This document shows positions 1 to 64,000 of a stretch of DNA of 64,000 nucleotides, piece by piece. Position numbers and translations under genes: made by a program. The stretch is from Arthrobacter mangrovi (GTDB lineage Bacteria; Actinomycetota; Actinomycetes; Actinomycetales; Micrococcaceae), in contig NZ_BRVS01000018.1 of assembly GCF_026011795.1 (NCBI RefSeq), positions 1-64,000 of the forward strand, written 5' to 3'. How positions within the stretch are numbered: position 1 is the first letter of the stretch; each line of letters opens with the position of its first letter. The notes under the pieces were generated by a model. It worked only from the letters and a program-made list of their open reading frames with translations, was not told where the DNA came from and searched no databases.

Positions 1-24
1 GCGATGAAAGGCGGAGGGGCGAAA

Positions 25-52
25 GGCCGGGTCCGTTGAGGCTGGACCGGCC
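25..52 (-). terminator. Hairpin terminator candidate after the kinase gene
   Basis: A GGCC-GGTCC type stem (25-34 with 44-52, one bulged base) lies just beyond the stop codon of the minus-strand kinase gene and is followed on that strand by TTTC. The loop is about 9 nt. The T tract is short, so termination efficiency is uncertain. Confidence 0.5.
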
Positions 53-93
53 TCTCAAGCTGCGGGCAAGGTTTGTGCCGCAGCCGACCTGGT

Positions 94-1077
94 TCAGCCG
101 ACGCTGGGCGCCCGGTTCGGCGGGGTGGGGATCACAACGTTGCCAGTGGTGACATTGCCGGTGTCGGCACTGGCGGCGCTGATGCGGTGCGGCTGTGCCT
201 CAACGGGGAAGGGAGGAATGGACTCCCGGGTTCCAGCGTTCGGCGGGAGGACGACGGTTTCGGTCCAGGACCGCAGTTGTAGTGCGACTTCATGGGCCGT
301 CGGGCGGTTGTCGGGTTCGCGCGCGGTCATCCGGCCCAGGAGTTCCTGCCAGTCGGAGCCGAGGGTTTCGGGGATCGGCGGATCCTTCAGCAGCCTGGCG
401 ACGGCTGATTCCACGATGGGCCCGGGAAAGGCCTTCTCCCCGGTAATGCATTCCAAGAGCACCAAGCCGAGGGAGTAAATGTCCGACGCCGGCGTGACGG
501 GCTGGCTGAGGGCCTGTTCCGGGCTGAGGTAGTTGGCCGTGCCGATGGTCGCTCCATGAACGGTGGCTACCGAGGCATCGACGACGCGGGCGATGCCGAA
601 GTCCGACAGCTTCGGGTGCAGCCGGGTGTCCAGGCTGCCGGTGTTGGCCATCAGGATATTGGCGGGCTTGATGTCCCGGTGCACGACGCCGTTTTCATGG
701 ATGTAGTTGAGGGCATCGGCCAGGTCCGCCCCGATGTTGGCGACGGCTGCCGGCGCAAGCGGTCCGCCTGCCAGCATCTTGCGCAGGTCCTGGCCCTCGA
801 TGAGTTCCATCACCAGATAGTTGCTCATGGTGCCGCTGGAATCCTCGTACAAGCCGGCGTCGAGCAGGGTGACCAGTACCGGGTGGCTCAAGGTGGCCAG
901 CAGCAGGGTCTCGGTATGCTGGCGCCGGTATGCGTCGTCGTCGGGAGTTGTGGGCGTGAACATTTTGACCGCCACGTCCCTGTGCAACGTTTCGTCGAGT
1001 GCGCGGAACACGGTGGCCGCGCCGCCCGTGCCGATGAGTTCGCCAGTCCTGTAGCGACCCCCAAGGAGAATGTCCAC
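94..1077 (-). CDS. Soluble Ser/Thr protein kinase (PknB-like)
   Basis: Hanks-type kinase of about 327 residues. The glycine loop (LIGTGGAATVF, about residues 14-24) is followed by the VAVK lysine near residue 38, the catalytic loop HRDIKPANIL near 136, the metal-binding DFG in SDFGIA, and an activation segment ending GTANYLSPEQ with a phosphorylatable Thr. The kinase fold ends near residue 265. A Pro/Ser/Thr-rich tail of about 60 residues follows. No transmembrane helix or PASTA repeat is visible, so this is a cytosolic kinase, unlike PknB. A TTG at 1080 is possible, but GTG at 1077 is better placed behind GGAGG. Its substrates cannot be read from sequence. It follows the 2-oxoacid dehydrogenase-like operon on the same strand after about 200 bp. 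Confidence 0.9.
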   Translation of the reverse strand: MDILLGGRYRTGELIGTGGAATVFRALDETLHRDVAVKMFTPTTPDDDAYRRQHTETLLLATLSHPVLVTLLDAGLYEDSSGTMSNYLVMELIEGQDLRKMLAGGPLAPAAVANIGADLADALNYIHENGVVHRDIKPANILMANTGSLDTRLHPKLSDFGIARVVDASVATVHGATIGTANYLSPEQALSQPVTPASDIYSLGLVLLECITGEKAFPGPIVESAVARLLKDPPIPETLGSDWQELLGRMTAREPDNRPTAHEVALQLRSWTETVVLPPNAGTRESIPPFPVEAQPHRISAASADTGNVTTGNVVIPTPPNRAPSVG

Positions 1078-1249
1078 CAAGCCTCCACGCCCAGGATGTA
1101 AGTCTGCTGATTTTTCTTAATTCTACGGTACGGCCGAGGCGCCCGGGACCATTTCCCGCCATCGTGAGCAGCGACGCATTGTCTGCGAGGCGAGATGCGT
1201 TGCTGCACGGTGCCAATCCATCAGGGGGTGTCGACAGCCTGCCGTGTCG

Positions 1250-1297
1250 GTAGACCTGGCCGGCGAGGAAGTCGTAGACCTAGCCGGCGAGGAAGTC
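1250..1297. repeat. 24-bp tandem duplication across the hydrolase stop codon
   Basis: Two adjacent 24-bp copies (1250-1273 and 1274-1297) differ at a single base. The inner copy carries the TAG stop of the alpha/beta hydrolase; the outer copy has CAG at the same place. On the minus strand both encode DFLAG, so the duplication is in frame. Confidence 0.85.
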
Positions 1298-2086
1298 GAT
1301 GGCGGCTGTCTTGAAGGCCCGGCTGGTGACCGCGTTGGCGTGGGTCCGGGCCGGGAGCCATTGCAGCTCGGCGCGGGGAGCCAGCTTGGCCAGCTCCGGT
1401 GCCGTCTGTGCCAGCTCGTCGCGTTCACCTGCCACTAGCAGCACGGGCATCCGCGGGACGGCCTCGGAGGGGATGAACGGCTCCGTCTTGATGGCTTCGA
1501 TCATCGTCAACAGGGCAAAAACGTCATTGCCGGGCACCAGCTGTGCCATGCGCAGCAACTCCGCCGTGGAAGGATCGGCGATTTCCGAGCCGTCCGCCAG
1601 ATAACGCTGGGCGGCCGGCAGATCGAAGTCGGCCAAGGGATCGTGGGCGCCGGGCCCGCCCAACACGATCCTGCGGACGAGTTCGGGCTGGGTAGCACCG
1701 AACTCCCACGCCAGACGTGCGCCCAGCGAATAGCCGATCAGGTCCACGCCGGTGGAATCGTCATCGTCCTTCAACGGCCGCACGTGCGCGTTGAGGATCA
1801 GCTGCAGCAGGTCCGCGCGGATCCGGCTAGGCGAATAGGCGTCCATTTCCTCCGGTGCCGGGCTGCCGCCGTGGCCGGGCAGGTCCACGGTCACGACGCG
1901 CCGCCCGGCCTGGGTCAGCGCGGTGATCCAGCCGGCGTCCTCCCAGTTGAGCTTGGCGGAAGAAGCGAAGCCGTGGAGCAGGATGACCGGGCGGTGCGGG
2001 CCGGTGGTTCCCGGCGCGGCCTCGTGGACCCGCACGTTCAGGTGCGGGTCCACGCCCTCCACGGTCTGGTCGCGGTGCCTGCCCAT
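1280..2086 (-). CDS. Alpha/beta-fold hydrolase, possible detached half of an AcoC-type E2
   Basis: 268-residue alpha/beta hydrolase. The oxyanion strand-loop VILLHGFASS is near residues 34-43 and the nucleophile elbow GYSLGA (Ser nucleophile) near residue 118. A late LLVAGERDE segment supplies the usual Asp position, and a terminal TH(A) supplies the candidate His. It is the last gene of the E1alpha-E1beta-lipoyl operon, starting 5 bp after the lipoyl gene stops. In AcoC, the E2 of acetoin dehydrogenase complexes, a lipoyl domain is fused to this same fold. The gene order here looks like that protein split in two. This functional link is inference; a free-standing esterase is the alternative. 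Its stop lies in a 24-bp tandem duplication. Confidence 0.8.
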   Translation of the reverse strand: MGRHRDQTVEGVDPHLNVRVHEAAPGTTGPHRPVILLHGFASSAKLNWEDAGWITALTQAGRRVVTVDLPGHGGSPAPEEMDAYSPSRIRADLLQLILNAHVRPLKDDDDSTGVDLIGYSLGARLAWEFGATQPELVRRIVLGGPGAHDPLADFDLPAAQRYLADGSEIADPSTAELLRMAQLVPGNDVFALLTMIEAIKTEPFIPSEAVPRMPVLLVAGERDELAQTAPELAKLAPRAELQWLPARTHANAVTSRAFKTAAIDFLAG

Positions 2087-2091
2087 GCCGC

Positions 2092-2421
2092 TCAGTCCTC
2101 GTCCAGGTTGGCGGTCAGGCGGACGCGGCGCTTGGGCGCCTGCTCTTGGGGTACGGTCCCGACGATGCCGGCGGTGTCATCGGGGACTTGGAAGACGATC
2201 AGCGGTTCACCAACCTTGATGATGTCACCGGGTTCGCCGTAGACCCGCACGACCTTGCCGGCCTGCGGGGAGGGAAGCTCCACGGCGGACTTAGTGGTCT
2301 CGACCTCGACCAGCGGGTGGTTCCGCTCGACCTGTTCGCCCTCGGCGACGAGCCACTCCAGCACGGTTGCCTCGATCAGGCCCTCGCCAAGGTCCGGGAG
2401 GGGAAAGGAAATTTCAGCCAC
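2092..2421 (-). CDS. Stand-alone lipoyl-domain protein (E2-like carrier)
   Basis: 109-residue protein consisting of one lipoyl domain (about residues 3-76) and a short charged tail. The motif VETTKSAVE places the lipoylated Lys near residue 42, and the fold starts with ISFPLPDLGEG as in E2 subunits. A normal E2 has 400-500 residues with a subunit-binding domain and a catalytic domain carrying HxxxDG; both are absent here and in the downstream frame. The GTG start at 2421 overlaps the E1beta stop by 8 bp (GTGGCTGA), showing translational coupling. A longer ATG-initiated reading from 2535 would run inside E1beta and is unlikely. Role: swinging-arm carrier for the E1 encoded upstream. Confidence 0.88.
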   Translation of the reverse strand: MAEISFPLPDLGEGLIEATVLEWLVAEGEQVERNHPLVEVETTKSAVELPSPQAGKVVRVYGEPGDIIKVGEPLIVFQVPDDTAGIVGTVPQEQAPKRRVRLTANLDED

Positions 2422-3568
2422 GGCGATACTCCAATACTCGCTGGATCCCGAACAGGATGCGGTCAATGTTGGGAATGTACTCGTCCTCGAGGTCTCCTGA
2501 GGGATACGGTACGTCGAAACCTGTAACCCGCTCAACGGGTGCTTTCAGTGTGGCAAAGCAGTGCTGCGTGATCAGCGCGGCTACTTCCGCCCCGAGGCCG
2601 GAGGTCAGGGGTGCTTCGTGGACGACGACGGCGCGGCGCGTCTTGGTGACGGAGGCCGCCAGTGCTTCGGCGTCGATCGGCTTGAGCCAGCGCAGGTCCA
2701 GAACTTCGATGTCGATCCCGTCTTCGGCTGCGAGTTCGGCAACCTGAACGCAACGGGCGACCATGGCGCCCCAAGCCACCAGCGTCAGATGCCGGCCCTC
2801 GCGCACAACGCGGGCGCCTTCGGGGGAATAACCGGTGCCGGCGGTGTCCACCGGACCCTTCTGCCAGTAGCGGGACTTGGGCTCCATGAAGACCACCGGG
2901 TCAGGCCTGCCGGCGGCGAACTTGAGCAGGTGGTACGCCTCGTGGGGGCTCGACGGTGAGACCACCTTGAGCCCTGGCACGTGCGCAAAGAGCGCCTCGA
3001 GCGACTCCCCGTGGTGCTCCGGGGCGCGGATGCCGCCGAAGCTCGGCACGCGCAGGGTGATCGGCATGGGCAGCTTGCCGCGGCTGCGGTAGTTCATGCG
3101 GCCGACCTGGCAGATGATCTGGTTGACCGCAGGGTAGGCGAAGCCATCGAACTGCACTTCGGGAATCGGGTGGTAGCCGGCCATGGCCAGGCCGACGGAC
3201 ATGCCGAGGATGCCGGATTCGGCGAGCGGGGTGTCGAAGACCCGGTTTTCGCCGTACTTGCGTTGCAGGCCGTCGGTGATGCGGAAGACGCCGCCGAGCT
3301 GGCCGACGTCCTCGCCCAGGACCATGGCCTTGGGGTCGGCCTCTAGGGTCTCGGAGAGGGCGCGGTTGAGGGCCTGCTGCATGGACAGGGTCTCGATGGC
3401 CGGTCCTGCGTCCGCCGGCTCTTCAGTAGCGGGGGCGTCGGCGGCGGGGATCTGGCGTTGGCCGTCCGAGGCGGACTCGATGGTCTCGACGGATTCCAGC
3501 TGCGCAGCGGCATCCCGGGTGTTGTTGCGCGCTGCTTCAAGGTCGCTGAGGGTGGTGTGCTCAGACAT
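2414..3568 (-). CDS. 2-oxoacid dehydrogenase E1 component, beta subunit
   Basis: 384 residues; the beta half of a heterotetrameric thiamine-diphosphate E1. The core begins near residue 60 with LSMQQALNRALSETL. It is followed by VLGEDVGQLGGVF (cofactor-activating Glu), FDTPLAESG, and EVQFDGFAYPAVNQI; the C-terminal transketolase domain ends with GLGAEV and GFDVPYP. The first 58 residues are an acidic Ala/Glu/Ser-rich extension not usual for this family. GGAGGAG precedes the ATG inside the end of E1alpha, which overlaps by 8 bp. Similarity of style is to branched-chain (BkdB), pyruvate or acetoin E1beta, and substrate cannot be told from sequence alone. No E3 gene is nearby. Confidence 0.9.
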   Translation of the reverse strand: MSEHTTLSDLEAARNNTRDAAAQLESVETIESASDGQRQIPAADAPATEEPADAGPAIETLSMQQALNRALSETLEADPKAMVLGEDVGQLGGVFRITDGLQRKYGENRVFDTPLAESGILGMSVGLAMAGYHPIPEVQFDGFAYPAVNQIICQVGRMNYRSRGKLPMPITLRVPSFGGIRAPEHHGESLEALFAHVPGLKVVSPSSPHEAYHLLKFAAGRPDPVVFMEPKSRYWQKGPVDTAGTGYSPEGARVVREGRHLTLVAWGAMVARCVQVAELAAEDGIDIEVLDLRWLKPIDAEALAASVTKTRRAVVVHEAPLTSGLGAEVAALITQHCFATLKAPVERVTGFDVPYPSGDLEDEYIPNIDRILFGIQRVLEYRRG

Positions 3569-4589
3569 GTTCGGACTCCTCCCGCCAGGCGCGGGCCTGG
3601 GCCTTCAAAGCTGTTGTCGGTTCCTGGTAGACGAAGTCGAACATCTCCGTTCCCGGGCGTGACCCCAGGTTGATGATGCCTTCGCGGATGCGTTCCTCCT
3701 CCGCTTTGGCATCGGCGAGCGCTTCGCCGAAGAAGGCCTCGTCGGCAAGGCCCTCTGCCGTAAGGTGTGCGCGCATGCGCTGGATCGGGTCCTCGCCTGC
3801 GTCGGCGCGCTCGGCCTCGAGGGTGCGGTACCGCCCGGGGTCGTCACTGGTGGAGTGCGGTCCGCGGCGGTAGGTCATGGCCTCGACGACGGACGGTCCC
3901 TTGCCCGAGCGGGCGTGCGCGAGTGCGGCCGCTGTAGCCTTGGCGACGGCAACGACGTCGTTCCCGTCAACCTGCAGGGAAGGAATGCCGTACCCGGCCG
4001 CCCGGGCCGCAACGGACCCGCCCGCCACCTGGCGTTCCGTCGGGACGGAAATGGCCCAGCCGTTGTTCTGGATGAAGAAGACCACCGGGGCCTTCATGAC
4101 GGCGGCGAAGTTCATCGCCTCGTGGACGTCGCCCTGGGAGCTGGCACCGTCGCCGAAGTACGTGATGGCGGCGCCGCCGGTTCCGTCCATGGTCTGGGCA
4201 TGGGCCCACCCGACGGCGTGCAGCACGGAGCCGGCCACGACAGCCTGGATGGGCGCGAAGCGCGAAGCTACCGGGTCATAGAGCCCGCCGTGCCAGGTCG
4301 CTTTGTGCGTGGCCATGTACTCCACCATGTCGACGCCGACAGTGCGGGCCACGCCCATCTCGCGGTAGGTGGGGAACACGAAGTCGCGGGACATGTCCAG
4401 CACGTAGGCGCTGCCGACCTGTGCCGCCTCCTGCCCCAGTTCGGGGGCGTAGCCGGGAATCAGGCCCTGCCGCTGCCAGCGGATGGCCGACTCGTCCAGG
4501 TGGCGCACGGCCACCATGAGCCGGTACAGCTGGCGCTGGTCGTCGTCGTTCAGGACAGCGTGGTCAAGGCCAGGCAATTCATCGGCCAT
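3561..4589 (-). CDS. 2-oxoacid dehydrogenase E1 component, alpha subunit
   Basis: 342 residues from an ATG at 4589 with AGGAGG 8 bp upstream; the longer frame from 4682 has no such site. The thiamine-diphosphate motif runs from YFGDGASSQGDVHEA to the NN of IQNNGW (about residues 145-177). FPTYREMG and the segment with YRRGPHSTSDDP (the phosphorylation-loop region of E1alpha proteins) are also present. It decarboxylates a 2-oxoacid and passes the acyl group to a lipoyl arm. First gene of a four-gene operon. The 181 bp upstream contain a large palindrome (4729-4760) and a second smaller one (4669-4682), which suggests repressor or activator control. Confidence 0.9.
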   Translation of the reverse strand: MADELPGLDHAVLNDDDQRQLYRLMVAVRHLDESAIRWQRQGLIPGYAPELGQEAAQVGSAYVLDMSRDFVFPTYREMGVARTVGVDMVEYMATHKATWHGGLYDPVASRFAPIQAVVAGSVLHAVGWAHAQTMDGTGGAAITYFGDGASSQGDVHEAMNFAAVMKAPVVFFIQNNGWAISVPTERQVAGGSVAARAAGYGIPSLQVDGNDVVAVAKATAAALAHARSGKGPSVVEAMTYRRGPHSTSDDPGRYRTLEAERADAGEDPIQRMRAHLTAEGLADEAFFGEALADAKAEEERIREGIINLGSRPGTEMFDFVYQEPTTALKAQARAWREESEHV

Positions 4590-4668
4590 GCTGGTTCCTC
4601 CTAGGTCGTCAAGGCTGTCAGGCGGCGCCGGAACCAGCGCGGCCGGACAGCCCTTGCGGTTTCTGCCA

Positions 4669-4682
4669 GTGACCCTAGTCAC
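4669..4682. promoter_or_regulatory. Secondary operator candidate upstream of E1alpha
   Basis: A perfect inverted repeat GTGAC-N4-GTCAC, 79 bp before the E1alpha start. It repeats the inner core of the larger palindrome at 4729-4760, as expected if one regulator binds both. Confidence 0.5.
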
Positions 4683-4728
4683 CGGTCGGAGGAGTGCGCA
4701 ACAAGAACATCAGACACCTTGCAGAGTG

Positions 4729-4760
4729 TGCAATCAGTGACCAGCGGGTCACTATTTGCA
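4729..4760. promoter_or_regulatory. 32-bp extended palindrome, operator candidate for the E1/lipoyl operon
   Basis: Reads TGCAA-N2-AGTGACC-N4-GGTCACT-N2-TTGCA, with 24 of 32 positions in perfect dyad symmetry. It lies between the permease stop (4771) and the E1alpha start (4589). TGCAA/TTGCA outer arms are compatible with Lrp/AsnC-type sites, and an Lrp gene lies 1.6 kb away at 6327. The assignment to that regulator is inference. Confidence 0.65.
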
Positions 4761-4770
4761 TTACATTTTG

Positions 4771-6180
4771 TCAGCTCATGCGGGCAGGATCGGCGGTCCG
4801 CTGCTTCCGGTGGACGGCTACTCTGCTCAGCAGGGCAATCACGCCAATCAGGGCGGCGGTGCTGCCGAGCTGGACCGCTGTGGCCGGCGAGAAGAGGCCG
4901 ATGACGATAATCCCGGCCAGCAGCGCGAGGCCGATGCCGCTTGTCCAGGGGTAGCCGGGGAGTTTCATCGGCAGCGTTTCCCCGTCGCGCACAGCACGTC
5001 TGCGGAGGATGAGCTGTGACAGCAACACCATTCCCCACACTGCCAGGCAGGTGGAGCCGACAAAGTTCAGCAGCACCGGGAGCACCTTTTCCGGGAACAC
5101 GAGCTCCAGTACGGTGGCGGCGAAGCCGAAGGCCACCGAGGCGAGCACGGCAGGGACGGGGACGCCGCGGGAGGTGATTTCCTGCAGCCTGGCCGGGGCG
5201 TCCCGGCGACGGGAGAGCGAGAAAATCATGCGGGACGCGCCGTAGAGGTTCGCGTTGAGGGCGGACAGCAGGGCGACGGCGGCGATCATCGTCATGGCAA
5301 CGTCGGCGCCGGGGATGCGGGCCTCGGCGAGGACGGCCGCGAAGGGCGAGGCCAGGGCCGGCGAATCCCACGGGACCACCAGGGTGATGACCAGGACGGA
5401 GCCGACATAGAAGACCAGGATGCGCCAGACCACCGTTTTGACTGCCCGGGCCACGCTGCGCTGCGGGTTCCGGGTCTCGGCCGCGGCCACGGCGACGATC
5501 TCGGTGCCTCCGAAGGCGAAGATGACCACCAGCAGCCCGGTGGCGATGCCGCCGAGACCTGCCGGGGCGAACCCGTCCGTTCCCAGGATGTTCGCCAGGC
5601 CGGGCGATGGCGACTGCGGCAGCCAGCCGGCCATCAGGGCTACGCCGACCGCCAGGAAGGCCAAGATGGCCGCGACCTTGATGATGGCGAACCAGAATTC
5701 GAACTCGCCGTAGTTGTTCACGCCGAGCAGGTTGACGGCCGTGAAGAAAATCATGAACGCCAGGGCCAGCAGCCACACAGGCAGCCCCGGCCAGACGGAT
5801 GCGATCAGCCCGGCGGCACCCACCGCCTCCGCCGCGATGACAATGACCAGTTGGCCCCACCAGAGCCAGCCGATAGTGGCTCCCGCCGTGGGGCCCAGCG
5901 CCTTCTCCGCGTACGTGGAGAAGGCTCCGCTGCTGGGATGGGCGGCGGCCATCTCGCCCAGGGCTCCCATCACGATGATCACCAGGGTTCCGGCGATCAG
6001 GTAGGACACCAGCACTGCGGGTCCGGCCGCCTGGACCCCTGCTCCGGAGCCGAGGAAGAGGCCCGCTCCGATGGCGCTGCCGAGTCCCATCATGATCAGC
6101 TGCCGCGGCTTCATGGATTGGCCGAGGCCGGTGGGATGGGCGCCGGTAGACTGCCCGGACGCACGGGGGAATCTCGTCAT
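4771..6180 (-). CDS. APC-family amino-acid permease
   Basis: 469 residues from an ATG at 6180 behind AGGAAA. The N-terminal hallmark GLGSAIGAGLFLGSG (helix 1) lies near residues 32-46, and about twelve hydrophobic segments follow. Helix 2-3 has GALGEMAAAHPSSGAFSTYA and helix 6 has FAFGGTEIVAVAAAE, both typical of the AAT branch (GABA, proline, aromatic amino-acid permeases). It imports an amino acid by proton symport at the plasma membrane. It is divergent from the Lrp gene at 6327 and lies upstream of the E1 operon on the same strand, so a catabolic pairing (import amino acid, transaminate, oxidise the 2-oxoacid) is plausible but inferred. Confidence 0.88.
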   Translation of the reverse strand: MTRFPRASGQSTGAHPTGLGQSMKPRQLIMMGLGSAIGAGLFLGSGAGVQAAGPAVLVSYLIAGTLVIIVMGALGEMAAAHPSSGAFSTYAEKALGPTAGATIGWLWWGQLVIVIAAEAVGAAGLIASVWPGLPVWLLALAFMIFFTAVNLLGVNNYGEFEFWFAIIKVAAILAFLAVGVALMAGWLPQSPSPGLANILGTDGFAPAGLGGIATGLLVVIFAFGGTEIVAVAAAETRNPQRSVARAVKTVVWRILVFYVGSVLVITLVVPWDSPALASPFAAVLAEARIPGADVAMTMIAAVALLSALNANLYGASRMIFSLSRRRDAPARLQEITSRGVPVPAVLASVAFGFAATVLELVFPEKVLPVLLNFVGSTCLAVWGMVLLSQLILRRRAVRDGETLPMKLPGYPWTSGIGLALLAGIIVIGLFSPATAVQLGSTAALIGVIALLSRVAVHRKQRTADPARMS

Positions 6181-6326
6181 TGTGAATTTCCTGTCATCAC
6201 CCTGCCGCGGTGGCGGCAGGCAGCGGGCGGGCCCTCGCCGCTGCATTTGGTCCAGCCAGCGGCCCGGATGACAATTTGTATGTCCCGCAGCCGAATGGCT
6301 GGTCAAACCGAAAGAGGTTTCAACGG

Positions 6327-6818
6327 ATGAATATCGATTCGCTGGATTCGGATATCGTCACGCTGTTCAGTCAGGACCCGAGAATGTCCGTCCTGGAAGC
6401 CTCCCGGGTCCTCAAAGTGGCCCGTGCCACGGTACAGGCCCGGCTCGACAAGATGCAACGTGCCGGGGTGATCGCTGGGTGGGGTCCGCGCCTGGAGCCG
6501 GCCGAACTCGGCTACGTCGTGAAGGCCTACTGCTCGCTTGTCATCCGGCAGGAGATCGGCCACGACGCCGTGGCTGCGGCGCTCGCACGCATTCCCGAGG
6601 TCTTGGAGCTGCACACTGTGTCCGGAGAGAGCGACCTACTCGCCTGCGTGGTCGCCAGGTCCAACGCCGACTTGCAGCGGGTGCTGGACGAAATCACCGG
6701 CACCAATACCGTGCTTCGGTCCTCCTCGGTGATTGTCTTGAATAGCCACTTCGACAGCCGGACGCTGCCTTTGGTGCAGGCTGTGGCCGGGAATCCGGAC
6801 GCCGGGCCGCAGGGATAG
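6327..6818 (+). CDS. Lrp/AsnC-family transcriptional regulator
   Basis: 163 residues. A helix-turn-helix (about residues 5-50: LDSDIVTLFSQDPRMSVLEAS, then RATVQARLDKMQRAGVI) is followed by an AsnC ligand-binding (RAM) domain with YCSLVIRQEIG and SGESDLLACVVA. ATG at 6327 is preceded by GAGG; the open frame extends upstream without a ribosome site. The gene is divergent from the permease, with 146 bp between starts, the usual arrangement for an Lrp regulator and its target. It may also act on the palindrome upstream of E1alpha. The ligand is probably an amino acid or 2-oxoacid; nothing in the sequence fixes which. Confidence 0.9.
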   Translation: MNIDSLDSDIVTLFSQDPRMSVLEASRVLKVARATVQARLDKMQRAGVIAGWGPRLEPAELGYVVKAYCSLVIRQEIGHDAVAAALARIPEVLELHTVSGESDLLACVVARSNADLQRVLDEITGTNTVLRSSSVIVLNSHFDSRTLPLVQAVAGNPDAGPQG

Positions 6819-7154
6819 CACCGGCTCGGACGCCGAGGTTCGTGACCGGGGCCGATGGGGTGCGGGCTGCGCGCCGCAAGGATGGCACGGCTTGAGTGCC
6901 GAGGTCCTTGGTGGCGTGCCGTGGCGGAAGCGGACGCCGGGCAGTAAAGGCTCAAGGCTGTTGGCGACGCGCCGTCCGGAGCCGGAGGCGTCACGTCATC
7001 TGCCGGCTGAAGCACAACGATCTCGGCGTCCGGTAGTGTCACGACCTTTTCGGTCTGAAGCGACACGATCTCGGCGCCCGGAAGGGTCACGATTTTCCTG
7101 CGCCCTGAAGCGTCAGAACACTGGCGTCACAGAACGCCGAGGTCCAGCAAGAGA
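6819..7154. repeat. Intergenic repeat cluster before nrtR
   Basis: A stretch of about 430 bp between lrp and nrtR with no convincing gene. Two imperfect direct copies of about 48-50 bp, each starting CTGAAG (7007-7054 and 7055-7104), share the core ACGATCTCGGCG. A degenerate third copy follows from 7105. The core also occurs in inverted orientation at 6829-6845 (GACGCCGAGGTTCGTGA), so the segment could fold into long hairpins. Predicted proteins from either strand are just the repeat translated. It is neither CRISPR-like (no constant repeat with unique spacers) nor a known insertion sequence. Confidence 0.6.
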
Positions 7155-7205
7155 TTGGGTCAGAAAGACTTTAACCCGCTACAATGAGTTCTGGTCATCC
7201 TGACC
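7155..7205 (+). promoter_or_regulatory. nrtR-nad promoter with operator candidate
   Basis: TTGGGT (7155-7160) and TACAAT (7180-7185) are separated by 19 nt. A perfect inverted repeat GGTCA-TCC-TGACC at 7193-7205 sits over the expected transcription start. Autorepression by NrtR is known in other bacteria; this palindrome is the best candidate site here. Confidence 0.5.
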
Positions 7206-7247
7206 TTTACTTACGACGGCGGTGCGAAGCCAGAAGGGAGCAGCGCT

Positions 7248-7949
7248 ATGGTCTATGCAGCCAACGTGTCCGAGCGCCGCCGGCAGCCCCCGGAGCTCGC
7301 GATTTCAACCGTGATCTTCGCGCTGCGGGGCGATGGCGAGGAATCGAGGCCGACGCTCTGGATGCCGCTGGTCCGGCGCACACGCCAGCCGTACCAGGAC
7401 TTGTGGGCATTGCCCGGGGGCCCGCTGAGCGCGGCCGAATCCTTGCAGGACGCAGCGGCCAGGAACCTGCAGGAGACCACCGGCCTGCAGCCGGACTATT
7501 TGGAACAGCTCTACGCCTTCGGCGGGCTGGACCGTTCCCCGGCCCAGCGCGTTGTCTCCATCGTCTACTGGGCGCTCGTCAAGCCGGATGAGGCCGCTCT
7601 CGCGCGGGAGACGGACAACGTCCGGTGGTTCCGGGCGGACGGGGTGGGCCAGCTCGCCTTCGACCACAACCAGATCGTCGACTACGCGCTCTGGAGGCTG
7701 CGGAACAAGGTTGCCTACAGTTCCATCGCCTACGCGTTCCTCGGCGAGAAGTTCACCCTGGCGCAGGTCCGGGAGGTCTACGAGGCAGTACTCGGCAAGA
7801 CCCTCGACCCGGCCAATTTCCGGCGGCAGCTGCGGGCGGCGCCGGATATCCAGGCGACCGACGAATACCTGCAGGGCGGCCGGCATCGTCCGCCACGGCT
7901 CTTCCGCTACACCGGTTCGGCCGGTCCCAAAAACGGCCCGCTCGCCTGA
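7248..7949 (+). CDS. nrtR: NUDIX-type transcriptional regulator of NAD synthesis (NrtR-like)
   Basis: 233 residues: an N-terminal NUDIX-like domain (about 15-150) followed by a C-terminal winged helix (about 160-225, with KFTLAQVREVYEAVLGKTLDPANFRRQL). The Nudix box region reads GGPLSAAESLQDAAARNLQETTGL, where the canonical REx2EE is reduced to RNLQETT; loss of hydrolase residues is typical of NrtR regulators, which bind ADP-ribose without needing catalysis. AAGGGAG precedes the ATG. It is the first gene of the nad operon (nadA starts 48 bp later) and likely represses it until ADP-ribose accumulates. A palindrome overlaps its promoter. Confidence 0.88.
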   Translation: MVYAANVSERRRQPPELAISTVIFALRGDGEESRPTLWMPLVRRTRQPYQDLWALPGGPLSAAESLQDAAARNLQETTGLQPDYLEQLYAFGGLDRSPAQRVVSIVYWALVKPDEAALARETDNVRWFRADGVGQLAFDHNQIVDYALWRLRNKVAYSSIAYAFLGEKFTLAQVREVYEAVLGKTLDPANFRRQLRAAPDIQATDEYLQGGRHRPPRLFRYTGSAGPKNGPLA

Positions 7950-7997
7950 GCCGGCCTCCTTCCACAGCCAGCGACAGCCAGACAATCGGAGAAACCC

Positions 7998-9305
7998 ATG
8001 GCATCGATCAGCAGCACCATCGACCTCATGACCCGGCCCGAGGCCGAGGCGGCCGCGGCGTCCGGCGGCACCTGCAGCCCGGACCTGGTGAAGGCGCCGT
8101 GGAATTTCGACGGCGGCGCGATGCCGGCGTACGGTCCGGGTGCGTCGATGGCGGACAGGGCGCCGGCGGCCACGCCGCGGCAGGGGCAGATTCCCGAGGA
8201 GTACCGGCTGGCCTCGGATGAAGAACTCGATGCCCGGATCATCGCGGCGAAGGAGAAGCTGGGGGACAAGCTGGTCATACTCGGCCACTTCTACCAGCGC
8301 GACGAGGTCGTCAAGTACGCGGACTTCGTGGGCGACTCCTTCCAGCTCGCGCAGGCGGCCAAGGAGAAGCCTGAGGCCGAGGTCATCGTCTTCTGCGGTG
8401 TGCACTTTATGGCCGAGACCGCCGACATGCTCTCCGGCGAGGACCAGGCCGTGATCCTGCCGAACCTGGCCGCAGGCTGCTCCATGGCGGACATGGCGGA
8501 CTCCGATTCGGTGCAGGCCTGCTGGGACCAGCTGAGCGGCATCTTCGGCACCGAACCCGGCGCGGACGGCAAGATCCCGGTCATGCCGGTGACGTACATG
8601 AACTGCTCCGCCGCGCTGAAGGCCTTCGTGGGGGAGCACGGCGGCATCGTCTGCACCTCCTCCAATGCCGCGACAGTGCTGGAATGGGCCTTCCAACGCG
8701 CACAGCGGGTGCTGTTCTTCCCGGACCAGCACCTCGGCCGGAATACCGCCAAGGCCATGGGCGTCCCGCTGGAGCAGATGCCGATGTGGAACCCGCGCCA
8801 GGCCCTCGGCGGCAATGACGAACAGACCCTGATCGATTCCCGCGTCATCCTCTGGCACGGGTTCTGCTCCGTGCACAAGCGCTTCACCGTGGACCAGATC
8901 GAGAAGGCCCGGGCCGACTACCCGGGCGTGCGCGTCATCGTGCACCCGGAGTGCCCCATGCCTGTGGTGGATGCCGCGGACGAGTCGGGGTCCACCGACT
9001 ACATCCGCAAGGCCATCGCTGCGGCTGAGGAACCGACGGTATTCGCCGTCGGCACCGAGATCAACATGGTCAACCGGCTCGCGGCCGAGTACCCGCAGCA
9101 CACCATCTTCTGCCTGGATCCGGTGGTCTGCCCCTGCTCCACGATGTACCGGATCCACCCGGGCTACCTGGCGTGGGTGCTTGAGGCCTATGCCGGCACG
9201 GGCTCGTTGCCCGGCGGCGAGATCCTCAACCGCATCACCGTGCCCGAGACCGTTGCCGTTCCGGCCCGCGTGGCGCTGGAGCGGATGCTGGCCGCACGGC
9301 CATGA
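7998..9305 (+). CDS. nadA: Quinolinate synthase NadA
   Basis: 435 residues. It condenses iminoaspartate with dihydroxyacetone phosphate to quinolinate using a [4Fe-4S] cluster. Family segments visible: LGHFYQRDEVV, FVGDSFQLAQ, FCGVHFMAETADML, PNLAAGCSMADMA (cluster Cys), YMNCSAALKA, CTSSNA, and the C-terminal DPVVCPCSTMYRIHPGYL with further cluster Cys. The first 70 residues are an N-terminal extension common in actinobacterial NadA. GGAG precedes the ATG. Its stop overlaps the nadB start (ATGA), so the two are translationally coupled. The cysteine desulfurase at the end of the operon probably feeds its cluster. Confidence 0.97.
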   Translation: MASISSTIDLMTRPEAEAAAASGGTCSPDLVKAPWNFDGGAMPAYGPGASMADRAPAATPRQGQIPEEYRLASDEELDARIIAAKEKLGDKLVILGHFYQRDEVVKYADFVGDSFQLAQAAKEKPEAEVIVFCGVHFMAETADMLSGEDQAVILPNLAAGCSMADMADSDSVQACWDQLSGIFGTEPGADGKIPVMPVTYMNCSAALKAFVGEHGGIVCTSSNAATVLEWAFQRAQRVLFFPDQHLGRNTAKAMGVPLEQMPMWNPRQALGGNDEQTLIDSRVILWHGFCSVHKRFTVDQIEKARADYPGVRVIVHPECPMPVVDAADESGSTDYIRKAIAAAEEPTVFAVGTEINMVNRLAAEYPQHTIFCLDPVVCPCSTMYRIHPGYLAWVLEAYAGTGSLPGGEILNRITVPETVAVPARVALERMLAARP

Positions 9306-11128
9306 CCGCGGCCGCTAGCGCAGGTCCGCTGCGCGTCGTCGTCGTTGGTTCCGGCATTGCCGGACTGTACGCCGCCGCACTGGCCGCGGAGTGCCCGGGG
9401 ATCGAGGTAACCCTCCTGGCCAAGGGCGCGCTGGAGACAAGCAACACCTGGTTCGCCCAGGGCGGCATTACCGCCGTCACGGCCCAGGGCGCGGCGGCGG
9501 GCGATTCGGTGCAGGCGCATGCCGCGGATACCTTCCGTGCGGGCGCGGGCATGAACGACGACGGCGCGGTGCAGCTGCTGTGCTCCGCCGCTGCCGGCGA
9601 GGTCGCGGTACTGCAGGACTGGGGCGTGGCCTTCGACCTGGATGGCGGCCGGCTGGCCCTCGGGCTGGAGGGAGCGCACTCGGCCGCGCGCATCCTGCAC
9701 GCGGGCGGCGACAGAACCGGAGCCCGCATCGCCCGGGTCCTGGTCGACCGGGTGCGCGCGCTCGCCGACGCCGGCCGGCTGCGGATCCGCGAGCACGCCT
9801 ACGTGCAGCGGCTGCTGCTGGACGGCAACCGCGTCACGGGGGTCGAAGTGCTCGAAGGGCCGCAGACCACGCGGCCCACCGAGGCGGCGGCCGACGTCGT
9901 AATCCTCGCGACGGGGGGAGCCGGGCAGCTCTTCGAGGCGACCACCAATCCGGCCTCGGCCACGGGGGACGGAGTGGCGCTGGCGTGGGAAGCCGGCGCG
10001 GTGCTCGCGGACCTCGAGTTCATCCAGTTCCACCCGACGCTGCTGGATCCAGCGGCAACCGGCGGAGTCGCCTTCATGATCTCCGAGGCGGTGCGCGGCG
10101 AGGGCGCCCTGCTGGTGGACTCCTCCGGGCGGCGGTTCATGGCGGATTACGACGAGCGGTCCGAACTGGCGCCCCGGGACGTGGTGTCGCGCGCCATCTT
10201 CCAGCAGCTGCGGCTGCTCGAAGGCCGGGGCGACGAACCTCAGGTCTACCTGGACGCCACGGGGATCGCTGCGCGGCGCGGTCAGGACTTCCTGGCCCGA
10301 CGGTTCCCGACCATCGACCGGACCGTGAAGTCCCTCGGGTTCGACTGGAACACCGTGCCGCTGCCCGTTGTGCCGGCGTCGCACTACTGGATGGGCGGGA
10401 TCCGCACGGACACGTCGGGGCGGACGTCCCTGCCGGGCCTGTTTGCAGTCGGGGAAACGGCGTGCACCGGGGTGCATGGTGCCAACCGGCTGGCTTCGAA
10501 TTCCCTCCTGGAGGGGCTGGTCTTCGCCCGCCGCGCCGTCAATGCGCTACAGGCGGGGAACGGCAGCACACCGGTCTTCGCGGCCGTGCCGCTGGAGCTG
10601 CAGAACGGGACCGTCGAGTGCACGCCGGCCCAGGTGCGAGCCCTGATGTCGGAGTCCGCGGGCGTCACGCGCGATGCTGCCGGGCTCGAGCTGGCGGCGA
10701 AGCAGCTCCGGCAGTGGCGCGCGCCCGGTCCCTGCTCGGTCGGCACGGAGGCGGCCGAAGCCGGCCCGGCCGCGGCGGAGCACCGCAACCTGCTCATCAA
10801 CGCCCGGCTGGTGGTCGCCGCCGCCGCCGCGCGGCGCGATTCGGTCGGCGCCCACTTCCGCACCGATTTCAGCCAGCCGCCGGCGGGCACGGACAGCCTG
10901 CATTTCATCAACGCCGGCGCGGCCAGCTCGATTAGCAATGCCGGCGCGGCCTGCGCCTCGGCCGGCCATGCCGGGGCGATCAGTTCGGACAACGATGACA
11001 GCGTCTCAGTCAGTACCGCCTCGGGAAGCAACTCCGGGGCGATCGGCTCGGACAGCGTCGATCTGACCGGCACCCAAGCCATCAACGCCAATGCGGCCGC
11101 GCGCCGCCTCGCCAAGGAGCCTGCATGA
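9302..11128 (+). CDS. nadB: L-aspartate oxidase NadB with an unusual repeat-like C-terminal tail
   Basis: 608 residues; FAD enzyme that oxidises aspartate to iminoaspartate for NadA. The dinucleotide-binding motif VVVVGSGIAGLYAA is near residues 12-25, followed by SNTWFAQGGITA, the substrate segment EFIQFHPTL, and HYWMGGIRTD and GANRLASNSLLEGLVF near the C-terminal part of the flavin domain. The fold ends around residue 540. The remaining 65 residues are Ser/Ala/Asn/Gly-rich (SNAGAACASAGHAG, two GAI-SSD/GSD units) and look like internal duplications. They are absent from typical NadB (about 530-560 residues). Overlaps nadA and nadC by ATGA at both ends. Confidence 0.95.
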   Translation: MTAAASAGPLRVVVVGSGIAGLYAAALAAECPGIEVTLLAKGALETSNTWFAQGGITAVTAQGAAAGDSVQAHAADTFRAGAGMNDDGAVQLLCSAAAGEVAVLQDWGVAFDLDGGRLALGLEGAHSAARILHAGGDRTGARIARVLVDRVRALADAGRLRIREHAYVQRLLLDGNRVTGVEVLEGPQTTRPTEAAADVVILATGGAGQLFEATTNPASATGDGVALAWEAGAVLADLEFIQFHPTLLDPAATGGVAFMISEAVRGEGALLVDSSGRRFMADYDERSELAPRDVVSRAIFQQLRLLEGRGDEPQVYLDATGIAARRGQDFLARRFPTIDRTVKSLGFDWNTVPLPVVPASHYWMGGIRTDTSGRTSLPGLFAVGETACTGVHGANRLASNSLLEGLVFARRAVNALQAGNGSTPVFAAVPLELQNGTVECTPAQVRALMSESAGVTRDAAGLELAAKQLRQWRAPGPCSVGTEAAEAGPAAAEHRNLLINARLVVAAAAARRDSVGAHFRTDFSQPPAGTDSLHFINAGAASSISNAGAACASAGHAGAISSDNDDSVSVSTASGSNSGAIGSDSVDLTGTQAINANAAARRLAKEPA

Positions 11129-11994
11129 GTCCCATCCTTCCGCCCGACCAGCCCGCCGTGGAACGCATCGTCGCCGCAGCGCTCGCCGAGGACGCGCCGT
11201 GGGGCGACGTCACCTCCAACGCGCTGATTCCCGCGACGGCCAGTGCGACGGCGGAACTCACCGCCCGCGAGCCCGGCGTGTTCGCCGGTTCCCCGGTGCT
11301 GCAGACCGTGTTCCGCCAGGTGGACTCCGCCGTCGCGGTGGAGCTCAAGGTGCAGGACGGGGAACGGTTCGAGGCCGGCCAGGTGCTGGCTGTCGCGAGC
11401 GGCAGCGCGCGCTCCATCCTGCTCGCCGAGCGGGTGGGCCTGAACCTGCTGCAGCGGTTGTGCGGCATCGCCACGCAGACCGCCGCGTTCGTGGCGCGGA
11501 CCGAGGGCACCAAGGCCCGGATCGCCGACACCCGCAAGACCACCCCGGGCCTGCGTGCGCTGGAGCGGTACGCCGTGCGCTGCGGCGGCGGGCACAATCA
11601 CCGCTACTCGCTTTCGGACGCCGTGCTGGCGAAGGACAACCATCTGGCCGTCATCACCGAGGGCGGGCGGCGGGACCTCACGGAGGCACTCCTGGAGGCG
11701 AAGGCCAGCCTGCCGCATACGGTCCATTTCGAGGTCGAGGTGGACCGTGCGGAGCAGATCGAGCCGGTGCTGGCGGCCGGAGTGGATACCATCATGCTGG
11801 ACAACTTCACCGTCGACCAGCTGCGTGCCGGCGTCGCACAGGTGGCTGGCCGCGCGCTGGTGGAGGCCAGCGGCAACGTCCGGCTCGACACCGTCGCGGA
11901 CATCGCCGCCACCGGCGTGGACATCATCTCCTCCGGGGCGCTGACCCACAGCGTCCGCTCGGTCGACCTCGGACTGGACATCAACATCCCATGA
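11125..11994 (+). CDS. nadC: Nicotinate-nucleotide pyrophosphorylase (carboxylating) NadC
   Basis: 289 residues. It converts quinolinate and PRPP to nicotinate mononucleotide. Recognisable blocks: LAEDAPWGDVTSNALIP at the N-terminus, LLAERVGLNLLQRLCGIAT, the active-site run IADTRKTTPGLRALERYAVRCGG then HRYSLSDAVLAKDNH, FEVEVDR, and the phosphate-binding DTIMLDN and SGNVRLDTV. Usual length for the family. It starts in an ATGA overlap with nadB and ends in another with the desulfurase gene, so the four enzymes are made from one coupled message. Confidence 0.97.
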   Translation: MSPILPPDQPAVERIVAAALAEDAPWGDVTSNALIPATASATAELTAREPGVFAGSPVLQTVFRQVDSAVAVELKVQDGERFEAGQVLAVASGSARSILLAERVGLNLLQRLCGIATQTAAFVARTEGTKARIADTRKTTPGLRALERYAVRCGGGHNHRYSLSDAVLAKDNHLAVITEGGRRDLTEALLEAKASLPHTVHFEVEVDRAEQIEPVLAAGVDTIMLDNFTVDQLRAGVAQVAGRALVEASGNVRLDTVADIAATGVDIISSGALTHSVRSVDLGLDINIP

Positions 11995-13133
11995 TCTACC
12001 TCGATGCCGCCGCCACCGCTCCGGTCCGCCGGGAGGTCCTCGAAGCGATGTGGCCGGCCCTGACCCAGGACTTCGGCAATCCCTCGAGCCACCACACGGT
12101 CGGGGAGGCGGCGGCGCGTGCCCTGGGCTATGCGCGGACGACGGCGGCATCCGTGCTGGGGTGCCGGGCCGGCGAGATCGTTTTCACCTCCGGCGGGACG
12201 GAATCGAACAACCTGGCGATCAAGGGGATCAGCCTCGCGATGCCGCGGGACCGGCACGTGGTGACCTCCGCCGTCGAACATCCCTCCGTGCTGGAGGCCA
12301 CGGATTACCTGGAGCGGTTCCACGGCTTCCGCGTGACGCGTGTGGGCGTGGATGCGGACGGCGTCGTGGACCTCGCCCGGTTGGCCGGGGCGCTGACTGC
12401 GGGGACGACGCTGTGCACGGTGATGTACGCGAATAACGAGGTTGGGACCATCCAGCCGGTGGCCCGCATCGCCGAGCTGTGCCGGGAGGCCGGTGTTCCG
12501 TTCCACACGGATGCGGTCCAGGCCGCCGGCTGGCTGCCGCTGGACGCGGCCGCGCTCGGCGCCGACGCCATCAGCATTTCCGGCCACAAGCTGGGCGCGC
12601 CCAAGGGCTGCGGCCTGTTGTACGTCGCCGGGCGGCTGCCGCTTGAGCCGGTGCTGCACGGCGGCGGCCAGGAACGCGGGCGCCGCTCCGGCACGGAGAA
12701 CGTCGCCGGAGCCGTCGGCGTCGCCACCGCGCTGAAGCTCGCGGAGGCCGAGCGCCCGGAATCAGCCGACCGCCTCCGCGGCTACCGCGACTACCTGATC
12801 GATGCGGTGCTCAAGGCCGTGCCTGATGCGTTCGTCACTGGCCACCGGACCGAACGTCTGCCCGCCAGCGCCTCCTTCTGCTTTCCGGGAACCTCCGGGG
12901 AGGCCGTGCTGCTGGAGCTGGAGCGGCGGGGCGTGGTGTGTTCCAGCGGCTCGGCCTGCGCGGCCGGTTCGGACGAGCCCTCCGCCGTCCTGCTCGCCAT
13001 GGGGATAGCCCCCGACGTGGCCCGGACGGCCGTGCGGCTGACCTTCACGTCCGCCGTCAAGGAGGCCGAGATTGCGCTGGCGGCCAGGTCGGTTGTGAGT
13101 GCGGTGCAGTCGGTCCGGTCCCTCGCCCGCTGA
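11991..13133 (+). CDS. Cysteine desulfurase (NifS/IscS family) in the nad operon
   Basis: 380 residues from the ATG at 11991 (ATGA overlap with nadC). PLP enzyme that takes sulfur from cysteine. Seen: start MIYLDAAATAPV, TSGGTESNNLAIKG, VEHPSV, HTDAVQAAGW, the PLP lysine in ISGHKLGAPKG, RSGTENV, and the catalytic Cys in CSSGSACAAGS. An extended Cys loop of this kind marks group I enzymes. Linkage to nadABC, as in the nifS-nad cluster of Bacillus subtilis, points to supplying sulfur for the NadA [4Fe-4S] cluster. This is the end of the operon; no clear terminator follows. Confidence 0.93.
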   Translation: MIYLDAAATAPVRREVLEAMWPALTQDFGNPSSHHTVGEAAARALGYARTTAASVLGCRAGEIVFTSGGTESNNLAIKGISLAMPRDRHVVTSAVEHPSVLEATDYLERFHGFRVTRVGVDADGVVDLARLAGALTAGTTLCTVMYANNEVGTIQPVARIAELCREAGVPFHTDAVQAAGWLPLDAAALGADAISISGHKLGAPKGCGLLYVAGRLPLEPVLHGGGQERGRRSGTENVAGAVGVATALKLAEAERPESADRLRGYRDYLIDAVLKAVPDAFVTGHRTERLPASASFCFPGTSGEAVLLELERRGVVCSSGSACAAGSDEPSAVLLAMGIAPDVARTAVRLTFTSAVKEAEIALAARSVVSAVQSVRSLAR

Positions 13134-13238
13134 CACCGGGCGGGGCCCGTCCGGATTCAGCCCGCCGTGGCTGAGCCGATAGTGTGGGCAGCGGGCGAAC
13201 CGCTGCGGATCGCCGCACAGCCATCCCGGAGGAGCACC

Positions 13239-14045
13239 ATGAAACGAGCGGTCTCGGCCCGCCTTGTAGCCAAAACCGCCGCCAACACGTCGCTGGTATT
13301 CGCCGTAGCAGTTGCCCGGCCGCAGGGTTTCGCGTCCTGCGACGAGGAGTTTGTCCTCACCGTCGATGGCGAACCGGCCGAACTGCAGGAGCACGCCGAT
13401 GACCACGGCGGACGCCTGCACACGCTGCAGGTGGCGGATCCCGCCGTCGTTCAACTGGATTACCGGGCCACCGTGCTCGGCGAGGCCGCTCCCGAGACGG
13501 CCCGGCCCACGGAGCTGATCAAGTACGTGCGGCCGAGCCGCTACTGCGAGTCGGACAAGCTGCTGCCGACGTCCTACGCCGAGTTCGGGTCCCGGCGGGG
13601 AACGGAGCTGATCCGGAGCGTGCGCGAGTGGGTCGCGAAGGAGCTGAGCTATGTCAGCGGGTCGTCGCGGTTCACCGACGGCGCCGTCGAGACCCTGCTG
13701 GCACGCCGCGGGGTCTGCCGTGACTACGCGCACCTGGTGATTTCGCTGCTGCGCGCCAAGGACGTTCCCGCCCGCCTCGCCGCCGTCTACGCCCCCGGGC
13801 TGCAGCCGATGGATTTCCACGCCGTGGCCGAGGCCTATGTCGACGGCGCGTGGCACATGGTGGATGCAACCGGCATGGCGCCGCGCGGCTCGATGCTGCG
13901 GATTGCCACCGGAAGGGACACATCGGACACGGCGTTCCTGTCGACCGTTGGCGGCAGCCTGAGGCTACAGGAAATGCGGATCACGGCGGAAGCCGAGGGC
14001 TTCCCGGGCGAGGAGGATCCCTCGCTGCCGGTCCGGCTGGGCTGA
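13239..14045 (+). CDS. Transglutaminase-like cysteine protease-fold protein
   Basis: 268 residues from an ATG at 13239 with GGAGGAG upstream; the open frame extends to 13167 without a ribosome site. The N-terminal 90 residues form a beta-rich domain. The transglutaminase core (about 125-215) shows the triad: Cys in ARRGVCRDYAHL, His in DFHAVAEAY, and Asp in HMVDATG. Similar proteins are annotated as transglutaminase-like enzymes or predicted cysteine proteases of unknown substrate. There is no signal peptide, so it is cytosolic. It follows the nad operon after 105 bp and is probably separately transcribed. Confidence 0.88.
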   Translation: MKRAVSARLVAKTAANTSLVFAVAVARPQGFASCDEEFVLTVDGEPAELQEHADDHGGRLHTLQVADPAVVQLDYRATVLGEAAPETARPTELIKYVRPSRYCESDKLLPTSYAEFGSRRGTELIRSVREWVAKELSYVSGSSRFTDGAVETLLARRGVCRDYAHLVISLLRAKDVPARLAAVYAPGLQPMDFHAVAEAYVDGAWHMVDATGMAPRGSMLRIATGRDTSDTAFLSTVGGSLRLQEMRITAEAEGFPGEEDPSLPVRLG

Positions 14046-14220
14046 CCGGTTCCGCAACACTTTGGACACGGCGCCGGCGCCTATACCGGACTGATCCCCT
14101 CCCTCGGTACCGTTGACTCCAAGCGCATCGACGCGCGGAGGTCGCCGCCGGTCCAACACTGCCCGGGCGGTTGCCGGGCGGCGGTGGGCCAGGTTCGGCT
14201 TTTGGGGAAAGGGGAGCGCC

Positions 14221-14985
14221 ATGCGGATCACGGGGAGCCGGCACCGGCGCGTTGCGGCGGCTGTGCTGTGCCTTGCGCTGCTCTCGGGCTGCGCCGCGGG
14301 AGAACCCGACGGCAATCCGTCCGGCAGCGCCGCGGCGACGGCGTCGGCTTCGTCGGCGGCAGGCCAGGCCTCCGGGGCGGCACCGCTGCCGAAGGCCTCC
14401 GTCAAGGGTTGGAAGGTGTATTCCGATCCGGACCGGACCGTCAGCTTCGAGCTGCCGGCCGACTGGATCGTGCAGCGGCAGGCCAAGCCGACGATGCCCT
14501 CGGACGGCGGCGTCCACCTCAACGTACGGGATGCCGCAGGGAAGGTAGTCGCAGAGCTGCACACCCGGCTGAAGGTGCCGAAGGAGAAGTGCGGTCCGGG
14601 AGAGGCCAAGGAATACTCGGTAGTACTCACGGAACCCGCCAAGGTGGCCTCGGCCGGCGGCAAGGATTCGATCAAGCCGCTGTTCGTGTTCCGGACGCTG
14701 CTGGGCTACCAGTACTTCGGCTCCTACGGTCTTACCGACCAGCCCGGCGGAGACGGGATTTCCGCCTGCCGCCTGCAGAACACGGTGGCGGGACCGAAAC
14801 CGGTCGGCGTGTATTCCTTCGCCAATGCCGCCGTGCACGGGGCGCCGGCGCCGGGCCAGGACACCGGGGCGCTGGAGATGTTCGGCCTGATCGCCGAGGC
14901 CAAGGCGTTTACGCAGACGGAGCGCTTCAAGACGATCAAGCAGGTTATTAAGTCCCTGAAGATCCACGAGGAGGGTAAGGCCTGA
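14221..14985 (+). CDS. Predicted lipoprotein of unknown function
   Basis: 254 residues from an ATG at 14221 behind GGGGAG. Signal peptide with RHRR, a hydrophobic stretch and lipobox LLSGC at about residues 17-21, so the mature protein is lipid-anchored outside the membrane. A 35-residue Ala/Ser/Gly-rich linker follows. The globular part (about 60-254) has a VYSDPDRTVSFELPADWIV segment like the start of PsbP/Mog1-type folds seen in other actinobacterial lipoproteins. No enzymatic motif is recognised. Two Cys (KEKCGPG and SACRLQ) might form a disulfide. Convergent with the MarR gene downstream. Confidence 0.8.
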   Translation: MRITGSRHRRVAAAVLCLALLSGCAAGEPDGNPSGSAAATASASSAAGQASGAAPLPKASVKGWKVYSDPDRTVSFELPADWIVQRQAKPTMPSDGGVHLNVRDAAGKVVAELHTRLKVPKEKCGPGEAKEYSVVLTEPAKVASAGGKDSIKPLFVFRTLLGYQYFGSYGLTDQPGGDGISACRLQNTVAGPKPVGVYSFANAAVHGAPAPGQDTGALEMFGLIAEAKAFTQTERFKTIKQVIKSLKIHEEGKA

Positions 14986-15012
14986 CCGCGGCCTGCGGCA
15001 GCCCCGGCCGGC

Positions 15013-15465
15013 CTAGCTGTTCTTGAGTCCGGTCCGGAGCTTGTCCGTCAGCTCGTGCAGCTGACGGAACTCGGCCTCGCTCAGCCGCGGCGCCAGCATC
15101 TCGTGCAGATGCCGGACATGCTCCCGCCCGATCTCCTGCTGCAGCTTCGCACCGGCCTCGGTCAGCGAGATCTCGATGCCGCGCTGGTCCGACTCGGCGG
15201 TGCGCCGCCTGACCAGTCCCTTGGCCTCGAGGCGCTCCACCATCCGGCTCAGGCTCGGCTGGCTGATCAGCAGGGCTTCGTTGAGCTCGTTCAGCCGTGT
15301 CCACCCGGTGGGGCAGTTGCTGAGATTGAACAGGACGTCGTATTCGCGCATCGCCAGCTTCTTGAATTCCGGCAGCTGCTGGAGCCGCCGCATCACGGCC
15401 ACCTGGGTCCGGAAAAGGGACTCCCAGGCTTCCGTCGTGGTGCGGATTTGCGGCTGGTTACCCAT
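15013..15465 (-). CDS. MarR-family regulator co-transcribed with a flavin monooxygenase
   Basis: 150 residues from an ATG at 15465 that overlaps the stop of the monooxygenase gene (ATGGGTAA). Winged helix region: LAMREYDVLFNLSN, LNELNEALLISQPSLSRMVERLEAKGLVRR (recognition helix), and the wing TAESDQRGIEISLTEAG. C-terminal dimerisation helices follow. Expected to be an autorepressor; the palindrome ATGCAATTGCAT lies between the -35 and -10 of its operon at 16613-16643. The inducer is unknown. Confidence 0.9.
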   Translation of the reverse strand: MGNQPQIRTTTEAWESLFRTQVAVMRRLQQLPEFKKLAMREYDVLFNLSNCPTGWTRLNELNEALLISQPSLSRMVERLEAKGLVRRRTAESDQRGIEISLTEAGAKLQQEIGREHVRHLHEMLAPRLSEAEFRQLHELTDKLRTGLKNS

Positions 15466-16567
15466 GCGCCACAGCCTCGGCTTCCTTGTCGGTTTCGTTG
15501 CGGGCAGCCTTGCGGCTGGCGTGGGTCGGCGCATCCGGCACATGGGGGGGCCGGCGGGCCGCGAACTCGCGCTTGAGTACCGGCAGGACTTCCTCGCCGA
15601 AGAGGTCGAGCTGCTCGAGCACCGTCTTCAGCGGCAGGCCGGCGTGGTCGATCAGGAAGAGCTGGCGCTGGTAGTCGCCGAAGGAATCGGCGAAGCTGAG
15701 CGTCTTCTCGATGACCTGCTGGGGGCTGCCGACGGTCAACGGGGTCTGCGCGGTGAAGTCCTCCATCGAGGGGCCGTGGCCGTAGACCGGGGCGTTGTCG
15801 AAGTACGGGCGGAACTCGTTGACCGCGTCCTGCGAGTTCTTCCGCATGAAGAACTGTCCGCCGAGCCCGACGATCGCCTGGTCCGCCTTGCCGTGGCCGT
15901 AGTGCTCGTAGCGCTCCCGGTAGAGGCCGATGAGCTGCATGTAGTGCTCCTTCGGCCAGAAGATGTTGTTCGCGAAGAAGCCGTCGCCGTAGTAGGCGGC
16001 GAGTTCGGCAATCTGCGGCGTGCGGATGGAGCCGTGCCAGACAAAGGGGGCGACGCCGTCGAGCGGGCGCGGGGTGGAGGTGAAGTTCTGCAGCGGGGTG
16101 CGGTGCTTGCCCTGCCAGTTGACCACGTCCTGGTCCCAGAGCTTGCGCAGCAGCGCGTAGTTCTCCACCGTCAGCTCCAGTGAGTCCTGGATGTTCTTGC
16201 CGAACCAGGGGTATACGGGGGCGGTGTTGCCGCGGCCCAGGACCAGGTCGACGCGGCCGTCGGAGACGTGCTGCAGCATCGCGAAGTCCTCGGCGATCTT
16301 CACCGGATCGTTCGTGGTGATCAGCGTCGTCGCCGTGGACAGCGTGATCCGCTCGGTCTGCGCCGCAATGTAGCCCAGCAGCGTGGTGGGGGAGCTGGAG
16401 AAGAAGGGTTCATTGTGGTGCTCGCCGATGGCGTAGACGTCCATCCCGATCTCTTCCACCTTCTTGGCGATGGCGATGGATGCCTTGATCCGTTCCGCCT
16501 CGGTGGGCATGCTGCCGTTGGTCGGGTCCCGGGTGATGTCCGAAACGCTGAAGACGCCGATTTCCAT
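15458..16567 (-). CDS. LLM-class flavin-dependent oxidoreductase (luciferase-like)
   Basis: 369 residues. The ATG at 16567 has AAAGGA upstream; an in-frame ATG at 16585 lacks one. Family features: MEIGVFSVSD start, VYAIGEHHN (conserved His pair), SPTTLLGYIAAQTERITLSTATTL, DPVKIAEDFAMLQHVSDGRVDLVLGRGN, and AYYGDGFFANN. These use reduced FMN and oxygen to hydroxylate or cleave an organic substrate. The last 40 residues are charged and probably disordered. Operon with a MarR repressor, which suggests induction by the substrate or by stress. Confidence 0.88.
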   Translation of the reverse strand: MEIGVFSVSDITRDPTNGSMPTEAERIKASIAIAKKVEEIGMDVYAIGEHHNEPFFSSSPTTLLGYIAAQTERITLSTATTLITTNDPVKIAEDFAMLQHVSDGRVDLVLGRGNTAPVYPWFGKNIQDSLELTVENYALLRKLWDQDVVNWQGKHRTPLQNFTSTPRPLDGVAPFVWHGSIRTPQIAELAAYYGDGFFANNIFWPKEHYMQLIGLYRERYEHYGHGKADQAIVGLGGQFFMRKNSQDAVNEFRPYFDNAPVYGHGPSMEDFTAQTPLTVGSPQQVIEKTLSFADSFGDYQRQLFLIDHAGLPLKTVLEQLDLFGEEVLPVLKREFAARRPPHVPDAPTHASRKAARNETDKEAEAVAHG

Positions 16568-16612
16568 GGTGGCAGGTCCTTTCATGATGAGGCCGGTGCG
16601 CGGCTGCTACCC

Positions 16613-16643
16613 ATATTACATGCAATTGCATCTATGGACTCAA
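16613..16643 (-). promoter_or_regulatory. Promoter and MarR operator of the monooxygenase operon
   Basis: On the minus strand, TTGAGT (16643-16638) and TAATAT (16618-16613) are separated by 19 nt. A perfect 12-bp palindrome ATGCAATTGCAT (16620-16631) lies inside that spacer. A repressor dimer there would block RNA polymerase. Confidence 0.65.
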
Positions 16644-16696
16644 CCGTGGACCGGCCGCATTCATTCCCGGCCGGGAAGTCCCCGGCACATGTCCGG

Positions 16697-19600
16697 TCAG
16701 ACAGCGGCGGGCTCGGGCACTTTTTCCGCAGGCTGCTGCCGGGCAGCGGCCCGGCGCTCGCGCCGGCCTTCCACCAGGCGGTACAGGACCGGGACCAGGA
16801 TCAGCGTCAGGGCAGTGGAGGAGACCAGTCCGCCAATAACGACGACGGCGAGCGGCTGGGCGATGAACCCTCCTCCGCCGGTCAATCCCAACGCCATCGG
16901 CGTCAGCGCGAAGACGGTGGCCAAGGCGGTCATGAGGATCGGTCGGAGGCGCTGGCGCGCACCATGCTCGATGGCCTCTGCCACGGGCAGGCCGGGCCGG
17001 CCGTCGTGCGGGTTGCGGTACTGGTTGATCAGGTCGATCAGCACGATGGCGTTCGTCACCACGATGCCGACGAGCATCAGCATGCCGATGAGCGACGGCA
17101 GGCCGAGCGGAATCTGCGTGATGACGAGCATCCCGATGGCACCGGTGGCCGCGAACGGTACGGAGACGAGCAGGATCAGCGGCTGGAGCAGGCTCTTGAA
17201 GGCCGCGACCATGATGACGTACACGATCGCCACCGCGGCGAGGAGGGCCAGGCCTAGCTGTTCGAAGGATTCGGCCTGCTGGGTCGCCGCGCCGCCGAGC
17301 GTCGCGTCGACACCCGCAGGCAGGTCCAGTCCGTCAAGGGCGGTCTGCACCTCGCGGCTCAGGGCGCCAAGGTCGTCGCCGGCGGCGGTGACGGAAATGA
17401 CCGCGGTGCGTTCCCCTCCGGACGCGGTGATCGAGGTCGGAACCGCGACTTCCTCGACAGTGGCGACGTCGGTCAGCGGCACCGGGCCGCTCGCCGTGGG
17501 AATCTCGACGGCGGCCAGCTGTTCGGTGCTGGTCAACTCCGTTCCCTCGCCGACCTGCACCGGGAAATCGGTGGTGCCGATCCGCACCGTGCCGCCCGGC
17601 AGCGGGCTGATGGTGGAGGCGACCAGCCCGGCGATTTGCTCCTCGTTGAGCCCGGCCTCGACCGCCTTGGCCCGGTCCACGGAGACCTCGATCACCGGTT
17701 CCGATGCCGCCAGGTTGCTCGATACTTCCGCCGCGCCGGGGACGTCGCGCAGCACCGCGGCCACGGTATCGGAGGCGGCCTGGAGCTGATTCGGGTCGGC
17801 GGCGGAGAGATCGACGTCGACGGTTCCGGAGGTGCCGAAGCCGCCGCCTTGGGTACTCAGCGTGATGGTGCCTGCATCCGGCAGGTCCGCGACCAGGCTG
17901 CGGACGTTCGCCCGCAGGGACTCCTGGTCCGCGCCTTCCTCGGTAATGACGGTGTACTGGGCCACCGAAGCGCCGGCGGAGCGGAACGCCCCCACGCCGT
18001 CGACGCTGTTGCCGATGGTGACCTGGACATCCCGCACGCCTTCGGTCCCGGACAGACGGTCTTCGACGTCCCGCGCGGCCCGGTCCGTGGCCTCGAGGCT
18101 GGTTCCCGGCGGAAGCTCCTGGCGGAGGCTGAAGCTGTTCTGTCCCGAGTCGCCCAGCAGGTTGGTCTGCATAAGGGGGACCATGGCCACAGTTCCGGCG
18201 AGGATGATGACGGCCGCCACGCACGTGATAACGGGGTGCCGCTGCGTACCGGCCAGCAGCGGCAGGTAGCCCCGCTGCAGTCGCGAGCGCTTCTCCGACT
18301 CGGTGGCGCGGGCGCGTACCGCCTCGGGATCCTCCAGCTGCGGCGGGGATTTCACGAACCAGTAGGCGAGCACCGGAACGATGGTCAGGGACACCAGCAG
18401 CGAGGCCAGGAGCGCCAGGGCGGTGGTGATGGCGAAGGGCCGGAACAGCTCGCCGGCCAGGTCCTGGACGAACGCGATGGGGAGGAAGACCGCGACCGTG
18501 GTCAGCGTGGAGGCTGTGATCGCTCCGGCCACTTCGCGGACTGCGGTCAGGATCGCGGTGCGTTTGTCCTCCCCGTAGCCCAAGTGGCGTTTGATGTTTT
18601 CGACGACGACGATCGAGTCGTCCACCACGCGGCCGATGGCGATGGTCAGGGCACCGAGGGTGAGGATGTTGAGCGAGTAGCCGAACGCCGAGAGGCCGAT
18701 GAAGGTGACCAGCAGCGACAGCGGAATGGAGATGGCCGTGATCAGGGTCGAGCGGACCGAGAGCAGGAAGACCAGGATGACCAGGACCGCAAAGCCGAGG
18801 CCCAGCAGGCCCTCGGTGGTGAGGTCCTTGATGGATTTCTCGATGAAGGGGGCCTGGTCGAATACCGTGGTGAACTTGGCGCCGTGCCCGATTTCGGCTT
18901 CGAGGTCGGGCAGCAGGTCGGCGACCGCGTGGGAGAGGCCGACGGTGTCGCCGTCCGGCGTCTTGGTGATCGACAGTGCAAGGGTTTCGACGCCGTTGGT
19001 GCGGGTGATGGAGGTGCGGGCATCGTCGGCGATGCTGACTTTGGCAACCTCGCCGATGGTTGCCGGGGCCGCGGAACCGGCCTGTGTCCCGGCGGGAGCT
19101 GCAGTCCCTGCCGGGGGAGCGGTCTGCGATTCCCCGGGAATCCGGCCCGGAACCTGCCCGGATGCCTCCGGTGACGCGCCCGCGGCCGGTGGTTCCGCCG
19201 TCGTACTTCCCGCCGGGGGAGCCGCGGCACCCGGTGCCGGCGTCGTGGATTCCGCGGCCTGCGCCCCGCCCCCTGAGGCCGGGGACTGGGCTGTCGGAGT
19301 CTCCGCAGCGGCCAGCGGCAAGGCTTCGATGGCCTTAAGGCTGTCCAAGGGGCTGCCGATCTGCACCGAGATGCTTCGGCCCTCCGGCTCGACAGTGCCT
19401 GCCGGGACGAGGCCGCCGCTGTTCTGCAGGCTGTCGACGATGGACCCGGCGGTCAGGCCGCGCTCTGCCAGGGCGGCCTCGTCGGGGAGGATCGAGATGT
19501 GGCGCCGCGCGCCGCCGGAAACGTCGGCACTGCGGACGCCCTCAAGCTTCTGCAGCCGCGGGACGGTCAGCCGGTTCAGCTCGGTGTTGAGCTCGCTGAG

Positions 19601-20044
19601 CTCAAGGTTGGAGGACACCGCCAGGAAGACGACCGGGAAGTCGCTGATGCTTCCGGCCAGTGATTGCGGCGCAACGTCCTCCGGCAGCAGCTGGCGGGCA
19701 TTCGAGATGGCCCGGTCGACCTGGCTGCGCGCGCGGTCCAGGTTGGTCCCGTAGGCGAACGTCAGGTTGACCGTGGACAGCCCGGTACGCGACGTTGCCG
19801 CCGTGGATTCGAGTCCCTCGACGGCATTGAGCGCGGATTCCAGCGGTTCGCTGACCTGTTTGTCCACTACTTCGGGAGAAGCCCCCGGCATCGCCGAGAC
19901 GACGGTGATGCGGGGGAACTCCAGCGACGGAATCAGCTCCTGCTTGAGCGAGCCCATGGTGATCACCCCGAAGACCGCGGCAAAAACGGTAATCAGGGCG
20001 ATCAGGGCCCGGTTGCCCAGCGACAGCGAAGCCAGCTTGTGCAC
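16697..20044 (-). CDS. RND-family efflux transporter (AcrB/HAE1-like)
   Basis: 1115 residues. Twelve transmembrane segments in the RND layout: one near the N-terminus (ALIALITVFAAVFGVITM), a large porter domain, helices 2-6, a second porter domain, helices 7-12. Helix 4 carries the proton-relay Asp pair in AIGRVVDDSIVVVENIKRH. The first porter domain is interrupted at about residues 240-330 by a Pro/Ala/Thr-rich insert. No adaptor or outer-membrane partner is encoded, as expected for a monoderm. The start is GTG at 20044 with no strong ribosome site, 9 bp after mqo ends, so it is probably read from the mqo message. Substrate unknown; drugs, lipids or solvents are possible. Confidence 0.9.
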   Translation of the reverse strand: MHKLASLSLGNRALIALITVFAAVFGVITMGSLKQELIPSLEFPRITVVSAMPGASPEVVDKQVSEPLESALNAVEGLESTAATSRTGLSTVNLTFAYGTNLDRARSQVDRAISNARQLLPEDVAPQSLAGSISDFPVVFLAVSSNLELSELNTELNRLTVPRLQKLEGVRSADVSGGARRHISILPDEAALAERGLTAGSIVDSLQNSGGLVPAGTVEPEGRSISVQIGSPLDSLKAIEALPLAAAETPTAQSPASGGGAQAAESTTPAPGAAAPPAGSTTAEPPAAGASPEASGQVPGRIPGESQTAPPAGTAAPAGTQAGSAAPATIGEVAKVSIADDARTSITRTNGVETLALSITKTPDGDTVGLSHAVADLLPDLEAEIGHGAKFTTVFDQAPFIEKSIKDLTTEGLLGLGFAVLVILVFLLSVRSTLITAISIPLSLLVTFIGLSAFGYSLNILTLGALTIAIGRVVDDSIVVVENIKRHLGYGEDKRTAILTAVREVAGAITASTLTTVAVFLPIAFVQDLAGELFRPFAITTALALLASLLVSLTIVPVLAYWFVKSPPQLEDPEAVRARATESEKRSRLQRGYLPLLAGTQRHPVITCVAAVIILAGTVAMVPLMQTNLLGDSGQNSFSLRQELPPGTSLEATDRAARDVEDRLSGTEGVRDVQVTIGNSVDGVGAFRSAGASVAQYTVITEEGADQESLRANVRSLVADLPDAGTITLSTQGGGFGTSGTVDVDLSAADPNQLQAASDTVAAVLRDVPGAAEVSSNLAASEPVIEVSVDRAKAVEAGLNEEQIAGLVASTISPLPGGTVRIGTTDFPVQVGEGTELTSTEQLAAVEIPTASGPVPLTDVATVEEVAVPTSITASGGERTAVISVTAAGDDLGALSREVQTALDGLDLPAGVDATLGGAATQQAESFEQLGLALLAAVAIVYVIMVAAFKSLLQPLILLVSVPFAATGAIGMLVITQIPLGLPSLIGMLMLVGIVVTNAIVLIDLINQYRNPHDGRPGLPVAEAIEHGARQRLRPILMTALATVFALTPMALGLTGGGGFIAQPLAVVVIGGLVSSTALTLILVPVLYRLVEGRRERRAAARQQPAEKVPEPAAV

Positions 20045-20053
20045 GGGCGGGCG

Positions 20054-21547
20054 TCAGCCGAGTTCCAGCACCCGGTCGGTGTCCGCGGTGATGTCGGAGA
20101 GCAGCGAGGGGTTCTCGTTGAGCTTCGCGCCGAAGCCGGGGATCATGCCCTTGAGCTTCGGCTCCCAGTTCTTGAACTCGGTGGGGAAGCAGCGCTGCAG
20201 CACCTGGATCATGATCGGTGCCGCGGTGGAGGCTCCCGGCGAGGCGCCGAGCAGGCCGCTGATGCTGCCGTCGGCCGAGGTGATGACCTCGGTGCCGAAC
20301 TGCAGCACGCCGCCGCTCTTCGGATCCTTCTTGATGACCTGGACGCGCTGGCCGGCGGTGATCAGCTCCCAGGCGTCTCCGACGACGTCGGGGTAGAAGT
20401 CGCGCAGCGCGGCGATCTTCTTCGGCCGGCTCTTGAGGACCTCGGTGACCAGGTACTTGACCAGGCTCATGTTGTCCTTGGCGACCGCCAGCATCGGAAT
20501 CAGGTTGTGCGTGCGGACCGAGAGCGGCAGGTCCAGGAAGGAACCGGACTTCAGGAAGTTCGGGGAGAATCCGCCGTACGGGCCGAAGAGCAGGGAGCGC
20601 TTGCCGTCGACGAAGCGGGTGTCCAGGTGCGGGACGGACATGGGCGGGGCGCCGACCGAGGCCTGGCCGTAGACCTTGGCGTTGTGGCGCGCGATGACGG
20701 ATTCGTCGGTCGAGCGCAGGAACTGGCCGGAAACCGGGAAACCGCCGAAGCCCTTGGCCTCGGGAATGCCGGCGCGCTGCAGCAGGTGCAGGGCGCCGCC
20801 GCCGGCACCGACGAAGACGAAGCGGGCCGAGACCGTGCTGGTCTCGCCGGTGGAGTTGTTCTTGACCTTCAGGTCCCAGCGGCCGTTGCTGGCGCGGCTG
20901 ACATTCAGGACCTTGTGACCGTAGTTCAGGTCGGCGCCGTTGGCGCCCATGTAGCCGGCCAGCTTGCGGCTCAGGGTGCCGAAGTCGACGTCGGTTCCGC
21001 CGACCACGCGGGAGCCGGCGACGCGCTGGCCGGGGTCGCGGCCTTCCATGACCAGCGGGACCCAGTCGGCGAGTTCGGCATGGTCCTCGCTGTATTCGAT
21101 CTTTTCGAACAGCGGCTCGGCGCGCAGGGCTTCGTAACGGCGCTTGAGGTAATCCGAATGCGCGTCGCCCCAGACAAAGCTCATGTGCGGCAGCGGGTTG
21201 ATGAAGTCCTTCGGCGAGCCGATGTGTCCCTCGGACACCATGTGGGCCCAGAACTGGCGGGAAACGTGGAACTGTTCGTTGATCCCCACGGCCTTCGCCG
21301 TCGGGACGGAGCCGTCCGCCGCGGCCGGGGTGTAGTTCAGTTCGCACAGCGCCGCGTGGCCCGTGCCGGCATTGTTCCAAGGATCGGAGCTCTCAAGCCC
21401 GGCCTGGGCGAGGTTCTCGTAGAGGGAGATGCTCCACGTGGGCTGCAGCTGCTTGAGCAGGGAGCCGAGCGTGGTGCTCATGATGCCGCCGCCGATCAGC
21501 GCAACGTCAATGTTTTTGGATGATCCCGAAGGGTTAATAGCAGTCAA
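20054..21547 (-). CDS. mqo: Malate:quinone oxidoreductase
   Basis: 497 residues. Membrane-associated FAD enzyme oxidising malate to oxaloacetate with electrons to menaquinone. Family blocks: [18 protein letters not shown] (FAD motif), [84 protein letters not shown], and [13 protein letters not shown]. Usual length. The start is TTG at 21547, supported by GGGAGATGG just upstream and no better ATG. The RND gene follows after 9 bp. Confidence 0.96.
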
Positions 21548-21685
21548 CTTCCATCTCCCGTAGCAGCTTCGCCAGCGCTTAGAAGATTACCCCGCCCCGG
21601 CATCGACTCTAAAATTCCGCCGTCGGGATGTGACCCGAAAGACAGACGCGAAAGCGGCTTCCGGCTAGGATGCGGTGCCGGAATC

Positions 21686-23359
21686 CTAGGCTTCGGAGCG
21701 GATGCGGATCAGGTTGCAGGGCTCGTCCAGCATGGGGCTGGCCGGGTAGCTCTCGACCCGCGGCCCCATGGCCAGGGCCGACACCGGGAAGGCCAGCGGG
21801 ACCGCCGGCAGCAGACGCGCCAGCTGCTCGTTGATCTGCAGGTAGGCGGCGGTCCGTTCCTCGCCGGGCTCCAGCGTCCGTGCGCGCGCCAGCCTGCTGG
21901 TCAGCTGCGCGCTCTCCAGGCCGAACTCGCTCGACTCCGTCCCGAAGAGCGTGCCCAGGAAGTTGTCCGGGTCGCGGTAGCTGCCGTTCATGCCGCCGAG
22001 ATGGAGGGCCTGGTCCTTGCTTGCACGCACCCGCTCCAGGTAACCGTCCGACCAGGCCACCGGCATGGGCCGGATGTTGAAGCCGGCGGCCGTCAGCTGG
22101 CGGCTCAGTTCCGCGTAGATCTTCTCCGGGGCCGGCAGGTAGGCCCTGGTGACGTCCAGCGGATAGTAGAACGGCAGTTCGGCGCCGTCGTACTCCGCCT
22201 CCGCGAGCAGTTCCCGGGCGCGGTCCGGTGCGTACTCGTAGTAAGGGATGTCCTCGCTGTTGACGCCCAGGCTCGGCGGCACGAACTGCTTGGCCTCCAC
22301 CGAGCCCTGCAGGAAGAAGGACTTCAGCAACCTGTCCCGGTCGATGGCGTGGGCGATGGCCTGGCGGATACGGACGTCGTCCAAGGGACCGTACGCCTTG
22401 TTGATGCCCAGGTAGGTCACGGCGAACGGGTCGCGCTGGAGGATCTGCATGCCGCTCCGGACCAGCCCGGCGTAGGTTTCCGGCGTTGCCAGGTCGTAGC
22501 CGTCGATGTCCCCGGCCTTGAGCTCGCGGAGCCGGGCGGCCGGATGCGAGAGCGTGGTGAACTCCACCCTGCCGACCTGGGCGGCCGGACCCCAATACTG
22601 GTCGAACTCTTCCAGCAGCACCTTGCCGGTCGAGAACTCTTTCAGCCGGTAGGGGCCGGTCCCCACGGGGTGCAGCGCGAAGGCGGACAGCTTCCTTCCG
22701 GCGCGCTCCTCGGTCAGCTTGTCCGCCGTCTTCGCCTCCAGTGCCGCCGGCGAGGCGATGGCGAAGGACGGCATCGAGAGCGCGGCCACCAAACCGGTGT
22801 AGCGGCGGTTGAGTTCCAGCCTGATCTCGAGCGGTCCCAGCACTTCGCAGCCCCGGTAGACGGACTCGGTCTCCTCATCGGCGAAGGACCCGAAGACGGC
22901 GCTGTAGGGCAAGTTCCCGTTGTTTGGCCGGAGGGCCCGCGGCAACCGGAACCAGCGCTCGAAGTTGGCGCGCACGGCTTCGGCGTCGAAGGCGGTGCCG
23001 TCATGGAAAGTCACGCCCTCACGCAGCTTGAACACGTAGGCGCGGCCGCCGTCCTCCTCCGTGAATTCGGTGGCCAGTCCGGGCGCCGGAACCCCGGTGT
23101 CCCGATTGGCGCCCACGAGTGTTTCCATGATCTGGCGGGTGACGCGGAAGGAGTCGGTGTCGACGGCCAGGACCGGGTCGAGGACGGCCGGATCCGCGGC
23201 GGTGCCCATGGTGAATTTCAGGTTCGCGGGCAGCGGGGCCCGCGACGTCGTCGCCGTCGAACGCGCTGCACCCGGCTGGCCCGTGCAGCCGGTGAGCACC
23301 AATGCAGCAGCCGCCGCGCCGGCCTTGAGGAACGTGCGCCGCGCAGGCGAATCTTGCAC
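21686..23359 (-). CDS. Peptide/nickel-type ABC substrate-binding lipoprotein (first copy)
   Basis: 557 residues, GTG start at 23359 behind GAGGAG. Signal peptide with RRTFLK followed by a hydrophobic run and lipobox LTGC at about residues 22-25; the twin Arg suggests Tat export. Mature part is a family 5 extracellular solute-binding protein: LKFTMGTAADPAVLDPVL, LREGVTFHDGTAFDAEAV, HPVGTGPYRL, FVTYLGINKAYGPL-like block, and the end SYPASPMLDEPCNLI. A clear paralogue of the protein at 27559-29247 (which ends SYPASPVNDEVYNM). Divergent from the fused ATPase gene, with 128 bp between starts. It captures peptides or related solutes. Confidence 0.9.
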   Translation of the reverse strand: MQDSPARRTFLKAGAAAAALVLTGCTGQPGAARSTATTSRAPLPANLKFTMGTAADPAVLDPVLAVDTDSFRVTRQIMETLVGANRDTGVPAPGLATEFTEEDGGRAYVFKLREGVTFHDGTAFDAEAVRANFERWFRLPRALRPNNGNLPYSAVFGSFADEETESVYRGCEVLGPLEIRLELNRRYTGLVAALSMPSFAIASPAALEAKTADKLTEERAGRKLSAFALHPVGTGPYRLKEFSTGKVLLEEFDQYWGPAAQVGRVEFTTLSHPAARLRELKAGDIDGYDLATPETYAGLVRSGMQILQRDPFAVTYLGINKAYGPLDDVRIRQAIAHAIDRDRLLKSFFLQGSVEAKQFVPPSLGVNSEDIPYYEYAPDRARELLAEAEYDGAELPFYYPLDVTRAYLPAPEKIYAELSRQLTAAGFNIRPMPVAWSDGYLERVRASKDQALHLGGMNGSYRDPDNFLGTLFGTESSEFGLESAQLTSRLARARTLEPGEERTAAYLQINEQLARLLPAVPLAFPVSALAMGPRVESYPASPMLDEPCNLIRIRSEA

Positions 23360-23487
23360 TCGTGCTCCTCAGGTACGGCTTTAGAATCGGGAATGTTCAG
23401 TCTAATTGACGGCCCGGAAAATAAAGAAGCTGCAAACCATTCGGCAAACGTGGCCGGGATCACGATTCCATGCGGCACGATAGTCCC

Positions 23488-25263
23488 ATGACCGATACCG
23501 CCCAGCCGCTGCTTGAGATCCGCAACCTCGCGGTCGACTTCCGCACGACCTATGGCAATGTCTCCGCCGTCAAGGACGCCAGCCTTAGCCTTGCGGAGGG
23601 CCAGACACTGGCCATCGTGGGGGAGTCCGGTTCCGGCAAATCGACGACGGCGATGGCGGCCATCGGGCTTCTGCCGCGGAACGGCGGGGTCAGTTCCGGG
23701 AGCATCCTGTTCGACGGCGAGGAACTTGTGGGGATGCCCGAGGCGCGGATGCGGCGGATCCGCGGACGGCAGATCGGGCTCGTTCCCCAGGATCCGATGT
23801 CCAACCTGAATCCCGTCACGAGGATCGGAACGCAGGTCGCTGAAACGTTGCTGGTGCACGGCATGGCTACGCCGCGCAATGTGGAGGCGCGGGTTGTGGA
23901 GACGCTCGAGGCGGCGGGTCTGCCGGACGCCCGGGAGCGGGCCAGGCAGTACCCGCACGAATTCTCCGGGGGCATGCGGCAGCGCGCGTTGATCGCCATC
24001 GGGCTGGCCTGCCGGCCGCGGCTGCTGATCGCCGACGAGCCGACGTCCGCGCTGGACGTCACGGTCCAGCGGACCATTTTGGACCAGATCGATCGCATGA
24101 CCGAAGAACTCGGCACCGCGGTACTGCTGATCACGCATGACTTGGGCCTGGCGGCCGAGCGGGCCGAGCAGCTGGTGGTCATGCACCGCGGCCGGGTGGT
24201 CGAGGCGGGACCTGCCGAACAGCTCCTCGAAGACCCCGGGCACCCCTATACCCAGGCCCTGGTGAAGGCGGCCCCGAGCGTTGCTGCCGTGCGGCTTCAA
24301 CCGGGGGCGTACGCGGCCAGCATCGGCGAACGGACCATGCACGCGGAGGAAGGCTTTGCTGTTACTCCGGACGGGCAGAGACCGAACGCAGTGAGGCCGA
24401 ACGCGGTGAGGCCGAACGCAGTGGCGACTGAAGCGGCATCGAGGGTGCAGGGCCTCGGCAACATCGTGGAGCTGCGGGACCTGACCAAGGCCTACAAGAT
24501 CCGCGGCCGGGCGGAGGAGTTCTATGCGGCCAGGAATGTCACGCTCGAGGTTCCGCGCGGGAGCACTGTCGCTCTCGTCGGCGAATCCGGCTCCGGCAAG
24601 ACCACTACGGCCCGCATGCTTCTGAAGCTGATCGAGCCGACGAGCGGGAGCATGACCTTCGACGGCATGGACGTCGCCAGCCTGGGCAAGGAGCAGTTGC
24701 GCGAGTTCCGGCAGCGGGTCCAGCCCGTCTTCCAGGACCCGTACTCCTCGCTGAACCCCATGTTCACGATCGGACGGATCATCGAGGAGCCTCTCAGCAC
24801 CTACAAGCGCGGGAACGCCCGGGAGCGCGACGCACGGGTGCGGGAGCTGATGGACCAGGTGGCGCTGCCGCACTCCATGCTCCGCCGCTACCCGTCCGAG
24901 CTCTCCGGCGGACAGCGCCAGCGCGTGGCCATCGCCCGGGCCCTGGCGCTGAAGCCCGAACTGCTTGTTTGCGATGAACCCGTCTCCGCGCTCGATGTCC
25001 TGGTCCAGGCCCAGATCCTGAAGCTGCTCGGCGACCTGCAGGCCGAGCTGGGCCTGAGCTATCTCTTCATCTCCCACGACCTTGCGGTTGTACGCCTGAT
25101 CTCCGACTATGTGTGCGTAATGAAAGACGGTGAACTGGTGGAGGCGGCGTCGTCGGAAGAAGTCTTCACCAACCCGCGCCACCCCTACACGCGCCGCCTG
25201 CTGGCCTCCATCCCGGGCAATGAACTGGAGATCTACGATGACGACCCCGACATCGCCTCCTGA
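23488..25263 (+). CDS. Fused double ATPase of a peptide ABC importer (DppD-DppF type)
   Basis: About 591 residues with two complete ATP-binding cassettes. First: Walker A GESGSGKST, signature FSGGMRQRALIA, Walker B LLIADEPTSALD. Second, from about residue 330: GESGSGKTT, LSGGQRQRVAIA, LLVCDEPVSALD. The linker between them contains RPNAV three times, coded by a 15-bp tandem repeat (24379-24423). Each cassette ends with the oligopeptide-family tail (PYTQALVKAAP and PYTRRLLASIPG). Neither ATG (23470 or 23488) has a good ribosome site; 23488 fits homologues better. It energises the permeases at 25529-27471 although it lies on the other strand. Confidence 0.9.
   Translation: MTDTAQPLLEIRNLAVDFRTTYGNVSAVKDASLSLAEGQTLAIVGESGSGKSTTAMAAIGLLPRNGGVSSGSILFDGEELVGMPEARMRRIRGRQIGLVPQDPMSNLNPVTRIGTQVAETLLVHGMATPRNVEARVVETLEAAGLPDARERARQYPHEFSGGMRQRALIAIGLACRPRLLIADEPTSALDVTVQRTILDQIDRMTEELGTAVLLITHDLGLAAERAEQLVVMHRGRVVEAGPAEQLLEDPGHPYTQALVKAAPSVAAVRLQPGAYAASIGERTMHAEEGFAVTPDGQRPNAVRPNAVRPNAVATEAASRVQGLGNIVELRDLTKAYKIRGRAEEFYAARNVTLEVPRGSTVALVGESGSGKTTTARMLLKLIEPTSGSMTFDGMDVASLGKEQLREFRQRVQPVFQDPYSSLNPMFTIGRIIEEPLSTYKRGNARERDARVRELMDQVALPHSMLRRYPSELSGGQRQRVAIARALALKPELLVCDEPVSALDVLVQAQILKLLGDLQAELGLSYLFISHDLAVVRLISDYVCVMKDGELVEAASSEEVFTNPRHPYTRRLLASIPGNELEIYDDDPDIAS
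24379..24423 (+). repeat. 15-bp tandem repeat, three copies, in the ATPase linker
   Basis: Three in-frame units, each coding RPNAV, between the two ATPase domains. The units differ by one or two third-position bases. This is a replication-slippage type expansion in a flexible linker. Confidence 0.85.
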
Positions 25264-25525
25264 CGAACCGCCCCGGCCGGAAGGATTCGGCTTCCGGACC
25301 GGGGTGCGCAGCGAAGCCGTGGCGATTGGTTTCGCCGTCTTCGTGCTGGCACTAGGGACAGCGCTGCTGGCGATCGGCGCGCTGATCCTCGCGGACGCAG
25401 GCCGCTGGGGCTATGTGCTGGCCCTGGTGGTGCTGGAGCTGCTGTTCATCGCCGGCTTTGCGGCGATGGTCCACATGGCGCGGCAGCGGCACCGCCCGCA
25501 CGGCACTACGCCTCCGCCGGCCTGA
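25238..25525 (+). CDS. Small two-helix membrane protein
   Basis: 95 residues from an ATG at 25238 with GGAG 7 bp upstream. It overlaps the last 26 bp of the fused ATPase gene in another frame, so it is translationally coupled. A Pro-rich N-terminus (about 30 residues) precedes two hydrophobic helices (AVAIGFAVFVLALGTALLA and YVLALVVLELLFIAGFAAM), with a basic His/Arg C-terminus. No known family is recognised. Its place suggests an accessory role in the transporter, or just a hitch-hiking gene. It is convergent with the permease gene 4 bp away. Confidence 0.7.
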   Translation: MTTPTSPPDEPPRPEGFGFRTGVRSEAVAIGFAVFVLALGTALLAIGALILADAGRWGYVLALVVLELLFIAGFAAMVHMARQRHRPHGTTPPPA

Positions 25526-25528
25526 TGG

Positions 25529-26470
25529 CTACTTCTGCCGCGACTTCGGATCCAGCGCTTCGCGCAGCGATTCGCCGAGCAGCGTGAAGCCCAGCGCGGT
25601 GATGGCGATGCAGATGCCCGGGAAGAAGGCCAGCTGCGGGGCGATGCCGAGCTCGTTCTGCGCGTAGGTCAGCATGCGGCCCCACTCCGCGGTCTGCGGC
25701 CTCCCGCCGCCGAGTCCCAGGAAGGACAGGGCGGCGGCGTCGATGACCGCCGTCGCCAGGGTCAGCGTTGCCTGCACGATCACCGGACCCACGCTGTTGG
25801 GCAGCACGTGGTTCATCGTGATGGTCCCCTTGCTGAGGCCCAGCGTACGGGCGGCCAGGACGTAGTCGGCACTGCGCTGGGACAGCATTGAGGAGCGCAG
25901 CAGCCGCGCGAAGATGGGCACCTGCGCGACGCCGATGGCGATCATCACCGCGTAGGGGCCCTGGCCGAGGACCGCGGCGATCGAGACGGCCAGCAGCAGG
26001 TTCGGCACGGACAGCAGGATGTCCACCACGCGCATGATGACGTTGTCCACCCAGCCGCCGAAGCCACCCGCCAGGATGCCCAGCAGCATCCCGCCGACCA
26101 GGCCCATGGCCGTCGAGATGATGCCGATCAGCAGCGAGGCCTGGGCGCCCCAGATGAGCTTGCTCAGCAGGTCACCGCCGAACCGGTCCAGCCCCAGCAC
26201 GAACCCGGGGGCTTCTCCCGGGCCCGGGATATGCGTTGGCGTGATGCTCGTGCGGCCGGGAAGCTCCTCGCCGCCGTAGGGAGCCAGGACGGGTGCGAGT
26301 ACGGCCACCAGCAGGAACAGCGCCACGATGACGGCACCCGCGATGGCTTGCGGATTGCGCCGCAGCCGGTGGAATGCATCGCGGAAGAGGCTGGTCCCGG
26401 CCGTTTCGGGCGCCTCGGGATTGGGGCTCGGGGCGGTCGGGCCGCCGGCTGGGGGAAGCGTTGTGGTCAT
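25529..26470 (-). CDS. Peptide ABC transporter permease (DppC type)
   Basis: 313 residues. A Pro-rich cytoplasmic start, then RLRRNPQAIAGAVIVALFLLVAVLAPVLAPY, the usual N-terminal oligopeptide permease C module. The binding-protein-dependent transport domain follows with six helices in total and the EAA loop in ADYVLAARTLGLSKGTITMNHVLPN. Its ATG overlaps the stop of the DppB-type gene (ATGA). It forms the membrane channel with that subunit. Confidence 0.92.
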   Translation of the reverse strand: MTTTLPPAGGPTAPSPNPEAPETAGTSLFRDAFHRLRRNPQAIAGAVIVALFLLVAVLAPVLAPYGGEELPGRTSITPTHIPGPGEAPGFVLGLDRFGGDLLSKLIWGAQASLLIGIISTAMGLVGGMLLGILAGGFGGWVDNVIMRVVDILLSVPNLLLAVSIAAVLGQGPYAVMIAIGVAQVPIFARLLRSSMLSQRSADYVLAARTLGLSKGTITMNHVLPNSVGPVIVQATLTLATAVIDAAALSFLGLGGGRPQTAEWGRMLTYAQNELGIAPQLAFFPGICIAITALGFTLLGESLREALDPKSRQK

Positions 26471-27471
26471 TGGACACGCACCCTGGGGTCGATGAGGCTG
26501 TAGGTCACGTCGACGACGAGGTTGATGAGCGAATAGAGGATTGCGATGAAGATGATGAAGCCCTGCAGCACGGGGTAGTCGAGGTTGAAGATGGCGTCCC
26601 GCAGGAAGCGGCCGATGCCGCTGAAGGCGAAGACGGTTTCGGTCAGGACGGCTCCGGAGATCAGCAGGCCCAGCTGGAGGCCGATGGTGGTGGTCACCGG
26701 CAGCATGGCGTTGCGCAGGATGAAGCGGTTCCGGATGGTCCGCTCCAGCAGTCCCTTGGCCCGGGCAGTGCGTACGTAGTCCGCGTTCTGCACTTCCAGC
26801 ACGGAGGCCCGCGTGATGCGCACGATGATGGCCAGCGGGATGGTGCCCAGCGCGATGCCGGGCAGGATTAGATGCAGGAAGGCGTCCCAGGCCGCGTCCC
26901 ATTCGCGGGTGAGGAGGCCGTCCAGCACGTAGAAGTCTGTCACGTGCGTCGCATCGATCCGCGGATTCTGCCGGCCGTCCGTCGGGAGCAGCGGCAGCTG
27001 GATCGCGAAGAGCCATTTGAGGATGAAGGCCAGGAAAAAGACCGGGACGGTGATGCCGACCAGGCTCAGCACGACCGAACTGTGGTCCGGCCAGCGGCCG
27101 TAGTGCCTGGCGGCCCAGTAGCCCAGCGGAATTCCAAGCCCGACCGCGAACACCAGGGCCACGATGGCCAGCTCCACCGTGGCGGGAAAACGGGTAGTGA
27201 ACTCCTCCAGGACGGGACGGCCGGTCAGCAGCGAGGTGCCGAAGTCGCCCTGCAGGAGCTTGCCCATGTAGATGAAGTACTGCTCGATCAGCGGGCGGTT
27301 GAAACCGTACAGCTCGTTGATCCTGGCAACGGCTTCCGGCGTAGCGCGGTCGCCCAGCAGCGCGGTGGCCGGGCCGCCGGGCAGGCTGCGGACCCAGAGG
27401 AACAGCAGGACCGACAGCCCCAGCAAGGTGGGAATGAGCAGCGCGATGCGCTTGCCGATGACTCTTAACAC
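26467..27471 (-). CDS. Peptide ABC transporter permease (DppB type)
   Basis: 334 residues, GTG start at 27471 behind AAAGGA. Starts MLRVIGKRIALLIPTLLGLSVLLF as oligopeptide permease B proteins do, followed by PGGPA, an extracytoplasmic loop, and the transport domain with EAA motif NADYVRTARAKGLLERTI. Six predicted helices. Lies between the second substrate-binding gene (upstream, 87 bp) and the DppC-type gene (overlapping by ATGA). Confidence 0.92.
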   Translation of the reverse strand: MLRVIGKRIALLIPTLLGLSVLLFLWVRSLPGGPATALLGDRATPEAVARINELYGFNRPLIEQYFIYMGKLLQGDFGTSLLTGRPVLEEFTTRFPATVELAIVALVFAVGLGIPLGYWAARHYGRWPDHSSVVLSLVGITVPVFFLAFILKWLFAIQLPLLPTDGRQNPRIDATHVTDFYVLDGLLTREWDAAWDAFLHLILPGIALGTIPLAIIVRITRASVLEVQNADYVRTARAKGLLERTIRNRFILRNAMLPVTTTIGLQLGLLISGAVLTETVFAFSGIGRFLRDAIFNLDYPVLQGFIIFIAILYSLINLVVDVTYSLIDPRVRVQ

Positions 27472-27558
27472 AGCGTCCTTTCGCGTGTCGCCGTCCCGCG
27501 CGGGGACGCGGGGGCTGCGGCTGGCCCGGGCGGGGCGCAGCCGCAGCCGTTGCCGCCG

Positions 27559-29247
27559 CTATTCGCTGAGCTTGACCATGTTGTAGACCTCGTCATTGAC
27601 CGGGCTCGCCGGGTAGGACGTCACCCGTGGCGCGAAGGCCAGCGACGGGGCCGGATGGGCCAGCGGAATGGCCGGAACATACTTGGCGATGTCCTCGTTG
27701 ATCTGCTCGTACAGCGGGGTCTGTTCCTCGAGGACGCTCTCCTGCCGGGCTTCGTCCAGCGCCTTGAACAGCTCCGGATTGTTGAAACCGAACTCCGGCT
27801 TCTCGTGGCCGAAGAAGACTCCGACGAAGTTGTCGGTGTCGTTGTAGTCGCCGGTCCAGCCCAGCAGGTGGATGTCGTGGTTCGCGCTCGCCTGCACGCG
27901 GTCCAGGTAGTCCGGGGACCACTTATCCGGTGCAGCCTTGATGGTGATGCCGACATCCTCCAGCTGTGCGCTGAGGTTCGTGAAGACCTGCTCCGGCGTC
28001 GGCATGTAGGGCCGGGAGACGCCGGTGGGGTAGTTGAACTCCAGGGTCAGCCCGTCCCCGTGGCCGGCCTGCTTCAGCAGGTCGCGGGCCTTCTCCGGGT
28101 TGTAGGCGTACGTCGTGACGTCCTTGTTGTAGCCGTTGACGATCGGCGGAATGAACTGGCTGGCGACTTCCGTTCCCTCGGGCAGTGTCTGGCGCACGAG
28201 GGCTTCCTTGTCGATCGCATAGGCGAGCGCCTGGCGGACCTCCGGCTTGGCCAGCGCCTCGTTCTTCTGGTTGATGCCCAGGTAGAGGATCGTGAACGGG
28301 TCGCGGTTGACGATGTTGAAGCCCGCGTCGGCGAGGGCCTTGGTGTCGGCCGGGGCCACGAGGTCGTAGCCGTCGATGTCTCCGGATTCCAGCGACTGCC
28401 GGCGGGCCTGCGGATCGTCGATCACCCGGAAGATGACCTTCTGGACCTGGCCCTGTTCGCCCCAGTAATCCCCGAAGGCCGATACCTCGATCTGCTGGCC
28501 GACGTCCCACTTGTCGAACTTGAACGGTCCGGTGCCCACCGGATGGCCCTGCGCGTACTCGCTGAGCACCGGTGCTTCCTCCGAGCCGCCGATCTCGTCG
28601 GCCTTGAACTCCTGCAGGGCGGACGGGCTCTGCATGGCGAAGGCCGGCAGCGACAACGCCGCGATGAATCCGGCGAAGGGCTTCGCGAGGTTCACGGCCA
28701 CTTCGGTTTCGCTGGTTGCGTCGCAGGACTTGTACACCGCAGTATCGGGCGTGTCCGCAAAGCCCCGGAACAAAGAGCCGTAGTAGTACGCCACGGACTC
28801 GGACTGCTGGAGCCCCTCGAAGTTGTACCAGCGGTCGAAGTTGAAGCACACGGCCTCGGCGTTGAAGTCGGTACCGTCGTGGAATTTCACCCCGTCCTTC
28901 AGCTTGAATGTGTAGGACAGCCCGTCTGTGGACGTCTCCCATGATTCAGCGAGCAGCGGAGCGGGATCCGCCGTTCCGGGTTCCACGCCGACGAGTCCCT
29001 CGAAGATCTGCCGGCTCACGCGGAAGGACTCGCCGTCGCTGGCGAACGCCGGATCCAGGGACTTCGGGTCCGACGAGGCAGCGAAGATGAAGGTCGAGTT
29101 GACCGAGGCGTCCTCGGTCCCTTCCGCATCACCGCGCTGGCTTTGGGCACAACCGCTCAGGATGAGTGCGCCGGCGGCGAGGCCCGCGGCGATGGCGGCA
29201 AACCGTCGAGGCCTGCGCCGCGCGGGTGTAGGACCACTGAAAGACAT
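27559..29247 (-). CDS. Peptide ABC substrate-binding lipoprotein (second copy)
   Basis: 562 residues from an ATG at 29247 with GAGGAG upstream. Signal peptide with RRRPRR, a hydrophobic run and lipobox LSGC near residues 29-32. A family 5 solute-binding protein: FAASSDPKSLDPAFASDGESFRVSRQIFEGLVG, LKDGVKFHDGTDFNAEAV, HPVGTGPFKFDKW, and LGWTGDYNDTDNFVG. It heads the operon of the two permeases and is most likely the principal binding protein. The paralogue at 21686 lies 4 kb away on the same strand and probably shares the same channel. Confidence 0.92.
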   Translation of the reverse strand: MSFSGPTPARRRPRRFAAIAAGLAAGALILSGCAQSQRGDAEGTEDASVNSTFIFAASSDPKSLDPAFASDGESFRVSRQIFEGLVGVEPGTADPAPLLAESWETSTDGLSYTFKLKDGVKFHDGTDFNAEAVCFNFDRWYNFEGLQQSESVAYYYGSLFRGFADTPDTAVYKSCDATSETEVAVNLAKPFAGFIAALSLPAFAMQSPSALQEFKADEIGGSEEAPVLSEYAQGHPVGTGPFKFDKWDVGQQIEVSAFGDYWGEQGQVQKVIFRVIDDPQARRQSLESGDIDGYDLVAPADTKALADAGFNIVNRDPFTILYLGINQKNEALAKPEVRQALAYAIDKEALVRQTLPEGTEVASQFIPPIVNGYNKDVTTYAYNPEKARDLLKQAGHGDGLTLEFNYPTGVSRPYMPTPEQVFTNLSAQLEDVGITIKAAPDKWSPDYLDRVQASANHDIHLLGWTGDYNDTDNFVGVFFGHEKPEFGFNNPELFKALDEARQESVLEEQTPLYEQINEDIAKYVPAIPLAHPAPSLAFAPRVTSYPASPVNDEVYNMVKLSE

Positions 29248-29664
29248 GAATCGCTCCTCGTCAACGAGTGATGGCCGGGCCGTGGGGGTGCGGCACGCCC
29301 GGGCAGTCGCGCGGTTAGCGCCACCGCCTGATGAGAGCCTAATCACATAAAGCGGTTAAATCATCGCCTCGCTCCGGGCCGGTCGGGGAAAACCATCACA
29401 ATACGGTCACGCCGGCAGCAGGAGAGTGCGATAGCGAGGGCTGCTGCGACGGCGAACGAGGACTCTGGGGCGACGGTGGGCTGCGGGGGTCGTGGCAAAC
29501 TGCCGACCACGGCAGGCACGATGTGATGGCGGGGGCGGGCTGCGGGTGTGGGGGAGTAAATGCCGCCGACGGGGCTTCCGCGAAGCTTCGGCCACGGCAG
29601 GGAGGCGGCAGCCGTTAATTGCGAAGGGAGCCGCGGCCGATGCCGCAACTCCCTGTCGATTGAG
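29248..29664. other. Intergenic region with a promoter candidate, no gene
   Basis: 417 bp between the binding-protein start and tRNA-Leu. On the minus strand there is a TGATTT-N16-TAGGCT promoter-like pair near 29337-29364. The rest is G-rich with small hairpins (for example CTGCCG-N4-CGGCAG near 29500). Open frames across it lack ribosome sites and codon bias. Confidence 0.5.
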
Positions 29665-29746
29665 TGCGCAAGGCGGGACTTGAACCCGCACGTCCGAAGA
29701 CACTGGAACCTAAATCCAGCGCGTCTGCCAATTTCGCCACTCGCGC
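29665..29746 (-). tRNA. tRNA-Leu (UAG)
   Basis: 82 nt. Acceptor GCGCGAG pairs with CUUGCGC (one G-U); D-loop GGC, anticodon stem CUGGA/UCCAG with loop UUUAGGU giving anticodon UAG; a long variable arm (UGUCUUCGGACG) as in class II tRNAs; T-loop GGUUCAAGUCC. CCA is not encoded. A TACAAT -10 box lies about 35 nt upstream (29786-29781). Confidence 0.96.
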
Positions 29747-29809
29747 AGTCGGCCGGCGGGCGCGCCGCAGGCCGAGGTCAATTGTACCTGTTTCGGGAAT
29801 CGCCCGTGG

Positions 29810-30292
29810 CTACTTGCTGGCCGCTTCGAGACCCAGATCGCGGCGCAGCTTGGCCACATGGCCGGTGGCGCGAACGTTGTACTGGGCCAGTGCGACCTTG
29901 CCCTCGGGGTCGACGACTATGGTCGAGCGGATCAGGCCTTCGTACGTCTTGCCGTAGTTCTTCTTTTCGCCCCAGGCGCCGTAGGCCTCGGCAACGGCGT
30001 GGTCGGCGTCGGACAGCAGCGGGAAATTCAACTGCTCCGCCTCCGCAAACTTCACGAGCTTGGGTGCGGCGTCGGGAGAGATGCCTACGACGTCGTACCC
30101 GGACCCGGCCAGGGAGGCAAGGCTGTCCCGGAAGTCGCAGGCCTCCTTCGTGCACCCCGGCGTCGATGCGGCCGGGTAGAAGTAGACAACGACGTGGCGT
30201 CCGCGGAAGTCGGCCAGCGACACATCCTTACCCGTAGAATCCTGCAGCGTGAAGGCCGGCGCGGTGTCGCCGGTTGCCAAACGTTGGGCCAT
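29810..30292 (-). CDS. bcp: Thioredoxin-dependent thiol peroxidase (Bcp/PrxQ)
   Basis: 160 residues. Peroxiredoxin of the Bcp type: LATGDTAPAFTLQDSTGK at the start, FYPAASTPGCTKEACDFRD with peroxidatic Cys47 and resolving Cys52 (CxxxxC spacing), and a conserved Arg in GLIRSTIVV. The usual PxxxTPGCT has Ala-Ala-Ser before TPGCT. It reduces hydroperoxides in the cytosol using thioredoxin. GGAG precedes the ATG. Divergent from the MarR gene with 95 bp between starts, which would allow redox-linked control. Confidence 0.95.
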   Translation of the reverse strand: MAQRLATGDTAPAFTLQDSTGKDVSLADFRGRHVVVYFYPAASTPGCTKEACDFRDSLASLAGSGYDVVGISPDAAPKLVKFAEAEQLNFPLLSDADHAVAEAYGAWGEKKNYGKTYEGLIRSTIVVDPEGKVALAQYNVRATGHVAKLRRDLGLEAASK

Positions 30293-30375
30293 CTGATGCT
30301 CCTGGGGTTGTGCCGGAAGCCGAGGCGGGGGCTTCCGGATTCATCATTTCGTCCTCGACCCGCAAGCCTACTGGC

Positions 30376-30381
30376 TATAAT
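30376..30381 (+). promoter_or_regulatory. Consensus -10 box of a leaderless marR promoter
   Basis: TATAAT ends 6 nt before the ATG of the MarR gene, so transcription should start at the A of the start codon. There is no Shine-Dalgarno sequence. No good -35 element is seen. Confidence 0.6.
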
Positions 30382-30387
30382 CGAATA

Positions 30388-30870
30388 ATGCCGGATTTAC
30401 AGAACTGGCCTACCGCCCGGTTGCTTTCAACCGCGGCCCGGCTGGTCGAACATGCTTGGAACGAGAAGCTCGCTTCGCTTGGGTTGACCCATGCGGGTGT
30501 TATTGCGCTGGAGGTCCTCGATGCTGAGGGTGCCTTGGCGCAGGCCCAACTTGCGGCGAAGGTGCGGGTCCAGGCGCAGACGATGGGGAAGACGTTGTCG
30601 CGGCTCGAGGCCCACGGGCACATCACACGGGTCAGGAGCCAGTCGGACCGCCGGTCCCAACTTGTCAGCATCTCCGACCTGGGAAAGCAGGCGCTCGAGT
30701 CCTCCCGCGAGCTGGAGCGTAACCTCACCCCGGGCGGCGATGCAGGGGCCGATGACCTGCGTGACCGGCTCGCGTCCGTGATCCGGCGACTGGGGACGAG
30801 CCGCTGGGGCGGCGCCGTGCCCGAGCCTATGGAACTCGCCGGCAACGAGGGACTCTCCGACCACGGTTAG
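30388..30870 (+). CDS. MarR-family transcriptional regulator
   Basis: 160 residues. Winged-helix core: LTHAGVIALEVLDAEGALAQAQLAAKVRVQAQTMGKTLSRLEAHGHITR, wing SQSDRRSQLVSISDLG, and terminal helices. No ribosome site; TATAAT is 6 nt before the ATG, so the mRNA is probably leaderless. Divergent from bcp, which it may control. The stop codon lies in a 15-bp tandem duplication, and a strong hairpin follows. Ligand unknown. Confidence 0.88.
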   Translation: MPDLQNWPTARLLSTAARLVEHAWNEKLASLGLTHAGVIALEVLDAEGALAQAQLAAKVRVQAQTMGKTLSRLEAHGHITRVRSQSDRRSQLVSISDLGKQALESSRELERNLTPGGDAGADDLRDRLASVIRRLGTSRWGGAVPEPMELAGNEGLSDHG

Positions 30871-30886
30871 CCCGACCACGGTTAGC
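30857..30886 (+). repeat. 15-bp tandem duplication across the marR stop codon
   Basis: Two exact adjacent copies of CCGACCACGGTTAGC (30857-30871, 30872-30886). Each carries an in-frame TAG; the gene ends at the first. Confidence 0.9.
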
Positions 30887-30910
30887 CAGCGTTGCCGAGG
30901 CAGGCTTTCG

Positions 30911-30945
30911 AGCAGGACCCGGACCCATGCGGTCCGGGTCCTGCT
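30911..30945 (+). terminator. Strong hairpin after marR
   Basis: A perfect 15-bp stem (30911-30925 with 30931-30945) and a 5-nt loop CATGC. It is followed by GTCCTTCC, so there is no real T tract. Confidence 0.75.
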
Positions 30946-31115
30946 GTCCTTCCGGCGGGCGCGCGAAAATAACGCTGCCCGGCATCGCCGCAGGTCCAGC
31001 CCATGCAGTCCCGGAGGGTGATCAACGTCTCATTAAAAACCGGTTTTGGCGGGAACCCGGCCGCAGCTGGTGCCGTTACCTGTCCGTAATCTCTTCCCGG
31101 ATGAAATGAAGCAGT

Positions 31116-31988
31116 ATGCCTGAAGACTCTCGTACCGTCGATGAAAAGGCCAAGCCGTTCTTGGGGCTGAGCGGCACCCAGACGATGGGGTCGGCACTCG
31201 CAGCGGTGACCTCCGCCGTCGTTGGTTCCTTCCTCGGTGTGGCCGGAACCCTGATCGGGGCGGCCCTGGGCTCCATTGTCGCCACCATCGCCGGAGCGCT
31301 CTACGCCCGCACCCTGGATTCCGCCGCGGTTGTGGCGAAGCGGAAGCTTGAGCGCTCGCGCAGCAACTTCGGGCGCCGTCGTCCCGCGGAGGATCCGCTG
31401 GAGGATACTCCGCTGTCGCTGGCCAACGCCGTCGCCTCCGAAAAGAGCCGGGCGCGGAAACTCACTCCGAAGGCCTGGATCAGGATCGCGTCGGTCAGCG
31501 CCGCGGCGTTCGCAGTGGCGATCATCGGTATCACTGCGTTCGAATTCGGGACCAGCAAGCCGATCTCGAGCCTGGTGACCGCCAGCAGCACCTCGTCCGA
31601 CGACGGAGCCGTCCGGACAACCCTGGGCGCGGCCCTGACCGGCCAGCAGACGGTAGCGGATGAGTCCGCACCGCCCGCCGACGAGAACCAGCAGCCGCCG
31701 GCCGAGGGGGATGGAAGCGGTGTAACCGAAGAAAGCACCACCGAAGAAACCGCCCCTGCGAGGGTGGATGAAGGCAGCACCGACCCTGCCGTGCCGGGAA
31801 CCGACGTTCCGGAGGCCACGCAGCCGGCCGATTCGGGGACGGATACCAGCACCGGCACCGAAACGGCGCCTGCTACGGAAACGGTTCCGGAAGATGGCAC
31901 CGGGACGGATCAGTCCTCGGGCCTGGATGCGCCGTCGGACCTCGGCGGAGTCCAGGATCCCGCGGACGGCACTGGAACCGGGCAGTAA
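31116..31988 (+). CDS. Membrane protein with Thr/Pro/Asp-rich external tail, unknown function
   Basis: 290 residues. A short cytoplasmic start is followed by a glycine-rich hydrophobic stretch (about 25-65, SALAAVTSAVVGSFLGVAGTLIGAALGSIVATIAGALYA) that may form one or two helices. A basic cytoplasmic segment with KRKLERSRSNFGRRR follows, then a helix near 125-145 (IASVSAAAFAVAIIGITAF). The last 140 residues are Thr/Glu/Pro/Asp-rich and probably disordered and extracellular. No domain is recognised. TAATCT (31087-31092) is a possible -10 box. The 3' end runs into a 32-bp tandem duplication. Confidence 0.75.
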   Translation: MPEDSRTVDEKAKPFLGLSGTQTMGSALAAVTSAVVGSFLGVAGTLIGAALGSIVATIAGALYARTLDSAAVVAKRKLERSRSNFGRRRPAEDPLEDTPLSLANAVASEKSRARKLTPKAWIRIASVSAAAFAVAIIGITAFEFGTSKPISSLVTASSTSSDDGAVRTTLGAALTGQQTVADESAPPADENQQPPAEGDGSGVTEESTTEETAPARVDEGSTDPAVPGTDVPEATQPADSGTDTSTGTETAPATETVPEDGTGTDQSSGLDAPSDLGGVQDPADGTGTGQ

Positions 31989-32031
31989 CGAACCGGCCCG
32001 GCACTGGAACCGGCCGGTAAGGAACCGGCCA
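31968..32031 (+). repeat. 32-bp tandem duplication across a stop codon
   Basis: Two copies (31968-31999 and 32000-32031), both starting GGCACTGGAACCGG, differ at three or four bases. The TAA stop of the membrane-protein gene lies in the first copy. 32 bp is not a multiple of three, so the second copy is out of frame. Confidence 0.85.
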
Positions 32032-32369
32032 AAAGACGGAGCCGACCGTTGGGGCGGCCGGCTATTGCCAGCCGAATTGGTCGCGCCCTGCCGTGGACGG
32101 CAGGGAGGCAGTCGGTTCGCAAGTCAGGACGGAAGCCCGCTCCCACGGGCTTCCGTCCTCACCCGTTTAAACCTTCCCCGAAGCACTTTTCTCCAGCTCC
32201 GGCCGTGGTGCCGGTCCGCCGGTGCAGTCAAGGTGTACGCCGGGCCGCTTCGCGCCGCCTGGCGGGTGTCCAATGCCCGGATATCCACTGCCATTTGGCC
32301 TTCACCGGCGACGATCGGGACGAGTATGGTTTTGGCTGATCCGGACGTGACCACGCGAAGGGAACAGCC
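31989..32369. other. Intergenic region: second repeat copy, terminator, promoter
   Basis: 381 bp without a gene. It contains the second half of the 32-bp duplication, a small hairpin CCTGCCG-N4-CGGCAGG near 32090-32107, a strong terminator hairpin at 32126-32159, and the upstream region of the PanE-like gene (possible -10 TATGGT near 32328). Confidence 0.6.
32126..32159 (+). terminator. Strong hairpin terminator
   Basis: A perfect 14-bp stem (32126-32139 with 32146-32159) and a 6-nt loop. It is followed by CACCCGTTTAAACC. It separates the membrane-protein gene from the reductase gene. Confidence 0.75.
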
Positions 32370-33293
32370 ATGAAGATCCTCATCGTCGGCGCCGGAGCAA
32401 CCGGGGGATACTTCGGCACACGGTTGGCCCAAGCCGGCCGCGACATCACATTCCTGGTCCACCCGCACCGAGCGGAGCAATTGCGCGGCGGGCTCCGGGT
32501 CCATGGACCGGGCTACGACGAGACGGTGCCCGTTCGCGCCGTCACCGCGGAAGAACTGGACGGCCAGTACGATCTGGTCCTCCTGATGGTGAAGGCCTGG
32601 TCCTTGGAGGCTGCGCTCCACGACCTGGCGCCCGCAGTTGGCCCGGGAACCACCATTCTGCCGCTGCTCAACGGCATGGCCCATCTCCAGACGCTGAACG
32701 AACGGTTCGGCAGCGCGGCCGTGCTGGGCGGCATTGTCCGCGTGGTCTGCACGGTTGCGCCGGACGGCTCTGTCCTGCAGATCAAGCCGCACGCCTCGAT
32801 GACGTTCGGTGCCCAGGACCGGCGGCCAACCCGCCGCCTGGAGCAGATTGCCGAGGCCATGGCGGTCCCCGGCTTCAGCAGGGTCATCTCGGACAACGTG
32901 CTGGCCTCCATGTGGCACAAGTGGGCGTTCATCACCGCCGGGGGTGTCATCACGCTGACGATGCGCGGTGCCATTGGAAACATCATCGCGGTTCCGGGCG
33001 GCAAGGAGTTCATCCAGGACGTCATCGAGGAGACCGAACGGGTGGCGGAAGCGGCGGGCTATGCGGTGTCGGTCGGTGCGCACGCGGCGAGCCTCGACAT
33101 GTTCACCGAAGAGGGCTCGGTCTTCACCTCGTCGCTGTACCGCGACGTGATCGCCGGCGCGCCCCACGAGGGGGAACACCTGATCGGCCAATACGTCGCC
33201 GCGGCCGAGTCCCTGGGCGTCGACGTACCGCTGACCCGGATCGCGCTGACGCAGCTGCGCGTCCATGACAGGACGCGCGCCTCGGTGCCCTGA
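32370..33293 (+). CDS. Ketopantoate reductase-family protein (ApbA/PanE-like)
   Basis: 307 residues. N-terminal Rossmann domain with MKILIVGAGATGGYFGTRLAQAG (NADPH motif), VLLMVKAWSLEAAL and ILPLLNGMAH; C-terminal helical domain with the conserved Lys in MWHKWAFITAGGVITLTMRG and the SLYRDVIAG block. Canonical PanE reduces 2-dehydropantoate to pantoate. Many genomes have several paralogues of unknown substrate, and no pan gene is adjacent here, so the true substrate is open. GAAGGGAA precedes the ATG. Confidence 0.85.
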   Translation: MKILIVGAGATGGYFGTRLAQAGRDITFLVHPHRAEQLRGGLRVHGPGYDETVPVRAVTAEELDGQYDLVLLMVKAWSLEAALHDLAPAVGPGTTILPLLNGMAHLQTLNERFGSAAVLGGIVRVVCTVAPDGSVLQIKPHASMTFGAQDRRPTRRLEQIAEAMAVPGFSRVISDNVLASMWHKWAFITAGGVITLTMRGAIGNIIAVPGGKEFIQDVIEETERVAEAAGYAVSVGAHAASLDMFTEEGSVFTSSLYRDVIAGAPHEGEHLIGQYVAAAESLGVDVPLTRIALTQLRVHDRTRASVP

Positions 33294-33379
33294 GAACGGC
33301 GGTGCCGACCGGGCAGGAGCCATCCGGAGCCGGAGCGCGCTACGGTTGAGGCGCCAGCTGCCCCCACGGAGGAAGCCAG

Positions 33380-34168
33380 ATGCAACCACGGCCCGTTCCG
33401 CTGACTGAGAGCTCCATCGTCACCCTTCTCCGCGCCGCCGGCTGCGTCTTCGCCGAGGAGGAAGCGAGGCTGCTCGTTGCTGCCGCGGACGACGCGCGTG
33501 AGCTGGCGGCCATGGTGCATCGCCGGGCGGAGGGCCTGCCGCTCGAGCACATTCTCGGATACGTGGAATTTTGCGGGCTGCAGCTGGAGGTTGACGCCGG
33601 GGTCTTTGTTCCCCGGCGCCGCACGGAGTTGTTGGCCAGGGAAGCGATCAGCCGGACCCGTCCCGGTGGCACGGTGCTTGACCTGTGCTGCGGCTGTGGT
33701 GCCCTCGGGGCTGCGGTTGCCTCGTCCGTACCGGGCGTCGAGCTATACGCCTGCGATATCGAATCGGCAGCGGTGGCCTGTGCGTCCCGGAACCTTGCAC
33801 CGCGGGGCGGCAAGGTGTTCCGCGGCAACCTGTTCGATCCCCTGCCCCCGGCCCTGCGCGGTCGCGTCGAAGTCCTGGTCAGCAACGCGCCATACGTGCC
33901 GACAGGCAGGATCCCGATGATGCCACCGGAGGCACGGCTGCACGAACCTCTGGTCGCCCTCGATGGGGGAGCGGACGGCCTCGATATCCAGCGCCGGGTG
34001 GTCGCAGAGGCCAGCCACTGGCTCGCTCCGGGCGGCCATCTCCTGGTGGAAGCCAGCGAGGCGCAGGCTCCGGTGGCGGCGGGCCTTTTTGCCGGGCACG
34101 GGCTGCGGCCGGCGGTCATCACCTCGCACGAACTGGAAGCCACGGTCATCGTCGGAACGCGCCCGTAG
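33380..34168 (+). CDS. Putative protein N5-glutamine methyltransferase (HemK/PrmC-related)
   Basis: 262 residues. N-terminal helical domain with HRRAEGLPLEHILGYVEFCG, then the SAM domain with FVPRRRTELLAREA, motif I VLDLCCGCGALGAAVA, and the catalytic loop SNAPYVPTGRIPMMPPEAR. True PrmC has NPPY; NAPY with the same downstream acidic and DGGADGLD blocks marks the PrmC-related family of unknown target. GGAGGAAG precedes the ATG. It stands alone, not next to prfA. Confidence 0.87.
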   Translation: MQPRPVPLTESSIVTLLRAAGCVFAEEEARLLVAAADDARELAAMVHRRAEGLPLEHILGYVEFCGLQLEVDAGVFVPRRRTELLAREAISRTRPGGTVLDLCCGCGALGAAVASSVPGVELYACDIESAAVACASRNLAPRGGKVFRGNLFDPLPPALRGRVEVLVSNAPYVPTGRIPMMPPEARLHEPLVALDGGADGLDIQRRVVAEASHWLAPGGHLLVEASEAQAPVAAGLFAGHGLRPAVITSHELEATVIVGTRP

Positions 34169-34312
34169 CCGTCGAACACATCGGACAGGAGGACGGACTA
34201 CCGGTGGCCGCGGCGTTGCTGGTGTGGGTGGCCGCCACCGTCGCGACCAGCACGATCCGGCTCCTCCGTGAACCGGCGCTGGCCGTTGACCGGGCCTCGT
34301 TGGTCATGCCTG

Positions 34313-34462
34313 TTACGCCGTGCCGAGGGACTGGAAAACGGCGTCGAGCAGCCGGTTGAAACTACTGTCGTCGGGAATCCCCAGGCTTTGGAAGAGGCGA
34401 CCGGCCATAGAGACGACCAGCAGCCAGAGCACAGCCATCAGGCCGAACTTCATACTCTCCAT
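34313..34462 (-). CDS. 49-residue membrane microprotein
   Basis: ATG at 34462 with AGGAG 6 nt upstream; stop TAA at 34313. The product begins MESMKFGLMAVLWLLVVSMAG, one hydrophobic helix, then a soluble amphipathic tail with FQSLG twice (RLFQSLGIP and VFQSLGTA at the end). An in-frame ATG at 34453 is an alternative. It is too short for usual gene calling. The good ribosome site, the helix followed by a polar tail, and high GC at third positions favour a real gene. Function unknown. Confidence 0.6.
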   Translation of the reverse strand: MESMKFGLMAVLWLLVVSMAGRLFQSLGIPDDSSFNRLLDAVFQSLGTA

Positions 34463-34471
34463 ACCGGTCTC

Positions 34472-34735
34472 CTAGCGTTCGATGGCGACGGGAATCCGTG
34501 GCCACGGTAGGCAGGATGTGTTGGATATTTGCTGTGGTCCGGTGCTCCACCAGCCAGCCCGCAGCACCCAGGCGCGGGATTGCTGCGGACGGCCCGGGAG
34601 AACGACGGCGTCCGAACCAAAGGGTGGCGGGGGAGCGGGCCAGCGAGCAGGCCGCGCCACCAGCTCGTCCGGCGGCAGCGCGGCGAGCCCGGCGGCAAGG
34701 GCCTGTTGCGGGTAAACGGGTCGGCATGGCGCCAT
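34472..34735 (-). CDS. Hypothetical protein, possible
   Basis: 87 residues, Pro- and Trp-rich (LPPDELVARPARWPAPPPP, WVLRAGWWSTGPQQI). No signal peptide, helix pattern or known domain. Its stop (TAG at 34474-34472) is 9 bp before the microprotein start and contributes to that gene's AGGAG site, as in a small operon. Support is only open frame, composition and position, so it may be spurious. Confidence 0.35.
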   Translation of the reverse strand: MAPCRPVYPQQALAAGLAALPPDELVARPARWPAPPPPFGSDAVVLPGRPQQSRAWVLRAGWWSTGPQQISNTSCLPWPRIPVAIER

Positions 34736-34758
34736 CCTAGCCAGTAGCCGAACGGACG

Positions 34759-34935
34759 CTAATTGACGAACAGGGCCATACCGCTGAGGACCAGCAGGAG
34801 GCCGATCACGCTGCAGGAGAGCATGACGGTGCGGATAGGACCGAAAGGTTCACCGGCCCGCCGCGGCCGTGAATGCCGGTACATGGCCGTGGGCAGGACC
34901 ACCAGGATCCCTGCCACGATGAGTGCGACTGCCAT
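34759..34935 (-). CDS. Small two-helix membrane protein
   Basis: 58 residues from an ATG at 34935 with AAGGA upstream. Two hydrophobic segments, AVALIVAGILVVLPTAMY and VMLSCSVIGLLLVLSGMALFV, flank a basic loop RHSRPRRAGEPFGPIR. No family recognised. It follows the 73-residue gene at 34968-35189 after 32 bp and is probably co-transcribed. Confidence 0.65.
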   Translation of the reverse strand: MAVALIVAGILVVLPTAMYRHSRPRRAGEPFGPIRTVMLSCSVIGLLLVLSGMALFVN

Positions 34936-34967
34936 CGGTTCCTTGCCGCCGCAGCGTGCGTCTGCGG

Positions 34968-35189
34968 TCAATGCTGCCCGTCGTAGCTGTCGCGCATCGC
35001 CTGAGCCACGAACCGCCACCCCTCGATCAGCGGGGTCAGGTTGTTCTCCTCAGTCGGCCTGCCCAGCTCGCCGATCAGCTCTGTCTCTGCCGATATGAAG
35101 GCGGCCATCCGGTCCGCGTAGTCGATCAGGTCCCTGACCTTCTCTGCAGGAAGGGCGGGCGGCTCCGGAGGCGGCGGCATGTCGATCAT
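34968..35189 (-). CDS. Hypothetical helical protein
   Basis: 73 residues, a Pro-rich start (MPPPPEPPALPAEKV) then an amphipathic acidic helical part ending WRFVAQAMRDSYDGQH. Soluble, no known domain. ATG at 35189 or 35180; no strong ribosome site. Codon use fits the genome. Likely an operon with the small membrane protein downstream. Confidence 0.55.
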   Translation of the reverse strand: MIDMPPPPEPPALPAEKVRDLIDYADRMAAFISAETELIGELGRPTEENNLTPLIEGWRFVAQAMRDSYDGQH

Positions 35190-35321
35190 GGCGGCTATTT
35201 TGCTCCCACTGCAGCGGATCGGCCAGAGCCGTTGGCCCCTGCGAGGGCTGCCTGCCGCAAACAGCGCCCGCCCATCGGCCGGACGGGTAGATAGCCCGCC
35301 TGAGTACTTGTCCTGGAGAAC

Positions 35322-35366
35322 AAAAAACCCCGCCTGGCCAAGCGTTTCGCTAGCCAGACGGGGTTT
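35322..35366 (-). terminator. Rho-independent terminator of tRNA-Lys
   Basis: On the minus strand: AAACCCCG (35366-35359) pairs with CGGGGTTT (35332-35325), extended by CTGGC/GCCAG around one mismatch, and is followed by a run of T's. This is the clearest intrinsic terminator on the minus strand and sits 7 nt after the tRNA. Confidence 0.9.
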
Positions 35367-35372
35367 CCCTTG

Positions 35373-35445
35373 TGCACCCCCCGGGACTCGAACCCGGAAC
35401 CCATTGATTAAGAGTCAATTGCTCTGCCAGTTGAGCTAGAGGTGC
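35373..35445 (-). tRNA. tRNA-Lys (CUU)
   Basis: 73 nt. Acceptor GCACCUC with GGGGUGC (one G-U), D-arm AGCUCAACUGGCAGAGCA, anticodon stem UUGAC with anticodon CUU in loop UCUUAAU, T-arm CCGGGUUCGAGUCCCGG. CCA not encoded. Confidence 0.97.
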
Positions 35446-35506
35446 AGTGTTTTCGAGGACTCCCGGAAGCTTTTCGCTTCGTGTTTGTCCCCCGCAACGA
35501 CATGTA

Positions 35507-35535
35507 ACTCTACAGGCTCTTTCCGGGAAAGTGAA
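35507..35535 (-). promoter_or_regulatory. Promoter of tRNA-Lys
   Basis: TTCACT (35535-35530) and TAGAGT (35512-35507) on the minus strand, spacer 17 nt, about 60 nt before the tRNA. It starts right after the sugar dehydrogenase stop codon. Confidence 0.55.
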
Positions 35536-35555
35536 ATCGAAAGGGCCAATGTCGC

Positions 35556-36632
35556 CTACTTCACAGAAACCGCAAGAATCCGGTCCGGATTTCCGCCGTT
35601 CGTGAGCACCCAGAGCCGCCCGTCCGCTGCCGCCTCGACATCGCGAAGCCGGCCGTACTCGCCCTGCAGCACGGCGGCGGGCTTGCCCGCCTTGTCGCCG
35701 GACAGCTGTACCCGCCACAGCCGTTCCCCCCGCAGCGCGGCCAGCCAGGCGACGTCATCGACAATGGCCAAGCCGCTGGGGGATGCCTCCGCGGTGGAGG
35801 GCCACACCACTACGGCGTCGACGAAGCGATCGTCGCCGGGCGCTCCAGTGACCTCCGGCCAACCGTAGTTCTTGCCCGCTTCGATGAGGTTGAGCTCATC
35901 ATCCCGGTCAGGCCCGAATTCCGAGGCCCACATCCGGCCCTCGGAGTCCCAGGCCATTCCCTGCACATTCCGATGTCCATAGCTGAAGACGGGGCTGTCC
36001 GGGAACGGGTTTCCGGGAGCCGGGTCGCCGTCCCGCGTGACGCGGAGGATCTTTCCGCCCAGCGAGGCCAGGTCCTGTGAAAGTTCGCGCTGCCCGGCCT
36101 CCCCGGTGGAGATGTAGAGGTAACCGTCCGGGCCGAACTCCAGCCGCCCCCCGTTGTGGATGCGGGATTTGGGAATGCCTGTCACGACCTCGCGGCCGTC
36201 CGTCAGCTCCCCGTCCTCCCAGCGGTAGCTGAGGACGCGGTTGTCCTGCGGTGTCGTGAAGTAAACGAAGAGCCGGTTGTCCTTCGCGAAGTCCTGGCTC
36301 ACGGCGAGGCCCAGCAGTCCGCCCTCGCCGGTGGTCTCCAGTTCCGCGGGCACGGGGACCGCGGCATTGGTCCGGCCGTCCTTCAGCTGCTTGATCAGCC
36401 CCGTGTTGTTCTCGGAGACCAGGGCGCTTCCGTCCGGCAGGAAAGCGATGGACCACGGGTCATCCAGCCCTTCGGCGATGGTCGCTGCTCCGGAGCCGCT
36501 GCCAGTGCTGCCCGGTCCGGGTGCGGCGGGCGGTGCGGTGCAGGCGGCGGTTCCGGCGGCAAGGAAGAGAACGACGGCGGCGCGCAGCTGGCGAAGCGCT
36601 GTCCGCGGAGTTTCAGCCCGCCCGCCGGCCAT
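35556..36632 (-). CDS. PQQ-dependent sugar dehydrogenase-like lipoprotein
   Basis: 358 residues from an ATG at 36632 (GAGGAA just upstream). Export signal with a hydrophobic run and a weak lipobox TAAC near residue 31. Six-bladed propeller of the soluble glucose/aldose dehydrogenase family: LDDPWSIAFLPDGSALVSE, GEGGLLGLAVSQDF, HNGGRLEFGPDGYLYISTGE, SYGHRNVQGMAWDSEGRMWASEFGPD and EAGKNYGWPEV. The enzyme oxidises a sugar outside the membrane if PQQ is supplied; no pqq genes are nearby, so the host may depend on external PQQ. Overlaps the upstream gene by 20 bp. Confidence 0.88.
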   Translation of the reverse strand: MAGGRAETPRTALRQLRAAVVLFLAAGTAACTAPPAAPGPGSTGSGSGAATIAEGLDDPWSIAFLPDGSALVSENNTGLIKQLKDGRTNAAVPVPAELETTGEGGLLGLAVSQDFAKDNRLFVYFTTPQDNRVLSYRWEDGELTDGREVVTGIPKSRIHNGGRLEFGPDGYLYISTGEAGQRELSQDLASLGGKILRVTRDGDPAPGNPFPDSPVFSYGHRNVQGMAWDSEGRMWASEFGPDRDDELNLIEAGKNYGWPEVTGAPGDDRFVDAVVVWPSTAEASPSGLAIVDDVAWLAALRGERLWRVQLSGDKAGKPAAVLQGEYGRLRDVEAAADGRLWVLTNGGNPDRILAVSVK

Positions 36633-37044
36633 GTTCCTCGCCGTCGACGGGGTCCACCTTGGGCTCCATAACGGTCTCCCCGGTGTGCGGACCCCATTCC
36701 GTGCCGTCATACAGCGGCGGCTTGCCCCGGTCTTCCGCCGGCAGGTCTTCGATGTAGGTGTCTTCGGTGGCGGGATCGTAGTGAGCGGTTTCGGCGGCGC
36801 TCTCGGTCCAGCCGTCGATAGGTTCGGGCTCTTCGGGCGGGGCCGGCAACTTGTCCGGGGGCGCCGAGGGACGGGGATGCCCGACGTCGGGGGACCGGCC
36901 GTCCCGCTCGGCCGGCAGCGTCGCTGTGGTGGACGAGGAACCCTTCGTGAAGAGCCACACCAGGAGGGCCGCGATCCCGGCAATGATGCCAATCCAGATC
37001 AGCCACTCCACGGCCGGCCCCTTCCCCTGGCGGCGGTTGCTCAT
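36613..37044 (-). CDS. Single-helix membrane protein with acidic tail
   Basis: 143 residues. A basic start MSNRRQGKG, one transmembrane helix (about 13-33, EWLIWIGIIAGIAALLVWLF), then about 110 residues rich in Pro, Glu and Asp, probably disordered. Its orientation cannot be told firmly. The 3' end overlaps the sugar dehydrogenase gene by 20 bp, implying a coupled operon. No known family. Confidence 0.72.
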   Translation of the reverse strand: MSNRRQGKGPAVEWLIWIGIIAGIAALLVWLFTKGSSSTTATLPAERDGRSPDVGHPRPSAPPDKLPAPPEEPEPIDGWTESAAETAHYDPATEDTYIEDLPAEDRGKPPLYDGTEWGPHTGETVMEPKVDPVDGEEHGRRAG

Positions 37045-37191
37045 GATGCGTACGTTAGTTTCCGCCGGATGGTCTGTCCATAGCGGGCCCCGCCTCTGCC
37101 TGAACCCCGGGCCCCGTGCTGCCGGAGCCCTTCCACGCCCGTGCGGCCGGTCCCGTTCCGCCGGCGGGGCTTCCGGTTGGAGCCGGCCGTC

Positions 37192-37665
37192 CTAGGCGGC
37201 CGCGATCAAGCCGTCCATGAACCGGCTGAAATCGGCACTGTCCTCGTCCTGCTCGACGACGCAGCCTGCCGCGGGAAGCTGTCCGCGGGGCTGCACGCCG
37301 AACCGGAACGTGGTCCCGGTGTTGGTGCCGACCTCGTAGCCGCCGCCGTTGAGCTCGACGGCGTGCGACAGGTTGGTCATGTTGATGGCCGACGGGGTGC
37401 CTCCCGCGGTCAGCCGGGTGCCGTCGAACGGGGCGATGACCAGCTCCAGGGGCCGCCACCGGTACCCGATGACGAAGGTCCTGCCCTTCCCGGGAGCCGG
37501 GGTCCGCCAGCCGTGATGGCCGGTGCTGCCGAAGACCAGGTTGTAGTCGCCGTGGTTCGGGATTTGCGAATCGAAGATCCGGCTGAGGATCTCCTTGAGC
37601 TTGTCGCTGCTGGGTCTGCTGCCGGGCTGGCTGTCGGGTTGGGGGCTGGGCTGGGTCGCAGGCAT
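37192..37665 (-). CDS. Conserved-looking hypothetical protein divergent from ilvD
   Basis: 157 residues from an ATG at 37665. A Pro/Gln/Ser-rich start of 20 residues is followed by a compact domain: DKLKEILSRIFDSQIPNHGD, then YNLVFGSTGHHGW, FVIGYRWRPLELVIAPF, NMTNLSHAVELNGGGYEVG, and FRFGVQPRGQL. No family recognised; predicted soluble alpha/beta. There is no ribosome site, but TAGACT ends 7 nt before the ATG, a leaderless arrangement. It shares a 113-bp divergent region with ilvD, also leaderless. Confidence 0.7.
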   Translation of the reverse strand: MPATQPSPQPDSQPGSRPSSDKLKEILSRIFDSQIPNHGDYNLVFGSTGHHGWRTPAPGKGRTFVIGYRWRPLELVIAPFDGTRLTAGGTPSAINMTNLSHAVELNGGGYEVGTNTGTTFRFGVQPRGQLPAAGCVVEQDEDSADFSRFMDGLIAAA

Positions 37666-37672
37666 ATGGTCC

Positions 37673-37678
37673 AGTCTA
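37673..37678 (-). promoter_or_regulatory. -10 box, leaderless start of the 157-residue hypothetical
   Basis: TAGACT on the minus strand, ending 7 nt before the ATG at 37665. Confidence 0.5.
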
Positions 37679-37765
37679 GGAAACCGGTCCGACAGATTAC
37701 GGCAGGTTGCCCCGCCCCGCCGTCGTTCCCATGTCACATGGTCATGGGTCGCCGCGGGCTGGTCA

Positions 37766-37771
37766 TAGAAT
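37766..37771 (+). promoter_or_regulatory. -10 box, leaderless start of ilvD
   Basis: TAGAAT ends 7 nt before the ilvD ATG at 37779. Only a weak GAAG is present as a ribosome site. Confidence 0.55.
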
Positions 37772-37778
37772 CGAAGCC

Positions 37779-39482
37779 ATGAGCGCCGACGCAACTCCAG
37801 ATATCAAGCCCCGCAGCCGGGTAGTCACCGACGGCATTCACGCAGCCCCGGCCCGCGGAATGTTCCGAGCAGTTGGAATGGGGGACGACGATTTCGCGAA
37901 GCCGCAGATCGGCGTCGCCAGTTCCTGGAATGAAATCACCCCGTGCAACCTGTCCCTGAACCGCCTGGCCCAGGGCGCCAAGGAAGGCGTGCACGCCGGC
38001 GGCGGTTTCCCGATGCAGTTCGGGACCATCTCCGTATCGGACGGCATTTCCATGGGCCACGAGGGCATGCACTTCTCCCTCGTCTCCCGCGAGGTCATCG
38101 CGGACTCCGTGGAGACGGTCATGCAGGCCGAGCGGATCGACGGGTCCGTCCTGCTCGCCGGCTGCGACAAGTCGCTGCCAGGCATGCTGATGGCCGCCGC
38201 ACGGCTGGATCTCGCCAGTGTGTTCCTGTACGCCGGCTCGATCATGCCCGGCTGGGTCAAGCTGGAGGACGGCTCCGAAAAGGAAGTCACGCTGATCGAC
38301 GCGTTCGAGGCAGTAGGTGCATGCGCCGCCGGCCGGATGAGCCGCGAGGACCTGGACCGCATCGAGAAGGCGATTTGTCCTGGCGAGGGCGCCTGCGGCG
38401 GTATGTACACCGCCAACACCATGGCCTGCATCGGCGAGGCTTTGGGCATGTCCCTGCCCGGCTCCGCGGCTCCGCCCTCGGCAGACCGCCGTCGCGACGA
38501 ATTCGCCCGCAAGTCCGGCGAAGCCGTGGTCAACCTGCTGCGCCTGGGCATCACCGCGCGCGACATCATGACCAAGGAGGCCTTCGAGAACGCCATTGCC
38601 GTCACCATGGCCTTCGGCGGATCCACGAACGCCGTCCTGCACCTGCTGGCGATCGCCCGCGAAGCAGAGGTCGAACTGACCCTGGCCGATTTCAACCGCA
38701 TCGGCGACAAGATTCCGCACCTGGGCGACCTGAAGCCATTCGGCCGCTACGTCATGACCGACGTCGACAAGATCGGCGGCGTGCCGGTGATCATGAAGGC
38801 CCTGCTCGACGCCGGCCTGCTGCACGGCGACTGCCTCACTGTTACGGGCAAGACGGTTGCCGAGAACCTCGCTGCCATCAACCCGCCGGATGTCGACGGC
38901 AAGATCCTGCGCGCCATGGACAACCCGATCCACAAGACCGGCGGCATCACCATCCTGCATGGTTCCATGGCTCCCGAGGGTGCGGTCGTCAAGAGCGCCG
39001 GCTTCGACGCCGATGTCTTCGAGGGCACCGCCCGCGTGTTCGAACGCGAGCAGGGTGCGCTGGAAGCGCTGGACAACGGACAGATCAAGGCGGGCGACGT
39101 CGTCGTTATCCGCTACGAAGGCCCCAAGGGCGGACCCGGCATGCGCGAAATGCTCGCCATTACCGGCGCGATCAAGGGCGCCGGGCTCGGCAAGGACGTC
39201 CTGCTGCTCACCGACGGGCGCTTCTCGGGCGGCACTACCGGCCTGTGCATCGGGCACGTCGCGCCGGAAGCGGTCGACGGCGGTCCCATCGCCTTCGTTA
39301 AGGACGGCGACCGTATCCGCGTGGATATTGCGGCCCGTTCCTTCGACCTGCTGGTCGACGAGGCGGAACTCGAAGCCCGCAAGGTCGGCTGGGCGCCGCT
39401 GCCGGCGAAATTCACCTCCGGCGTGCTGGCGAAGTACGCCAAGCTCGTCAACTCGGCGTCCACCGGCGCCTACTGCGGCTGA
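37779..39482 (+). CDS. ilvD: Dihydroxy-acid dehydratase IlvD
   Basis: 567 residues. Fe-S dehydratase making 2-oxoisovalerate and 2-oxo-3-methylvalerate, the penultimate step of Val/Ile synthesis. Seen: [23 protein letters not shown] (cluster Cys), [30 protein letters not shown] (cluster Cys), [16 protein letters not shown] (third Cys), [31 protein letters not shown] (catalytic Ser) and usual length. The start at 37779 matches homologues; a -10 box 7 nt upstream suggests a leaderless message. A hairpin terminator follows before the ilvB leader. Confidence 0.97.
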
Positions 39483-39490
39483 CGAGCCTC

Positions 39491-39521
39491 GGGGAGGCCG
39501 CCGCACACCGGCGGCCTCCCC
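39491..39521 (+). terminator. Hairpin after ilvD
   Basis: A perfect 13-bp GC-rich stem (39491-39503 with 39509-39521) and a 5-nt loop starting 8 bp after the ilvD stop. No T tract. Confidence 0.7.
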
Positions 39522-39540
39522 GGGCCTCCCGCTTCAGCGT

Positions 39541-39580
39541 CGTCTCAAAAGACGGACATTTTCGTCCGTATAATGAGACG
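39541..39580. promoter_or_regulatory. Nested inverted repeat upstream of the ilvB promoter
   Basis: Outer arms CGTCTCA (39541-39547) and TGAGACG (39574-39580), inner arms ACGGAC (39552-39557) and GTCCGT (39564-39569). A perfect TATAAT (39569-39574) overlaps the right side but has no good -35. Best read as an operator for a BCAA regulator just upstream of the TTGACA at 39594. Confidence 0.55.
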
Positions 39581-39593
39581 AGGGGTTCCTCGG

Positions 39594-39623
39594 TTGACAC
39601 CAATATCCGTCGGCCAGCAGACT
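39594..39623 (+). promoter_or_regulatory. Promoter of the ilvB leader
   Basis: Consensus TTGACA (39594-39599), an 18-nt spacer, and CAGACT (39618-39623). The predicted start of transcription coincides with the ATG of the leader peptide at 39630. Confidence 0.7.
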
Positions 39624-39629
39624 GAAGCC

Positions 39630-39674
39630 ATGCAAATCGTAGTCGTGGTCGTCCTTATTGAGCGCGTGGCGTAA
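39630..39674 (+). CDS. ilvB leader peptide (attenuation)
   Basis: 14 codons: MQIVVVVVLIERVA. Nine of the fourteen residues are Ile, Val or Leu, with five Val in a row. Followed by an alternative-pairing region (39662-39668 GCGCGTG can pair with 39697-39703 CACGCGC) and a T-tailed terminator at 39706-39743. When charged branched-chain tRNAs are scarce, a ribosome stalled on the Val run would favour the antiterminated form and ilvBNC expression. No ribosome site precedes it; the -10 box is 6 nt before the ATG, so it appears leaderless. Confidence 0.88.
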   Translation: MQIVVVVVLIERVA

Positions 39675-39705
39675 GCCCGTCAGGTCCAGACCACGTCACG
39701 CGCGG

Positions 39706-39743
39706 AACCCCATCGGAGCCAACCGGCTCGGCGGGGTTTTTTT
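39706..39743 (+). terminator. ilvB attenuator (intrinsic terminator)
   Basis: AACCCC (39706-39711) pairs with GGGGTT (39733-39738), and GAGCC (39716-39720) with GGCTC (39725-39729), followed by seven T's. It lies between the leader peptide and ilvB. Confidence 0.88.
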
Positions 39744-39825
39744 ATTGCAGAAGAGCACAGAGCCGGGCGCCTCGCGGCGCGCGGCAGGCACATCCGAATA
39801 ACCACAGATCCGCGAAGGAATTTCG

Positions 39826-41727
39826 ATGAGTAAGGGATCGCCGATCAGCCCCTCGCTGATGGCCAACAAGGCGCCGGCCCAGGCCGACGCCACCAAGAAC
39901 AAAGATGTCGCTGCTTCTGTCTCTTCCATCGTGGACGCGGTCAGCCCTGTCCAGGGGCCCAACAACATCGTGCCGCCCACGGAAATGACCGGCTCACAAG
40001 CCGTTGTCCGTTCACTGGAAGAACTGGGCGTCGACGACGTCTTCGGGTTGCCGGGCGGGGCCATCCTCCCCACCTACGACCCGCTCATGGATTCCGCCAA
40101 GATCAACCACGTCCTGGTGCGCCATGAACAGGGAGCAGGCCACGCCGCCCAAGGCTATGCGATGGTGACCGGCCGGGCCGGCGTCTGCATTGCCACCTCG
40201 GGTCCGGGCGCCACCAACCTGGTCACCGCCATCGCCGATGCCCACATGGACTCGGTGCCGATGGTCGCCATCACGGGCCAGGTTTCCAGCGCCGTGATCG
40301 GGTCCGACGCCTTCCAAGAGGCGGACATCGTCGGCATCACGATGCCGATCACCAAGCATTCCTACCTGGTGACCAAGGCCGCCGACATTCCGCGCGTGCT
40401 GGCCGAGGCCTTCCACATTGCGACCACGGGCCGCCCCGGCCCCGTGCTGGTCGACATCACCAAGGATGCCCAGCAAAGCACGATGACCTTTTCCTGGCCG
40501 CCGAAGATCGATCTTCCGGGCTACCGAACGGTGGTGCGCGGCCATTCCAAGCAGGTGCGCGAGGCGGCAAAGCTGATCGCGGCTGCCGAACGTCCCGTGT
40601 TCTACGTGGGCGGCGGCGTGGTCAAGGCACATGCAGCCGCCGAGCTGCGGGAGCTGGCCGAGTTCGTCGGTGCTCCGGTCACGACCACGCTGATGGCCCG
40701 GGGCGTCTTCCCGGATTCGCATCCGCAGCATGTGGGCATGCCGGGCATGCACGGCTCGGTGAGCGCGGTAACCGCCCTCCAGCAGGCGGATCTGCTGGTC
40801 ACCCTCGGCGCGCGCTTCGATGACCGCGTGACCGGTGTGCTGAGCAGCTTCGCGCCGGGCGCCAAGGTAATCCACGCGGACATCGATCCGGCGGAGATCT
40901 CCAAGAACCGCACGGCGGACGTGCCGATCGTGGGCTCGGTCAAGGAGATCCTGCCCGAACTGCTCCAGGCCTGCCGCGAACGCTTCGCCGAGGAGGGTGC
41001 GCCCGACCTGGCCGACTGGTGGACGCAGCTGAACCGGCTCAAGGAGACCTACCCGCTCGGCTTCACCGAACCGGACGACGGCCTGATGGCTCCTCAGCGG
41101 GTCATCGAGCGGATCGGCGAGCTCACGGGTCCCGAGGGGGTCTACGTGGCAGGCGTCGGCCAGCACCAGATGTGGAGCGCCCAGTTCATCAAGTACGAGC
41201 GCCCGCACGCCTGGCTGAATTCGGGCGGCCTGGGGACCATGGGCTATTCAGTGCCCGCGGCCATGGGCGCGAAGGTGGGCAACCCGGACCGCGTGGTCTG
41301 GTCCATCGACGGCGACGGCTGCTTCCAGATGACGAACCAGGAACTGGCCACGTGCGCGCTGAACAACATCCCGATCAAGGTCGCAGTCATCAACAACTCC
41401 TCGCTGGGCATGGTGCGGCAGTGGCAGACGCTGTTCTACGACGGCCGCTACTCCAACACCGACCTGCACACCGGCCATGAGACGGTCCGGATCCCGGACT
41501 TCGTCAAGATGGCCGACGCGTACGGCTGCGTCGGGCTGCGCTGCGAGCGTGCCGAGGATATCGACGCCACCATCCAGCAGGCCCTGGAGATCAACGACCG
41601 GCCGGTCATCATCGACTTCGTGGTCAGCCCGAATTCGATGGTCTGGCCCATGGTGCCCGCCGGAGTCAGCAATGACCTGATCCAGATCGCCCGCAACATG
41701 ACCCCGGACTGGGAAGAAGAGGACTAG
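39826..41727 (+). CDS. ilvB: Acetolactate synthase large subunit IlvB
   Basis: 633 residues. TPP/FAD enzyme that makes acetolactate and acetohydroxybutyrate. Blocks: [25 protein letters not shown], the activating Glu in [66 protein letters not shown], and the TPP motif from [14 protein letters not shown] to [15 protein letters not shown]. The N-terminal 50 residues form a disordered extension. AAGGA precedes the ATG. First gene of ilvBNC, controlled by the attenuator upstream and coupled with ilvN after 3 bp. Confidence 0.97.
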
Positions 41728-41730
41728 CCC

Positions 41731-43301
<1,571 letters not shown>

Positions 43302-43309
43302 CATGCGAG

Positions 43310-43351
43310 GCGGGTTTCCGCGCCGCATGGCGGCGCGGGAACCCGCTTTTT
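43310..43351 (+). terminator. Intrinsic terminator of ilvBNC
   Basis: 17-bp stem (43310-43326 with 43330-43346, one G-U pair), loop ATG, then five T's. The strongest terminator in the window. Confidence 0.93.
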
Positions 43352-43429
43352 CGGGTCTGCGTAAGGGCCCGAGCAGGACTCTTTAGGGGCCCGGTCCCGG
43401 GCCCGAGCCGGAACGGAGCGTGGCCGGAT

Positions 43430-43483
43430 TCACACTGGGACGATCGGTAACAGTGTGAGTGCGCGGGTGCTCCGTCCTACACT
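43430..43483 (+). promoter_or_regulatory. serA promoter with inverted repeat
   Basis: Perfect inverted repeat TCACACTG (43430-43437) and CAGTGTGA (43451-43458). Its right arm overlaps a possible -35 (GTGAGT, 43455-43460), followed after 17 nt by TACACT (43478-43483). An operator for a serine or one-carbon regulator is possible. Confidence 0.5.
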
Positions 43484-43526
43484 TGATGCAACCCCGCCAC
43501 TGCGACGCTGCGAAGGAATACGCTCC

Positions 43527-45116
43527 GTGGAAAAACCAGTAGTTCTCCTTGCCGAAGAACTCTCTCCTGCCACCGTCGAGGCCCTCGGTCCCGACTTCGA
43601 AATCCGCCAGGCCGACGGGGCTGACCGTTCCCAGCTGTTGCCCGCGATCGCGGACGTCGACGCCATCCTCGTTCGTTCGGCCACCAAGGTCGATGCCGAG
43701 GCGATTGCCGCGGCGAAGAACCTGAAGGTCATCGCCCGCGCCGGCGTCGGCCTGGACAACGTGGACATCAAGGCCGCGACCCAGGCCGGTGTCATGGTCG
43801 TCAACGCCCCCACGTCGAACATCGTCTCCGCCGCGGAACTGACCGTCGGGCACATCCTCTCGCTGGCCCGCCACATTCCGGCCGCCAACGCCGCCCTGAA
43901 GAACGGCGAATGGAAGCGTTCCAAGTACACCGGCACCGAGCTCTACGAAAAGAAGATCGGCATCATCGGCCTCGGCCGCATCGGCGCCCTGATCGCCGCG
44001 CGCCTGCAGGCTTTCGAGACGCAGATCCTTGCCTATGATCCCTATGTCACGAGCGCGCGCGCCGCGCAGCTGGGCGTGCAGCTGGTGGGGCTGGACGAGC
44101 TGCTCGAGCAGTCCGACTTCATCACCATCCACATGCCCAAGACCCCGGAGACGATCGGCATGATCGGCGACGAGGCGTTCGACAAGATGAAGGAAAGCGC
44201 CTACGTCGTCAACGTCGCCCGCGGCGGGCTGATCGACGAGGATGCGCTGTACACCGCGCTGAAGGAAGGCAAAATCGCCGGCGCCGCCATCGACGTCTTC
44301 GTCACGGAGCCGAGCACGGATCTGCCGTTCTTCGGCCTGGACAACGTCGTCGTCACCCCGCACCTCGGCGCGTCCACCGATGAGGCGCAGGAGAAGGCCG
44401 GCATCTCGGTCGCCAGGTCCGTCCGCCTCGCGCTGGCCGGCGAACTGGTGCCCGACGCGGTCAACGTCGCCGGCGGCGTCATTGCCCCGGAGGTCCGCCC
44501 GGGCATTCCGCTGATCGAAAAGCTGGGGCGCATCTTCACCGCCCTCACGCACGACTCGGTCACCCAGATCGACGTCGAGGTTGCCGGCGAAATCGCCGAG
44601 CTGGACGTCAAGGCGCTCGAACTGGCCGCGCTCAAGGGCGTGTTCAAGGACATCGTGTCCGAGCAGGTTTCGTACGTGAACGCCCCGGTCCTTGCCGAGC
44701 AGCGCGGCATCAATACCCGCCTGATCACCACGACGGAATCGGAAGAGTTCCGCAATGTGCTGACCATCCGGGGCGCCCTGTCCGACGGCAGCCAGATTTC
44801 GGTCGCCGGCACCCTGACCGGCCCCAAGCAGATCGAGAAGCTCGTCTGTGTCAACGGCTACGAAGTCGAGATCCCGATCAGCGAGCACCTGGTCGTCTTC
44901 ATCTACGACGACCGTCCGGGCGTCATCGGCACCCTCGGCCAGCTGATGGGTGCGCACGATATCAACATCGCCGGCATGCAGGTCTCGCGCAATGAGGACA
45001 GCAAGCAGGCCCTCGCCCTGCTGACCGTGGACAGCTCGGTTCCGCAGGAGGTGCTGGAAAAGCTGCGGGATACGGTCGGAGCATCGCTGGCCAGAGAGGT
45101 CGACCTCCAGGACTAG
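43527..45116 (+). CDS. serA: D-3-phosphoglycerate dehydrogenase SerA
   Basis: 529 residues, the long actinobacterial form. GTG start at 43527 with GAAGGAA upstream. Catalytic and NAD domains (1-310): IARAGVGLDNVDIKAAT, the NAD motif GIIGLGRIGALIAARL, NVARGGLIDEDAL, and the catalytic His in TPHLGASTDEAQ. Then an allosteric substrate-binding domain (about 320-450) and a C-terminal ACT domain (HLVVFIYDDRPGVIGTLGQLMGAHDINIAGMQVSR) for serine feedback. First step of serine synthesis. Followed by a hairpin terminator. Confidence 0.96.
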   Translation: MEKPVVLLAEELSPATVEALGPDFEIRQADGADRSQLLPAIADVDAILVRSATKVDAEAIAAAKNLKVIARAGVGLDNVDIKAATQAGVMVVNAPTSNIVSAAELTVGHILSLARHIPAANAALKNGEWKRSKYTGTELYEKKIGIIGLGRIGALIAARLQAFETQILAYDPYVTSARAAQLGVQLVGLDELLEQSDFITIHMPKTPETIGMIGDEAFDKMKESAYVVNVARGGLIDEDALYTALKEGKIAGAAIDVFVTEPSTDLPFFGLDNVVVTPHLGASTDEAQEKAGISVARSVRLALAGELVPDAVNVAGGVIAPEVRPGIPLIEKLGRIFTALTHDSVTQIDVEVAGEIAELDVKALELAALKGVFKDIVSEQVSYVNAPVLAEQRGINTRLITTTESEEFRNVLTIRGALSDGSQISVAGTLTGPKQIEKLVCVNGYEVEIPISEHLVVFIYDDRPGVIGTLGQLMGAHDINIAGMQVSRNEDSKQALALLTVDSSVPQEVLEKLRDTVGASLAREVDLQD

Positions 45117-45131
45117 ACTGGATGAGGCCAA

Positions 45132-45170
45132 GGCCCGTTGAGCCGCAGAAGTTCGGCTCAACGGGCCTTC
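45132..45170 (+). terminator. Intrinsic terminator after serA
   Basis: Perfect 14-bp stem (45132-45145 with 45154-45167), loop of 8 nt, then TTC. It ends 44 bp before the next start codon. Confidence 0.8.
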
Positions 45171-45213
45171 ATTCGTGTATTTCTTATCAGTTCCTGGCTT
45201 AGGGGATTTTTCG

Positions 45214-48021
45214 TTGAATGCAGCAGCACGCTTTCTACGCAGCCGCTCGCTTGTCATCACAGTCGTCGTTCTCGTCGCGGCCATGCTGCTGTCGGTGTTC
45301 ATCCAGGACCGCGCCCAGTCGTCGCTGGGCCGGGTCGTGGACACCAACTCGCGTGGCCTCTACGACATCCTTGTCCTCCCCGCCGGCAAGGGCGGTGAAG
45401 GCCAGACCCTGAAGCAGCCGGACTACCTCTCCGGTGCCGGCGGCATCACGAACGAACAGCTGGAAGAAATCCGCAACCTGGCAGGGATCGGCGTCGCAGC
45501 CCCGGTCAGCCTGGTGTCCAAGGTCGTCCAGGACATCGAGTTCCCGCAGCTGAAGGCCACGGACTACGTCGGCTACAACGAAAACATCGCCACCTACCTC
45601 GAACAGCAGAACATCAAGGACGCCGTGCCGGCGTCGGAATGGCCGGAACCGGACTCCGTCCTGAGCGAGGAGCCGAAGAACTACCGGATCACTGCCAAGG
45701 CGGTTACCTCCGACGGCGTGAACGACACGGTGCTCTTCGAAACGGCAGCGGAAGGCTCGCTCGGCCAGGCGAAGCTGAAGGAATTCGACGTGCCGGGCGG
45801 CAAGAGCCTGCGCACCGTGGCCCCCGAAGGCGAGACCGGCATCAAATTCCCGGATCCCGCCGGCGGAAGCTCGCACGGCGACTTCGACGTCACCATCGCG
45901 CTGCCCATGCTGCCGCAGATCAGCGAGACCGTCGTCGCTGTCGATCCCGCCGCGGAGCAGGCGCTGCTGGGCGATGCCGGCGGTTTCCTGGCGCCGCTGG
46001 CCGAGGCGCCCGGCGCGGCCGGACGCAACGCCATGGAGGTCGGCCAGGAATTCTCAGGCAAGATGACCCCGGGGCTGTTCAGCGGCGGCACCGGGTCCGC
46101 AGAGATCGACGGGCATCCGTTCGCGTTCTGGAGCCCGTTCGTCATGCAGTACCAGTCCGCCATGGAGGCCGGCTCGCTGACCGAGGACTCCCAGGTCATT
46201 CCGCTCGTGGTCCGGTCCGGCACTGCACTGGACCTCACCTACTCGGTGCAGATCGAGGAAATCGACGACGCCGGCAACAAGGTCGCGGACATAGGTACCG
46301 TCAGCAAGGCGCTGGGGGAGGAGTACCTGCCGTTTGCGTCGACCAAGCCCTTCCAGCTGCGCTGGCCCGGCGGCGAGGACTACAACAACCTGCTCGGCTC
46401 CGGCGGTGTGCAGGTCGTTGCCGGCCTGCACCAGCCGGCTAGCTGGAGCACGGACTTTGTCTCCACGCCGGAGTACGCAGCCGGCGCGGCCAATCCCGAC
46501 GGCAGCGTCGAGCAGACCGTGACTCCGCAGGGATGGGTCCAGGTGAACAAGCTGCCGGAAAAGACGCTCCAATGGCAGCTGGAGCCTGACCAGAGCCAGC
46601 GGCAGCCCGTCAACGAGCAGTCCTACCGAACCAACCTCGACGGGGCGGGGGATGCCGCCGCGCCGCTGCCGTTTGTCTATGGCACCTTCGACGCCAACGC
46701 TGTCCGCGACGCCGCGGGCGACGTCAATTACCTGCCGCTCGGCGGCTACGACCCCACGCCCGTCAAGCTCACCCAGGACGCGGACGGCAATGCCGTCGAG
46801 CCGGTCGAACTGCAGCCGGGCCTGAGCGGCGCGGGACTCTCCGTCCAGTCCGCCGGCGCCATCACCGATTACAGCGGCCTCGCGGCCGTGCGCGGGACCT
46901 CGGCCGAGGATGCCGTGATCGACGCCGTCCGGGTCAAGGTCGACGCCGGCGGGAGCTGGGCCGACGCAGCGGGCGAGATCGATGCCGCCGCGGCAGCCAT
47001 CGAGAAGCTCGGCCTGGATGTCCAGGTCGTGGCCGGTTCGGCCCGCGAAGACGCCTCCATCTACGTGCCCGAGTACCGGCAGGACGCCTCCGGTGCGGCG
47101 TCCGACCTCGGTACCGTCAGCCAGTCCTGGTTCCGCCAGGGCGCCGCTTCGGCTGTGCAGACTTCGCTGAGCCAGGCGAGCTCCGTCCTGCTGATGCTGA
47201 CCCTCGGCGGCGCTGCCTTGCTGACCGCGGCGAGCACTGTCGCGTTCACCCGGGCGAGGCGCACCGAAGCCGTAACCTTGCGGGCCATGGGCTGGAACCG
47301 CACGCGGATCCGCTCCTGGTTCCTCTCGGAGCTGCTGGTCGGAGCCGCCGGACTGCTTCTCGTTGCGATCATCGTCAACGCCTTCAGCCGGTCGCTGACC
47401 ACGTTGCTGGTATCCGCCGTCGTACTGGTGATCTACCTGGCCGCGTCCTTCACCTCCGCCGCGCTGCTGAAACCGCATCCGCCCGCCATAGACGGGCAGC
47501 CGGGGGCCACCGGCGTTCCGCTGGTGGATTCGCCGCTGAAATTCGCGGCGCGGCAGCTGCGCACCAACCGGTTCAACACCGGAGCCGTTGCCGTCGGCGT
47601 CGGTGTGCTCGGGGCGGCCGCCGGTGCGCTGGTCGCGGTCATCCTGGACCTGCCGCGCGCCGCCGGCAGCACGGCGCTGGGTTCGCTGGCGCTGAGCCAG
47701 GTCGGCGGCGTGAACGTGGCCCTCGCCGTGCTTGGCGTTGCCACGGCCCTGGTCCTGACGCTGATCACCAGCCGGTTCGACCTGGCCCGCAAGCGCGCGC
47801 AGTGGGACATCCTCGAAGCCATGGGCTGGGGGCCGGGACTGCTGCTGGCCCTGCGCCGCAGCGAGGCCGGCATCCTGGCCGCCATGGCATTGCCGCTGGC
47901 CATCGTCGGGGCGGTCGGCGTCTCCCTGGCCGTGGCGCCGCACGCCGCGTTCCGGGCCGCGATCGCGGGCGTGCTGGCAGTGATTCTCTGGTTTATCTTG
48001 ATGACAAGGACACGGAAATGA
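45214..48021 (+). CDS. FtsX-like ABC transporter permease with a large external domain
   Basis: About 935 residues. The TTG at 45214 has GGGGA 8 nt upstream and gives an N-terminus directly before the first helix (LVITVVVLVAAMLLSVF); a GTG at 45175 sits against the serA terminator and is less likely. A long extracytoplasmic domain (about 30-650) follows. The C-terminal third has two FtsX/MacB-type modules: SSVLLMLTLGGAALLTAAS with AVTLRAMGWNRTRIRSWFLSE, and a repeat with AQWDILEAMGWGPGLLLALRRSE. The ATPase gene overlaps its stop (ATGA). Such pairs export lipids, peptides or lipoproteins or control cell-wall enzymes; the substrate is unknown. Confidence 0.85.
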   Translation: MNAAARFLRSRSLVITVVVLVAAMLLSVFIQDRAQSSLGRVVDTNSRGLYDILVLPAGKGGEGQTLKQPDYLSGAGGITNEQLEEIRNLAGIGVAAPVSLVSKVVQDIEFPQLKATDYVGYNENIATYLEQQNIKDAVPASEWPEPDSVLSEEPKNYRITAKAVTSDGVNDTVLFETAAEGSLGQAKLKEFDVPGGKSLRTVAPEGETGIKFPDPAGGSSHGDFDVTIALPMLPQISETVVAVDPAAEQALLGDAGGFLAPLAEAPGAAGRNAMEVGQEFSGKMTPGLFSGGTGSAEIDGHPFAFWSPFVMQYQSAMEAGSLTEDSQVIPLVVRSGTALDLTYSVQIEEIDDAGNKVADIGTVSKALGEEYLPFASTKPFQLRWPGGEDYNNLLGSGGVQVVAGLHQPASWSTDFVSTPEYAAGAANPDGSVEQTVTPQGWVQVNKLPEKTLQWQLEPDQSQRQPVNEQSYRTNLDGAGDAAAPLPFVYGTFDANAVRDAAGDVNYLPLGGYDPTPVKLTQDADGNAVEPVELQPGLSGAGLSVQSAGAITDYSGLAAVRGTSAEDAVIDAVRVKVDAGGSWADAAGEIDAAAAAIEKLGLDVQVVAGSAREDASIYVPEYRQDASGAASDLGTVSQSWFRQGAASAVQTSLSQASSVLLMLTLGGAALLTAASTVAFTRARRTEAVTLRAMGWNRTRIRSWFLSELLVGAAGLLLVAIIVNAFSRSLTTLLVSAVVLVIYLAASFTSAALLKPHPPAIDGQPGATGVPLVDSPLKFAARQLRTNRFNTGAVAVGVGVLGAAAGALVAVILDLPRAAGSTALGSLALSQVGGVNVALAVLGVATALVLTLITSRFDLARKRAQWDILEAMGWGPGLLLALRRSEAGILAAMALPLAIVGAVGVSLAVAPHAAFRAAIAGVLAVILWFILMTRTRK

Positions 48022-48722
48022 TTGAAGAGCCCCAGACACGTGCCGAGAAAATCGGCCGGACGGCGGACCACGCGATGCCGCTGGAGCTTCGCGGCATCAC
48101 CATCCGCTACGACGGCGGCGGGGGTGAACCGTTGGTCGTGGCGGAGGACTTCGACCTGGGCCTCGAAGCCGGCACCATGCACTGCCTTGCCGGCCGCAGC
48201 GGTTCCGGCAAGACCAGTATCCTGACCGTCGCGGCGGGCCTGACGCTGCCCACGTCGGGCGAGGTCTTCTGGCAGGGAGATTCGCTCGATGCCATGTCGG
48301 ATGACGAGATCTCGGACCGCCGGCGAGCCCTGATCGGGTACGTGGACCAGGGCGGGGCGCTGATCGACGGGATGAGCGCGCTGGAGAACGTGCTGCTGCC
48401 CGCCGTGCCGGACAAGCAGGTCGAGGCCAGGACCGAGATGGCCAAGGACCTGCTGGACCTGGTCGGTCTGGGCCGCCGGATGCGGCACCGCCCGGCGCAG
48501 CTCTCGGGCGGTGAGCGCCAGCGCGTCGCCATCGCGCGGGCCCTGATCCTGGGCACCAAGGTGCTGGTCGTCGACGAGCCGACCGCCAGCCTGGACCGCG
48601 AGCACGCCAACCAGATCATCGGCATCCTGAAAGACACCACGAAGGACGGCATCGCGGTCCTCGTCGCCACCCACGACCAGGAGCTCATCAACGTCGCGGA
48701 CAGCCGCACCCTGATGAACTAG
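48018..48722 (+). CDS. ABC transporter ATP-binding protein (MacB/LolD type)
   Basis: 234 residues from an ATG at 48018 that overlaps the permease stop. Walker A GRSGSGKTS, Q-loop YVDQGGALIDGMSALENVLLP, signature LSGGERQRVAIARA, Walker B VLVVDEPTASLD, and switch His in VATHDQEL. Gly-Arg replaces the more common Gly-Pro/Glu before SGSGK. Partner of the 935-residue permease. Confidence 0.92.
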   Translation: MIEEPQTRAEKIGRTADHAMPLELRGITIRYDGGGGEPLVVAEDFDLGLEAGTMHCLAGRSGSGKTSILTVAAGLTLPTSGEVFWQGDSLDAMSDDEISDRRRALIGYVDQGGALIDGMSALENVLLPAVPDKQVEARTEMAKDLLDLVGLGRRMRHRPAQLSGGERQRVAIARALILGTKVLVVDEPTASLDREHANQIIGILKDTTKDGIAVLVATHDQELINVADSRTLMN

Positions 48723-48762
48723 GAAGGCCGCGTGCGTTTCGACATCCGCCGAGCGCACGCGG

Positions 48763-48768
48763 TAACTT
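48763..48768 (+). promoter_or_regulatory. -10 box, leaderless start of metG
   Basis: TAACTT ends 6 nt before the GTG start at 48775. No ribosome site is present. Confidence 0.5.
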
Positions 48769-48774
48769 CTATGG

Positions 48775-50337
48775 GTGACGTCTGAAGTTTCCCAGCCCCC
48801 GTATTACATCACCACGGCGATTTCCTACCCGAACGGCGTGCCCCACATCGGCCACGCCTACGAGTTCATCGCCACGGATGCCATGGCCCGTTTCAAGCGG
48901 TTGGACGGCTACGACGTCTTCTTCCTGACCGGCACGGACGAACACGGCCAGAAGATGCTGCACACCGCGCAGAAGGAGGGCATCACGCCCCTCGAACTGG
49001 CCAAGCGGAACTCGGACGTCTTCCAGTCCACGCAGGACGGGCTCGGGATCAGCTACGACCGGTTCATCCGCACCACCGACGCCGACCACTACACCGCAGC
49101 GCAGGCCATCTGGACGCGGATGGAAGAGGCCGGGGACATCTACCTCGACAAGTACGAGGGCTGGTATTCGGTCCGCGACGAGGCCTACTACGGCGAGGAC
49201 GAGACCGAGGTCCGCGAGGACGGCAAACGCTACTCCATTCAGACGGACACCGAGGTGACCTGGACCGAGGAGGAGTCCTACTTCTTCCGGCTCTCGGCCT
49301 ACCAGGACAAGCTGCTCAAGCTCTACGAGGACCAGCCGGAGTTCGCGGCGCCGCGCACCCGCTTCAACGAGGTGATCAGCTTCGTCAAGCACGGCCTCAC
49401 CGACCTGTCGATTTCCCGGACCACGTTCGACTGGGGCGTCCCCGTTCCGGGCAATCCCAAGCACGTGATGTACGTCTGGGTCGACGCCCTGACCAACTAC
49501 CTGACCGGCGTGGGCTTCCCGGACACCGAGGCCGAGTCCTTCCGCAAGTGGTGGCCGGCCGACGTCCACGTGATCGGTAAGGACATCTCCCGCTTCCACG
49601 CCATCTACTGGCCGGCCTTCCTGATGTCCGCCGGCCTGGAACTGCCGCGCCGCGTGATGATCCACGGCCACCTGTACAACCAGGGCATCAAGATGTCGAA
49701 GTCGCTGGGCAACGTCATTGCCCCCTCCGACTGGGTGGCCCAGTACGGGCTGGACCAGATGCGCTTCTTCCTGCTGCGCGAAGTGCCCTTCGGCGCCGAC
49801 GGCTCGTACAGCCATGACGCCATCGTCGGCCGGATGAACTCCGACCTCGCGAACAACCTTGGCAATCTCGCCCAGCGTTCCCTGTCCATGGTCGCCAAGA
49901 ACTGCGAGGGCAAGGTCCCGCAGCCCGGCACGCTGGCGCCGGAAGACCACGAACTGCTGGCCCGGGCGGAGCGGCTGCTCGAGAAGTCCCGTACTGCCTA
50001 CGAGGCGCAGGACTTCCATGCCTCGCTCGAGGCCATCTGGACCGTCCTCGGCGACACCAACGCCTACTTCGCTGAGCAGGCGCCGTGGGTGCTGCGGAAG
50101 ACGGACGTGGAGCGCATGAACACCGTGCTGTACGTGACGCTCGAGGTGCTGCGGATCGTCGCAATCCTGGTCCAGCCGGTGATGCCGGGTTCCGCCGGCA
50201 AGCTGCTGGACGTCCTGGGACAGGACGACGGCGGTGCCCGCAGCTTTGCTGCCATCGGCACGGCTATCGTGCCCGGCACCGCCCTGCCTGCGCCGACGCC
50301 CATCTTCCCCAAGTACGAGGAACCTGCCGCCCAGTAG
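48775..50337 (+). CDS. metG: Methionyl-tRNA synthetase
   Basis: 520 residues. Class I synthetase: HIGH motif in [11 protein letters not shown] near residue 22, connective insert with the [17 protein letters not shown] segment, KMSKS in [10 protein letters not shown] near residue 305, and a helical anticodon domain. No C-terminal tRNA-binding extension, like the short actinobacterial form. GTG start with no Shine-Dalgarno; a -10 box 6 nt upstream indicates a leaderless message. It follows the ABC operon after 52 bp on the same strand. Confidence 0.96.
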
Positions 50338-50458
50338 CGGAGCCAAGCAGTAACGGGGCCGCTCTGTGACGGACGCGTGGTGCAGGCCCGCAGGAGGCAG
50401 CAGGTCCCGGGAAGGCGCTACGCCGTCGTCGGTAGGCTCCCGATCGCTGTAGGCCCGG

Positions 50459-50971
50459 CTACTGCAGGAACCGGGCCTCGGCCGTCTCGTCCATGATTTC
50501 GGCGACGGTGCTCAGTTGCCGCTGTACCTGCTTCTCCAGCTGGGCGAACCGCTCCCGGTCCAGCCGCGGCTCGTGCTCGGCGAGAAGCTGGAGCGTCCGC
50601 CACAGGCACTCCTGGCCCCGCAGCATCGACTGCAGCGTCTCGAGTTCCAGCTGCGCCCCGGCGTGCCCGCGCGTCCGCAGCGGGTTGAGCGGATTAAGCT
50701 TGCCGGCCAGTGCGCCCAGCAGGCCGGAGACTCTTTTCGCGACGCTTCTGCGATAGCCGCAGCGGTTGAACAGGACCTTCAGCTCCCGGCGCGCCGAGAC
50801 CACCTCGTCCTTGATATGCCGGAGCCGGTCCTCCTGTCCCGTACCTTCCAGGGAACCGACGGCCGAATCGAAGAAGCGGATGCCCGCCTTGGCCCCGAGG
50901 AGGTGCGCGTCCAAGTAGGCGGCCAGATCATGCTGGTTGAGCTTTTCCCCGGTGGAACTCGAGTACGTCAC
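50459..50971 (-). CDS. Hypothetical all-helical protein (ferritin-like bundle possible)
   Basis: 170 residues from a GTG at 50971 with AAGGAG upstream. Predicted almost entirely helical: DLAAYLDAHLLGAKAGIRFFDSA, LRHIKDEVVSARRELKVLFNRCG, QLELETLQSMLRGQECLWRTLQLL, and FAQLEKQVQRQLSTVAEIM, spaced like a four-helix bundle. A short basic loop with KRVSGLLGALAGKLNPLNP lies in the middle. Metal-binding residues typical of ferritins are not evident, so the fold is a guess and the function unknown. A GGCCCGG/CCGGGCC hairpin (50452-50477) lies over its stop codon. Confidence 0.65.
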   Translation of the reverse strand: MTYSSSTGEKLNQHDLAAYLDAHLLGAKAGIRFFDSAVGSLEGTGQEDRLRHIKDEVVSARRELKVLFNRCGYRRSVAKRVSGLLGALAGKLNPLNPLRTRGHAGAQLELETLQSMLRGQECLWRTLQLLAEHEPRLDRERFAQLEKQVQRQLSTVAEIMDETAEARFLQ

Positions 50972-51101
50972 GCCATCTCCTTCACACGCCAACAACCACG
51001 AGGGAACCGCCCCCAAGTCCAGCTTTCAGTATGCTTGGCCGCCCCGCAGATAGGAACCGCCGGACCGGATTCGGCCGAGGAAAGCACCGGCCGGGGCAGG
51101 A

Positions 51102-52508
51102 TCAGCCGCCCAGATCCTCCGGGTGCCGGATGCGGGTCTGCTTGGCCCGGACGGCGCGGTTCCAGATCCACGTGAGGGCCCACAGCAGGATGCCCAACCC
51201 GATGAGGAAGCCCGCGATCTGGTATTCGACGGGATCCTGTGCCCAAGGGCCTACCAAGTAGGCGCAGGTGGCAACGCCCAGGTACGGAAGGAACCGCGGG
51301 GCGCGGAAATGTTCGCGGTCCACCGGCGTGCGGCGGAGAACGATGACGGCAACGTTGACGATGGTGAAGACGCACAGGAGCAGGAGCGCCGTGGTACCGC
51401 CGAGCGCGGCGACGGTTTCCTTGCCCATGAAGTTCGTGACGGTGATGATCAGCGCGAACGCGATGAGCGTGGTGAAGATGATGGCGCTCCAGGGAGAGCG
51501 CCGGTTCGGCAGGACCTTTCCGAGCGAGCGGGGGAGCACGTCCTGGTGCGCCATGCCATACAGGAGCCGGCTCGCCATGAGCATGTTGATGAGGGCAGTG
51601 TTGGCCACGGCGAACATGGACAGGAACGGATAGATGACGTCCATGGGCAGGTCCGGCGCCCCGGCACGAACCACCTCGAGCAGCGGGGTCTGGCTGTCCG
51701 CGAGGGTGCCGACCGGGACAATCGCGACGGCTGCGACGGAGACCAGCACGTAGACAACGGCGGTGATGCACAGGCCCGTCAGCATCACCCGGGGGAAGAC
51801 CCTGACCGGGTCTTTGGTCTCCTCGGCCATATTGACGGAGTCCTCGAACCCGACCATGGAGAAGAACGCCAGGGACGTGGCGGCGGTCAGGGAGAGGAAG
51901 ACGCCCTTGTCTTCGGCCGTCTCGAAGATCATGACGCGGCTGAAGTCCACGTTGCCCTGGGCCATCGCCCAGAAGCCGATGAAGATGACGATCAGCAGGC
52001 CGGTGAGCTCGACGAGGGTCAGCACCACGTTGAACTTCAGGCTCTCGCTCACGCCTCTGAGGTTGATGAGTGCCAGGACCGCCATGAAGGTGATCGCAAC
52101 CCATGTAACGCCGCTTTGGTCCCAATCGAGGTTGAACCCCACGATGAAGTTCTCGGCCAGGAACTTCGATGCGGTCGAGGCTGAGGTAATGCCGGAACTC
52201 AGGACGGCGAACGTCACCAGGAACGTCAGGAAGTGGATGCCGAAGGCCTTGTGCGTGTAGAGGGCGGCGCCGGCCGCCTGCGGGTACTTTGTCACCAGCT
52301 CGAGGTACGAAAAGGCCGTAACCGTCGCGACGGCGAAGGCAAGCAGCAGCGGAGCCCAGGCGGCCCCGCCGACTTCGCCGGCGACCTGGCCGGTGAGCGC
52401 GTAGACGCCGGTACCGAGGATGTCGCCGACAATGAACAGGAGCAGGAGCTTGGGCCCTATCGCCCGTTTCAGCTCGGGCTGGTCCCTGGTGACTGTAGAT
52501 TCCGCCAT
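51102..52508 (-). CDS. APC-family amino-acid transporter
   Basis: 468 residues from an ATG at 52508 behind GGAGA; the longer frame has no ribosome site. Twelve to thirteen helices. Helix 1 IVGDILGTGVYALTGQVAG and helix 2-3 VTAFSYLELVTKYPQAAGAALYTHKAFG, with FFSMVGFEDSVNMAEETKDP before helix 7, point to the cationic amino-acid/polyamine side of APC. Not closely similar to the other permease at 4771. Stands alone. Confidence 0.87.
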   Translation of the reverse strand: MAESTVTRDQPELKRAIGPKLLLLFIVGDILGTGVYALTGQVAGEVGGAAWAPLLLAFAVATVTAFSYLELVTKYPQAAGAALYTHKAFGIHFLTFLVTFAVLSSGITSASTASKFLAENFIVGFNLDWDQSGVTWVAITFMAVLALINLRGVSESLKFNVVLTLVELTGLLIVIFIGFWAMAQGNVDFSRVMIFETAEDKGVFLSLTAATSLAFFSMVGFEDSVNMAEETKDPVRVFPRVMLTGLCITAVVYVLVSVAAVAIVPVGTLADSQTPLLEVVRAGAPDLPMDVIYPFLSMFAVANTALINMLMASRLLYGMAHQDVLPRSLGKVLPNRRSPWSAIIFTTLIAFALIITVTNFMGKETVAALGGTTALLLLCVFTIVNVAVIVLRRTPVDREHFRAPRFLPYLGVATCAYLVGPWAQDPVEYQIAGFLIGLGILLWALTWIWNRAVRAKQTRIRHPEDLGG

Positions 52509-52680
52509 CACTGATCTCCGTCCGGCCAGGCTCCGGTGCCGCACCATACCGCGGAGCAAACAGGATGAGGAATGGCAGGCACACCGGCGCGGTTTCGTCT
52601 CCCGCGCCGTCTTGGCCAACCTAGCATTCGGGCGCTGCCGTTGTCTCAAGACGGCGACAAGAAGGCGGGGTCGGCCGTGC

Positions 52681-52711
52681 CGGTCGGCCCCGCGGGCAGG
52701 CGGGCCGACCG
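52681..52711 (-). terminator. Hairpin after the MacB-like permease
   Basis: 10-bp perfect stem (CGGTCGGCCC/GGGCCGACCG) with an 11-nt loop, 19 bp after the stop codon of the minus-strand permease. No T tract. Confidence 0.6.
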
Positions 52712-52729
52712 GCGCCCACACCACCCTGG

Positions 52730-55243
52730 CTAGGCGGTGGCCAGTCCTTCCACCGGCGACAGCCGGGCGGCGCGGCGTGCCGGCAGGACCGAGGCGAGCA
52801 GGCCCGCAATGACCGCGACGGCCAGCACCGAACCCAGCTGGAGCCAGGGAACGTCGGGGGCCACCGTCGCGAAGGCTCCCAGGGCGGACTGCGCACCGAG
52901 CCAGCCGTACAGCACGCCGAGCGCGATGCCGATCAGGGCCGCGACGCCGGCGACGAGGACGGCCTCCAGCGCCAGCATTCCGCGCAGCTGCCGGCGGGTC
53001 AGCCCCAGCGCGCGCAGCAACGCGGACTCCCTGGTGCGCTCGAGCACGGACAGGGACAGGGTATTGGCCACGCCGACTAGCGCAATCAGCACGGCGACGG
53101 CGAGCAGCCCGGTCACCACGAGCAGCAGCACGTCGATGACCTGGTTGAAGGCCGCGCGTTCGATCGCCGCGCCGCTGAGCTGGTACTCCTCGACACCCAG
53201 GCCGGCCGCCAGGTCGGCGCGCAGTTGCATCAGCGCGGCGGCGTCCAGGTCCCTGTCCACGGCGAGCCAGAGCTGCGGGAGGGCGTCGGGCGAGCCGGCC
53301 GCCGGCGCTCCGACCTCATCGGCCACGGCCGCCGAGACCAGCGGGGGGAAGGCCATGCTTCCCGTTTCCACCACGGTCAGTTCCTTCTCTCCGCGGCTGC
53401 CCGTAACCGTCAAGGTCGCGACCCCGGATCCTTCCGCCATCAGCACCGACTCGTCATCCAGCACCAGCGTCTGGTCCTGCAGCAGCCGCTTCTGCTCTGG
53501 CAGCAGCCGGTAGACCCCGGTGCGCATGCCGTCGACCTCCGCGAAGCCGGCGGGCGTGACCAGGCCGGCGGCAGCAACGCCGTCGTACTCCGCAGCCGCA
53601 GCCGCGTCCCGGGCATCCAGGGCGGTCCCGTCCATGGCCGGGCCGGCGATGCTGACGTCGACCGGATACTGCGTGGCAAGCTCCGAGTCGAAGGCGGTGC
53701 GCGCCGTCTGTGCTCCGGTCATCATCATCGCCACGAGGGTCACGCCGATCAGCAGGGCGGTCGCCGTGGCGGAAGTGCGGCCGGGGTTGCGCACGGCGTT
53801 GACCGCGGCCAGCCTGCCGGGCACGCCGAACGCCCGCGCCGGGGCGCCGGCCGCGCTCACGAGCGGCGGCACGAAGACGCTCGCACACATCAGGAGCCCG
53901 ATGAAGGAGAGCAGACCTCCGGGGAGCGCCACGAGCAGGCTGGCGCGGGCGGCGCCGAGGCCAAGTACGACGGCGCCCGCAGCCGTGAGCACCAGACCGA
54001 TCCACAGCCTGGCCCTGCCTTTGCGGTTGCCGGCGCGGGCCTCTTCGAAGGGGCGGAGCGCGGCCAGCGGTGCGACGGCGGTGGCAGCGCGGGCGGGCGC
54101 CAAGGCAGCCAGCACGGTCATCAGGATGCCGGCGCCAGCCCCGAGGGGAACCGCAAACGGCGGGATCGCGAGCGCGGCGAAGGCCGTATCCGGCTGCTGC
54201 CGGAGCCAGCCGACCAGGCCGGCCATCAGGGCCATGGCGACGACGACGCCGGCCACCGACGAGAGCGTGCCGACCAGCAGCGCCTCGACCAGGACGGAAC
54301 GGCGGATCTGCTTCCGGTCGGCCCCGATGCAGCGCAGCAGGGCGAGGTCGCGGGTGCGCTGGGCGACCAGCACCGAGAAGGTGTTCGCCACGACCAGGCC
54401 GCAGACGAAGATCGCGACAAGGGCGAACGCCAGCAGTACGGGAGTGATCGGGTCCGAGCCTCCGGTGAGGCCGGCGACCCGCTCCTTGGTGTGCTCAGCC
54501 GCAGTATTGACCGTCGCGCCCCGCAGCCCGGCCGCGGAGACTGCGGCGCCGACGGCGTCCCGGACCGTCCCCGCGTCGGCGCCGTCGGCGAGCCCGAGCT
54601 GGATATTGAGCACAGCAGCCGGCGACTCCGCGGGGGAGAGCCCGTCGAGGATGGCGTCGGGCGCGAGGAACTGCGGCTGGCCCATCGTGAGAGGGTCGTT
54701 GGAGGGTTCGATGATGCCGGAGACCGTCAGGTCGCGGCCGGCGGCAAGGCTCTCGGCCGCCACGCTTCCGCCGGCGGGGGCCAGCCGGAGCGTGGCTCCT
54801 TCAGCCAGCTGCAGCCGTTTGGCGGTGGCCTCGTCAACGGCGACTTCGCCTGCCGCGGGCCAGGATCCGCGCAGCAGCTCGGCGGGATTCAGCGCGGTGT
54901 CCTTCGACAGGTTCTGCAGCACCCCGAATCCCGCCGTTCCCGCCGCGCCGAAGGCGATGTAGGCCTGGCGCTGGAGATAGGTCTGTGCCACGCCGCCGGT
55001 GGCAGCGGACGCGGCGGCGGCAGACTCGGCCGCCGCCGGTTCCAACGGCTCATCCGGGCCGGGTGCGATGACGAGGTCGGCGTTCCTGAATCCCGCGCCG
55101 ACGGTGTTGGCCAGCGAGGCTTCGGACGATGCATTGACCATGAGGGTGGCGGTGAGGAAGCCCACGGCAACCATGACCGCGATTCCGACGGCGACGAAAC
55201 GGCGGGCGTGCGCCTTCACCTCTGCGAGTGCGACTGTCAGCAT
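52730..55243 (-). CDS. ABC transporter permease with two FtsX domains
   Basis: 837 residues. Layout: helix 1 (FVAVGIAVMVAVGFLTATLMV), an external domain, three helices of the first FtsX module (about 260-390, with SVLVAQRTRDLALLRCIGADRKQIRRSVLVEALLVG), one or two helices, a second external domain, and the last FtsX module (with LSVLERTRESALLRALGLTRRQLRGMLALEAVLVA). Starts 4 bp after the ATPase gene stops. An actinobacterial exporter of the MacB/LolCE-like type; substrate unknown. The neighbouring sensor-regulator pair suggests drug or envelope stress. Confidence 0.9.
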   Translation of the reverse strand: MLTVALAEVKAHARRFVAVGIAVMVAVGFLTATLMVNASSEASLANTVGAGFRNADLVIAPGPDEPLEPAAAESAAAASAATGGVAQTYLQRQAYIAFGAAGTAGFGVLQNLSKDTALNPAELLRGSWPAAGEVAVDEATAKRLQLAEGATLRLAPAGGSVAAESLAAGRDLTVSGIIEPSNDPLTMGQPQFLAPDAILDGLSPAESPAAVLNIQLGLADGADAGTVRDAVGAAVSAAGLRGATVNTAAEHTKERVAGLTGGSDPITPVLLAFALVAIFVCGLVVANTFSVLVAQRTRDLALLRCIGADRKQIRRSVLVEALLVGTLSSVAGVVVAMALMAGLVGWLRQQPDTAFAALAIPPFAVPLGAGAGILMTVLAALAPARAATAVAPLAALRPFEEARAGNRKGRARLWIGLVLTAAGAVVLGLGAARASLLVALPGGLLSFIGLLMCASVFVPPLVSAAGAPARAFGVPGRLAAVNAVRNPGRTSATATALLIGVTLVAMMMTGAQTARTAFDSELATQYPVDVSIAGPAMDGTALDARDAAAAAEYDGVAAAGLVTPAGFAEVDGMRTGVYRLLPEQKRLLQDQTLVLDDESVLMAEGSGVATLTVTGSRGEKELTVVETGSMAFPPLVSAAVADEVGAPAAGSPDALPQLWLAVDRDLDAAALMQLRADLAAGLGVEEYQLSGAAIERAAFNQVIDVLLLVVTGLLAVAVLIALVGVANTLSLSVLERTRESALLRALGLTRRQLRGMLALEAVLVAGVAALIGIALGVLYGWLGAQSALGAFATVAPDVPWLQLGSVLAVAVIAGLLASVLPARRAARLSPVEGLATA

Positions 55244-55247
55244 CGGT

Positions 55248-56027
55248 TCAGGCCCCCAACCCGGCGAGCGCGGAGAGCACGCTGTCCGTATCCGGGCTGG
55301 CCAGGTCCCCGACCAGGCGGCCGTCGTTCATGAGGACGACGCGGTCCGCATAGGACGCTGCTACGGGGTCGTGGGTCACCATGATGATGCTCTGGCCCAT
55401 CTCCTGCGAGGAACGCCGCAGCAGCGCGAGGACCTCAGCACCCGAGCGGGAATCCAGGTTGCCGGTGGGCTCGTCGCCGAAGACCACGTCGGGCCGGGTC
55501 AGCAGCGCCCGGGCCACCGCCACGCGCTGCTGCTGGCCGCCGGAAAGCTCATGCGGGCGATGCTTGAGCCGCTCCGCCAATCCCAGCGAGGCGACGATGT
55601 AATCCAGCCACTCGGTGTCGACCTTGCCGCCCCCCAACGCGATGGGCAGCGTGATGTTCTGCTCGGCGGTCAGGGTCGGCACGAGGTTGAACGCCTGGAA
55701 GACGAACCCGACGCGTTCGCGGCGCAGCCTGGTCAGCTGGGCATCGCCCAGCGCGGTGATGTCGGTTCCGCCGACCCGGATGCTGCCGGAATCGGCCGAG
55801 TCCAGCCCGGCCAGGCAGTGCATGAGCGTGGACTTGCCCGAGCCGGAGGGACCCATGATGGCAGTGAACTTGCCGCTCTCAAAGGCGACCGTCACCTCTT
55901 TGAGGGCCTGGACCCGGGTATCGCCGCTGCCATAGGTCTTGCAGAGTGCGTCGGTGGCGGCCGCGGGGGCCGCATGCCCCTCGGAGGGGACGGGGAGAGG
56001 GGATGATTGCTCGGTTCTGGTGGTCAT
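55248..56027 (-). CDS. ABC transporter ATP-binding protein (MacB/LolD type)
   Basis: 259 residues. Walker A GPSGSGKST, Q-loop FVFQAFNLVPTLTAEQNITLP, signature LSGGQQQRVAVARA, Walker B VVFGDEPTGNLDS, and switch His VTHDP, all of the LolD/MacB subfamily. A disordered 25-residue start precedes. TAGCGT (56039-56034) ends 6 nt before the ATG, and AGGGGT occupies the space, so the message is either leaderless or has a very short leader. Pairs with the 837-residue permease. Confidence 0.94.
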   Translation of the reverse strand: MTTRTEQSSPLPVPSEGHAAPAAATDALCKTYGSGDTRVQALKEVTVAFESGKFTAIMGPSGSGKSTLMHCLAGLDSADSGSIRVGGTDITALGDAQLTRLRRERVGFVFQAFNLVPTLTAEQNITLPIALGGGKVDTEWLDYIVASLGLAERLKHRPHELSGGQQQRVAVARALLTRPDVVFGDEPTGNLDSRSGAEVLALLRRSSQEMGQSIIMVTHDPVAASYADRVVLMNDGRLVGDLASPDTDSVLSALAGLGA

Positions 56028-56033
56028 ACCCCT

Positions 56034-56039
56034 ACGCTA
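56034..56039 (-). promoter_or_regulatory. -10 box of the MacB-like operon
   Basis: TAGCGT on the minus strand, 6 nt before the ATG at 56027. Confidence 0.45.
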
Positions 56040-56151
56040 TGGAGCGCATGGGGGCCGGCGGATCGGACCCCGGGCTGGTCTTCGGCCGCGCAGGACTCAT
56101 ACCCAGGGCGGAGACCTGCCGCGGGGACGGGCCGCTGAGGAGCGGCGCGGC

Positions 56152-56892
56152 CTACGGGACGACGACTCCGGTCTCGTACGCGATGAGCACGGCCTGCACC
56201 CGGTCCCGGGCGTTCAGCTTGGCAAGGATGTGCCCGACGTGGGTTTTGACGGTCGCCTCGGAGAGGAACAGCTCGGCTGCGATCTCCGGGTTCGACAGTC
56301 CCCTCGCGATCAGCGAGAATACCTCGCGCTCGCGGGCGGTCAGCGACTCCACCGCGGCCGTGTGCCTGCTGACCTCCGGGGACGGCGTGCGCAGCAGCGG
56401 CGCCACGTGGTCGAGCAGCCGGCGCGTCGTCGACGGCGCAATCACCGCGTCGCCCCGGTGCACGGTGCGGATGGCCGCGAGCAGCTCCTCCGGCGGAGCG
56501 TCCTTGAGCAGGAAACCGCTGGCCCCGGCCTGGATCGCCGAGAGCGCGTACTCGTCCAGGTCGAAGGTGGTCAGGACAACCACCTTCAGGTCCCGGCCTC
56601 CTGGCCCCGCAGACCCGCCGGCCGCCCGTTCCAGCAGCGCCCCGGTGGCTTCGATGCCATCCATGCCGGGCATGCGGACATCCATGAGTACGACGTCGGC
56701 ACTCACCGCGGCCAGTGCGCGCACCGCTTCGTGGCCGTTGCCGGCCTCGGCCACGACTTCGAGGTCGGGCTGCGAATTGATGAGCATCTTGAAGCCGCCG
56801 CGGACCAGCTGCTGGTCGTCGACCAGGGCAACCCGGATGGGCCTGGTGCCGGGGTCGTCATGCTGGTCGTGCCGTGGCAGCGGGGTACTCAC
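56152..56892 (-). CDS. Two-component response regulator, NarL/FixJ family
   Basis: 246 residues from a GTG at 56892, one base after the kinase TGA and behind GAGG. Receiver domain (about 16-140): VALVDDQQLVRGG acidic pair, phosphorylation Asp in VVLMDVRMPGMDG, Thr in VVVLTTFDLDEY and Lys in GFLLKDAPPEEL. LuxR-type HTH (about 180-240) with LTAREREVFSLIARGLSNPEIAAELFLSEATVKTHVGHILAKL. Expected to regulate the ABC exporter operon 124 bp downstream. Confidence 0.94.
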   Translation of the reverse strand: MSTPLPRHDQHDDPGTRPIRVALVDDQQLVRGGFKMLINSQPDLEVVAEAGNGHEAVRALAAVSADVVLMDVRMPGMDGIEATGALLERAAGGSAGPGGRDLKVVVLTTFDLDEYALSAIQAGASGFLLKDAPPEELLAAIRTVHRGDAVIAPSTTRRLLDHVAPLLRTPSPEVSRHTAAVESLTAREREVFSLIARGLSNPEIAAELFLSEATVKTHVGHILAKLNARDRVQAVLIAYETGVVVP

Positions 56893-56893
56893 T

Positions 56894-58102
56894 TCAGGCC
56901 TCCGTGTAGGGGATGAACGCGTAGACGCGGAAGCCGCCGCCGGTCTTCGGGGCCGCTTCCACCGTCCCATCGTAGAGTGCCAGCCGCTCGGCCATGCCCG
57001 TGATGCCTTGGCCGCTGCCGGTGGTCGCAGGATCGGCTCCCGCGCCGCGGCCGTCGTCGTTAACCTCCATTTCCAGCCCCCGGCCGGTCCACTCCAGGCG
57101 GACCGCGGCACGGGCATCGGGGCCGGCGTGCTTGAGGACGTTCGTCAGCGACTCCTGGACTACCCGGTAGGCGGTGAGCTCGGCTCCCGCGGGCAGGGTG
57201 CGGCGCGGGCGGCCGACCCACCCCAGTCCGACCTCCAGGCCGGACCGGCGAACCGCTTCGACCAGAGTTTCGACATCCGCCAAGGATGGCAGCGGCCGGG
57301 TCGAGGCTACTTCGTCGCCGCGCAGCACGCCGAGCAACCGGCGCATCTCCCGCAGGGACGAGCGGCCCGTTTCCGCAATGGTCTCCAGGGTCTGCCCGGC
57401 GATGTCCGGGGTGTGGGCACTGGCGTAGCGGGCGCCGTCGGCCTGGGTAATGATGACGGAGAGTGAATGCGCCACGATGTCATGCATTTCGCGGGCAATG
57501 TGGCTGCGTTCGTCCGCGGCCGCGAGGTCCCGCTCCTGCTGGCGTTCGACTTCCAGCCGCCGGGCCCGGTCCTGCAGGGCCTGAAGCGCCAGCCGGCGGG
57601 TCCGGGCGAGGTCGCCAAAGGTCCAGCAGGCCAGGACGACGGCGTCGACCGCGATGAGGCCGATGATGTAGACGGGAACCAGCACATGGATGCCGGCGCC
57701 GGCCGGGTCGAATCCGTAGCCGCTCGGGACGAACCAGTAGCGGACGATGAACAGCAGGCCGCCGACCAGCGCCGCGATGAGGCCGCCGACGCTGGCCCAG
57801 CGAGGAGCATAGGCGGCCAGCGAATAGACGGTCACCAGCACCACGACGTCGGCGGGGAGCGGCTCGGCGATCAGGACCACTTGGGCCACGCACGCGAGGG
57901 CGGTGGCCAGGCCGGACTGCCAGGGCCGCGTGCGGCGCCAGGCCAGCGGCAGCACGATCGCCGCGGATACCGCGAAGGCGGCCAGGTCGCCGACCAGCAG
58001 GAACGGCAGGACAAAGGCGACGACGGCGACCAGCATGGCAATCAGGTCGACCTTGCCCGGGTGGTCCTGGAGCCAGCGGTAGATTTTGTGGTGAACGCGC
58101 AT
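56894..58102 (-). CDS. Two-component sensor histidine kinase, NarL-partner type
   Basis: 402 residues from an ATG at 58102. Five to six N-terminal helices (about 18-170) with hardly any external loop, so it probably senses within the membrane. HisKA_3 dimerisation domain with the phosphoacceptor in RSHIAREMHDIVAHSLSVII, and an HATPase with NVLKHAG (N box) and NDDGRGAG then GQGITGMAERL (G boxes). TAGAGT (58118-58113) lies 10 nt before the ATG, a nearly leaderless start. Coupled with the response regulator gene. Confidence 0.92.
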   Translation of the reverse strand: MRVHHKIYRWLQDHPGKVDLIAMLVAVVAFVLPFLLVGDLAAFAVSAAIVLPLAWRRTRPWQSGLATALACVAQVVLIAEPLPADVVVLVTVYSLAAYAPRWASVGGLIAALVGGLLFIVRYWFVPSGYGFDPAGAGIHVLVPVYIIGLIAVDAVVLACWTFGDLARTRRLALQALQDRARRLEVERQQERDLAAADERSHIAREMHDIVAHSLSVIITQADGARYASAHTPDIAGQTLETIAETGRSSLREMRRLLGVLRGDEVASTRPLPSLADVETLVEAVRRSGLEVGLGWVGRPRRTLPAGAELTAYRVVQESLTNVLKHAGPDARAAVRLEWTGRGLEMEVNDDGRGAGADPATTGSGQGITGMAERLALYDGTVEAAPKTGGGFRVYAFIPYTEA

Positions 58103-58270
58103 GATGACACTGACTCTAGGGCCGGCCGCATGCGGGCGCGTCATGCCGAGGTCTGATTTTTGTGCCGTGGCCGGGTGCTGGAGGGCGAGGGCGCTGGCGG
58201 GGCAGGCGCGGTCCGGCAACGGTCGGACGCAACGGCGTTCTCCCTCGGCGTGTCCACTTAGTGAGATGCC

Positions 58271-58301
58271 TTGCTCAGGATGTGGGACGGGTTCCTAAAC
58301 T
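58271..58301 (+). promoter_or_regulatory. leuB promoter
   Basis: TTGCTC (58271-58276), a 19-nt spacer, TAAACT (58296-58301), then 6 nt (AGGAGT) and the ATG. The message would be leaderless unless it starts upstream; the AGGAG could act as a ribosome site only on a longer transcript. Confidence 0.5.
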
Positions 58302-58307
58302 AGGAGT

Positions 58308-59375
58308 ATGAACGCAGCAGATTCCAAGGCAATTTCTCTGGCAGTCATTCCCGGCGACGGCATCGGCCCCGAGGTCATCGCTGAAGCGGTCAAGGTCCTG
58401 CAGGCCGCCACGGCACAGGAGCCCGTAGAGTTCAACCTCCGCGAATACCGGCTTGGGGCCGAGCACTGGCTGGCCACGGGGGAGACGCTGCCCGACGAAA
58501 CCCTTGACCAGCTGCGCAGCCATGACGCGATCCTGTTCGGCGCGATCGGCGCCGCCCCGGGCGACACCCGGATCCCGTCCGGGCTGATCGAACGCGAACT
58601 GCTGCTGAAGCTGCGTTTCAGCCTCGACCACTTCATCAACCTCCGGCCGGCCAAGCTCCTTGCCGGCGTGCAGAGTCCGCTGGCGAACCCCGGCGCAATC
58701 GACTTCCTGGTGGTCCGCGAAGGCACTGAGGGTCCTTATGTCGGCAACGGCGGCGCGCTGCGGGTGGGAACGCCCCACGAGATCGCCACCGAGGTTTCGG
58801 TCAACACGGGTTACGGTGTCGAACGGGTCGTCCGCGATGCCTTCCGCCGCGCACAGCAGCGCCGCAGGAAGCTCACACTGGTGCACAAGCACAACGTGCT
58901 GGTCCACGCCGGCCATCTGTGGCGGAGGACTGTCGAGGCAGTGGCCCGCGAGTACCCGGAGGTCGCCGTCGACTACCTGCACATCGATGCGGCAACAATC
59001 TTCATGGTGACCGACCCGTCGCGGTTCGACGTCATCGTCACCGACAACCTGTTCGGCGACATCATCACAGACCTCGCCGCCGCGGTGACCGGCGGCATCG
59101 GCCTGGCGGCCAGCGGCAACATCAACATGGAGGGCACGGCGCCGTCGATGTTCGAACCGGTCCACGGGTCCGCGCCGGACATTGCCGGACAGCAGAAGGC
59201 GGACCCCACCGCAGCCATCCTGTCCGTGGCGCTGCTCCTGGAGCACCTCGGGCTCTCCGATGCCGCCGCCCGCGTGGAGCAGGCGGTCGAGAAGGACGTC
59301 GCCGGGCGTGGCACCGCGGTGCGCAGCACTGCGGAGACCGGCGATGCGATTGCGTCTCTTTTGGCAGTACGCTAG
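58308..59375 (+). CDS. leuB: 3-isopropylmalate dehydrogenase LeuB
   Basis: 355 residues. NAD- and Mg-dependent oxidative decarboxylase of leucine synthesis. Blocks: [34 protein letters not shown] (substrate Arg), the loop [32 protein letters not shown] (Lys/Asn), [33 protein letters not shown] (metal Asp), and [23 protein letters not shown] (NAD site). Normal length. Followed after 55 bp by ilvE in the same direction. Confidence 0.97.
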
Positions 59376-59430
59376 TTAGCGATCATTAACTTTTCTGCAC
59401 AACGTCGTGCTGTTCAGACGTGGAGGACCA

Positions 59431-60534
59431 ATGACAACAACGCTGGAATTCACCCAGCAACTCTCCGATCACCCGAAGAGCGACGAAGAACGTGCCGCCA
59501 TCCTGGCCGACCCGGGCTTCGGGAACCACTTCACGGACCACACCGTCGTCGTCGACTACAAGGTGGACATGAACGGCAACGGCGGATGGTCCAACGCCCG
59601 GCTGGAGCCCTACGGCCCGATCATGATGGATCCCGCGGCCGCGGTCCTGCACTACGGGCAGGAAATCTTCGAAGGCATGAAGGCCTACAAGCATGCCGAC
59701 GGTTCCGTCTGGACCTTCCGTCCCGAGGCCAACGCCAAGCGGATGAACCTCTCCGCGCGCCGGCTGGCGCTGCCGGAGCTGCCGGAGGAAACCTTCCTGG
59801 AGTCGCTGCGCCGCCTGGTCGCCGTGGATAAGGCCTGGATCCCTAGCGGGGAAGGCGCCGCCCTGTACCTTCGGCCGTTCATGATCGCCACCGAGGCCTT
59901 CCTCGGAGTGCGCCCGGCCCGCGAAGTCTCGTTCCGCGTGATCGCCTCTCCCGCCGGTAACTACTTCGGCGGCGAACTCAAGCCGGTGTCGATCTGGCTG
60001 TCGGAGAACTACGCCCGAGCCGGCCGCGGCGGCACAGGGGAAGCCAAGTGCGGCGGCAACTACGCGGCGTCGCTGGCGCCGCAGCTCGAAGCCGAGGCCA
60101 ACGGCTGCAAGCAGGTCCTGTTCCTCGATCCGTTCAACGACAATGCCGTGGAAGAACTCGGCGGCATGAACATCTTCTTCGTGTTCGCCGATGGCCGGCT
60201 GGTTACTCCCGAGCTCAATGGCAACATCCTGCACGGCGTCACCCGCGACTCCGTGATCCAGTTGGCCAAGGACCGCGGCATGGACGTCCAGGAACGCAAG
60301 ATCACCATCGACGAATGGCGCAGCGGCGTCGACTCCGGCGAGATTACCGAAGTCTTCGCCTGCGGCACGGCCGCGGTTATCACGCCGATCGGCGAGCTGA
60401 AGACCAAGGACGGAACCATCGCCTCCCCGGGCAGCGGCGCGGGCGAGGTCTCGATGTCCATCCGGAAGCAGCTGCTGGGGATCCAGACCGGCGACGTCGA
60501 GGACACCTACGGCTGGCTGACCCGGCTGGCCTAG
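59431..60534 (+). CDS. ilvE: Branched-chain amino-acid aminotransferase IlvE
   Basis: 367 residues from an ATG at 59431 with GGAGG upstream. Fold type IV PLP enzyme: AVLHYGQEIFEGMKAYKHADGSVWTFRPEAN, PLYLRPFMIA-like block, the PLP Lys in GTGEAKCGGNYAASL, VLFLDPFNDNAVEELGGMNIFFVF, and EVFACGTAAVITPIGEL. Last step of Val, Leu and Ile synthesis, reversible, so it also starts their breakdown. Ends with a T-tailed terminator. Confidence 0.97.
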   Translation: MTTTLEFTQQLSDHPKSDEERAAILADPGFGNHFTDHTVVVDYKVDMNGNGGWSNARLEPYGPIMMDPAAAVLHYGQEIFEGMKAYKHADGSVWTFRPEANAKRMNLSARRLALPELPEETFLESLRRLVAVDKAWIPSGEGAALYLRPFMIATEAFLGVRPAREVSFRVIASPAGNYFGGELKPVSIWLSENYARAGRGGTGEAKCGGNYAASLAPQLEAEANGCKQVLFLDPFNDNAVEELGGMNIFFVFADGRLVTPELNGNILHGVTRDSVIQLAKDRGMDVQERKITIDEWRSGVDSGEITEVFACGTAAVITPIGELKTKDGTIASPGSGAGEVSMSIRKQLLGIQTGDVEDTYGWLTRLA

Positions 60535-60907
60535 GACCGGCGGCGGTCCGGCCTGTCCGGGCCCGGCCGGAGTTCGCCCCCTCGCCGCAGGCCTTTCGAG
60601 GCCCGGCGAAGTGAATGAAGGCGAAACGCAGGGCAGAGTCCCCTTCCGCGCAAGCGGTCGGGGACTCTGCCTTTTTCGCGCGCGGACCACGAAGTCGCTT
60701 TTGCCTGCGGGCGGTGGATGATGCCATACCGGCTCGGAAAGGGCCAGAGCGGCGGAGTCTTTGACCTTTCTCTGGCCCTGATTAATGGATACATCTAGCG
60801 ACGGACGGCCGCCGCCGGTAGCGTGCCAGCAGGGGGGATTGGGAAAGCCCAATCGGGCCGGACAACCGGTCCGGCATTCGCTCGCACTGTCCACAGGAGG
60901 ACCACCC
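60535..60907. other. Intergenic region: terminator, inverted repeat, promoter
   Basis: 373 bp with no gene. It holds the ilvE terminator (60632-60676), the perfect inverted repeat GGGCCAGAG (60741-60749)/CTCTGGCCC (60770-60778), and TTGACC (60761-60766) as a possible -35 inside that repeat with TAATGG (60783-60788) as a poor -10. The peptidase ribosome site AGGAGGA is at 60896-60902. Confidence 0.6.
60632..60676 (+). terminator. Intrinsic terminator of ilvE
   Basis: 12-bp stem (60632-60643 with 60660-60671), inner CCGC/GCGG stem in the loop, and five T's. Confidence 0.92.
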
Positions 60908-61939
60908 ATGAGGAAGACCCTTGCCGCAGCAGCCCTTGCCGGCGCGCTCGTCGTCACTGCCGGAACGGCGGGACCCGTTGCCGCCGTCGGGGAAGGCCCG
61001 GGCTATGGCGGCAACGAGACGGTCAATACGTCCATCCTGCATACCTATGACCAGCTGGTTGCCGAGCTCAAGACCCAGGACGCCAAGCAGGAGCGGCTGG
61101 ACCTTGAAGTCATCGGCCAGAGCGTCAAGGGCTGCGACCTGTACCTGGCGAAGTACATCTCCAACCCGGACAACCCGACCATCCTCTACCTGACGCAGCA
61201 GCACGGCAACGAGCAGCTGACCACCGAGGGGGCGCTCGAGTTCATCAAGCACCTGGGTACCGGCAAGAACCAGGGCGTGCTCGACGGCGTCAACATCCTC
61301 GTCGTACCGATGCTCAACCCGGACGGCGCCATGGGCGACGTCGATTTCTCGCTGGAGGACTACATCGCGTCGGGCGGCCGCCACCTGACCCGCAACAACG
61401 CCAACGAGGTCGACCTGAACCGCGACCACGTGGCGAAGGTCGAGCCGGAGACCCGAGCGCTGCACAACAACGTCATGCGCAAGTACGGCATCGACTACAT
61501 GATCGACCTGCATCACCAGGGGGCACAGAGCGAACGCGACGGCCGGCTCGTCTCCGGCTCCATCCTGCATCCGACGACGCCGAACGTCGATCCCGCGGTG
61601 CTCGAGGGCTCCAAGAAGCTCGGCGCCGTGGTGTTCGACGCCATCGATCCGACCGGCTGGGGGCACCTCGGGAAGTACGTCGGCGGCAGCGCGGAGACGA
61701 TCAGCCGGAACGGCATCGCGGTGGAATACGGCATCTCCACGCTGCTCTTCGAGATGCGCGGCATGAGCGATCATTACCGCGAGGATTACGTGCTGGGGCA
61801 GAAGTCGAACGGCTACCTGATCAAGCAGACCGTCACCACCCTGGAGGCGACCGCCCGGGCCATCGCCGACGGCTCGATCGCCGACGCGGAAACGTCGTTC
61901 TGGGACACGCTGGCCGAACAGAACACCCGCAGCGAGTAA
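60908..61939 (+). CDS. Secreted zinc carboxypeptidase-like protein (M14 family)
   Basis: 343 residues from an ATG at 60908 behind AGGAGGA. Sec signal peptide (about residues 1-27, RKTLAAAALAGALVVTAGT, cleavage near AVA). Zinc ligands HxxE in QQHGNEQ and the later His in DLHHQG; substrate Arg region NANEVDLNRDH; candidate catalytic Glu in LLFEMRG. The fold resembles M14 metallocarboxypeptidases, which remove C-terminal residues from peptides; the substrate may be peptide or cell-wall derived. Two Cys at most, so no disulfide-rich domain. Confidence 0.87.
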   Translation: MRKTLAAAALAGALVVTAGTAGPVAAVGEGPGYGGNETVNTSILHTYDQLVAELKTQDAKQERLDLEVIGQSVKGCDLYLAKYISNPDNPTILYLTQQHGNEQLTTEGALEFIKHLGTGKNQGVLDGVNILVVPMLNPDGAMGDVDFSLEDYIASGGRHLTRNNANEVDLNRDHVAKVEPETRALHNNVMRKYGIDYMIDLHHQGAQSERDGRLVSGSILHPTTPNVDPAVLEGSKKLGAVVFDAIDPTGWGHLGKYVGGSAETISRNGIAVEYGISTLLFEMRGMSDHYREDYVLGQKSNGYLIKQTVTTLEATARAIADGSIADAETSFWDTLAEQNTRSE

Positions 61940-61967
61940 CCGCCGCCGGCGCCTGGTTTTGGAAAAC

Positions 61968-62005
61968 GGCTGCGGGCGCGGATCATCGGGTCCGCGCCCG
62001 CAGCC
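61968..62005 (+). terminator. Strong hairpin after the peptidase gene
   Basis: Perfect 15-bp GC-rich stem (61968-61982 with 61991-62005), loop of 8 nt, no T tract. It ends 24 bp before the next start codon. Confidence 0.72.
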
Positions 62006-62029
62006 TCCGCCGGGTGCCACAATAGAGCC

Positions 62030-62812
62030 GTGCATGCAGAGACGAACTCCGCCCTGGTCCGCAGCAGCGACCTCACCCGCTACCGGCTCGCGCCGAACCC
62101 GGGTCCGATGTCCCTGGACGGCACCCAGTCCTACGTCATCGCGGCCCCCGAAAGCCGGCGCGTCGCCGTCGTCGATCCCGGACCGCTGGACGAGACGCAC
62201 CTGAGGGAACTCGCCGGCAGCGGACAGGTAGAGCTCGTACTGATTACGCACCACCACATCGACCACACGGAGGCCAGCGCCCGGTTCCGCGAGCTGACCG
62301 GCGCGCCGGTGCGCGCGCTGGATCCCGCACAGTGCCACGGCGGGGAGCCGCTGAGGGACGGCGAAACCATCGAGGCGGCGGGCGTCAGGATCGACGTCCT
62401 CGCCACGCCCGGCCACACCGCGGACTCGGTTTCCTTCCACTTGCCCCAGGACGGCGCCCGCGGTTCCGTGCTGACCGGTGATACCATCCTCGGCCGCGGC
62501 ACCACGATCATCGCCTACCCGGACGGGCGGCTCGGGCCGTACCTCGACTCCCTCGCGCGGCTGCAGGGGCTGGGGCCGGCCACGGTGCTGCCCGCGCACG
62601 GCGGGACCTTGCCGGACCTGGCCGCCATCTGCCGCGAATATTCCGACCACCGGCACCAGCGGCTCGGGCAGATCCGGGCCGCGCTCGAGGTACTGGGCGG
62701 GGATGCCTCCGTGGCGGCCGTGACGGACCAGGTCTACTTCGATATCGACCCGTCGGTCCGCGGGGCCGCGGAGGCTTCCGTGGCGGCCCAGCTGGACTAC
62801 CTGCGCGGCTGA
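62030..62812 (+). CDS. Metallo-beta-lactamase-fold hydrolase (LACTB2-like)
   Basis: 260 residues, GTG start at 62030. Metal motif THHHIDHTEA (HxHxDH), then LATPGHTADSVSF (third His), VLTGDTILGRGTT (bridging Asp), and LPAHGG (last His). The C-terminal 60 residues (HRHQRLGQIRAALEVLGG) form the winged-helix-like extension of LACTB2-type enzymes, which act as endoribonucleases or thioester hydrolases. No ribosome site; CACAAT ends 6 nt before the GTG, a weak leaderless signal. Confidence 0.88.
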   Translation: MHAETNSALVRSSDLTRYRLAPNPGPMSLDGTQSYVIAAPESRRVAVVDPGPLDETHLRELAGSGQVELVLITHHHIDHTEASARFRELTGAPVRALDPAQCHGGEPLRDGETIEAAGVRIDVLATPGHTADSVSFHLPQDGARGSVLTGDTILGRGTTIIAYPDGRLGPYLDSLARLQGLGPATVLPAHGGTLPDLAAICREYSDHRHQRLGQIRAALEVLGGDASVAAVTDQVYFDIDPSVRGAAEASVAAQLDYLRG

Positions 62813-62872
62813 CGTCGCTCGGCAGTCCGGCGCCGGTCCGTGCCGCCGCCGCGAACCGGGCCGGGCAAACGT

Positions 62873-62878
62873 TAGGCT
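62873..62878 (+). promoter_or_regulatory. -10 box, leaderless start of the FAH-family gene
   Basis: TAGGCT ends 6 nt before the ATG at 62885; the space is AGCCCC, with no ribosome site. Confidence 0.5.
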
Positions 62879-62884
62879 AGCCCC

Positions 62885-63658
62885 ATGCGTATAGCCCGAT
62901 TTGTAGTTGATTCCGACCCGGCCTTCGGCATTGTCGAGGGTGACGAAGGCAGCGAGGAGATCGCCGTCATCAGCGGCGACCCGTTCTTCACCGGTATCCA
63001 GCCCACCGGCACCCGGCACAAGCTCGAGGATGTGCGGCTGCTGGCCCCGATCATCCCGAGGAGCAAGGTGGTGGGCATCGGGCGCAACTACGCCGAGCAC
63101 ATCAAGGAAATGGGCAACGAGACGCCGCCGGCTCCGCTGATGTTCCTCAAGCCCAACACCTCGGTGATCGGCCCGAACGAGCCTATGCCGCTGCCGGAAT
63201 TCTCGGACGAGGTCTCCTACGAGGCCGAACTTTGCGTGGTGATCGGCCGGATCTGCAAGGACGTGCCGGTGGACCGCGTAGACGAGGTCATTTTCGGCTA
63301 CACCTGCGGCAACGACCTGACCGCGCGCGACGCCCAGCGCACCGACAACCAGTGGGCCCGCGCCAAGGGCTTCGACGGGTCGGCGCCGATCGGTCCGTGG
63401 ATCGAGACGGAACTGGACCCCGAAGACCTGGCCGTGCGCGGCCGGCTGGACGGCGAGCTGAAGCAGGACGGGCGCACGTCGCAGATGATCTGGGGCGTCC
63501 GCGAGCTGGTGTCCTACGTCTCGCAGGCCTTCACGCTGCTGCCGGGCGACATCATCATGACCGGCACGCCGGCCGGCGTCGGCACCATCGAGGCCGGCCA
63601 GCGCTACGAGGTGGAGATCGAAGGGATCGGCCGCCTTTCCAATACCGCCCGCCGGTAA
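62885..63658 (+). CDS. Fumarylacetoacetate hydrolase-family protein
   Basis: 257 residues. FAH fold: IPRSKVVGIGRNYAEHIKEMG, FLKPNTSVIGPNEPMPLP, metal ligands in SYEAELCVVIG (two Glu) and FGYTCGNDLTARDAQ (Asp), WARAKGFDGSAPIGPWI, and GDIIMTGTPAGVG. Family members hydrolyse, hydrate or decarboxylate acylpyruvates and related 2-oxo acids (HpcE, FAHD1, oxaloacetate decarboxylase). The bacterial group with this start often sits near gltX; here the neighbour is unknown. A membrane-protein gene follows at once (TAAATG). Confidence 0.92.
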   Translation: MRIARFVVDSDPAFGIVEGDEGSEEIAVISGDPFFTGIQPTGTRHKLEDVRLLAPIIPRSKVVGIGRNYAEHIKEMGNETPPAPLMFLKPNTSVIGPNEPMPLPEFSDEVSYEAELCVVIGRICKDVPVDRVDEVIFGYTCGNDLTARDAQRTDNQWARAKGFDGSAPIGPWIETELDPEDLAVRGRLDGELKQDGRTSQMIWGVRELVSYVSQAFTLLPGDIIMTGTPAGVGTIEAGQRYEVEIEGIGRLSNTARR

Positions 63659-64000
63659 ATGCCGACGGCGGTGCCCTCCCGGGTGCGCGCCGCGCGGCTT
63701 GTGGCGCTGGTGCTGTCGCCGGGTGTCGTGTGGGGCGCAACGATGGTTCTCGGCGCCGCGACCGCTTCGTCCGGGGCCCGGGCGCTGGCGTGGGGGATCG
63801 GTGCCGCAGTCCTCATCTGCCTGGTGCCGTGGCTCATCGTCACGAAGCTGGACCGGCAGGGTCAGCTGCGCCGGGGAATCCGGCGTTTCGGGCTGACTCC
63901 GCTGGCCGTGTGCGCCGGCGCCTTGATGTACGGCGTGCTGCGCGCGATCCGCTGGCTCGACGGGCCGCTGTCCCTGGCAGCGGTGATCTTCGCCGCCTGC
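63659..64000 (+). CDS. Membrane protein, cut by the window end
   Basis: 114 codons, open to the window edge. The ATG shares an A with the preceding TAA (TAAATG), so translation is probably coupled. Three hydrophobic segments so far: LVALVLSPGVVWGATMVLG, ALAWGIGAAVLICLVPWLIV, and PLAVCAGALMYGVL, with a basic loop TKLDRQGQLRRGIRR. It may be a phosphatase-type or other polytopic protein; the part seen is not enough to name it. Confidence 0.7.
   Translation, partial: MPTAVPSRVRAARLVALVLSPGVVWGATMVLGAATASSGARALAWGIGAAVLICLVPWLIVTKLDRQGQLRRGIRRFGLTPLAVCAGALMYGVLRAIRWLDGPLSLAAVIFAAC

Follow-up and report, generated by a model that had tools for sequence, protein, structure and literature searches.

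A separate lipoyl carrier and alpha/beta hydrolase encoded with E1alpha and E1beta in Arthrobacter mangrovi: a possible two-protein E2

The stretch of DNA analyzed here, hereafter the window, comprises positions 1-64,000 (64,000 nucleotides) of the forward strand of contig NZ_BRVS01000018.1 from Arthrobacter mangrovi (GCF_026011795.1). Four open reading frames on its minus strand, between positions 1280 and 4589, encode, in order, E1alpha, E1beta, a lipoyl protein, and an alpha/beta hydrolase (Table 1). There is an 8-bp overlap at both the E1alpha/E1beta and the E1beta/lipoyl junctions and a 5-bp gap between the lipoyl and hydrolase genes, confirming the four genes and the junctions described in an earlier reading of this DNA (the sequence-only reading). 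The lipoyl gene starts, as read from the sequence, at a GTG codon with a GGAG motif seven bases upstream.

Table 1. Coordinates and profile matches of the cassette genes and their neighbors in the window
Feature	Coordinates	Strand	Protein length	Pfam match or remark
Alpha/beta hydrolase	1280..2086	-	268 aa	PF00561 (Abhydrolase_1), 73 bits
Lone lipoyl carrier protein	2092..2421	-	109 aa	PF00364 (Biotin_lipoyl), 64 bits
E1beta	2414..3568	-	384 aa	PF02779 (Transket_pyr) and PF02780 (Transketolase_C), from residue 60 on
E1alpha of 2-oxoacid dehydrogenase	3561..4589	-	342 aa	PF00676 (E1_dh), 267 bits
Amino acid permease	4771..6180	-		Upstream of E1alpha; PF00324, 345 bits
Divergent Lrp/AsnC-type regulator	6327..6818	+		PF01037, 61 bits; residues from 6339 on

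The E1alpha protein scored 392 bits against TIGR03181, below the 411-bit cut-off, and its nearest solved relatives are the Bacillus-type pyruvate dehydrogenase (PDH) E1alpha (210 bits) and the branched-chain E1alpha (186 bits). E1beta is extended at its N terminus by about 55 aa. A tree was built from 12 Micrococcaceae cassette rows, 1 row from another family of the same order, 14 rows from a second order, and 22 canonical fragments. In this tree, the window E1beta and 26 other cassette E1beta sequences split from the 22 canonical ones (SH-aLRT, 98), indicating that the cassette E1beta proteins are one clade, distinct from canonical E1beta.

In the carrier, which is 106 to 114 aa long across 35 cassette loci, PF00364 was the sole Pfam match above its cut-off. 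Its lipoyl lysine, K44, predicted to be lipoylated like that of a canonical E2, and the residues of its tail, GI(V/I)GxVP...RRVRL, are invariant in 11 of 11 sequences. Three full-length E2s encoded in this genome have a stretch resembling this tail behind their lipoyl domain, and the carrier itself looks like an E2 truncated behind its lipoyl domain. No Pfam match to the acyltransferase (E2) core, PF00198, or to the peripheral-subunit-binding domain was found in any of the four cassette proteins, carrier and hydrolase included, and no E3 gene lies within the four-gene operon. Pfam matches and gene content thus bear out the earlier statement that the operon lacks both an acyltransferase domain and an E3.

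The genome contains seven E2 cores (PF00198), all on contigs other than that of the window. Six are in lipoyl-bearing frames, and the seventh is in a 1269-aa, OdhA/KGD-like frame with no lipoyl match; save for this frame, the genome has no spare E2 core. E1beta homologues adjoin resident E2s (48 to 53% identity to the window E1beta at three, 38% at two), which therefore have E1 partners of their own. For E3, other contigs carry one match that passes the curated cut-off and three that are long but fall below it.

The hydrolase was modeled with a pLDDT of 91.9 and has an alpha/beta hydrolase fold according to Foldseek; fold and PDB searches returned generic alpha/beta hydrolases only. Residues H38, G39, S120, D223, and H249 are invariant in 45 hydrolase sequences, that of the window included. 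S120, D223, and H249 form a probable catalytic triad, their roles being assigned from where they lie in the fold, and in this assignment the Ser-Asp-His set of an AcoC-type E2 is complete. Profile scores were 51 bits for AcoC, 52 for PcaDC, and 62 for MenH, so that by this measure AcoC is apparently no nearer to the hydrolase than the other two are. Elsewhere in the order, relatives from other families, of about 40% identity or less, have no lipoyl or E1beta gene within about 1.5 kb and have mixed neighbors, and an HpcH/HpaI aldolase/citrate-lyase domain was fused in three of three long frames scanned, out of four.

The sequence-only reading had proposed conservation of the four-gene order as a check, and the order is indeed conserved. 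It was found in 10 of 10 same-genus genomes (that of the window included), in 79 of 80 named loci, which overlap with the genomes behind the other counts and of which the 80th is cut by a contig end, and in a second family from another actinobacterial order, where all 14 loci have it. A search of 150 genomes of this second family at E <= 1e-30 gave 30 hydrolase genes, and all 30 have lipoyl and E1beta genes next to them. Chance neighborhood was rejected because gene order is kept in 79/80, 14/14, and 30/30 cases.

Within the Micrococcaceae, a strong hydrolase lies directly downstream in 49 of 51 lipoyl-bearing genomes, and the remaining two have a 33 to 34% identical hydrolase at the same position. 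The lipoyl gene is missing in 47 of 96 hydrolase-bearing genomes of the family; in 7 of these 47, the only hydrolase there is about 40% identical. E1alpha, E1beta, and lipoyl genes were not found at 20 lipoyl-negative hydrolase loci, representing 19 of the 47 genomes. Loss of linkage, which the sequence-only reading had named as evidence against itself, therefore occurs in part, in these Micrococcaceae, while linkage is complete in the second family. Both states, with and without the lipoyl gene, occur within five genera (g2, g3, g62, g79, and g81). Parsimony within the Micrococcaceae gave 11 state changes (L128, L129, and L131 excluded), but the tree used has 28 open forks and bootstraps that are not settled, and the genera holding both states are a safer measure than this count. 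Among fetched loci, the Lrp/AsnC-type regulator was present at 19 of 20 lipoyl-positive versus 1 of 20 lipoyl-negative loci; its presence or absence mostly tracks that of E1 and the lipoyl gene, and there may be a parallel with BkdR/Lrp. The permease was found at some lipoyl-positive and some lipoyl-negative loci and was missing from others of both kinds.

The triad is retained in the hydrolases of lipoyl-negative loci. The hydrolase set held 164 distinct sequences, of which the tree took 80 (24 of the 108 cassette ones); in alignment A3, L227 was skipped and 79 sequences were thinned to 54. Omega ranged from 0.08 to 0.28 (median, 0.20) in five pairs of solo hydrolases and from 0.06 to 0.27 (median, 0.12) in six cassette pairs, the pairs being few and some saturated in dS. 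Relaxed selection on the hydrolase after loss of E1 and the lipoyl gene was rejected; solo omega is slightly higher than cassette omega. Collectively, these values indicate that the solo hydrolase stays under purifying selection in the Micrococcaceae and, with the retained triad, that it can serve without this carrier. Solo hydrolases, a set with three long-branch rows, are less conserved at a few positions, namely P78 and Y84 (75% each) and P185 and P245 (60% each). Distance correlations over 53 loci were 0.87 for hydrolase-lipoyl, 0.91 for hydrolase-nudix, and 0.88 for hydrolase-Lrp, the nadA control probably being cut by locus ends; no hydrolase-lipoyl coevolution beyond that of the hydrolase with the neighboring nudix gene was found in these loci.

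In a wider-spread search of the order, 15 of 297 genomes had a match at E <= 1e-24. Of these, G267 alone outside the family combined a full-length match with a short frame; in G387 and G080 the matching frames are 558 and 529 aa long. Among 346 genomes of the phylum, 18 matches besides the window were found, all in open frames of at least 327 aa, and on frame length alone these were read as full-length E2s. No printed description of the cluster was found among open-licence PMC papers.

Gene content, order, and conservation, the missing E2 domains, and the intact lipoyl lysine and triad are observed features of this cassette, whereas each catalytic step, the substrate, the acceptor, and contact between hydrolase and carrier are inferred. 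E1alpha and E1beta would decarboxylate a 2-oxoacid, which probably derives from an amino acid, and would reductively acylate the small carrier at its lipoyl lysine. The co-expressed hydrolase would replace the missing acyltransferase core, its serine attacking the acyl-lipoyl thioester and handing the acyl group to CoA or to water, and a resident E3 would reoxidize the dihydrolipoyl group. We give an even chance to such a two-protein E2, with the hydrolase removing the acyl group from the lone carrier to either acceptor. A tentative further step, which we consider possible but not probable, is a CoA-independent 2-oxoacid oxidation, in which E1 loads the carrier, the hydrolase frees the acid, and the electrons are regained as NADH through E3; if true, a 2-oxoacid would be turned into the next shorter acid with acyl-CoA neither made nor spent.

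The carrier may instead act in trans, delivering acyl groups loaded by this E1 to a resident complex that supplies the acyltransferase core and E3, with the hydrolase an operon passenger. Actinobacterial OdhA relies on lipoyl groups supplied in trans by AceF, according to PMC10415282; six E2 frames of the genome bear a lipoyl domain and one further E2-core frame has no lipoyl match, and 47 of 96 hydrolase-bearing Micrococcaceae genomes lack the lipoyl gene. However, the carrier has no subunit-binding domain, resident E2s adjoin their own E1beta, and the hydrolase-lipoyl pairing is complete in the second family, and we regard this role as unlikely. The same pairing, together with a four-gene order kept across two orders while the neighbors vary, makes it quite improbable that the hydrolase is some unrelated, merely co-transcribed esterase or thioesterase, although its generic fold and its relatives of about 40% identity or less, which stand apart from lipoyl and E1beta genes and are in some cases fused to HpcH/HpaI, would fit such an enzyme.

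A repair or editing role would have the hydrolase clear wrong or stuck acyl groups from the carrier, perhaps also from other lipoyl proteins, and would explain why it is kept, triad included, after loss of E1 and the lipoyl gene. Human ABHD11, a mitochondrial serine hydrolase and glutaryl-lipoyl thioesterase, cleaves glutaryl off lipoyl but leaves glutaryl-CoA unhydrolyzed, as stated in PMC12643935. Such a role leaves the main acyl acceptor unexplained, and in the second family all 30 hydrolases accompany lipoyl and E1beta genes, though other lipoyl complexes are expected in those genomes; we hold it to be quite improbable.

Across two actinobacterial orders, then, a distinct E1 clade pairs with a free-standing carrier and a hydrolase and with no acyltransferase core, and the presence of this arrangement in the Arthrobacter group and in a second, distant family merits laboratory testing. 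If the hydrolase of the proposed two-protein E2 is indeed the working partner, the cassette would offer a small, easily purified system for the handling of lipoyl thioesters by alpha/beta hydrolases, a question that bears on AcoC and ABHD11 as well. If the outcome is hydrolysis, it would be another way of ending 2-oxoacid oxidation.

In ordinary 2-oxoacid dehydrogenase complexes, the lipoyl domain is joined to an acyltransferase core. The cassette shares with the E1alpha-E1beta-E2 sets of the branched-chain/PDH kind in the same genome an E1 pair, a lipoyl domain, 48 to 53% E1beta identity to the three nearest, and, in three E2s, a VG(Y/S)G...arginine-rich stretch behind the lipoyl domain. In contrast to these sets, the carrier stops behind that stretch, with neither subunit-binding domain nor acyltransferase core, and the cassette E1beta falls in its separate clade.

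AcoC passes the acyl group to CoA. The AcoC-type E2 (NF011457 / PRK14875) likewise comprises a lipoyl domain and an alpha/beta hydrolase, and its profile matches the lipoyl protein at positions 8-81 and the hydrolase at positions 125-231; however, the two parts score 51.5 and 51.2 bits against a 307-bit curated cut-off and are separate genes, not one chain, in the window and 35 cassette loci. Fused homologues, for which the sequence-only reading had called, were not found above the cut-off in 246 genomes of the class, a weak negative because 7 candidates per genome were scored and 0 of 14 control genomes pass either. In one second-family genome (G458), the profile spans the lipoyl and hydrolase frames, but two TGA codons inside the match fit neighboring genes rather than a fusion. 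The split AcoC-like E2 of the sequence-only reading is thus favored by the two-part anatomy, the N- and C-terminal profile matches, the gene order in two orders, the lack of a spare E2 core outside the OdhA/KGD-like frame, and the complete pairing in the second family; the weak negative for a fusion, the unexceptional AcoC score, and the solo hydrolases are not in its favor. That the module is a variant of the AcoC-like kind, its E2 split in two, is in our view about as probable as not.

With OdhA/KGD and AceF, the cassette shares the supply of a lipoyl group in trans to another polypeptide (PMC10415282), whereas OdhA/KGD has an acyltransferase and no lipoyl domain and the cassette has the reverse. 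ABHD11 repairs complexes that have a full E2 and is likened here by function, not by sequence; it is a serine hydrolase whose substrate is a lipoyl thioester (PMC12643935) and offers a precedent for the proposed chemistry.

The four-gene operon that the sequence-only reading had proposed, with junctions of 8, 8, and 5 bp, is present in the window, which lies at the very beginning of contig C18 in a genome of 4.4 Mb. All four genes lie on the minus strand, where E1alpha overlaps E1beta and E1beta overlaps the lipoyl gene by 8 bp each, and a 5-bp gap precedes the hydrolase gene. Family assignment of all four proteins was clear with Pfam and NCBIfam profiles. E1beta has about 55 residues N-terminal to its first Pfam domain, and the matches of relatives cover varying amounts of it. 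The kinase-like frame is found behind the hydrolase in some relatives, not all.

Features at the cassette locus and at loci taken from relatives (L numbers)
Feature	Coordinates	Place	Basis
Amino acid permease		upstream of cassette	Pfam match
Lrp/AsnC regulator		upstream of cassette, divergent	Pfam match
nudix, nadA (putative)		beyond permease and Lrp, upstream side	frames named by reading alone
E1beta	window 2414-3568	cassette	
Ser/Thr protein kinase (putative)	window 94-1080	downstream of hydrolase	frame named by reading alone
HpcH/HpaI-hydrolase fusion	L041:1402-3048		
HpcH/HpaI-hydrolase fusion	L042:649-2271		
HpcH/HpaI-hydrolase fusion	L045:646-2286		
Solo hydrolase (example)	L112:6689-7513		
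Diverged hydrolase	L132:6906-7634	directly behind lipoyl gene	
Diverged hydrolase	L133:7796-8509	directly behind lipoyl gene	

The cassette is real and conserved. Its gene order, which the sequence-only reading had singled out for checking, was complete in 10/10 genomes of the same genus, the window's own counted, and at 79 of 80 named loci (the best 80 of 273 relatives, partly the same genomes as the genus and family samples); the remaining locus, on a 3.6-kb contig, has three genes. These 80 records come nearly throughout from Micrococcaceae genera, with one labelled as an Acidobacteria MAG. A class sample of 296 genomes (E ≤ 1e-24) gave 18 with a match: the window, G267 from another family of its order, 14 of a second family (f35) from another order, and two full-length E2s. 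The same order was kept at 14/14 f35 loci and in G267, and an Lrp-type match (26-29% identity) lies upstream at 11 of these f35 loci. In a tree built by a quick method, with a long-branch warning among the 22 canonical E1beta rows, 27 cassette E1beta sequences fell on the other side of a branch with an SH-aLRT of 98. Searches of open-licence PMC papers met no printed description of the cluster.

We found the hydrolase to be a complete alpha/beta hydrolase by conserved residues, predicted model, and Foldseek. Among 149 Micrococcaceae genomes (E ≤ 1e-30), the lipoyl gene was found in 51 and the hydrolase in 96. The hydrolase is immediately downstream of the lipoyl gene in 49/51; in the remaining two, which belong to a single genus, that place is taken by a diverged hydrolase (33-34% identity). 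Loss of linkage in relatives, which had been named as evidence against a functional pair, was seen in part in Micrococcaceae, where 47/96 hydrolase-bearing genomes had no lipoyl gene at this threshold, but not in f35, where lipoyl and E1beta adjoin the hydrolase in 30/30 positive genomes (150 searched with an f35 hydrolase, E ≤ 1e-30; 11 of the 30 are also among the 14 cassette loci). Seven of the 47 have only a hydrolase of roughly 40% identity and may hold paralogues. At 20 solo-hydrolase loci (L112-L131, from 19 of the 47 genomes), a search confined to the locus found E1alpha, E1beta, and lipoyl genes at none; Lrp was present at 1/20, versus 19/20 lipoyl-positive loci, and nadA-nudix synteny at 15/20. 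One of the 20, L127 (G248), is the sole case retaining Lrp and permease where E1 and lipoyl were not found. Both states occur within each of five genera. The tie in Micrococcaceae thus looks one-sided, since solo hydrolases exist and lipoyl/E1 genes without hydrolase were not found; for f35, the tests made so far (14/14 and 30/30) point to a two-sided tie.

Solo hydrolases retain the triad and most conserved residues and are under purifying selection (omega, 0.08-0.28). In a midpoint-rooted tree whose bootstraps had not settled, f35 and Micrococcaceae hydrolases were set apart from 21/22 relatives of roughly 40% identity (support, 95/88). In such relatives, an HpcH/HpaI aldolase/citrate-lyase domain is fused in-frame in 3/3 long frames scanned, at most a hint that the wider family carries out acyl-thioester chemistry.

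The lipoyl domain is the sole Pfam domain of the 109-residue carrier. Its lipoyl lysine and tail, GI(V/I)GxVP...RRVRL, are kept in 11 sequences from three families. The carrier resembles an E2 stripped of its subunit-binding and acyltransferase domains, because a stretch like this tail stands behind the lipoyl domain in three of the six resident E2 frames (NVLIGYG, PLVGSGP, and AVLVGYG, then arginine-rich letters); four of the six were compared, and the frame on contig C2 has no such stretch. Seven E2-core matches were found in the genome, six in lipoyl-bearing frames and one in a 1269-residue frame that we take to be OdhA/KGD. Neighbors of the lipoyl-bearing E2s include E1beta homologues of 48-53% identity (three E2s) and 38% (two E2s). 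For E3, one match, on C2, exceeded the cut-off, and three long matches (270-369 bits) fell under it. A resident E2 could possibly serve the lone carrier in trans; OdhA receiving lipoyl from AceF (PMC10415282) is a precedent.

For the preferred two-protein E2, the anatomy, viewed through AcoC and ABHD11, would have the hydrolase take the acyl group off the carrier, to CoA or water. PMC12643935 describes ABHD11, a human serine hydrolase, as a thioesterase that acts on glutaryl-lipoyl but not on glutaryl-CoA; ABHD11 is also treated in PMC7426941. Because Lrp and permease genes adjoin the cassette, the setting suggests an amino-acid-derived 2-oxoacid as substrate. BkdR offers a parallel to the Lrp regulator. 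The proposed chemistry also draws on the biochemistry of AcoC, whose profile combines lipoyl and hydrolase parts in one architecture.
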